25,648 nucleotides of DNA from a virus, in IMG/VR virus record IMGVR_UViG_3300045789_000617, positions 1 to 25,648 of that record. The stretch is one strand, 5' to 3'. Positions 1 to 25,648 of this stretch are shown here, in pieces. The notes below the pieces were generated by a model. That model searched no databases and was not told the origin of the DNA. It saw nothing but the letters and a program-made list of their open reading frames with translations. The position numbers were made by a program, and so were the translations under genes. Positions within the stretch are counted from its first letter, which is position 1; each line of letters starts with the position of its first letter.

Positions 1-34
1 GATGAGCAGCTTTATGCCGCACTTAATGCAGGAT

Positions 35-122
35 GGTCAGGTGTCCGAGTGGCCGAAGGAGCACGCCTGGAAAGCGTGTATACCGCAAGGTATCGAGGGT
101 TCGAATCCCTCCCTGACCGCCA
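35..122 (+). tRNA. tRNA-Ser (anticodon GGA)
   Basis: The 88-nt cloverleaf starts GGTCAGGTGTCCGAGTGG and ends with an encoded CCA. The 3' acceptor strand CTGACC pairs with GGTCAG, the T-arm carries GGTTCGAATCC, and the anticodon loop CTGGAAA gives GGA, reading UCC/UCU serine codons. A long variable arm (TATACCGCAAGGTATC) marks it as a class II serine tRNA. It closely resembles the E. coli tRNA-Ser(GGA) sequence as I recall it. A phage integrase starts only 25 bp beyond its 3' end and is transcribed toward it, so this is very probably the integration target, left intact by the insertion. Confidence 0.97.
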
Positions 123-146
123 TCTATTCCTTTGTAAAACAACAGG
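80..146. other. probable attL region at the tRNA-Ser 3' end
   Basis: Phages with this type of integrase usually recombine within the 3' half of a tRNA gene and rebuild it with their own sequence. The integrase stop codon lies 25 bp from the tRNA end, and everything to the right is phage-like. The left prophage boundary is therefore placed inside the T-arm/acceptor part of the tRNA. The crossover core cannot be defined because the matching attR lies outside the window. Confidence 0.5.
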
Positions 147-1412
147 TTAGAAGCCTGCTTTGATTTCTTGGGGCGTAGATGGGGCGTTTTCAGTATTTTC
201 TTTACTGGAAAAGCCAAATATCTTATTCACCATATCCGCCATCGGCGGTGCATCTTCCGGTATCCATTTCGCATAATGATCATCTAGCATCTTCGTGCTT
301 GTGTGCCCCATTTGCTTGGCTATCCAATCTTTAGATATTACACCAGTAGAAAGCAGCTGAGACGCAAACGTGTGTCTTGCATGATTAGGCCCTCTATATC
401 TTACTCCTGCCTTGATTAAATGATTACTCCAAAATCGTTCGCGAACCGTTCCATCACTCGCGTGGGGCTGGCCTGTATTTGAATTCCTCCAGATCGGCCT
501 CCATCGTTCTTTTCTGATTGTTCTATTGTCTGCTTGTGTTACATCTAGCACGAGCGGAGGGAGGGCGAAGGTGTTTTTCTTCTGATTTATGAGAGCATCA
601 ATAGCAGGCTTGAGTAATTCAATTTCACGAATAGAGCCTTTGGTTTTTGGTATTTTGTAATACCCCTTCACATTCCCCCTTTTTACTTTGATAACTCCAC
701 GATCCAAGTCAACATCATCCCAGCCAAGCGCAATTAACTCTGACACACGAACACCTGTCCAGAATGCAAACTGCATCATTAAGATTTCTTGGATTCGATG
801 CGTCTTGGTGCTTAGTATTTTTGCGATCTCTTTTTTCGTGAAGGGATCAGGCTCTTGCTTGCTTACTGTACGGTTGCCAATGTATTCCGTTGGGTTCTCT
901 GTAATAACCCGGTCGGCTTTAGCGTCCGAAAAAACTCCTCTCATGATAATCATGATCTCATTAAGAGTTTTATTTTTCAGGCTGCTTAGTTCGAGTGATA
1001 TCCATCGCTCTATATCGCTTTTTGTAATCTCATGGATAAAGCGGTCTTCAAAACCGGGCTTGATGTGTTTATTTGCTTTTGATTTGTAATTGTCATAAGT
1101 GCTCTTGGCTGTGGTTTCTTTTTTTACAGAGAGCCAATGGTCCACTCCTTCCGTTACTGTTCTTTTAATAGCGGAAGGGCCAGAGAATAATGCGGCTTTT
1201 TTTGAGTCAGGAAAGTGAGAGGCGTAATCAAACACGCCTGTCGCTATTTCGTGCAGTATTGATGAGCGCTTATTAGATGCAAATTTGATATTTGCTTTGG
1301 TTGGTTTCATCCCTTTCAGGGATTCGCGGCACCGCTGGCCGCGATAGGTGAAGACTAGCCTTAACGTATCCCCTCTTAACTCAATGCCCGTTGGCAACTT
1401 GCTTGCAGTCAT
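147..1412 (-). CDS. int: phage tyrosine integrase
   Basis: Site-specific tyrosine recombinase that integrates and excises the prophage at the adjacent tRNA-Ser. The N-terminal ~70 residues look like the arm-type DNA-binding domain of the DUF3596 family (TGIELRGDTLRL...). A core-binding SAM-like domain follows at about 90-180, then the catalytic domain. Numbered from an upstream ATG at 1427, the catalytic residues are R227 (TGVRVSEL), R351 (ARHTFASQLL), H375 (MGHTS) and nucleophile Y385 (DDHYAKW). The usual His three residues before the second Arg is Asn348. I prefer the ATG at 1412, preceded by GAGTGGA; the 1427 start has no ribosome-binding site. The gene overlaps the excisionase end by 32 bp, so the two are probably translated from one leftward message. 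Confidence 0.95.
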   Translation of the reverse strand: MTASKLPTGIELRGDTLRLVFTYRGQRCRESLKGMKPTKANIKFASNKRSSILHEIATGVFDYASHFPDSKKAALFSGPSAIKRTVTEGVDHWLSVKKETTAKSTYDNYKSKANKHIKPGFEDRFIHEITKSDIERWISLELSSLKNKTLNEIMIIMRGVFSDAKADRVITENPTEYIGNRTVSKQEPDPFTKKEIAKILSTKTHRIQEILMMQFAFWTGVRVSELIALGWDDVDLDRGVIKVKRGNVKGYYKIPKTKGSIREIELLKPAIDALINQKKNTFALPPLVLDVTQADNRTIRKERWRPIWRNSNTGQPHASDGTVRERFWSNHLIKAGVRYRGPNHARHTFASQLLSTGVISKDWIAKQMGHTSTKMLDDHYAKWIPEDAPPMADMVNKIFGFSSKENTENAPSTPQEIKAGF

Positions 1413-1608
1413 TTTCAATCCACTCATCTATTGCTCGCCAATTGTAAAAAACATTTTTATCGGGCCCGGTTTGCCAGTGAACCCCTTCAATCCATATCCC
1501 GCTTAGGCGCTTTTTCTTTAGCGCATCGCTAGACCATCCACTTATCTCAGCATACTTAGAGGTTTTCACCCACTTAGGCAGCAGTGTTGCTATTGTTTCG
1601 TTGCTCAT
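1381..1608 (-). CDS. xis: excisionase (DUF1233-like)
   Basis: A 75-residue basic protein immediately upstream of, and overlapping, the integrase. The pattern of a short N-terminal helix, a winged-helix-like stretch (SDALKKKRLSGIWIEGVHW) and then a conserved Trp/Asp segment matches the lambdoid DUF1233/YdaQ-type excisionases, in which 'WIEGVHW' is a recognisable motif. Such proteins bind and bend attachment-site DNA to steer the integrase toward excision. The start is supported by AAAGGACGAGATAATG, one of the recurrent AGGACG ribosome-binding sites of this prophage. Family assignment is from recalled motifs, so the exact family name is less sure than the role. Confidence 0.82.
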   Translation of the reverse strand: MSNETIATLLPKWVKTSKYAEISGWSSDALKKKRLSGIWIEGVHWQTGPDKNVFYNWRAIDEWIENDCKQVANGH

Positions 1609-1710
1609 TATCTCGTCCTTTATTTAAGCGGGTGTCCAGTCCGCCGATCATTAGGGGGATGAAACCCCTTAATAGATATTCGTTTCTTTCTAGTTAGTGC
1701 TAACCGATTT
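1609..1710. other. short intergenic region upstream of xis
   Basis: About 100 bp between the excisionase start and the first attC-like site. It holds a small inverted repeat (TTAGGGGGATGAAACCCCTTAA) with no T-run and a near-palindrome GTTAGTGCTAAC at 1694-1705. No gene or convincing promoter is seen. Confidence 0.4.
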
Positions 1711-1770
1711 CATAACACTTCGTTCAACGGTACATCTCGTAACCTCAATGACGTTGAACTTCCTGTTATG
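1711..1770. repeat. attC-like site A
   Basis: Imperfect inverted repeat with outer boxes CATAAC (1711) and GTTATG (ending 1770). Unpaired spacers ACTTC and TTCCT follow, then a perfect inner arm GTTCAACG (1722-1729) / CGTTGAAC (1752-1759) around a ~22-nt centre. This box-spacer-arm plan is that of an integron attC site (R''-L''-L'-R'). The TAA stop of the adjacent small gene lies inside the right-hand box. Confidence 0.6.
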
Positions 1771-1954
1771 GCGCACTTACCTTCGGTCTATGATCAGTGC
1801 CGCCAAGCTCTCGCCACATGATTTGTGCAGCGCCGCGCCCTTGATGTCCTGCCAGCACTGAGCGTTCGATGCACATCTGCTTTTGCACAGCGTCAATTAG
1901 CTGTCGTCTAGTGATGGTTAGTTCCTCATCCATCAAAGGGTCTGTACTTCTCAT
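1766..1954 (-). CDS. small hypothetical protein, cassette-like gene 1
   Basis: Unrecognised 62-residue protein, rich in charged residues, with an amphipathic helix around ITRRQLIDAVQKQMCIE. It has no signal peptide or membrane segment. The ATG at 1954 follows GGGAGGTAGC, a strong ribosome-binding site; an in-frame GTG 51 bp upstream lacks one and lies within an attC-like repeat. The TAA stop is supplied by the GTTAT box of attC-like site A, and the gene begins just after site B, so one gene is framed by two repeats as in an integron cassette. Confidence 0.6.
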   Translation of the reverse strand: MRSTDPLMDEELTITRRQLIDAVQKQMCIERSVLAGHQGRGAAQIMWRELGGTDHRPKVSAP

Positions 1955-1971
1955 GCTACCTCCCGCGCAAA

Positions 1972-2029
1972 ATAACAATGCGCTTAATTCTGAATCTTGT
2001 TTCACTCGCTCAAATTAGTGAGTGGTTAT
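1972..2029. repeat. attC-like site B
   Basis: Outer boxes ATAAC (1972-1976) and GTTAT (2025-2029), spacers AATGCG and TGAGTG, then arms CTTAATTCTGA versus the complement of TCAAATTAG. The arms pair if one T and one C are left extrahelical in the left arm. The CCCGCG immediately left of the box is shared with sites D and E. It lies exactly between two small leftward genes. Confidence 0.55.
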
Positions 2030-2265
2030 ACGCCAACTTCTTCATTGATAATGTCAGCAACCGAGGCGTAGAAAGAGTTAGTCCTAACCTGCTCATTCGC
2101 CCACTCCTCCACTTCTTCACGATCTAACGCAAACCCGCCGGATTTTTTTATATTCACAAACGTGTACATGTCATCTGGGGTTTTGAATCGAACCTTCCAT
2201 TTCAAAGACGATTCGCGCATAACAACAAGCTGTTTCCGATCGTCATTACATTCGCTTTGGCTCAT
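2026..2265 (-). CDS. small hypothetical protein, cassette-like gene 2
   Basis: Unrecognised 79-residue acidic protein with a predicted beta-rich middle (LKWKVRFKTPDDMYTFVNI) and a helical C-terminus. No signal or membrane segment is seen. The start is supported by GGAGGAATGAAATG. The TAA stop falls within the GTTAT box of attC-like site B. Upstream it abuts the end of the next gene with only 25 bp between, where just one repeat half-box remains. Confidence 0.65.
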   Translation of the reverse strand: MSQSECNDDRKQLVVMRESSLKWKVRFKTPDDMYTFVNIKKSGGFALDREEVEEWANEQVRTNSFYASVADIINEEVGV

Positions 2266-2282
2266 TTCATTCCTCCGGTAAA

Positions 2283-2297
2283 GCTTTGGGTTATGTG
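2283..2297. repeat. isolated attC-like half-box
   Basis: The sequence GCTTTGGGTTATGTG contains the same GGGTTATG box that ends sites C and D, and it again provides the TAA stop of the upstream gene. No partner ATAAC box or inner arm follows before the next ribosome-binding site. I read it as the remnant of a deleted site, which would have fused two cassettes. Confidence 0.35.
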
Positions 2298-2518
2298 TAG
2301 TTAATAGCTCGCTTCAGCTTAATAAGCGTACAAATTTCACCATCCGCTAAATGTAAGTTTTCTTCAATTGTTTCGCGTATAGCAGCTTCTAGTTTTTCAT
2401 TTTCTTCAAGTAACTCAATACATGCGTTTGCTGTAGCTGCTCTTTGAAATGCTCTTTGCATATCCATGTCTTTCATAGATGACATTTTAAAAACTTCCCA
2501 AACCCTTTTTATGTCCAT
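2291..2518 (-). CDS. small hypothetical protein, cassette-like gene 3
   Basis: A 75-residue, mostly helical protein. A Leu/Glu-rich helix (CIELLEENEKLEAAIRE) is followed by the motif LADGEICTLIKLKRAI, which resembles the C-terminus of small hypothetical proteins I recall from other phages; no function is known to me. The start at 2518 has GAGGATGTGATTTTATG. A second in-frame ATG at 2485 follows GGGAAG and is a fair alternative. The stop TAA lies in the GGGTTATG half-box. Confidence 0.65.
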   Translation of the reverse strand: MDIKRVWEVFKMSSMKDMDMQRAFQRAATANACIELLEENEKLEAAIRETIEENLHLADGEICTLIKLKRAINYT

Positions 2519-2544
2519 AAAATCACATCCTCAGCTAATAATCA

Positions 2545-2590
2545 CATAACAAAGTATTCCAGCGGATGCCCGCTGAATATCGGGGTTATG
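2545..2590. repeat. attC-like site C (clearest example)
   Basis: 46 bp: CATAAC, spacer AAAG, arm TATTCCAGCGG (2555-2565), 4-nt tip, arm CCGCTGAATA (2570-2579), spacer TCGGG, box GTTATG. Arms pair fully except for one extra C in the left arm. One extrahelical base per inner arm and unpaired spacers next to the outer boxes are hallmarks of attC sites, and a simple terminator would not have them. No T-run follows on either strand. Confidence 0.68.
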
Positions 2591-2741
2591 TTCCTTGCTT
2601 ATATTTTATTTCATCGCCGCAGCGATAAGGCCAACATCCTGAATCAAACCTACGCTTTTCCAAAAGCTCTTTAAGTAAAACTGGAGTCTCTTTGATTTCG
2701 CTAAGCGGAATCCTAACCCATCTTGATTTTCTTTTTTTCAT
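2586..2741 (-). CDS. small basic hypothetical protein, cassette-like gene 4
   Basis: A 51-residue gene with a strongly basic start (MKKRKSRWVRIPLSE), a central helix (PVLLKELLEKRRF), two cysteines (SGCWPYRCGD) and a basic tail. I do not recognise it. The start follows AAAGGATAGGTAG. Its last codons run into attC-like site C so that the TAA is the core of the repeat box. It is one gene between sites C and D. Confidence 0.6.
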   Translation of the reverse strand: MKKRKSRWVRIPLSEIKETPVLLKELLEKRRFDSGCWPYRCGDEIKYKQGT

Positions 2742-2772
2742 CTACCTATCCTTTATTTGCTAGCCCGCGAAA

Positions 2773-2828
2773 CATAACAAAGCAATCAAAAACGACTGCG
2801 TAAACTTGCGTTTTATCGCAAGGGTTAT
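2773..2828. repeat. attC-like site D
   Basis: Outer boxes CATAAC (2773) and GTTAT (to 2828). Arms AATCAAAAACG and CGTTTTATC pair apart from extra C and A bases in the left arm. The left flank CCCGCGAAA matches the flanks of sites B and E. It separates cassette-like genes 4 and 5. Confidence 0.52.
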
Positions 2829-2835
2829 TTGGCGG

Positions 2836-2943
2836 CTATCTATTGTGGCCGTTCACTTCTCCGCAATGAGGGCAAACAACTGTCCACGCTTTCATCTTCT
2901 TACCGCAGTGCACGCATTTTTCTTTCTTCTCTTTTTTACTCAT
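2836..2943 (-). CDS. 35-residue zinc-ribbon protein, cassette-like gene 5
   Basis: A very short gene with start ATG at 2943 preceded by CGGGAGATAGAAAGTG. After a Lys-rich leader (MSKKEKKEK) come two knuckles, CVHC and CPHC, spaced as in a rubredoxin/zinc-ribbon fold. Four cysteines in 35 residues make metal binding likely. It is probably a DNA-, RNA- or protein-binding mini-domain, but no partner can be named. It is the one gene in this array whose stop (TAG at 2836) lies 8 bp before the repeat box instead of inside it. Confidence 0.65.
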   Translation of the reverse strand: MSKKEKKEKCVHCGKKMKAWTVVCPHCGEVNGHNR

Positions 2944-2965
2944 CACTTTCTATCTCCCGCGCCAT

Positions 2966-3025
2966 ATAACAAGGCGCTTAATCTGTGACGCTCCCTGTGG
3001 GTCGCGCCGCTTAGCTTGGCGTTAT
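2966..3025. repeat. attC-like site E
   Basis: ATAACAAGGCGCTTAA on the left and GCTTAGCTTGGCGTTAT on the right, read on the plus strand. This is close to class 1 integron sites as I recall them (TAACAA...GTTCAAG / GGCTTAA...GCGTTAG). Inner arms GCTTAA/TTAGC pair with one extrahelical T. The centre is about 25 nt. The left flank CCCGCGCC is shared with sites B and D. Confidence 0.6.
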
Positions 3026-3243
3026 TTGGCGCTAACAAAGCGCACGTTTTTTGCCCACGAACTACCATCGATTGCCATGCTTGTAATAAAATAAAGATTC
3101 TTCTTTTTGTTAATCAAAATCTCTTCTTTGTCAGTTCCAGCATTTAGCACCTCTTTTGCTCGGTACTTCTGAGGCTTGCCTTTAAAATCACAGAGGACAG
3201 TATCACCAGTTTTAATCTGTCCAGGCTTTGTTAAATTTTCCAT
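3022..3243 (-). CDS. small hypothetical protein, cassette-like gene 6
   Basis: A 73-residue, beta-rich basic protein (IKTGDTVLCDFKG..., YRAKEVLNAG..., LYFITSMAIDGSSW, VRFVSAK). Alternating hydrophobic strands suggest a small SH3-like or OB-like barrel, but this is only a fold guess. No signal or membrane segment. The TAA stop is in the GTTAT box of attC-like site E. Ribosome binding is unclear: GAAGGG lies 13 bp upstream and AGAAGGA directly abuts the ATG. Confidence 0.65.
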   Translation of the reverse strand: MENLTKPGQIKTGDTVLCDFKGKPQKYRAKEVLNAGTDKEEILINKKKNLYFITSMAIDGSSWAKNVRFVSAK

Positions 3244-3595
3244 TCCTTCTCATTACCCTTCACGGTTATTGATAGCGTTTTATTCATTATCAAAAAGAGC
3301 CTGTATTTCGTTTTGCTCGCTAAAATTAAGAAATTTTCTTATTTCTCTTGTTTCTCATTTTTTGTACATTCTGTAACAAGAGAAAAAGAGAACGTTAGTT
3401 CTTTATCTAGGCCAAGGATGGCCGCTCTGCATCCCGCCCCTAACGGGGCGGATTTTCCTTCAACGTATCCTTGTTTCCTGTTTGTTTTGCGGCTCACTGC
3501 GCGCCAGTCCCAGTATTGAGGGTTCATTTTCTCGCCTTCCTAGTACGGGAAATACACCCCGAGGTGCATAACCCGTCTTTATCACAAGCTTCTAA
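3244..3595. other. gene-poor intergenic region with inverted repeats
   Basis: About 350 bp without a convincing gene, between the small-gene array and the DUF2303 gene. It holds an 11-bp perfect inverted repeat TTTCTCTTGTT (3342-3352) / AACAAGAGAAA (3375-3385), a GC-rich hairpin with T-run at 3434-3458, and a two-part hairpin at about 3543-3574 (ACGGG...CCCGT outside, CACC/GGTG inside). The last lies just downstream of the DUF2303 stop and may mark the end of that transcript. A 62-codon leftward frame here runs through the GC hairpin and is not accepted. Confidence 0.45.
3434..3458 (+). terminator. candidate rho-independent terminator
   Basis: Perfect 7-bp stem CCGCCCC-TAAC-GGGGCGG followed on the plus strand by ATTTTCC. 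The T-run is on the plus side although all flanking genes read leftward. It would therefore end a short plus-strand (antisense or regulatory) RNA, or be a fortuitous hairpin. Confidence 0.4.
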
Positions 3596-4381
3596 TTACA
3601 TTGAGCCATCAAAGAAGGTGGCCTTATCGTTCAAGCCTTGCTCAATTTCATTTTTAACTTCTTTAAAAGCATCTTCGGCCATGCGCTCAGGGCGAAGTAG
3701 GTCATACCACATAGTTAGAACGCCATCGGTTATGCGGTAGCGAAGTCGGGCTGTTACTTCGTACTTAGCACCACCTTCATAAACAGGGATACCTAATTTA
3801 AACTCTTGAGGAATATCCATTTGACCTGCCGAGCCTGTTGTCTGCTCGTTGTAGGTAAACTGTACATCGCCATTAGCTAAGTTTTGCCCAGATTTAAAGT
3901 CGATTTTTTTCTTGGCCTGTAGCTCTTTGGAAATGGTCAGCATGTCGGCACCAGAAGGGGCGACAATATCCAGAAGGTTAGTTTCTATAAAGAGAGCAAA
4001 GTCAGTCTGACTCATTGTTTTGCCATCAAGTCGGAGCCAAGCGCTCCAGCGGGAATCAACTGGGCAGCTATAGCTAACAACATGCTTACCCCAAGCCGGT
4101 CCATTCACTGGATCGTGATAATCTAGTACAGCCGTGAATTTCTCATTTTTTAGATCGGCAAACACCGCTGTATAGTCAGTCATAAAGTCAGCAACATACT
4201 TAACAAATGACCGCGCTGTAGATACTTTTACGGATGCCTCTATACGTCGAGGGCCTTCTTTAAAGTCTTGTAGGTCGCGCACAGTATGATCTTGGGGCAG
4301 TACAACAAAATCACCGTCCACTGATTGAGGTTTACCAAAACCACTAAATACACCCATAATTCGATCAAAAAGTTCTTTCAT
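3596..4381 (-). CDS. DUF2303 family protein (YfdQ-like)
   Basis: A 261-residue protein matching, from recalled motifs, the DUF2303/YfdQ family found in early regions of many prophages. Features are an N-terminal HTVRDLQDF segment, VSTARSFVKYV, the block SRWSAWLRLDGKTMSQTDFA, and a beta-rich C-terminal half (VQFTYNEQTT, YEVTARLRYRI). It is predicted cytoplasmic with no membrane segment. Function is unknown; its position beside recombination genes suggests a DNA-metabolism or anti-host role. The start is preceded by ACAGGACGAAATAGAA. The two unknown genes upstream use near-identical AGGACGAAA leaders, and this trio probably forms a unit. Confidence 0.82.
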   Translation of the reverse strand: MKELFDRIMGVFSGFGKPQSVDGDFVVLPQDHTVRDLQDFKEGPRRIEASVKVSTARSFVKYVADFMTDYTAVFADLKNEKFTAVLDYHDPVNGPAWGKHVVSYSCPVDSRWSAWLRLDGKTMSQTDFALFIETNLLDIVAPSGADMLTISKELQAKKKIDFKSGQNLANGDVQFTYNEQTTGSAGQMDIPQEFKLGIPVYEGGAKYEVTARLRYRITDGVLTMWYDLLRPERMAEDAFKEVKNEIEQGLNDKATFFDGSM

Positions 4382-4427
4382 TTCTATTTCGTCCTGTATT
4401 TTGAATTAAATTGCCTAACTAGATGAC

Positions 4428-4784
4428 TTAATTGCCAACCTGCTTGAGCTCTGCTTTTTCTTCACTCATGTCCACTGAGCGAAGCGGTAAATCTTGCTGA
4501 TTAGGATCATCTGTAACTAGGTTGCCGTCCGGCGTTTCAAACATAATTGTTCGACCTCTCGGCATTTGTGGAAGTTTTGACTTCACTTCTTCTTGGATAT
4601 CAAAAATGCCATCCATTCCGGTTTCAGGTTTGATCTTCAGTACAACCGTAACGGTTGCTACTTTGCCTGTTTCACGCGCCGCCTGGATTGCTTCAGCAAG
4701 CTCAGCGCTTGCATCCTCTGCCGCGCCAGTGCGAAGGCTGTTAAGAGTGTGTACAAACAAATCGGGTCTATGTTTAGTATTCAT
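4428..4784 (-). CDS. conserved-looking hypothetical phage protein, partner of DUF2303
   Basis: A 118-residue acidic protein with a helical N-terminal half (SAELAEAIQAARETGKVATV) leading into a strand-rich middle (TVVLKIKPE) and a polar C-terminal tail (DLPLRSVDMSEEKAEL). It is unrecognised by name; small proteins of this plan seem to accompany DUF2303 genes in other phages, but I cannot confirm that here. The start is supported by ACAGGACGAAACGATG. It lies 46 bp upstream of DUF2303 and 28 bp downstream of the next unknown, all leftward. Confidence 0.75.
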   Translation of the reverse strand: MNTKHRPDLFVHTLNSLRTGAAEDASAELAEAIQAARETGKVATVTVVLKIKPETGMDGIFDIQEEVKSKLPQMPRGRTIMFETPDGNLVTDDPNQQDLPLRSVDMSEEKAELKQVGN

Positions 4785-4812
4785 CGTTTCGTCCTGTTTA
4801 TTAGTTGCTAGA

Positions 4813-5223
4813 TTAGTCTTCGTTGCTGCCGAAAAATTCAGAGACAGAAGGGGTTTGAGGCCAGTTAGTGATTACGCCATTACCATTAATCTTGAGATCA
4901 ATGTAATCGCCGTATTCTCCGGGGATTAAATCGTTTGGAACGTAATTGTTTTCGATAGATGCGATTACTTTGTTGTCTGCATCTAACAAGTGGTATGAGC
5001 CTGCATCGCATACCTTTACGAACATTTCTCGTTTTTCTCCTTCTGGCCAGTTCTCAATTTTTCCTGAGTCGATATCGATACGAGCGCGCCAATTCCCCCC
5101 ATCAAGAAGAGGGAACGTAGAAGGAAGGTCATCGTCTTCTGTATCGCCAATGTGCCGCGGTTGAATATCTACAAGCACCGTTTTTATTTCGACTTCTTGC
5201 TTAATTTTTACTGCTGCTTTCAT
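4813..5223 (-). CDS. hypothetical phage protein
   Basis: A 136-residue acidic, beta-rich soluble protein. It contains the repeated-looking phrases GNWRARIDIDSGKIENWPEG and YIDLKINGNGVITNWP, two similar strand-turn-strand units ending in NWP. I do not recognise the family. The start is supported by ACAGGACGAAACGATG, identical to the leader of the next gene downstream, which suggests duplicated leaders or co-regulation. Confidence 0.75.
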   Translation of the reverse strand: MKAAVKIKQEVEIKTVLVDIQPRHIGDTEDDDLPSTFPLLDGGNWRARIDIDSGKIENWPEGEKREMFVKVCDAGSYHLLDADNKVIASIENNYVPNDLIPGEYGDYIDLKINGNGVITNWPQTPSVSEFFGSNED

Positions 5224-5264
5224 CGTTTCGTCCTGTTTTTAGTCCGATTGAGAGGGTGGCGGGT

Positions 5265-5831
5265 TTAAGCTGCTTCGTCCAAAGCAAGCACCGCCCAGTA
5301 CACATCCATGCAAGCCAAGGTGTCGGCCATTGCAGAATGCGCGTTTTCTAAATCTTTACCAGTGAAGTGCTTATAAGCATCAATAAGCTTTGGATTCTTG
5401 CCGCCGATAACAGATTGAGCCATACGCATTGAACAGTGGTGGTTATCTTTAACGGCCCACTTTTCCTGAACCTCTTCAGTGCTGTAGCGTTTAGCGGCAA
5501 TACGAATAATTCGCTGGTCGAATGTCTTGTTGTAAGCCACTCGCTCAGCATCACCAGCCATGGCAATAAGCATTTCAAATGCCAGATACTCAGGAACGCC
5601 AACCGCTTGTGCATGCTCTGTAGTGATGCCATGAATAGCGCTAACCTCTTCAGGAATCTCCCAGCCTTCTGGCTTGATAATGACATCTAGCGTAGAGATA
5701 ACTTCCTTGGTTTCAGCGTTGGCTAGAACAGCACCCAATTGAACTAGGTGAGGTTGAGCTTCGCTATCAGATGGCTCTTTCCATACAGGTAGGCCAGTAG
5801 TTTCAGTGTCGTAGAAAAGTATTGTTTTCAT
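5265..5831 (-). CDS. DnaQ-like 3'-5' exonuclease (DEDDh)
   Basis: A 188-residue exonuclease of the DnaQ/RNase T superfamily. Exo I is YDTETTG with D8 and E10, Exo II is NKTFDQRI with N101 and D105, and Exo III is HSAMAD with H165 and D170. This is the full DEDDh set of two-metal-ion catalysis on DNA or RNA 3' ends. The length equals a stand-alone exonuclease domain with no polymerase-binding extension. It sits in the recombination block next to YqaJ and Bet, so a role in processing ends for phage recombination or repair is likely. The leader ACTGGACATAAAAATG is a divergent form of the AGGACG motif. Confidence 0.92.
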   Translation of the reverse strand: MKTILFYDTETTGLPVWKEPSDSEAQPHLVQLGAVLANAETKEVISTLDVIIKPEGWEIPEEVSAIHGITTEHAQAVGVPEYLAFEMLIAMAGDAERVAYNKTFDQRIIRIAAKRYSTEEVQEKWAVKDNHHCSMRMAQSVIGGKNPKLIDAYKHFTGKDLENAHSAMADTLACMDVYWAVLALDEAA

Positions 5832-5861
5832 TTTTATGTCCAGTTTTTTGGGTTAATAAAA

Positions 5862-7568
5862 TTAAGCTGCTTTGCCTAGAGAGCTAATCGCATCGCTGTA
5901 ACCGCTCCAGTTATCAACACCGTGAGCCTGCAGAGCTTCTAACATGTCGCGAGCCTGCTTAAGCTCCATGTATTCGGTGTTGGTAATAGCAACCATTGCT
6001 TCCGCTGCTTTCCGGGTAGGGGCTGCAAAGCGAGGTGATGCAGTTTGTGCTTCTTGCTGGACTGGTTGTTGAATAAGTGTTGCAGGCTCTGCTTGCTGGG
6101 CTGGTTGGCTTTCGACTTTTGCCGCTAGTGCTGCTTTTTCCTGCTCTTTACGAATGCGAGCCTGCTCCTCTAAGCGGATCTTCTCGCGCTCTTGCTCCAG
6201 CTTGGCTTCGGCTTCGCGCTTGGCTTTGGCTGCTTCTTCAGCTTGAATACGCTGACGCTCTTGCTCTTGGCGCTGGCGTTCCTTCTCTTTATGAGCTGAG
6301 ATGCGAGAGTTAACTTTGTCTTTTAGGTGGTCTTCAGAAAGCATGACAAGTTCACAGCGGTCAGCAAAAAGGTGCTCGAAGCCTGCTGATAATTTATTGA
6401 GCAGAATTGCCTTCGCAGTAATCCCTTCAGCTTGCTGAGTCGCCATCGCTTTGTTTTTTGCTAACTCATCATCTGCTGCAGACTGAACACTGGTAATGGT
6501 TTTTTTGCCTTTGATTGCCGTAGCAAAATCAGCAGTGATCGTTGGGAGCATGAAGCCGTACTGGCCTAGCTGGCGGTTGAGCTCAGCAATATGCTGATCC
6601 AAGGCGCGCTTTGCTGTCATGATGGTTTCAGAACGAAGTTGCTCTTTACGAGCCTTAACTAGCTTGTTGAGTTCAAGACGTTTTTTGCGCATTGACTCTT
6701 TAAGCTCATCGATAGTGTTAAACAACACGCTAATAGATTCAGTTTGAGCAAGTGCTTGCGCCTTAACTTGTTCCAGCTGCTTCTCGCCTTTATCGAAAAA
6801 CTTCACAGTCGCATCAGCATCAGCAAAATCTTGATCGGTGGTAAGGTCTGTTTTGACTGCTTCTATTCGAGCGGTAACAGCATCTTTAAAGGTTGTTAGG
6901 TTTGAGCTTTTAACTTCACCTGCAATATCTACGGTAAGAACTGGAAGCTCTTTCTGTGTTGCTGCTACTACTTCAACAGTAGCTTCTGCAGGAGTGTAGT
7001 TTCTAAGATCTTCAGCAAACTGGTTCCAGCCTGCTAACAGCTCTTCGCGGCGGCCTGGTATTGAGGTGTACCACATAGAAGCCATATTCTCTTTTGTGCC
7101 ATCAGAGCACATAAACAAGCATTGATCAGCGCCAGAAACTAACAGCTGTTGTTCTAACTGCCAGTAGTAATGCGCTTCCAGCTCTTCTGCTTGAACTGCT
7201 GCAAACAGCTTCTGATTTAAAAGCTTATGCTCCCAGCAAACATCTTCAAGCATGGTGATGCCATCAAATGAAGCGAGAAGGTTTAAGCTGATATCATCAT
7301 GCATCGCGGTAGCAGGAAATAACTCTTCACCAATAATTTCTTCTGCAAGCGGTCTTGCGAGCTCTTCAGCCTTATGGCCTTTGTTGAAGATTTTCTGCTG
7401 GTGCTCAGATACTTCAGCAACCAATCCGGTAGCTTTCATATGCAGAAGTTCAGAACGCTTCTGGTATTTAGATGCGCCCATCATTGCAGGTGCTTCAGAA
7501 GCTGTGAAACGTGCAGCTCTGGCTTCATGCCATGCTTGAGAGCCTTGAACTAAATCTAAAATTCTCAT
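5862..7568 (-). CDS. YqaJ-type recombination exonuclease with long coiled-coil tail
   Basis: 568 residues. The first ~200 match YqaJ/lambda-exonuclease-like nucleases: QGSQAWHEAR, TASEAPAMMG, acidic residues E68/E69, D102 in SFDGI, and E113-x-K115 in WEHK, the PD-(D/E)XK signature. This would resect double-strand ends for Bet-mediated annealing. The remaining ~370 residues are very rich in Lys, Glu, Gln and Ala. They contain a long charged helix at about 415-500 (many QEQER / EAEAKLEQ-type repeats), a Pro/Gln linker and a small C-terminal helix. That tail is much longer than in the usual family member. Its start overlaps the Bet stop as TAATG, so the two are translationally coupled. Confidence 0.9.
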   Translation of the reverse strand: MRILDLVQGSQAWHEARAARFTASEAPAMMGASKYQKRSELLHMKATGLVAEVSEHQQKIFNKGHKAEELARPLAEEIIGEELFPATAMHDDISLNLLASFDGITMLEDVCWEHKLLNQKLFAAVQAEELEAHYYWQLEQQLLVSGADQCLFMCSDGTKENMASMWYTSIPGRREELLAGWNQFAEDLRNYTPAEATVEVVAATQKELPVLTVDIAGEVKSSNLTTFKDAVTARIEAVKTDLTTDQDFADADATVKFFDKGEKQLEQVKAQALAQTESISVLFNTIDELKESMRKKRLELNKLVKARKEQLRSETIMTAKRALDQHIAELNRQLGQYGFMLPTITADFATAIKGKKTITSVQSAADDELAKNKAMATQQAEGITAKAILLNKLSAGFEHLFADRCELVMLSEDHLKDKVNSRISAHKEKERQRQEQERQRIQAEEAAKAKREAEAKLEQEREKIRLEEQARIRKEQEKAALAAKVESQPAQQAEPATLIQQPVQQEAQTASPRFAAPTRKAAEAMVAITNTEYMELKQARDMLEALQAHGVDNWSGYSDAISSLGKAA

Positions 7569-8314
7569 TATTTAATCCCCATGATTTGTTGTTTTTGCTC
7601 ATCAGTCAGAAGGGCCTTGCTGCTGACCATTTGAATGATTTGGTCCGGTGTTTTTTTGCCTGCTTCAATAGCGTCTTTCCATTTAGGGAAGTTCTGATCA
7701 AAGCTGTCTACTGGGTAATACTCGAGAGCAGGGCGGCTTTCTTCTTGAGGAGTAATATTTTTCTCTGCAGCCACAGACTGCTTGATGCGTTCAGCTTCAT
7801 CCGGGTCAACTATTCCAGATAAGCCAAATGCATAACGAGCTGCTTGAATGGTGGCTTTATGTCGAAGCATGCGAGCTGGCCATTTTTTCCATGGCTCTGA
7901 AGTGCCAGCACACTCATTAAGGTACTCAGTCACCTCGGTATAGCGCTGACGGTCCTTTCTATAAATTCGACAAGTAATGGCTGAGAGCTCGCCGCCCTCT
8001 TGGATATCAATAAACTCCATACCATCAAAAGCAGGGTGCTGATTAATAATCTTCAACCAACCATCTATAGAGACGATCGGTTGAATTGCACCGCGATTAG
8101 CAAAGGCATAAATTTCTTTAGAAAGTGGGTTTAGCTGATACTCGTTAGCAATGACGAGAAAGGTTACAAACTCTTCATTGCTTACTTGCTGGCCATTCGA
8201 CTTGGCCTTCATGAGGGTATTCAGAACAATGCCCTGCATTTCCTTTTCATCAAGGCTTAATCGAGAAGCCATTGCTGCTATAGGTGTTTGCTGTGCTGTT
8301 ACTGGTGCGTTCAT
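7568..8314 (-). CDS. bet: phage recombinase Bet (RecT/Redbeta superfamily)
   Basis: A 248-residue single-strand annealing protein. The body has the Bet family pattern: LNTLMKAKSNGQQVSNEEFVTF region, NPLSKEIYAF, PIVSIDGWLKIINQHPAFDGMEF, YRKDRQRYTEVTEYLNEC and a Trp/Arg-rich block WKKWPARMLRHKATIQAARYAFGL. The C-terminal third is divergent, as is usual. It would coat ssDNA made by the coupled YqaJ nuclease and anneal it to homologous DNA. The leader AAGGACGGGAATATG belongs to the recurrent AGGACG group. The stop overlaps the nuclease start by one base. Confidence 0.94.
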   Translation of the reverse strand: MNAPVTAQQTPIAAMASRLSLDEKEMQGIVLNTLMKAKSNGQQVSNEEFVTFLVIANEYQLNPLSKEIYAFANRGAIQPIVSIDGWLKIINQHPAFDGMEFIDIQEGGELSAITCRIYRKDRQRYTEVTEYLNECAGTSEPWKKWPARMLRHKATIQAARYAFGLSGIVDPDEAERIKQSVAAEKNITPQEESRPALEYYPVDSFDQNFPKWKDAIEAGKKTPDQIIQMVSSKALLTDEQKQQIMGIK

Positions 8315-8366
8315 ATTCCCGTCCTTATTTAATGAATTTGAGCGTGAGATCTCCCGTTCACTCGCT

Positions 8367-8531
8367 CTATTGAAGCCTTGCTACATCCCCGTAGGCTTTA
8401 GCTCCAATATGGGTGATTTTTGCTGTGCGCTTTTTGGCGCGGCGAACATAGAAGAATGCTTTTCCGGTTCCCTCTAGTGCGCTAATAATCTCGCCTTGAG
8501 TTTTTGCCTTTATCGCATCATCTAATGTCAT
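8367..8531 (-). CDS. 54-residue basic hypothetical protein
   Basis: A short gene that fills the gap before bet. It is basic, with VRRAKKRTAKITHIG in the middle; an N-terminal helix (LDDAIKAKTQGEIISALEG) is followed by strand-like segments. It may be a small nucleic-acid-binding or accessory protein, but I do not recognise it. It starts 2 bp after the stop of the next small gene (TAGTTATG), a spacing that implies coupled translation; no separate strong ribosome-binding site is seen. Confidence 0.6.
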   Translation of the reverse strand: MTLDDAIKAKTQGEIISALEGTGKAFFYVRRAKKRTAKITHIGAKAYGDVARLQ

Positions 8532-8533
8532 AA

Positions 8534-8710
8534 CTAAGCCGCCTTATCTTGGTTTTGCTGTTCTAGCATTTCTATGCGAGCAAGCATTTGAAGCACGATC
8601 TCCGGCGTTATGGTTTTAAACCAAAGATCTCTATTGCCAGGTGTAACCTCGCCTAGCTGAGTAAGCTCTTTCATTGCACCTGCTAGGCCTTTAATCTGTT
8701 CGGTATCCAT
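8534..8710 (-). CDS. 58-residue hypothetical protein
   Basis: A small, mainly helical protein (TEQIKGLAGAMKELTQLGE, then PEIVLQMLARIEMLEQQNQ), likely a short coiled-coil or helix-turn-helix-like dimer. Unrecognised. It begins 2 bp after the stop of the 157-residue gene and ends 2 bp before the 54-residue gene, so three genes are packed with identical TAGTTATG junctions, strong evidence that this is a real reading frame. Confidence 0.62.
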   Translation of the reverse strand: MDTEQIKGLAGAMKELTQLGEVTPGNRDLWFKTITPEIVLQMLARIEMLEQQNQDKAA

Positions 8711-8712
8711 AA

Positions 8713-9186
8713 CTAAAACCCCGCAGCCTGAAGAGCATTAGCCTCTAAAGCTGATGCTTTAAGCTCTTCGAGGTTAAATGAAAGCTTGCGGATGATGGCG
8801 CATTTGGTAGCCAAAGAATTAAGCAGCTGAAGGCGATTAATATTTTCTTTAGAGAAACAATCAGCCATTGCTTTTTCTAACTCTAAAATGACGTACTCAG
8901 GCGAAGCCTCGATAGCTAACACTTCACGCTCTTCATTAGATAAGTAACCGCTTGTTTCGCTAGCAATATCTAAATCAGATTGCTTAATCCAGTAGATCTC
9001 GCTCTGACAGTCCTGAATACTCAAGAGCTTATTGTTCAGAAAGACATCACCAGTATTGAACGCAAGGCTTAAGGCTGCGTTAGTTACTAAATCAAAATCT
9101 TCCTGATTTAGGCCGCCCATGTTTTTGGCTCCAAAATGTTGGCGCATCATTCCTTCCATGTATTGATTTAATCCTGCTGCACTCAT
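8713..9186 (-). CDS. hypothetical phage protein, early in the PL operon
   Basis: A 157-residue acidic, helical soluble protein. It has a Met-rich N-terminus (LNQYMEGMMRQHFG), a central LSIQDCQSEIYWIKQSDLD segment and a C-terminal helical pair (SFNLEELKASALEANALQ). The family is not recognised. It is the first sizeable gene of the leftward operon. The leader ATATAGAGGACGGGACGATG is a 20-nt perfect match to the leader of the YopX gene at 18878 in the opposite operon. Confidence 0.75.
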   Translation of the reverse strand: MSAAGLNQYMEGMMRQHFGAKNMGGLNQEDFDLVTNAALSLAFNTGDVFLNNKLLSIQDCQSEIYWIKQSDLDIASETSGYLSNEEREVLAIEASPEYVILELEKAMADCFSKENINRLQLLNSLATKCAIIRKLSFNLEELKASALEANALQAAGF

Positions 9187-9203
9187 CGTCCCGTCCTCTA
9201 TAT
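9184..9203 (-). promoter_or_regulatory. shared 20-nt translation-start leader
   Basis: ATATAGAGGACGGGACGATG contains the ribosome-binding site AGGA and ends in the start codon. It is identical to 18861-18880 on the other strand. Related AGGACG(A/G)(A/G) leaders precede genes starting at 1608, 4381, 4784, 5223, 8314 and 13043, with a weaker one at 5831. The ACGGGACGA core also recurs in the structured noncoding region at 13590-13700. Confidence 0.6.
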
Positions 9204-9293
9204 ATTTCCGTTTGCTATCTCAAGCACCACAAAGATTAAAAATGCCGTTGGCATAAGTAGTGCGAGTAGTCCGTAAAGTTTGTTAGTCATTTT
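9198..9293 (-). CDS. 31-residue single-TM small protein
   Basis: Possible first gene of the PL transcript, starting about 20 nt after the predicted transcription start. After MTNKLYG comes one hydrophobic helix (LLALLMPTAFLIFVVLEIA) and a short polar tail, so it would be an inner-membrane micropeptide. The ribosome-binding site is poor. Longer in-frame starts exist upstream but lie in the promoter/operator region and are rejected. Its stop TAG directly adjoins the next gene's AGGACGGGACG leader, consistent with coupling. Confidence 0.42.
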   Translation of the reverse strand, partial: KMTNKLYGLLALLMPTAFLIFVVLEIANGNI

Positions 9294-9303
9294 CAAGGTT
9301 TTA

Positions 9304-9363
9304 ATCACTAAAGTTATTGAAAATATAACCAAGGTTATTGTTATAGTCAATAACTTTAGTAAT
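9304..9363 (-). promoter_or_regulatory. leftward early promoter PL with three operators
   Basis: On the minus strand the -35 is TTGACT (9345-9350), the spacer is 17 bp, and the -10 is TATATT (9322-9327). Three related 14-bp sites overlap it on the plus strand: ATCACTAAAGTTAT (9304-9317), the perfect palindrome ATAACCAAGGTTAT (9325-9338), which covers the spacer and part of the -10, and ATAACTTTAGTAAT (9350-9363). Start-to-start spacings of 21 and 25 bp are near two helical turns. Sites of the same type occur at PR/PRM, so CI and Cro should act here. Confidence 0.85.
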
Positions 9364-9435
9364 AATTTTTTATTTATAGGGAAGTGCGCTGAATTTATTT
9401 TAAAAAAGAAAGAAAAATCAGGGAGTGCAGGCAAC

Positions 9436-9460
9436 AAAAAACCCGCTCAGTGGCGGGTTT
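9436..9460 (-). terminator. rho-independent terminator after the 211-residue gene
   Basis: Stem AAACCCGC (9439-9446) / GCGGGTTT (9453-9460), loop TCAGTG, followed on the minus strand by a T-run ending TTTTTTG. It would stop leftward transcripts from the immunity region before they enter PL. Confidence 0.85.
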
Positions 9461-9533
9461 ATGGTGGGTCTTATTGGGGGGGAATATTCACCCATCTTTA
9501 CTTACAGGGAGCGTATTAGCAGGCTTTATTATG

Positions 9534-10169
9534 CTAATTCCCCAGTATTTGCTCATCTCCCCATTTTTCATGAGCCCACTGATAATCATCCTCACTCATA
9601 AGCGCAGGTTTTTCATAAAAGCCTTTATTAGGTTGTGCGGTAGCATCGGTATTGTCTGGTTTGTATTCGCAGTGGTCATTTGTCTTATAGACTATCTGCT
9701 CAAGCAAAACAGTGATCAATTTGTAGTGATGTTCTGGACAAATGCCTTTGTCCGACAGAGCATCAACTATGTCGCCATAAGAGTGATCAGATATATAAAT
9801 AGGACGATCAACCTTTTTATCAGTGCCATCTTGCTGAATGATTTTGGAATTTTCAAGGCAAACGATCGCAATTTCTAGAGCCAGGACTGCGTTAATATTT
9901 CTATGCTGAATACCGCGAACGTAAATGGGAATTGTTGTTTTAACAGGAGCTAAGCAAATAAAATAAGCCATGAAATTGGCTAACTTTTTGAATGTGCTGG
10001 CTTTCTCAAGTCCGTCACCATGAGGGAATTCCTCAACCATATGAAAGCACACGCTTTCGAGTGCATTATCATCAACCTGAACATTGTTAATTTTAATAGC
10101 TTTAGTAAAGCCATTTATATAAGTAGCTAGGTTATTAAAATCTTGTGAAGTACTACCTGTATAAATCAT
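9534..10169 (-). CDS. hypothetical protein in the immunity region
   Basis: A 211-residue soluble acidic protein, mainly helical. Recognisable segments are FNNLATYINGFTKAIKIN, CFHMVEEFPHGDGLEKASTFKKLANFMAYFI, INAVLALEIAIVCLE and a polar C-terminal tail with EKPALMSEDDYQWAHEKWGDE. I do not know the family. It reads leftward between the repressor operon and PL, the place where lambda carries rex and other phages carry superinfection-exclusion or lysogenic-conversion genes, so a lysogen-expressed function is a reasonable guess. The ribosome-binding site CAGGAAGAAT is good. A strong terminator ends only ~22 bp upstream of the start, so expression probably depends on read-through. Confidence 0.75.
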   Translation of the reverse strand: MIYTGSTSQDFNNLATYINGFTKAIKINNVQVDDNALESVCFHMVEEFPHGDGLEKASTFKKLANFMAYFICLAPVKTTIPIYVRGIQHRNINAVLALEIAIVCLENSKIIQQDGTDKKVDRPIYISDHSYGDIVDALSDKGICPEHHYKLITVLLEQIVYKTNDHCEYKPDNTDATAQPNKGFYEKPALMSEDDYQWAHEKWGDEQILGN

Positions 10170-10190
10170 ATTCTTCCTGAATCAAGACGA

Positions 10191-10224
10191 AAAAAAACCG
10201 CTACTTATTTAGGTAGCGGTTTTT
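10191..10224 (-). terminator. strong rho-independent terminator, possible attenuator
   Basis: Stem AACCGCTAC (10196-10204) / GTAGCGGTT (10213-10221), 8-nt loop, followed on the minus strand by eight T residues; a shorter T-run also exists on the plus side. It separates the 72-residue gene from the 211-residue gene with little room for a promoter between hairpin and start codon. Confidence 0.88.
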
Positions 10225-10235
10225 CAAAAGCGAGG

Positions 10236-10454
10236 TTAAGATTTCTGCGCAGAGGCATTGATATTGTAGCAGCGACGACCAAAGGCCCATGCACGCTTGG
10301 CAATATCTTCATAAGACATTTCAGCAATAACACCCTGCGCATTCTTGTTTTCAAACATGGCAGGCTTTGCCATAGTAAGCAGCTCGCCACGGTTTTCTCC
10401 ACGTGCAACGATAAGATTGTCAAACACTTCCGGTGCTTGAATTGCAGTTTGCAT
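10236..10454 (-). CDS. 72-residue hypothetical protein in the immunity region
   Basis: The start at 10454 is chosen because AAGGGGAATACA precedes it; an upstream in-frame start lacks a site. The product is small and soluble. The N-terminal half contains FDNLIVARGENRGELLTMA and the C-terminal half a helix with SYEDIAKRAWAFGRRCYN. The family is not recognised. It has its own candidate promoter about 90 bp upstream and a strong terminator immediately after the stop. It is probably expressed in the lysogen because it lies outside the PL and PR transcripts. Confidence 0.68.
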   Translation of the reverse strand: MQTAIQAPEVFDNLIVARGENRGELLTMAKPAMFENKNAQGVIAEMSYEDIAKRAWAFGRRCYNINASAQKS

Positions 10455-10548
10455 TGTATTCCCCTTAAATTTTTTGTGATTTTTCTTTATATAAACACTG
10501 ATATTAAGATTATTCCTGCTGACCAGGTTGAAGCAATAAGGTGTTAGT

Positions 10549-10576
10549 TCTATAGGATATGTGGCAATAGTGACAA
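10549..10576 (-). promoter_or_regulatory. candidate leftward promoter for the 72-residue gene
   Basis: On the minus strand TTGTCA (10571-10576), a 16-bp spacer and TATAGA (10549-10554) give a plausible sigma70 promoter. The transcript would start near 10541 with a leader of roughly 85 nt before the ATG at 10454. Confidence 0.45.
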
Positions 10577-10650
10577 TTAAATACCATCGAGGCACATTGT
10601 AGTAAATTAAAGCTTTGCTTGTATACTAAAAGTTACTCATTTTGGTCTAA

Positions 10651-10701
10651 TGTATACTTATACAGTAGTTTAAACTACCGCTAGGCTATAGGTATACGAG
10701 T
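10651..10701. repeat. nested inverted repeats
   Basis: The inner perfect 14-bp palindrome GTAGTTTAAACTAC (10665-10678) is flanked by the outer inverted repeat GTATACTTATA / TATAGGTATAC, matching at 10 of 11 positions. A third GTATAC lies at about 10621. None matches the ATAAC-N4-GTTAT operators of the repressor, so a second DNA-binding protein is implied. Confidence 0.6.
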
Positions 10702-10749
10702 AGCTTATAACTTAGACTGCATATCGGCCAGAAGTTCGTTTTTTTGATA

Positions 10750-10781
10750 AGCACGCTACCAAATACTTATGGTGGCGTGCT
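10750..10781. repeat. long hairpin after the exported-protein gene
   Basis: A 12-bp stem AGCACGCTACCA / TGGTGGCGTGCT (one T-G pair) with an 8-nt loop, beginning 10 bp downstream of the gene's stop. No T-run follows on the minus strand, so it may act as a transcript-end stabiliser or a non-canonical terminator. Confidence 0.55.
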
Positions 10782-10790
10782 ATTGCCTAC

Positions 10791-10970
10791 TTAGCAGCCC
10801 CGATAATGGCCTTGAACGTAAGTGCCGTCTTTACGGTAGTAGCCATTAATCCACTGACACTTCTCGTCAACAACCGTTTGCGCTGCTGGCGTTGTTTGGT
10901 GCTCCGCTTGTGAGATGCTAGGCACTACTGCGTATAAGCCAATAGCGATTGATAGTAGTAGTTTTTTCAT
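10791..10970 (-). CDS. small exported protein with KDGTYV motif
   Basis: 59 residues from the ATG at 10970 (AAAAAAGGGACTTATCA leader). The N-terminus is a textbook Sec signal peptide: MKK, a hydrophobic core LLLSIAIGLYAVV, and cleavage after SQA (residue 22). The ~37-residue mature protein has two cysteines that could form a disulfide and the phrase NGYYRKDGTYVQGHYRG, a motif I recall from many small secreted or periplasmic proteins of unknown function. An alternative start at 11018 overlaps the upstream stop as ATGA but would bury the signal peptide behind 16 extra residues. It lies in the CI operon, so it is probably a lysogen-expressed periplasmic protein. Confidence 0.75.
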   Translation of the reverse strand: MKKLLLSIAIGLYAVVPSISQAEHQTTPAAQTVVDEKCQWINGYYRKDGTYVQGHYRGC

Positions 10971-11014
10971 TGATAAGTCCCTTTTTTGGGTTAGTTTTGG
11001 TTGGTATTCCTTTT

Positions 11015-11629
11015 TCATTCTTCCAGCTCGTCTTCAAATACCCAGCCGCTTTTGTTCTGCTCATCTTTTTCAAACGGGTTAACCGCATCAGAAAAGTCAT
11101 GCTCGGGCTTTTCTGAACTAAACAATTCGCTAAATAAATCCTGAATTGAGTATGCAATCACATCATTCAGGTCGGTCTTGCATGCCAATAAATAGTCTGA
11201 GTATAATTTATGATCTATTGCTTGAGGCTTTTGGAATGCCTCATATAAATCTTCAGGAAGTGCTACCATTTTATGCTCGTAAATTACCTTGCTAAGAAAC
11301 CTATAGCATCTTGGTTCTTTGTGTTTAGCGGTTATTCTTTTGCAGGCGTAACGTATAAAAAAAGCTCCTTTTTCGGATTGCGCATTTCCTATGTTTGATT
11401 CAACACATTCATTAAATGTATCCCTATAAAAATAAGATTTAAAATCCCATGTCGGGATATATGACCTATGCTCTTTTCGACAAATCTTGAGTAATTGATA
11501 TGCAGCTGTATTTGTTTTTGCATCTACCATTCTGTCAATTATGCAGTGCTCGGAGCTATCGTTGCCAGAAAATAGAACTAAGGCACTTAAAGCGCTAAAC
11601 ATAACTAAAAAGGGGAAAAGTTTTTTCAT
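11015..11629 (-). CDS. exported or membrane-anchored cysteine-rich protein, CI-linked
   Basis: About 204 residues, following the repressor by ~30 bp with a strong AAGGAGG site. Of the tandem ATGs at 11632 and 11629 the second has better spacing. The N-terminus MKKLFPFLVMFSALSALVLFSG is a signal peptide or membrane anchor. The outside part has paired cysteines (EHCIIDRMVDAKTNTAAYQLLKIC, then ECVES, YACKR, RCYRF, LACKT), suggesting disulfides, and an acidic C-terminus. The CIIDRM...AAYQLLKIC block recalls a small four-cysteine domain in gammaproteobacterial exported proteins, but I am not sure of the family. Its place directly behind cI resembles rexAB of lambda. Confidence 0.75.
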   Translation of the reverse strand: MKKLFPFLVMFSALSALVLFSGNDSSEHCIIDRMVDAKTNTAAYQLLKICRKEHRSYIPTWDFKSYFYRDTFNECVESNIGNAQSEKGAFFIRYACKRITAKHKEPRCYRFLSKVIYEHKMVALPEDLYEAFQKPQAIDHKLYSDYLLACKTDLNDVIAYSIQDLFSELFSSEKPEHDFSDAVNPFEKDEQNKSGWVFEDELEE

Positions 11630-11660
11630 CATGCCTCCTTGCTATGCTGTTTTTAGGGGT

Positions 11661-12314
11661 TTAAAACGCTCTTCCCAGTAACCCCGCGACTCTGCCTATT
11701 ATGCGTAGCCGATCTACATTATCTTGCGCGATAGTCTGGTCTTGGTATGCAGGGTTGTTCTTGTTGTCTGATTTTATAGTCCAGTAGCCAGAAAACTCTT
11801 TAACAAAGCGCTTAACTTTTAAATCGCCTTCAAACTCAAAAGCGTAAAGCTGATTACTTAGAGGCTTAATCACAGAAGTATCTATAACAATAGACTCATC
11901 ATTATGGAGCGTGGGCTCCATTGAATCGCCTTTCACTTTAACAATGCAGGCGTTAGCGGGTGATACCCCCATCATTGTTAAGAGTTGCTCAGGAACCTCT
12001 AATGTTTCATAAGCACCATTATCATCAGCAACACTACCAAACCCCGCCGAAAACTGGACATCATAAAAAGGGATATCAAAGCTTGAGGGTTGTTTGTTAC
12101 CGCTTAATCCGTATGAGCGGGAAACCCCAGTATTAAGCCATTCAGGATCACATTGAAGAGCGTCCGCAATTTCTAGGAGCTTACGAGTTGTTTTAGATTG
12201 CCCTGAAACAAGCTTGTATATAGCAGGTTGAGACACACCCGCTCTAGTAGCAAGCTCTTGTTGGGAGAAGCCTAATTCATTAAGTCTTATTTGTATGCGA
12301 TCGGCCAAGCTCAT
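11661..12314 (-). CDS. cI: CI-type phage repressor (HTH_XRE + S24 peptidase)
   Basis: 217 residues. Residues 1-65 are an XRE helix-turn-helix (FSQQELATRAGVSQPAIYKLVSG). A linker leads to the self-cleavage site Ala90-Gly91 (VQFSAGFGS), then the LexA/S24-like peptidase with catalytic Ser131 (GDSMEPTL) and Lys168 (KVKRF). It should therefore be inactivated by RecA-stimulated autocleavage during the SOS response, inducing the prophage. It binds the ATAAC-N4-GTTAT operators at PL and PR/PRM. It is read leftward from PRM and starts an operon with two exported proteins. Confidence 0.96.
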   Translation of the reverse strand: MSLADRIQIRLNELGFSQQELATRAGVSQPAIYKLVSGQSKTTRKLLEIADALQCDPEWLNTGVSRSYGLSGNKQPSSFDIPFYDVQFSAGFGSVADDNGAYETLEVPEQLLTMMGVSPANACIVKVKGDSMEPTLHNDESIVIDTSVIKPLSNQLYAFEFEGDLKVKRFVKEFSGYWTIKSDNKNNPAYQDQTIAQDNVDRLRIIGRVAGLLGRAF

Positions 12315-12338
12315 ACTGACACTCTAATCCATTAACTT

Positions 12339-12367
12339 TAAATAATATAACTAATGTTATATCTCAA
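12339..12367 (-). promoter_or_regulatory. repressor promoter PRM with operator
   Basis: Minus-strand TTGAGA (12362-12367), 17-bp spacer, TATTTA (12339-12344). The operator ATAACTAATGTTAT (12347-12360) lies in the spacer, so bound repressor or Cro can shut its own promoter. Confidence 0.6.
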
Positions 12368-12382
12368 ACTTCTTTCATTCAA

Positions 12383-12423
12383 AGACCTAAAGTAATTGAC
12401 ATAATGATAACTTTGGTTATTAT
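12383..12423 (+). promoter_or_regulatory. rightward early promoter PR with operators
   Basis: TTGACA (12396-12401), 16-bp spacer, TATTAT (12418-12423). The operator ATAACTTTGGTTAT (12407-12420) fills the spacer and enters the -10. A weaker relative AGACCTAAAGTAAT (12383-12396) overlaps the -35. The divergent arrangement with PRM is as in lambda. Confidence 0.8.
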
Positions 12424-12456
12424 TGGGTCATAACGATCATATACAGGCAAAGCAAA

Positions 12457-12657
12457 ATGAAAAAAACCGATGTCCTAAATCATTTCGGCAGTCAGGCGAA
12501 TGTCGCTAAGGCTCTAACTGATAAAGGCTACCGAATATCTCAGCCTGCCGTATGCAAATGGCCTGAAGATGTACCTTCGCTGAGGGCCTTCCAAATTGAG
12601 CGCATTACTAATGGCAAACTTTCCGCCGAATTACCCCAACCTAATGAAGCAGCATAG
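12457..12657 (+). CDS. cro: Cro-like repressor
   Basis: 66 residues, first gene of the PR transcript. The helix-turn-helix pattern KTDVLNHFGSQANVAKALTDKGYRISQPAVCKWPEDVPSLRAFQIERITNGKL is typical of the P22-Cro-like family (the Gln-Ser-Ala-Val-type recognition helix here reads SQPAVCKW). It would compete with CI at the shared operators to favour lytic growth. The leader has only a weak AGG site 10 bp upstream of the ATG. It is transcribed divergently from cI. Confidence 0.88.
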   Translation: MKKTDVLNHFGSQANVAKALTDKGYRISQPAVCKWPEDVPSLRAFQIERITNGKLSAELPQPNEAA

Positions 12658-12666
12658 GTGACCATC

Positions 12667-12930
12667 ATGGCTAAAAAAGCAGATCAAATAACTACTCATG
12701 TTACGTCAGATCAGAAATCGCAAGCTTTGGCGATTGCTAAACACCGAGGCTTTGAAAATCTATCCTCTTATCTTTGCTATCTGCTAAAAGCTGACATTTT
12801 AGAACAGCAAGAGGCTGTAGATAAGTTAGCACCTGTTTTTGGATATAAAAAGAACTCTGATAGCTCGGATAACCCTGTGAACTTTATGCGTGAAATTAAG
12901 CGTGGCATTGAAGCATCGGTAATTCATTAA
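12667..12930 (+). CDS. ribbon-helix-helix-like protein in the cII position
   Basis: 87 residues from the ATG at 12667, with AGGTGA upstream; a GTG nine bases earlier touches the cro stop and is less likely. The segment QITTHVTSDQKSQALAIAKHRGFENLSSYLCYLLKADI has the strand-helix-helix pattern of Arc/CopG-type DNA-binding proteins (beta strand ITTHV, then two helices with a Gly-Phe turn). The C-terminal part is polar. It occupies the place of lambda cII but is not homologous by sequence; a transcriptional regulator of the lysis-lysogeny choice is a fair inference. Confidence 0.7.
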   Translation: MAKKADQITTHVTSDQKSQALAIAKHRGFENLSSYLCYLLKADILEQQEAVDKLAPVFGYKKNSDSSDNPVNFMREIKRGIEASVIH

Positions 12931-12958
12931 CCTTGGCTCTTGTCGATAGACAAGCTTT

Positions 12959-12982
12959 GCCCCAACTCCACGGGGCCTTTTT
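12959..12982 (+). terminator. rho-independent terminator downstream of the cII-position gene
   Basis: Stem GCCCC / GGGGC with loop AACTCCAC followed by CTTTTT, about 30 bp after the stop. Equivalent in place to tR1 of lambda, where antitermination controls entry into the replication genes. Confidence 0.82.
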
Positions 12983-13012
12983 AAAGCTCATTTATTGAGT
13001 GAGCTTTAAAAA
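12978..13012. repeat. perfect 13-bp inverted repeat
   Basis: TTTTTAAAGCTCA (12978-12990) and TGAGCTTTAAAAA (13000-13012) with a 9-nt centre. The left arm includes the T-run of the preceding terminator, so forming this second hairpin would use the terminator's own U-tract. Confidence 0.7.
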
Positions 13013-13042
13013 GAAGATTGGACGATCTTAAAGGACGAAAAC

Positions 13043-13237
13043 ATGAAGAATAGGTTGGCTTTAATCGCTGGAGTAATCGCAGCGGGTTTTACTGGCGGTA
13101 CTGGCTATGTGCACCAAAGAGTGAAAGGTAAAGCAACCATTCACTGTAAGAGCAAATATAAACCACATCAAGGCGTTAATGAAAAGTCTCGCCGTATGCG
13201 TCAAATGGGCATTACCGCATTAGAAAAGGCTGCTTAA
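13043..13237 (+). CDS. 64-residue hypothetical membrane-linked protein
   Basis: A short gene with the leader AAAGGACGAAAACATG. The N-terminus (MKNRLALIAGVIAAGFTGGTGYV) is a hydrophobic helix that could be a membrane anchor or signal. The rest is strongly basic (QRVKGKATIHCKSKYKPH, EKSRRMRQMG), as expected for a protein facing the cytoplasm or binding nucleic acid. The family is not recognised. It lies between the early terminator and the tRNA-Arg in the rightward transcript. Confidence 0.65.
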   Translation: MKNRLALIAGVIAAGFTGGTGYVHQRVKGKATIHCKSKYKPHQGVNEKSRRMRQMGITALEKAA

Positions 13238-13500
13238 AAACACTACAGCGTGACTGTTCGCAATGCTTTGATGTTAGCGGGATTAGCTGCCATGACAGCC
13301 CTCCTTCCCCCCGTTAAACCGGTTGCCGCCGGAACGTAGCAGCGCAGTAAAGTGAATAAACAGTAAGTCCGAAGGATTGCCCTTTTGATGCTGGAAAGCT
13401 CCCGCCAGTGGGCGAAATGGGAGATTTTTTACAACGCGCAAGTATCTTGGTTCTGAGCATTCTCGGAGCAAGTAAATAGGGTGCTTTCGGTTGTGATTAC
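13238..13500. other. intergenic stretch upstream of tRNA-Arg
   Basis: About 260 bp without a firm gene. A 29-codon frame from GTG 13250 (hydrophobic, no ribosome-binding site) and a 22-codon frame from ATG 13388 are possible micro-genes but weakly supported. Small GC hairpins (CCGGTTGCCGCCGG) and several GGA motifs occur. A terminator-like hairpin lies at 13399-13430. Confidence 0.4.
13399..13430 (+). terminator. terminator-like hairpin upstream of tRNA-Arg
   Basis: Outer stem CTCCC (13399-13403) / GGGAG (13419-13423) with an inner GCC/GGC pair, followed by ATTTTTT. It could end a short RNA before the tRNA. Confidence 0.55.
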
Positions 13501-13577
13501 GCCTCTATAGCTCAACTGGATAGAGCACCGGTCTTCTACACCGGTTGTTGTAGGTTCGAATCCTACTAGGGGTGCCA
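13501..13577 (+). tRNA. tRNA-Arg (anticodon UCU)
   Basis: A complete 77-nt cloverleaf: acceptor GCCTCTA / TAGGGGT (with G-U pairs at 1-72 and 4-69), D-arm TAGCTCAACTGGATAGAGC, anticodon stem CCGGT/ACCGG around CTTCTAC (anticodon TCT), T-arm GTAGGTTCGAATCCTAC, encoded CCA. It reads AGA/AGG arginine codons, which are often rare in the host. It lies in the rightward early transcript between small genes, so it is phage cargo and is not the integration site. Confidence 0.95.
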
Positions 13578-13589
13578 GTTAATTATTTA

Positions 13590-13774
13590 ACGAACGGGAC
13601 GAAGTAAGAAAGGTCGGCCCCTGCAACTTGCTGGACACATGATGCAGGGGCCTATCTCAGATTGGACTATCTGAGTGCTGACGAACGGGACGAATCGTTT
13701 TATCAGCAAGGTGTGGACGAAACCACTTAGCAAAGAAAAACCCGCTTCAACGGCTTAGACGAGCCTCTGCGGGT
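13590..13774 (+). ncRNA. structured multi-hairpin RNA with repeated GGAC loops
   Basis: Consecutive hairpins fill this noncoding stretch. H1 has a 10-bp perfect stem (13616-13625/13643-13652) with TGGAC in the loop. H2 is CTCAG/CTGAG (13656-13675) with loop ATTGGACTAT. H3 is TGCTGA/TCAGCA (13676-13708), inner CGA/TCG, loop ACGGGACGAA. H4 is GTGG/CCAC (13713-13726) with GGAC at the loop edge. H5 is ACCCGC/GCGGGT (13740-13774) with inner GGCT/AGCC. The 14-mer ACGAACGGGACGAA occurs at 13590-13603 and again at 13681-13694. H5 has a T-run only on the minus side. GGA motifs in successive loops recall CsrA/RsmA-binding decoy RNAs; this is inference. Confidence 0.55.
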
Positions 13775-13798
13775 CAAACTTAACTGAGGTAAGTATAG

Positions 13799-13891
13799 AT
13801 GTTTACTTGTAATTACTGCAAGAACGCGATGAGTTCTAATAGTTCGCTGAGTTCTTGTGATTCAACTAACGCTGTGAAGCGTGGGGTGTGA
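13799..13891 (+). CDS. 30-residue Cys/Ser-rich micro-protein
   Basis: ATG at 13799 preceded by GAGGTAAGTATAG, a good ribosome-binding site. The sequence has one CNYC knuckle near the start, then a Ser-rich stretch and a single later Cys (SSCDST). It ends 4 bp before the start of the next gene. It is too short for a full zinc finger unless it dimerises. I do not recognise it; support is the ribosome-binding site and tight spacing. Confidence 0.45.
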   Translation: MFTCNYCKNAMSSNSSLSSCDSTNAVKRGV

Positions 13892-13895
13892 AACA

Positions 13896-14600
13896 ATGTC
13901 TAATCAAGCTCTAGCCGCGCTAAAAGCTTTCGATAATGGCAATACTTCGATTATTGATGAGCAGATAGTAAAAAAACAAATAACCATCTCTTCGGTTGTT
14001 AATGCTATCAATTATCTTGAAATAGAAATTTCTAATGGCTGTACAACCTCAGTTAAGGTGCTGGCTCATCTCTTATCCTGCTCGCCGGATGATGTGTCTG
14101 GAGATGGTGGCTGGCTAGATGAGCTGCGCAATGATCAACTTCATAAGGCTTACGATTCTCTTAATACTGGCTGGGTATATGTTTTAGCAAACAAATACAT
14201 TCCTGAGCTGCTAAAGATCGGATATACATCTCAGTGCGTTAAGGAGAGAGCTAGACAAATTAGCTCTACAACGGGTGTGCCAGTTGCATACAAGACGCTT
14301 TTTTCCTTTAAAACAATTCATTGCAAGGATGTTGAGAGTTTAGTTCATAAGAAGCTAGATAAATATCGAGTTAATGAATCGAGGGAGTTCTTTAAGTGCT
14401 CAGCAGGTATGGCAGCGAAGGCATGTCAGTCAGCCGTAAGAAGCATACATCATAAATACGGATTATCGGAGGAAGGAAAAGCGTTAAGAGGAACTGATTA
14501 TTTTCCTGATCAGGATTACGCGATATATATATCTGAACGATTTGACAAAGACCCTGAAGATTTTTTTGCTGAGAAGCAACAAATAGAGGGGCCGTTTTGA
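13896..14600 (+). CDS. T5orf172/GIY-YIG-like domain protein
   Basis: 234 residues from ATG 13896; a GTG at 13881 is in frame but overlaps the preceding micro-gene. The N-terminal ~95 residues are unassigned and mostly helical. The central part GWVYVLANKYIPELLKIGYTS, then ARQISSTTGVPVAYKTLFSF, VESLVHKKLDKYRV and SREFFKC, is the T5orf172 / MUG113-type GIY-YIG nuclease pattern (Y-V-L, KIG-T, Arg in the helix, Glu/His later). Such domains can cut DNA or serve as binding modules. The C-terminus is acidic. The gene overlaps the replication initiator start as TGATG. Confidence 0.82.
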   Translation: MSNQALAALKAFDNGNTSIIDEQIVKKQITISSVVNAINYLEIEISNGCTTSVKVLAHLLSCSPDDVSGDGGWLDELRNDQLHKAYDSLNTGWVYVLANKYIPELLKIGYTSQCVKERARQISSTTGVPVAYKTLFSFKTIHCKDVESLVHKKLDKYRVNESREFFKCSAGMAAKACQSAVRSIHHKYGLSEEGKALRGTDYFPDQDYAIYISERFDKDPEDFFAEKQQIEGPF

Positions 14601-15403
14601 TGCAGTTTTCTCTCTATATAAATCAAGAAAAATCAGTTGAGTGGGGATTAAATGTCCAGCAATCAATATTTTTCTCATTCCTATACACAGTGCCATCCTG
14701 GGCTGATCCTGTCAGTATTAACGGTAATGTTTATTACTCTGTTAGTAAGACGAAAATAGCTGAAGAGCTGCCTCTTATTTCTGGGAATGCGGACACTATA
14801 AAACGGTATTTTCAGCAACTAGAAAAAGCCGGTCTTATTGAGCGGTTCTCAACTAAAACGCGTGCATTTTTTCGTTTGACTGCGAAAGCAAAAAGCTGGA
14901 ATAAGACTGAATCAAAAGGTAGGGAAAAAAATCCCGACATAAAAGAAAAGGTAGGGAAAAAAATCCCTACCACCTCGGGAAAAAAATCCCTACCACCTAG
15001 GAAAAAAAATCCCCCATATCATATAACCAATAATCCTATTACCAAAGATCATAAGAATAATACTAAGCCTGAGCACTCTCGATTCGATATTTTTTATTCC
15101 GAATATCCTGTGAAGAAATCTAAAGCGCAAGCACGGAAAGTATTTGCAAAGTTGAACCCTGATGATCTTTTGTTTCAGCGAATAATTCGGGCTCTGAAAG
15201 CTCAAATCAACAACAGAGCTCAAGCTAAGGCAGCTAACGTATGGATGCCTGAGTGGAAGCACCCTTCCACTTGGCTAACTCAGCAGTGCTGGGAGGATGA
15301 TCTCACTGAAATAGAACAACACAATACTCAAACAGCAAAAAACATTAACGACCTCGACCATGATGATGAATCATGGGCAGATCTCGTCAATGAGGTGATG
15401 TGA
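14600..15403 (+). CDS. replication initiator (lambda O-like) with internal origin
   Basis: 267 residues. The N-terminal ~95 residues form a winged-helix DNA-binding domain (VQQSIFFSFLYTV..., SVSKTKIAEELPLISGNADTIKRYFQQLEKAGLIERFS). A Lys/Pro-rich linker at about 105-145, with repeated GKK(I/S)P-type phrases, is encoded by the origin iterons. The C-terminal part (RFDIFYSEYPVKKSKAQARKVFAKL..., MPEWKHPSTWLTQQCWEDD) is the common phage O/DnaT-like C-terminal module that contacts the helicase loader. The initiator should bind repeats in its own gene, as O does. It starts by TGATG overlap with the T5orf172 gene and overlaps the P-like gene in the same way. Confidence 0.85.
   Translation: MQFSLYINQEKSVEWGLNVQQSIFFSFLYTVPSWADPVSINGNVYYSVSKTKIAEELPLISGNADTIKRYFQQLEKAGLIERFSTKTRAFFRLTAKAKSWNKTESKGREKNPDIKEKVGKKIPTTSGKKSLPPRKKNPPYHITNNPITKDHKNNTKPEHSRFDIFYSEYPVKKSKAQARKVFAKLNPDDLLFQRIIRALKAQINNRAQAKAANVWMPEWKHPSTWLTQQCWEDDLTEIEQHNTQTAKNINDLDHDDESWADLVNEVM
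14918..15057 (+). other. candidate phage replication origin (four iterons + AT-rich tract)
   Basis: Four repeats of the form (GGTA)GGG-A7/8-TCCC(TACC) at 14918-14935, 14950-14971, 14977-14994 and 14998-15015 lie inside the initiator gene; the last is slightly degenerate. Each is itself an interrupted inverted repeat around an A-tract. The last three are spaced about 22-23 bp, two helical turns, so they face one side of the DNA and their A-tracts should bend it. An A+T-rich stretch (ATATCATATAACCAATAATC and onward) follows, a natural unwinding element. This is the layout of lambda ori. Confidence 0.8.
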
Positions 15404-16080
15404 TGAATAGGAATTTATTACATAGCGCAGCTTCCCAGATTCAGTGTAACGCTGGTGTACCTCCTAAGACGCATGTTGAGCTAAACCCGCAAGCAAAGAA
15501 GCTGGTTAATCAATTGTTTGAAGCGCTTATGGCAATTAAACCAGCATGGCGACAAATGATCCCTGACGATAAAGAGCTCGCCATTCAGAAAGCTCATTTT
15601 GTTAAGGGTTTTATTGAGAATGGAATCTGTACGCCTGAGCAAGTAGCGCATGGAGTAAAGCAAGCGAGAAGAGATCCGAGCGACTTCTTTCCATCGGTGG
15701 GGCGGTTTATTTCGTGGTGCCAGCCAGATCCTGAAGAACTAGGTTTGCCGGATTTAGAGGCCGCGTATCAAGAGGCCGCAAATCATAGTAGCAAACCTTC
15801 CAGGCACCGATGGTCACACCCTGCAGTTTATCACGCAGGCAAGATAGCCGGTTGGCATGAGCTTAGAAGCGAGCAAAGAAACAAAACGTATCCGCTGTTT
15901 AAGTCTTCGTACATGGGAATCATTGAAAGAGTACTCAAAGGGGAGCGCTTTGAGCTGCCGGATCGGTTTGATGCAACAAAGCTTGAGCATCACACGGGCG
16001 GAAAAAAAGTAATGACCGAAGAGAGTAAGGCTGCAGGCCGAGAAACTCTGAACGTTCTAAAAAAAGCAGTGGGGATATAG
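15403..16080 (+). CDS. replication protein P-like helicase loader
   Basis: 225 residues. After a variable N-terminus it shows the lambda P family pattern: [35 protein letters not shown]-like segment, [26 protein letters not shown], and a later [12 protein letters not shown] / [16 protein letters not shown] block. P-type proteins take the host replicative helicase DnaB and deliver it to the initiator at ori. The order O-like, P-like is conserved with lambdoid phages. The start ATG at 15403 overlaps the previous stop (TGATG); a GTG three bases earlier is possible. Confidence 0.86.
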
Positions 16081-16082
16081 CT

Positions 16083-16610
16083 ATGGCTAACGATTTAAAC
16101 CTATGTCAATTCATTGGTCGATTAGGGCAAGACCCAGAAATTCGCTATCTACCAAATGGTGACGCTGTAGCGAATATAAGCATTGCTGTCGGTAAGTCAT
16201 GGATGGATAAGCAGACCAACCAAAAGCAAGAACAAACTACTTGGGTGAAGGTTGTTGCCTTCAAAAGACGCGCAGAAATCATTAGTGAATATCTTCGCAA
16301 AGGCTCGATGGTTTATATTGCCGGCGAACTAAGAGAGCGCAAGTGGCAAGATCAAAGTGGTCAAAACCGATATACAACTGAGATAGTTGTTCAGAATTTG
16401 CAAATGCTAGGGGGAAATAGTCAGCAAACAGGTGGCTATCAGCAGCCGCCGCAAGCGCAACAAACGCCAACCCCTCAACAGTCAAATCCTGCCCAACGTC
16501 CTGCAGCACCACGACAAGCATCCGCCCCCCAAGCAGCACCAGGTTTTGATGATTTTGATGATGATATTCCGTTTGCAAACCCCTACAAGGGAATGGAGTT
16601 AGTCGTATGA
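16083..16610 (+). CDS. ssb: single-stranded DNA-binding protein
   Basis: 175 residues. Residues 1-110 are the OB fold ([62 protein letters not shown]). A Gln/Pro/Ala-rich flexible linker follows, then the acidic tip DDFDDDIPF that recruits repair and replication partners. Unlike host SSB, the DDDIPF peptide is not terminal but is followed by 11 residues ([11 protein letters not shown]), a form seen in phage SSBs. It lies between the P-like gene and NinB, with an ATGA overlap to the next gene. Confidence 0.95.
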
Positions 16611-16801
16611 GTACTCGACTTCAAGAAGACCTGCAAACAGCTTCAAGAACTATTAAGCGACAACAGAAGCAAATCATTGAAATGCGAAATGCTTTATCCA
16701 AAGCAAACGCCTATCTGCAGTTAGGTAACGGGGTAGATGCAAGAAAGGTGTTGGATGATTCAGCCAAGCGTTTCGGTATTTATGGATTGGAGGTTGAGTG
16801 A
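16607..16801 (+). CDS. 64-residue helical hypothetical protein
   Basis: A small basic protein that is almost wholly helical ([37 protein letters not shown]), likely a short coiled coil. Unrecognised. It starts by ATGA overlap with ssb and ends by TGATG overlap with ninB, so it is translated with them. An SSB or NinB partner is conceivable from position only. Confidence 0.75.
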
Positions 16802-17271
16802 TGGCTCAAATTATAAATATTCGTGATGCTCAAACAGTGCGTGAACGCATGATGATCGCATGGAACACCGTAAATGAGGCGCTTAAAAGTGGCCCCGTTG
16901 TTATTGAAATCCGTCGTTTCTATAAATCAAGAGAGCAAGAACGTCATTATCACGCGCTAATTGGTGAGATAGCTAAACAAGTTACGTTTGATGGCGGTAA
17001 GCGATATAGCGTTGACGTATGGAAGGCTCGATTGGTTGAGCAGTTCGCCAGAGAAAAAGAATTAATGGGTGAGCCCTTGCGTCATCCAGGTGAAACCGTT
17101 GTTAGCCTGGACGGGCAGCGCATCATTACAGTCAGGCCATCAACCAAGCAGTTTTTGGTAAGAGAAGCCGCTGATTTTATTGAGTACCTGCATGCAACAG
17201 GTATCGATATGAATGTTCGCTTTACTAATCGAGCGCAGGCTATCTATGCGGAATACAAGGAGGCGGCATGA
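16801..17271 (+). CDS. ninB: NinB/Orf-family recombination mediator
   Basis: 156 residues. It matches lambda Orf (NinB): N-terminal NIRDAQTVRERMMIAWNTV, GPVVIEIRRFYKSREQERHYHALIGEIAKQV, the WKARLVEQFAREKELMGEPLRHPG block and C-terminal VREAADFIEYLHATG. Orf binds ssDNA/SSB and can replace host RecFOR in loading recombinases. Start ATG 16801 is preferred over GTG 16798. The final ATGA overlaps ref. Confidence 0.93.
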   Translation: MAQIINIRDAQTVRERMMIAWNTVNEALKSGPVVIEIRRFYKSREQERHYHALIGEIAKQVTFDGGKRYSVDVWKARLVEQFAREKELMGEPLRHPGETVVSLDGQRIITVRPSTKQFLVREAADFIEYLHATGIDMNVRFTNRAQAIYAEYKEAA

Positions 17272-17582
17272 GTAAAACCAAGCTGGAGAAACAATGGTTA
17301 AGCGATGTGGCAGATCTTGGTTGTGTCGTCTGCCGAAATGCTGGCTATGGACCATCACCCGCTGAAATCCATCATCTTCGCGATGGTTCAGGCATGGCTC
17401 AACGCTCAAGCCACTTCAATGCAATTCCCCTTTGCCCAAACCATCACCGTAACGGCGGCCATGGTGTTGCTTTTCATGCTGGCCCAAAGGTATGGCAAGA
17501 GAATTACGGACATGAGCTGGATCTACTAGAGCAGACCGTAGGGGATATTGAAACACTAAGAAGCAGCATTGTGGGGAGATAG
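17268..17582 (+). CDS. Ref-like RecA-dependent HNH nuclease
   Basis: 104 residues matching the catalytic module of P1 Ref: CVVC (19-22), AEIHHLRDGSGMAQRSSHFNAIPLCPNHHRNG with the HNH-type histidines, then HAGPKVWQENYGHELDLL. P1 Ref cuts DNA inside RecA-made D-loops and boosts recombination. This copy lacks P1's longer disordered N-terminus, as is common among lambdoid Ref genes. It sits directly behind NinB, fitting a recombination cassette. Confidence 0.88.
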   Translation: MSKTKLEKQWLSDVADLGCVVCRNAGYGPSPAEIHHLRDGSGMAQRSSHFNAIPLCPNHHRNGGHGVAFHAGPKVWQENYGHELDLLEQTVGDIETLRSSIVGR

Positions 17583-17586
17583 GTAA

Positions 17587-18318
17587 ATGCCGTCAGCAAA
17601 AGTATTGAATTGCGATTACTGCGGGACTGAATTCAAAAACCGAGCAGACAGAGTTAGTGATGTGAATTTTTGCCAATTGCATTGCCGTAAAGCCTGGGCA
17701 CAAAAACAACGGGAAGAGACGCGCGGAAGGAGCTGCATTAAGTGTGGAGTTTTATTTATCCCAAGAGTGTCTCAGCTGAAAAAAGGCGGTGGGAAGTATT
17801 GCAGCCTTGATTGCTCCAAAGATATGCATATAGGAGTAAAACGAAGTGAAGAAACCAGGCAAAGGATGTCAGCGGCGATTAAAAACTCACCAAACCTGAA
17901 GCCTTTAAAGGGCAAAGACAATCCATCCTGGAATGGAGGTCGTTATCTATCGAATGGTTATTGGTGGTTAAGTCTTGATGAGGGGAAAGTTGCTGAGCAT
18001 AGGCACGTTATGTCAGTGCATCTTGGGAGGGAGCTTTTGCCAGAAGAGATAGTTCATCACATTAATCACGACAAGCAAGACAACCGAATCGAAAACCTGG
18101 AGATTATGACTCGCTCTGAGCACATGGATGAGCATAGGCCAGAGTTTGCATGCAAAGTTAAAAAAGGGGTTGAGATAGGTACATCAAAGCTTACCGAAGA
18201 CAGTATTTTAGAGATAAGAGGTTCTAGTGAGAGCAATTCTGATTTGGCTGATAGGTTCGGCGTGACTGTAACGAATATTGGATATATCAGGCAGCGCAAA
18301 ACATGGAAACACTTATGA
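17587..18318 (+). CDS. HNH homing endonuclease with zinc knuckles
   Basis: 243 residues. N-terminal zinc knuckles CDYC / CQLHC and CIKC / CSLDC are followed by a NUMOD-like linker (RSEETRQRMSAAIKN, KDNPSWNGG). The HNH_3 core is HRHVMSVHLGRELLPEEIVHHINHDKQDNRIENLEIM. A C-terminal helix-turn-helix (LTEDSILEIR ... NSDLADRFGVTVTNIGYIRQRKTW) completes it. This build is that of phage homing endonucleases. Only 4 bp separate it from ref upstream, and it overlaps a 23-codon frame downstream, so it looks inserted in a compact operon. The C-terminal domain resembles that of the second HNH gene at 20603. Confidence 0.9.
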   Translation: MPSAKVLNCDYCGTEFKNRADRVSDVNFCQLHCRKAWAQKQREETRGRSCIKCGVLFIPRVSQLKKGGGKYCSLDCSKDMHIGVKRSEETRQRMSAAIKNSPNLKPLKGKDNPSWNGGRYLSNGYWWLSLDEGKVAEHRHVMSVHLGRELLPEEIVHHINHDKQDNRIENLEIMTRSEHMDEHRPEFACKVKKGVEIGTSKLTEDSILEIRGSSESNSDLADRFGVTVTNIGYIRQRKTWKHL

Positions 18319-18388
18319 GATCTCAGATTAGAACATGGGAGAAGTTTGTGGAGCTTGGATTGGTAACAGTGAAAGGGATGAAGTGATG
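18315..18388 (+). CDS. 23-residue micro-gene or gene remnant
   Basis: It starts by ATGA overlap with the HNH stop and ends by TGATG overlap with the next gene. The product is short and basic, with TWEKFVELGLVTVKG. The tight coupling on both sides suggests it is translated. It could equally be the 3' end of a gene cut by the homing endonuclease insertion. Confidence 0.3.
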
Positions 18389-18655
18389 GAAAAAGTTTTT
18401 GAAGAAAAGTCGCGTTTCTCTGATCGGTGCGTACATAACAAGTTTGTTATTGATCAGAGCCTAAACACAGTTACGTGTGGCAGTTGCGGAAAAGAGCTTA
18501 ACCCTATGTGGGTGCTTTCACAGTTATGCAAGAAGGAGGCAAGGGCCTGGGATCATCTCGAGTACTTGGAAAAACAGGCGGAAAAAGCAAAAGATAAGAA
18601 TCGCTGTAAGTGTGAGCACTGTAAAAAAATGACTCGCATCCACAAACCAAGATAA
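18386..18655 (+). CDS. zinc-ribbon hypothetical protein
   Basis: 89 residues from the ATG at 18386 (AAAGGGATGAAGTG leader); an upstream in-frame start is less likely. One knuckle pair reads DRCVHNKF ... TCGSCGKEL, followed by NPMWVLSQLCKKEARAW, a charged helix, and a second pair CKCEHCKKMTR. This pattern recurs in small phage proteins from nin-like regions, with no known function to me; zinc binding and nucleic-acid contact are likely. Confidence 0.75.
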   Translation: MEKVFEEKSRFSDRCVHNKFVIDQSLNTVTCGSCGKELNPMWVLSQLCKKEARAWDHLEYLEKQAEKAKDKNRCKCEHCKKMTRIHKPR

Positions 18656-18658
18656 AAC

Positions 18659-18856
18659 ATGGAGCAACTAGGCAACAAAACAGGCGATTGCAGTAAAGAA
18701 CATCTACTCAATTGCCTAGCAAGAGAAATGCTATCTAGTTGGACGCTAGATCAGCGAAGAAACTACCTCAAAAAGCTGCCGGACACAGCTCAAGAGGAAA
18801 TTAAACAACGACTGCTTGAAGCGCATAAAGCAAAGCAAGCAAAACAGTCAATATAG
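18659..18856 (+). CDS. 65-residue hypothetical protein
   Basis: A helical basic protein (KEHLLNCLAREMLSSWTLDQRRNYLKKLPDTAQEEIKQRLLEAHKAK). It resembles a small family of phage nin-region proteins with the SSWTLDQRRNYLK... phrase (possibly DUF7696, not certain). It begins 3 bp after the previous stop, without a clear ribosome-binding site of its own. Confidence 0.65.
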   Translation: MEQLGNKTGDCSKEHLLNCLAREMLSSWTLDQRRNYLKKLPDTAQEEIKQRLLEAHKAKQAKQSI

Positions 18857-18860
18857 AGAA

Positions 18861-18880
18861 ATATAGAGGACGGGACGATG
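18861..18880 (+). promoter_or_regulatory. shared 20-nt translation-start leader of the YopX gene
   Basis: Identical, base for base, to 9184-9203 on the minus strand. It is preceded by a short tandem duplication (AATATAGAG twice at about 18850-18868). Confidence 0.6.
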
Positions 18881-19309
18881 GGAAGAGAGATTAAGTTTAG
18901 GGCTTGGGATGGGGAGATTATGATCCCTCAAGAGAGTCTGTACTGGCACGGCGACGGCTTTATTACTGGTGTGTGGGACTTCAATGAAGCTTATGTTGCC
19001 ATACCCGACGGAATTGCTCTTGAGGTAATGCAATACACCGGCATAAAGGACAAGAACGGCGCTGAGATCTATGAGGGGGATATTGTTAAATGGGATGACT
19101 CCAGTAAGGGCAAGTATTGGCGAGTAGCAGAGGTGAAAATAGACCCCTCTTTGAACTTCCATAGCTTCGATTGCCCATTGATTGATAATAGCTCGGCTCA
19201 CGGGCATAGGTTTCACTATGGAAATTTTATTTACAAAGATACGCATAATCACCTAGAGATTATTGGCAACATCTATGAAACCCCTGAGCTTCTGGAGGTG
19301 AAATCATGA
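18878..19309 (+). CDS. YopX family protein
   Basis: 143 residues with the YopX signature: start GREIKFRAWDGE, middle GIALEVMQYTGIKDKNGAEIYEGDIVKW and end HLEIIGNIYETPELL. The family is common in phages of both Gram types and forms a beta-rich fold; its function is unknown. It is co-directional with the replication and recombination genes and overlaps the next gene by ATGA. Confidence 0.92.
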   Translation: MGREIKFRAWDGEIMIPQESLYWHGDGFITGVWDFNEAYVAIPDGIALEVMQYTGIKDKNGAEIYEGDIVKWDDSSKGKYWRVAEVKIDPSLNFHSFDCPLIDNSSAHGHRFHYGNFIYKDTHNHLEIIGNIYETPELLEVKS

Positions 19310-19743
19310 GCGAACTAATCACAATGTACGAAAACAGTGTTGTTGTCACTCCAAAGAAAGAGTGCGCCGGATATAGTGCGTGGAGAGCAACATTCCAAAG
19401 CAGTGAAGCTGCCGCAAAGTCTGCATACGATGATGCCAGTAACCTGCATGATGATGTTTTAGTGCTTGAGCAAGCCAGAAGCCAAGACCAGGACAGGATT
19501 AAAACATTAGAAGCAGAGATTGCCGCACTTGAGCGCAAGGCCTTGATAATTAGCAAGGCCAACGAACAGCTTGTTGAGCGGTGCAAAGAAATTGATGAGC
19601 TGAAAGATATAAATTCACGGCTTTGTAATTTAATCAATTTAGGTTTTGGCAGCTCAGGCAGTTATAAAGATTGGAAGAAAGAGTTAAAGACGGTGTTATC
19701 AGAGTGGCTTGCTATCAGCAAAGGGGGCTCCAATGCTGGATAA
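19306..19743 (+). CDS. coiled-coil hypothetical protein
   Basis: 145 residues. The first ~35 are unassigned (NSVVVTPKKECAGYSAWRATFQ), then a coiled coil runs from about 40 to 110 (LVLEQARSQDQDRIKTLEAEIAALERKA...). A short C-terminal domain has GSYKDWKKELKTVLSEWLA. The family is not recognised. The start overlaps yopX by ATGA, with GGAGGTGAAATC as ribosome-binding site. Confidence 0.75.
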   Translation: MSELITMYENSVVVTPKKECAGYSAWRATFQSSEAAAKSAYDDASNLHDDVLVLEQARSQDQDRIKTLEAEIAALERKALIISKANEQLVERCKEIDELKDINSRLCNLINLGFGSSGSYKDWKKELKTVLSEWLAISKGGSNAG

Positions 19744-19837
19744 AGTATTCTTAATCTTTATAGGTATGTTTGTAGGTGCTTTCATTGAGCGCAACGACCT
19801 ATTTGCGCCGTTGCGCATTGCGATGGGGTTGGAGTAA
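19733..19837 (+). CDS. 34-residue single-TM micro-protein
   Basis: ATG at 19733 with the strong leader AAAGGGGGCTCCA, overlapping the previous gene by 11 bp and the next by TAATG. The first half is a hydrophobic helix (VFLIFIGMFVGAFI), then ERNDLFAPLRIAMG. It is likely an inner-membrane micropeptide. Unrecognised. Confidence 0.6.
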   Translation: MLDKVFLIFIGMFVGAFIERNDLFAPLRIAMGLE

Positions 19838-20121
19838 TGACTAAACCACTACACCCCACGGCTAGAAGCATTAAGACGGGGCAGGTTATTTATCTAATCT
19901 GTTACGAGTGGAATAGTCGTGATTACTGCATCCATTCAGTGAAGGTTATGGGGAAAAACTTCCCCTTTCCGTTAGAAGGTCAGATTGTTGATTTTGCGCC
20001 GGTTGATTGGTTGCGGCGCAGAATGGCCTCAAAAGAATACTGCTCAATGAAAATAGATTTCTTTCACTCTAAGAGAAAGGCTCTTTCTCGAATGAAACAG
20101 TTGCAGCGAGGTACTCTCTAA
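19837..20121 (+). CDS. 94-residue hypothetical protein
   Basis: A basic soluble protein with a beta-rich first half (GQVIYLICYEWNSRDYCIHSVKVMG) and a helical basic end (HSKRKALSRMKQLQRG). The end region, where an effector-like 'K/R-A-x-x-x-M/L' helix follows a SMKIDFF strand, recalls small phage proteins of unknown function. It overlaps the flanking genes by one base on both sides (TAATG). Confidence 0.72.
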   Translation: MTKPLHPTARSIKTGQVIYLICYEWNSRDYCIHSVKVMGKNFPFPLEGQIVDFAPVDWLRRRMASKEYCSMKIDFFHSKRKALSRMKQLQRGTL

Positions 20122-20606
20122 TGCAATCAATGGACTATTCGCTCGACTCAAAAACGATTATCGGTATCGACCCAGGCCAAAAGGGCGGCTTAGCTTCTGT
20201 AGGCGGTAGCAATGAAGCAACTCCAATGCCGTTGGCTGGTAAAGAATTAGATGCGTTGGCTATAGCTAATTGGATCAAAGAGCAAAACCCTGATTTGGTG
20301 GTGATTGAGAAAGTTCACTCAATGCCAAAGCAGGGCGTTTCCTCAACCTTCAAATTTGGTAAAGGCTACGGTATCGCAATTGGCGTTGTTCAGGCGCTCG
20401 GCATACCGCTAATATTTGTAACACCTCAAGCATGGAAAGGTCGCGTTCTTGCGGGAACAACAAAAGATAAGGCTGCTGCCGTTTCTTACGTGCGAAGCAA
20501 ATACCCGCACCTTTCTCTACTGGCTACGTCTCGTTCTAAAGTTCCACATGACGGAATGGCGGACGCTGTTTGTATTGCAGAGTATGGCCGCAAGGAGGTC
20601 TCATGA
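20121..20606 (+). CDS. RuvC-like Holliday junction resolvase
   Basis: 161 residues with the RNase H-fold resolvase set: D17 in IIGIDPGQKGG, E63 in VVIEKVHSM, and H143-D144 and D148 in HDGMADAVCIAEYG. The TFKFGKGYGIAIGVVQALGIPL segment between them is typical of phage RuvC-like enzymes. It would resolve branched recombination or replication intermediates before packaging, the job of Rap/NinG or RusA in other lambdoids. It overlaps the second HNH gene by ATGA. Confidence 0.92.
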   Translation: MQSMDYSLDSKTIIGIDPGQKGGLASVGGSNEATPMPLAGKELDALAIANWIKEQNPDLVVIEKVHSMPKQGVSSTFKFGKGYGIAIGVVQALGIPLIFVTPQAWKGRVLAGTTKDKAAAVSYVRSKYPHLSLLATSRSKVPHDGMADAVCIAEYGRKEVS

Positions 20607-21142
20607 AGTTGATTTCAGCAAGACAGCTCGAAGAGTGGAAGGAGGTTCCCGGCTTTGAGGAAATATATGAGGTTTCCACTACAGGAAGGGTTCGCTCTTT
20701 GGATCGAGTTGTTGATCATCCTGTTTCTATTAAAAAAACAGTTAGGGGTCGGGAGCTTAAGCCTGCTCGTAAAAAAAGTGGTTATTACCATGTGAATCTT
20801 CAAAAAGGTGGCAAACAGCACACTAAATACATTCATCGATTAGTTCTTGAGGTATTTGTGAGTCCATGCCCTGAAGGTATGGAGTGCCGGCACCTTGATG
20901 ATGATCAGTCAAATAATAATTTATCCAATCTTGAATGGGGCACTCATAAAGAGAACTGTCTTGATAGAAGTCTAAACCGTAAGAAAGGCTGGCGCTTAAC
21001 TGAATCAGATGCAAAAGAAATACTTGCTCAAAAGGGCAAGATGACACAAACAGCTCTAGCTAAGCGGTACGGAGTAACGCAAGCGGCTATATCAGCAATT
21101 CATAGAGGTTTCGCTTGGGGTCACTTAGAGGGGGCGGTATGA
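20603..21142 (+). CDS. HNH homing endonuclease (NUMOD4 + HNH_3)
   Basis: 179 residues from the ATG at 20603 (AAGGAGGTCTC leader). NUMOD4 is at about 8-35 (EEWKEVPGFEEIYEVSTTGRVRSL). The HNH_3 core is YYHVNLQKGGKQHTKYIHRLV ... GMECRHLDDDQSNNNLSNLEWGTHKENC, in which the usual central HH reads RHLDDD. A C-terminal helix-turn-helix follows (LTESDAKEILAQ ... TALAKRYGVTQAAISAIHRG). It sits between the resolvase and the Q-position gene with short overlaps. A second selfish nuclease in the same operon is notable. Confidence 0.9.
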   Translation: MKLISARQLEEWKEVPGFEEIYEVSTTGRVRSLDRVVDHPVSIKKTVRGRELKPARKKSGYYHVNLQKGGKQHTKYIHRLVLEVFVSPCPEGMECRHLDDDQSNNNLSNLEWGTHKENCLDRSLNRKKGWRLTESDAKEILAQKGKMTQTALAKRYGVTQAAISAIHRGFAWGHLEGAV

Positions 21143-21765
21143 GATATACATCAGCAAGAGCTGCGTGGCACGATTGCTTCTACTCTGGCGGTCAATCAAA
21201 GGCTGAAGCTTTTGAGGAGCAGTGCAAATTAGGCACGTATGTACAGCAAACAAGCAAGATAAATACGTGCCTTGTTGCTGTCCATCAAGCGCAGGCTGGT
21301 TTGATCCAGTCTGCAATCACCACATTGCCGCCACCGCTGCAGCTATTAGGTCACTGGTTATATGCGCCAGAAAACTTTATTCCCCAGGGCGCAGAGAACG
21401 CTATCTGGAAAATGATTGCCGTGCTTTGCGGTATTGATGATGAAGACTCTGACGAGTGGTATTTGATCCGCTGTTCTATGCACCGGTACCGAGAGCTGGC
21501 TTGGCAAAGGCCACAAGCCGCTTGCGCACTTAGATCGCCTAAGCAGATCAAAGAATGGCTGTTTCTTTATCACAATGTAGAGATTGATACTCGGCGTTGG
21601 GCGAGAAAGCAAAGCCATATATGGGATCGAGCAATAAAAAAAATAGACGAATTAGACAAAAAGCTTCTAACACCGGTAACTCATGCGCTAGTGATGGCTA
21701 ATGATGATATGGCGGATGAAAGCTATTTTGCATGGGATAGGCGCCTAGTTGCGTTGAGGGGGTAG
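21139..21765 (+). CDS. hypothetical protein in the antiterminator Q position
   Basis: 208 residues from ATG 21139 (overlap ATGA with the HNH gene, GGGGGCGGT leader). It is soluble and helical, with SARAAWHDCFYSGGQSKAEAFEEQC at the start, PLQLLGHWLYAPENF, IWKMIAVLCGIDDEDSDEWYLIRCSMHRYRELAWQRP, and WLFLYHNVEIDTRRWARKQS. I do not find a clear antitermQ signature. Position, just before a candidate late promoter with terminators, makes a late-gene regulator the leading guess. Confidence 0.6.
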   Translation: MRYTSARAAWHDCFYSGGQSKAEAFEEQCKLGTYVQQTSKINTCLVAVHQAQAGLIQSAITTLPPPLQLLGHWLYAPENFIPQGAENAIWKMIAVLCGIDDEDSDEWYLIRCSMHRYRELAWQRPQAACALRSPKQIKEWLFLYHNVEIDTRRWARKQSHIWDRAIKKIDELDKKLLTPVTHALVMANDDMADESYFAWDRRLVALRG

Positions 21766-21769
21766 TGAT

Positions 21770-22216
21770 ATGGAGTCGATTGAGTATTTTAGCAACACTA
21801 TAGCTAAAGACTTCTTTTTAATGTGCGCGGGACAAAAGATTGGTCGCGGGGCTTCTAGAGAGGTGTTTGAGTGGAAGCCAAACCCAGAGTATGTCGTAAA
21901 AATAGAACTGAGCAAGCAATCATTTAGTAACGCTATGGAGTGGGATGTTTGGTCGAGAGTTCAAGGGACGAATATAGAAAAATGGTTTGCTCCGTGTGTT
22001 TCTATTAGCGACTGCGGGACCGTCATGCTTCAGAAAAAAACAAACGCTCGACTCGAAAGCGAATACCCAAGAAAGATACCTCGGTTCTTTACTGATACTA
22101 AGTATGGAAATTTCGGTTTCATTGGTGATCAGCTGGTATGTCATGACTACGGCATTAATCTTTTGATGGAATATGGAATGAACGAAAAGCTGAAGAAAGC
22201 AGAGTGGTGGAAGTAA
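21770..22216 (+). CDS. minimal protein-kinase-like protein
   Basis: 148 residues that preserve kinase landmarks in compressed form: a Gly-rich loop GQKIGRGASREVF (21-33), VVK with Lys44, Glu57 in a following helix, a hinge-like VMLQKKTNAR, the catalytic-loop pattern D109-T-K-Y-G-N114 (compare HRDLKxxN), and D126-Y-G128 in place of DFG. The C-lobe after DYG is only ~20 residues, so no substrate-binding lobe remains. It could be a tiny phage kinase, an ATP-binding pseudokinase or a degenerate phosphotransferase. It lies between the Q-position gene and another unknown, in the same operon. Confidence 0.6.
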   Translation: MESIEYFSNTIAKDFFLMCAGQKIGRGASREVFEWKPNPEYVVKIELSKQSFSNAMEWDVWSRVQGTNIEKWFAPCVSISDCGTVMLQKKTNARLESEYPRKIPRFFTDTKYGNFGFIGDQLVCHDYGINLLMEYGMNEKLKKAEWWK

Positions 22217-22641
22217 TGACTGAGAAGCGCACATTTGACGACATAGTTGATGATATCCGTGAGCATACTGTTGAGCACAAAGAGCAATATATCGATGTGC
22301 CACCGTTTAAGCTAACCAAGCAGGATGCGGTAATTGCCTTTAGCATGCTCAATGAAATGAACAAGCAGCTATTAAATCAGATTGCTGATGCCGTTTTAGA
22401 TGGTGCAATTAATTCAGCGATTAACGATGATGATTATTCTTACTTCGCACGAATGTTAAGAGGGGAAATGGTTTTAATGGGTGTTGCTTTATCTGCTGGA
22501 TGGGGAGAACGACAGACTGTAACTGGGCAAACTGAAGAGCAGGTAAGGTATTTTGTTGATAGTATGGGCTCGGATCCTAATGATTGCATGATTCTGCAGT
22601 CTGCGGGGCGATATGTAACAACGGCAATGGATTATAGGTAG
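22216..22641 (+). CDS. hypothetical protein at the end of the early right operon
   Basis: 141 residues, acidic, mainly helical. Segments are FDDIVDDIREHTVEHKEQY, KQDAVIAFSMLNEMNKQLLNQIADAVLDGAINSAI, MLRGEMVLMGVALSAGWGERQ and a C-terminal NDCMILQSAGRYVTTAM. Unrecognised. It starts by TAATG overlap with the kinase-like gene, so the pair is coupled. Its stop lies about 15 bp before the candidate late promoter. Confidence 0.7.
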   Translation: MTEKRTFDDIVDDIREHTVEHKEQYIDVPPFKLTKQDAVIAFSMLNEMNKQLLNQIADAVLDGAINSAINDDDYSYFARMLRGEMVLMGVALSAGWGERQTVTGQTEEQVRYFVDSMGSDPNDCMILQSAGRYVTTAMDYR

Positions 22642-22654
22642 CAAGATGAAAAGC

Positions 22655-22683
22655 TTGACATGACTGGCCCGTTTTCCTAATCT
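22655..22683 (+). promoter_or_regulatory. candidate late promoter (PR'-like)
   Basis: A perfect -35 TTGACA (22655-22660), a 17-bp spacer and a weak -10 TAATCT (22678-22683). Two terminators begin only a few bases after the expected start point, the arrangement of lambda PR' and tR', where Q must modify polymerase for late genes to be read. Confidence 0.5.
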
Positions 22684-22694
22684 AACCCCAAGAT

Positions 22695-22727
22695 ACCGTC
22701 ACTGCCCTCAAGCACTGGCGGTTTTTT
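22695..22727 (+). terminator. tandem terminator 1
   Basis: Stem ACCGTCA (22695-22701) / TGGCGGT (22716-22722, one T-G pair) followed by TTTTTT. It lies directly behind the candidate late promoter. Confidence 0.8.
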
Positions 22728-22736
22728 CGTTTCAAG

Positions 22737-22759
22737 GCCTCGCATTTGCGGGGCTTTTT
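22737..22759 (+). terminator. tandem terminator 2
   Basis: Stem GCCTCGC (22737-22743) / GCGGGGC (22748-22754), loop ATTT, then TTTTTC. A second stop 10 bp after the first makes this a strong barrier between early and late genes. Confidence 0.85.
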
Positions 22760-22942
22760 CATTTCCGTTATCCGAAAGCGCATACCAACCCGTCCCGATC
22801 TCCCGATCATTCAGTTGTCCAACTGCGGTGTGCGCTCCCGAATAACCATTTTTCCGACTAGCCAGCCGTGAGGCTCGCAAACTTGGAATCCGGCTAGGCT
22901 AGCTGTGAAGCTCCCAGGGCCGGAACCCACAAAAGGCATCCT
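22760..22942 (+). other. untranslated leader of the lysis genes with alternative stems
   Basis: About 180 bp without a gene. It holds a 14-bp palindrome CAGTTG-TC-CAACTG (22812-22825), a tandem CCCGATC repeat (about 22795-22809), and CTAGCCAGCC (22858-22867), which can pair with GGCTAGGCTAG (22892-22902) or, in part, with the nearer GGCT (22872-22875). A leftward frame through the terminators is not accepted. Confidence 0.5.
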
Positions 22943-23359
22943 ATGAATAATCATGTTCGTTTAGTTCGGTTTGCATACATGCCGACAGCAACGCTAGGGC
23001 GTTTGCATCTACCTAATGGCGAAATACTCATAACAGTTGAACGTCATTGGGAAAGTAATAAACCCAACGTCAGCTGCATTCCTGAAGGTATTTACCAGTG
23101 TAAGCCATTTAGCGGTGCCAAATATAAAGACGTTTTTCAGGTTATGGATGTGCCTAATCGCTCATACATTTTGTTCCATGCTGCCAATTATCCTGAGCAA
23201 CTAAAGGGGTGTATTGCGCCGGGTTTGGCATTAATCCCTTATCAATCATCGAAGCAGGGTGTTCAAAATAGCCGCGCAGCAATTGAGCGACTTAGAGCAG
23301 CAGTACCGAAAGAAGGCTTTGAGTTAGAAATTACGCATTTCGTACCGGAGTACCCATGA
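22943..23359 (+). CDS. DUF5675 family protein in the lysis module
   Basis: 138 residues. The DUF5675 plan is visible: ATLGRLHLPNGEILITVERHW, SCIPEGIYQCKPFSG, YKDVFQVMDVPNRSYILFHAANYPEQLKGCIAPGLAL. The His in LFHAANYP and the following Cys in KGCIAPG resemble the HxxN...GC pair of L,D-transpeptidase-like folds, which suggests action on peptidoglycan. It is first in a four-gene late block ending in holin and terminases, where an endolysin is expected, and no other endolysin is seen in the window. No signal peptide. It overlaps the next gene by ATGA. Confidence 0.78.
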   Translation: MNNHVRLVRFAYMPTATLGRLHLPNGEILITVERHWESNKPNVSCIPEGIYQCKPFSGAKYKDVFQVMDVPNRSYILFHAANYPEQLKGCIAPGLALIPYQSSKQGVQNSRAAIERLRAAVPKEGFELEITHFVPEYP

Positions 23360-23613
23360 GCGACAAAATAGCGCAAGGATGGCATGTGGATAAAACGGTA
23401 TCAATTAGCCACTTGCTTACTACGGTGACAATGCTGATTGCTGTCACGCTGTATCTCGCTGATCAAGACAAGCGAATTGCTGAGAACTCAAACAATATTA
23501 AGCACAACTCGACAAGCATTCAGAAGCAAGAGGATCGGACGAACCGGGCTCTTGATTCTATTGACAATAAACTGGAACGATTAACTCAAATACTGCTGAG
23601 GCGCGAAATATGA
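23356..23613 (+). CDS. one-TM coiled-coil lysis accessory protein
   Basis: 85 residues: a short N-terminus (KIAQGWHVDKTVSISH), one membrane helix at about 20-36 (LLTTVTMLIAVTLYLA), then a coiled coil (DKRIAENSNNIKHNSTSIQKQEDRTNRALDSIDNKLERL). This matches small phage proteins usually found between endolysin and holin genes, with a plan like an inner-membrane spanin or a Mu gp22-type protein. The function is unproven. ATGA overlaps link it to both neighbours. Confidence 0.7.
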   Translation: MSDKIAQGWHVDKTVSISHLLTTVTMLIAVTLYLADQDKRIAENSNNIKHNSTSIQKQEDRTNRALDSIDNKLERLTQILLRREI

Positions 23614-24164
23614 CGTGGTTAAAAAAGGTTTCAGAGTATGCACCGGACATCGCTGCAGCAATTGCAACCGGTGGCACCAGTGTTATTGCATCAACCGCTT
23701 TGCGTATTGCAGCTAAAGAATTAACAGGTGACGAGGGTGCCTCTGCATTCTCCATTGCCCACGCTGCTGAAAACGCCACAGCCGAGCAACTAACAGCACT
23801 AACAAAAGCAAATAACGACTTTAAAGTCTCAATCGAAAGCCTTGATGTTGAGCGTTTAAAGACAGTCAATCAAACAATGCAGGTTGAGGCGACAGCAGAG
23901 AAATGGTGGCAGTCAGCATGGCGACCATTTTGGGGTTTTGTCTCAGCTCTAGCGTTTTTAGGTCTGGTTGTCGCTGTTGGTATCCTAGCAAATGAAGCTA
24001 TACAAAAAGGAAATCAGAACGCGATGGTTATGATTCCTCAGCTTATCTCTTCTGCCACAATGCTTTTTGGTATACCGGCTGCAATTCTGGGAGTTGCTTC
24101 TTGGCATAGAGGTAAAGAAAAGCGCATTAAGGCTGGCGAAATTCCTACACCAGACAAAACCTAG
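23610..24164 (+). CDS. 3TM-type holin
   Basis: 184 residues. The N-terminal half is soluble, with an Ala-rich amphipathic helix (IAAAIATGGTSVIASTALRIAAKEL) and a charged stretch; then W-W-Q-S-A-W-R-P introduces two strong membrane helices (FWGFVSALAFLGLVVAVGILA and MLFGIPAAILGVASW). This is the pattern of the holin_3TM family (GTA-type holins), in which the WR-P box precedes the helices. It would form the membrane lesion that frees or activates the lysis enzyme. The basic C-terminus (HRGKEKRIK) should stay cytoplasmic. Confidence 0.88.
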   Translation: MTWLKKVSEYAPDIAAAIATGGTSVIASTALRIAAKELTGDEGASAFSIAHAAENATAEQLTALTKANNDFKVSIESLDVERLKTVNQTMQVEATAEKWWQSAWRPFWGFVSALAFLGLVVAVGILANEAIQKGNQNAMVMIPQLISSATMLFGIPAAILGVASWHRGKEKRIKAGEIPTPDKT

Positions 24165-24201
24165 CTAGATTCCCACTAGCTGCCTGAGAGAGGCCGCTAC
24201 C

Positions 24202-24738
24202 ATGAGTAAGAAATTCACCTGGACTCCATTGAGAGAGGAGTTCTGTAGGCAGATGCTTGTTTGTAACTTTGTTGCAACGGATGCCTACAAAGCTGCAGGC
24301 GGTAAAGCTAAGCACCCTGACCAAGCAGCAGAGCAGATCTATAAAATCCCGCAGGTAAAGCAACGCATTGAAGAGTTAAAGGCTGAGCGCTGCGAGAGAA
24401 CCAAAGTAGATGCTGACTATGTTTTGAATCGGCACTATGAGATCGATCAAATGGATTTCATTGATATTTTGAATGATGATTTTTCATTTAAGCCGATTAA
24501 CAAGTGGCCTAAAATTTTCCGTCAGTTCCTGAATGGCTTTGATCTGGCCGAGTTCTATGACGGTAAAGGTGATGATCGAGAGATCGCCGGCGTTCTAAAA
24601 AAGATTAAATGGCCGGACAAGCTTAAGAATCTTGAGCTGCTTGGTAAACACACTTCAGTCCAGGCTTATAGCGATAAGCTGGAGCTTGAAGCAGGTAAAT
24701 CGCTTGCTGAGTTAATGCGCGAAGTGGCCAAGGAGTGA
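24202..24738 (+). CDS. terS: terminase small subunit
   Basis: 178 residues matching the Terminase_2 family: N-terminal helix-turn-helix (TPLREEFCRQMLVCNFVATDAYKAAGGKAKHPDQAAEQIYKIPQVKQRIEELKAER), then VDADYVLNRHYEIDQMDFIDILND and C-terminal KNLELLGKHTSVQAYSDKLE. It recognises the packaging site and regulates the large subunit. The ribosome-binding region reads GAGAGAGGCCGCTACC. The stop overlaps the large-subunit start as GTGA. Confidence 0.93.
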   Translation: MSKKFTWTPLREEFCRQMLVCNFVATDAYKAAGGKAKHPDQAAEQIYKIPQVKQRIEELKAERCERTKVDADYVLNRHYEIDQMDFIDILNDDFSFKPINKWPKIFRQFLNGFDLAEFYDGKGDDREIAGVLKKIKWPDKLKNLELLGKHTSVQAYSDKLELEAGKSLAELMREVAKE

Positions 24739-25648
24739 GTCCAGCCATTGAAATGGCTTTGGCAGAGAAGTACCTGCGAATGCATGAGACTGGTGAATTA
24801 ACGGAGCCAGCGGATATTATTCGTGCTCTCTCGCTTTGCTGGTTTAGATTGAACGCGCTTTATAAGATTAAGGATAAGAACGGTAAGGTTATCCGCTTTA
24901 GGCCCAACGAGGCTCAAAGAGAGCTTTATAAGAGCGGTCATCTACGCGACATAATTCTAAAAGCTAGGCAGTTAGGCTTTACAACTTTTGTAATGATCTT
25001 CTGTCTTGATAGTTGCTTGTTTACTGACAACTACAGCGCTGGCTGTATTGCGCATAACGAGAAGTCCGCAAAAAGTATCTTCAGGTCTAAGGTTAAATTT
25101 GCCTATACACATATAGGCAATGCCTGGTTGCAGATATTTAAAAGCATTGGGCTGAAGTTTCCTACACCGGTTAATGATCGTGACAACGGTTATGTATTCG
25201 ATAACGGTTCGAGTATTCATGTAAGCACCGGTTATCGTGGCGATACGCTTCAGCACTTGCATGTTTCTGAGTTTGGCAAGATATGCCGAATGTATCCAGA
25301 TCGTGCGCAGGAGATCGTAACCGGTGCGTTCGAGGCTGTAGGCATAGAAGGCAGGCTAACAATTGAAAGCACTGCAGAAGGGCGTGAGGGTTACTTTTAC
25401 TCTTATTGCGAAAACGCCAGAAATCTAATTCTTTCTGGCAAGAAGCCAACGCTTTTAGACTTTATGTTCCATTTCTTCCCTTGGTGGAGGGATCCTAGCT
25501 ATGTGCTTGAGGGTGATGATGTTGTTATCCCTCAGCACCTTGCTGATTACTTTGAAGAACTAAAAGTAAATCACGGCATTGAGCTAACTCAGTTACAAAA
25601 GAATTGGTACGCGAAGAAAGCTGAAACGCTCATGGATGACATGAAGCG
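24735..25648 (+). CDS. terL: terminase large subunit (partial, runs off the window)
   Basis: The frame from GTG 24735 is open to the last base: ~304 codons of a gene usually 450-600 long. It has the packaging ATPase motifs: Walker A-like LKARQLGFTT (the Arg/Gly form common in TerL), the adenine-binding Gln in NEAQRELYKSGH, Walker B LHVSEFGK, and coupling motif IESTAEG. The nuclease domain lies beyond the window. GTG overlaps the small-subunit stop, but AAGGA abuts it too closely; an in-frame ATG at 24753 is the alternative start. Confidence 0.92.
   Translation, partial: MSPAIEMALAEKYLRMHETGELTEPADIIRALSLCWFRLNALYKIKDKNGKVIRFRPNEAQRELYKSGHLRDIILKARQLGFTTFVMIFCLDSCLFTDNYSAGCIAHNEKSAKSIFRSKVKFAYTHIGNAWLQIFKSIGLKFPTPVNDRDNGYVFDNGSSIHVSTGYRGDTLQHLHVSEFGKICRMYPDRAQEIVTGAFEAVGIEGRLTIESTAEGREGYFYSYCENARNLILSGKKPTLLDFMFHFFPWWRDPSYVLEGDDVVIPQHLADYFEELKVNHGIELTQLQKNWYAKKAETLMDDMK

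Follow-up and report, generated by a model that had tools for sequence, protein, structure and literature searches.

An array of integron attC-type sites with inverted one-gene cassettes in a temperate phage, and apparent cassette exchange among related phages

Clusters of attC sites in phages were published in 2023, for example in the Pseudoalteromonas phage PH101/H101, as arrays of attC sites and small genes without an integrase (CALINs), and activity of the PH101 sites was demonstrated with IntI1 (Qi et al., PMC9892861). According to the same source, complete integrons with IntI and cassettes inside the prophage occur in the temperate phages Shewanella M16-3, whose IntI is 95% identical to that of S. 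oneidensis, and Vibrio anguillarum p16, whose cassettes are a subset of those in the integron of its host. Such attC clusters were known before the present work; whether phages use them had been open, and the accessible parts of Qi et al. do not take up gene orientation relative to attC, head sites, the trading of cassettes by near-identical phages or any IntI lineage specific to phages (PMC9892861). A further system of similar appearance is found in Cluster K mycobacteriophages, in which imperfect inverted repeats (ESAS) precede small genes of unknown function, with no recombination boundary at the repeats reported in the portion of that paper at hand (PMC3203893).

The DNA analysed here (the window) is an IMG/VR viral record of 25,648 nucleotides (25.6 kb) from a temperate phage adjoining a tRNA gene, and encodes int, xis, DUF2303 and a Bet-like gene. 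The latter (7568-8314) was read from the sequence without a family search, and its assignment is our assumption. The tyrosine integrase (147-1427, - strand; Pfam Arm-DNA-bind_2 and Phage_integrase) shares 98% identity with its counterpart in a prophage of Neptuniibacter sp. UBA6509; its identification as an integron integrase was ruled out by a TIGR02249 score of 24 bits against a cut-off of 265. The excisionase gene (xis, 1381-1608, - strand; Pfam DUF1233, phrog_539) is the left neighbour of six hairpin-like sites, which lie between xis and the early genes and alternate with small genes on the - strand. The sequence-only reading that had drawn attention to this region called the element a lambdoid prophage, a loose term for this temperate phage. 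A scan of the window against Rfam at gathering thresholds matched only tRNAs, and a tRNA gene was noted within the phage at 13501-13574. Related phages were not found using DUF2303 as the query, and nothing useful was obtained using the array as the query against E. coli genomes and known phages; further phages carrying these sites were supplied by pattern scans, in which most viral matches to the short pattern ATAACAANGCGCTTAAT look like chance.

To score the sites, a covariance model with canonical structure (R1) was built from 16 aligned chromosomal attC sites of arrays that adjoin an integron integrase in other genomes within this bacterial order, without any phage array of the present study, and was run over both strands of the window with no filters. 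A home-made stem scanner missed sites B-E, which have several bulges, and served only to gather chromosomal attC sites for training. On the + strand, R1 matched site B (1970-2031; 12.7 bits, E 0.25), F (2217-2296; 18.8 bits, E 0.0046), C (2544-2591; 29.2 bits, E 5.7e-6), D (2772-2830; 19.3 bits, E 0.0034) and E (2964-3027; 22.1 bits, E 5.4e-4). Sites C, E, D and F head the ranking and B is sixth, behind a 23-bp fragment that is the strongest match outside the array (13.2 bits); the matched sites are all on the + strand and lie inside 1.1 kb of the 25.6 kb. The leftmost site, A (1711-1770, + strand), is a symmetric attC-like hairpin without extrahelical bases (inverted repeat 79%; fold z -3.3/-2.4) and has no R1 match on either strand, unfiltered. 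The five inverted repeats A-E had been recognised from the letters alone, and each shows R boxes (ATAAC/GTTAT), unpaired spacers and the inner arms at the place given for it; all five are real, but the total is six, F having been missed. The attC covariance search proposed at that time as a check came out in favour of the claim. By the features that define an attC (R''/R', spacer, L''/L', extrahelical bases and model match), C, E, D and F qualify clearly and B weakly, and with six sites in 1.3 kb of a record without IntI the definition of a CALIN is fulfilled. As a control on a published array, R1 recovered three sites in the CALIN region of PH101 (E 2e-10 to 2e-7).

Free folding alone is weak evidence for the sites: C folds better than shuffles (z -4.3/-4.5), whereas B, D and E are mostly no better. 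In an alignment of 17 phage attC sites found using R1, 87% of cells pair and 13 pairs show double changes; the covariation score was reached by none of 500 shuffles, while the pair counts lean in favour of pairing because the alignment was fitted to the model. The arms of E are nearly identical to those of chromosomal attC sites in loci L058 and L067, with 23 bp in common with a chromosomal attC. D and the attC of cassette X of phages G404 and G406 (described below) are of one family, and B-type sites occur in several copies in G402, G404 and G406. Judged by sequence, the window repeats are integron attC sites; that an integron integrase recombines them through the folded bottom strand, as published for the PH101 sites (PMC9892861), is inferred.

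A canonical attC carries its extrahelical bases in the 5' arm of its top strand, a position also seen in the chromosomal training sites, and a cassette gene usually, if not by strict definition, reads toward its own attC. In the window the extrahelical bases of B-E are in the left arm (5' on the + strand), and in L058 the reading frame ahead of the E-like attC enters R'' in the usual way; from the position of these bases and the closeness of E to chromosomal attC, the top strand is inferred to be + and the genes, all on the - strand, to be inverted. The usual direction is not the one found here. The array comprises genes a (1766-1954, 62 aa; stop TAA inside R' of A; no family), b (2026-2265, 79 aa; stop in R' of B, start inside F; no relatives found), c (2291-2518, 75 aa; stop in R' of F), d (2586-2741, 51 aa; stop in R' of C) and e (2836-2943, 35 aa), a zinc-ribbon-like gene by a Pfam match under the cut-off (6.5e-5), and at its right end gene f (3022-3243, 73 aa), which stops in R' of E and has no attC rightward. 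The terminal TAA is supplied by the R' box of the next site in five of the six genes, and almost no relatives or families of the cassette proteins were found in family and relative searches. Alternation of tiny leftward genes with the sites had been noted earlier and is confirmed, the inversion relative to the attC top strand having been overlooked. Inverted units are the rule in phages (25/30) and the exception in chromosomal arrays (5/29; Fisher p 3.6e-7), counting the longest ORF between sites, with units that are not fully independent, some cassettes occurring more than once; of the five exceptions among phages, two are a small zinc-ribbon cassette whose conserved gene is actually inverted. 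Chromosomal integrons from this bacterial order and family are alike in attC structure and sequence, G/TT boundary (the slash marks the cut) and IntI-attI-attC geometry, but differ in that genes point to their own attC and units are mostly larger. The PH101 CALIN resembles the window in this respect, since its deposited annotation (L178-L180) places the genes opposite to attC, i.e. inverted.

Comparison of related phages located the limits of the units. G404 and G406 show 94-99% identity over long stretches, yet their arrays are different: cassette X belongs to one array in G404 but to the other in G406, between unrelated flanks, with a match running from G/TTAT through the GTTA of its own attC. 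A 76-aa cassette is common to prophage G355 and G406 with a GTTA boundary at each end and its own attC, and a MazG cassette, likewise GTTA-bounded with its own attC, is common to G355 and a lambda-type prophage of genome G356. In all three cases the moved unit consists of G/TTA, gene, own attC and GTTA, set between different neighbours, so that three gene-plus-attC units with G/TT boundaries are exact at both ends in related phages. A fourth, cassette e of the window (2824-2985), is 96% identical to G404 20798-20636; its left boundary is exact at GTTAT (G/TTATTTGG), after D in the window and after an A-type site in G404, whereas the inner half of its attC differs in G404, so that ordinary homologous recombination also acts; this unit is exact at one end only. 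Whole cassettes, cut at the crossover point, distinguish phages that are otherwise near-identical, and it therefore appears that early accessory genes are swapped by phages through integron recombination, the recombination itself being inferred from the compared sequences. The earlier proposals of a CALIN in the left arm of a prophage and of gain or loss of units at GTTAT in related phages are borne out by the one-strand model matches and by the GTTAT-bounded units; that phages carry integron cassettes is likewise supported, but had been put forward without regard to the phage CALINs already published in 2023 (PMC9892861).

The closest relative of the window, G001, has a backbone 93% identical and other content between 1724 and 3489; only half-sites are left in its array region, and the junction lies inside A. 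At about 31230 of G001 (L002) this region opens with CATAACACTACG/TTATGAG, which looks like the junction of a cassette inserted at the inner GTT of A; on this reading the crossover would fall at an L box, which would be unusual. The same left-arm region of the related prophages L002 and L010 holds what we take, from the sequence and without a family search, to be a Dcm-type DNA methyltransferase-like gene.

Homologues of A were found in six other phage or prophage genomes (G402, G403, G404, G405, G406 and G355), nearly always first in the array and followed by different content each time; one copy in G406 is internal. In G355 and G404 the flank left of A is shared (96%) and divergence sets in at the R' box of A. 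Homologues heading differing arrays are the pattern expected of a docking site, and A is likely to be one, in the attI position, although this is inferred and docking itself is not shown.

An integron integrase is present in a related phage. Two prophage regions of G356 each carry IntI beside the phage integrase; the two share 90% identity with one another and 41-45% with the chromosomal IntI of G356, identity to any IntI compared does not exceed about 50%, and in a tree they form a separate, deep-branching clade with the longest inner branch and no supported sister. M16-3 and p16 are alike in having IntI and cassettes within a prophage, but their IntI is close to the host type (PMC9892861), whereas that of the G356 phages is not and their cassettes are inverted. 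The chromosomal integron of G356 itself has genes in the normal orientation. Contig C269 of G356 (39 kb) looks like a complete phage genome, comprising replication genes, terminase, portal, head, tail, IntI, cassettes, int, xis, cassettes and repressor, IntI being situated between the tail module and int. A 43-bp attI-like repeat ending in G/TTAT is present in three copies in C269 and two in C120, beside IntI and right of xis, and in C269 also between the replication genes and terminase; each copy is followed by a different sequence, those of C269 heading three arrays of different inverted cassettes. The copy right of xis occupies the position held by A in the window. A sequence relationship between A and this repeat was considered and dropped, as no similarity was found. 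The intI and attI of a complete integron are absent from the window but present in C269; neither the phage IntI nor the attI core was found in other IMG/VR contigs. Identical 51-bp attC-like sites (L161, 11108-11158 and 14151-14201) lie on either side of int/xis in the IntI-bearing phage, giving the impression that these two genes form part of the cassette arrays. The second prophage with the same IntI (L102, C120) adjoins genes resembling a host fab operon and has a MazG cassette in common with G355.

These observations bear on whether the repeats might instead be translation-start leader elements like the Cluster K SAS/ESAS, shuffled by Bet and exonuclease, with a convergent likeness to attC. 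The likeness of ESAS to the window as imperfect inverted repeats ahead of small genes (PMC3203893, in part), the Bet-like protein presumably encoded here, the RBS motif GCGCGGGAG shared downstream of several sites and the swapped inner attC half of cassette e would all fit. Against this, a model of chromosomal attC matches the sites strand-specifically, E has 23 bp in common with a chromosomal attC, GTTA bounds units at both ends, a related phage has IntI with attI-like sites heading such arrays, and the sequences themselves differ from SAS/ESAS, the 13-bp SAS consensus not being enriched in the window (5 matches against 3.6 expected); we consider this explanation improbable. Passive capture of an ordinary bacterial CALIN from a host chromosome, now a fossil, would account for a record without IntI, for the mere remnants in G001 and for the closeness of E to chromosomal attC, but the genes are oriented opposite to those of chromosomal cassettes, the same head site recurs in many phages, and close relatives differ by exact cassettes, so the array is not frozen; this is very unlikely. 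Chance or terminator hairpins between small genes can practically be discounted, for although several sites are terminator-like (10 found against 3.2 expected), the shared arm sequences, the one-strand R1 matches and the recurrence in other phages speak against both.

We therefore have high confidence in a phage-borne CALIN of a special type, with recombination inferred and not shown, in which head site A beside xis is followed by cassettes of one small gene and one attC each, gained and lost through recombination at G/TT of R' as in integrons, with the integrase inferred to act in trans. With the attC top strand taken as + from chromosomal homology and extrahelical-base position, the genes lie opposite to it, and so start beside their own R'' and end in R' of the preceding site. 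Leftward phage transcription could read these inverted genes, from a promoter that is inferred; as regards a cassette promoter (Pc), which a complete integron also has, a simple consensus scan of 1400-4500 gave no leftward promoter-like site. IntI was not found in the window, G001 or G402-G406, records that may be fragments, nor in the Neptuniibacter genome G004, but is present in 53 of 116 host-family genomes, or roughly half, which makes action in trans on the window cassettes likely, though not shown; the enzyme would be a bacterial IntI or that of a co-resident phage, such as the IntI-bearing phage of G356. More broadly, and with somewhat better than even confidence, the temperate phages of these marine hosts may possess a native integron platform, having fixed attI/A head sites beside int/xis and elsewhere, inverted one-gene cassettes, a phage-specific IntI lineage and a phage-shared pool distinct from that of bacterial integrons. 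The consistent inversion, together with a phage-specific IntI and multiple attI-like sites in each genome, suggests that the system has been fitted to phage use, and phage mosaicism, often ascribed to random recombination, is linked here to a site-specific mechanism. The inverted platform, head sites, phage IntI lineage and exchange between phages appear to be new, no mention of inverted cassettes in phages, of head sites or of an IntI lineage of phages having been found in a literature search that did not cover most subscription papers or any preprints.

The sites also appear in bacterial CRISPR arrays. Type I-F-like arrays in L105 (G359 C1) and L104 (G004 C19) hold anti-attC spacers, and one G359 spacer matches the B-type sites of the window, G402, G404 and G406, in several of them with no more than one mismatch over most of its length, so that several phages, each with several copies of the site, could be covered by a single spacer. 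Further G359 spacers match the backbones of G404, G405 and G406 exactly.
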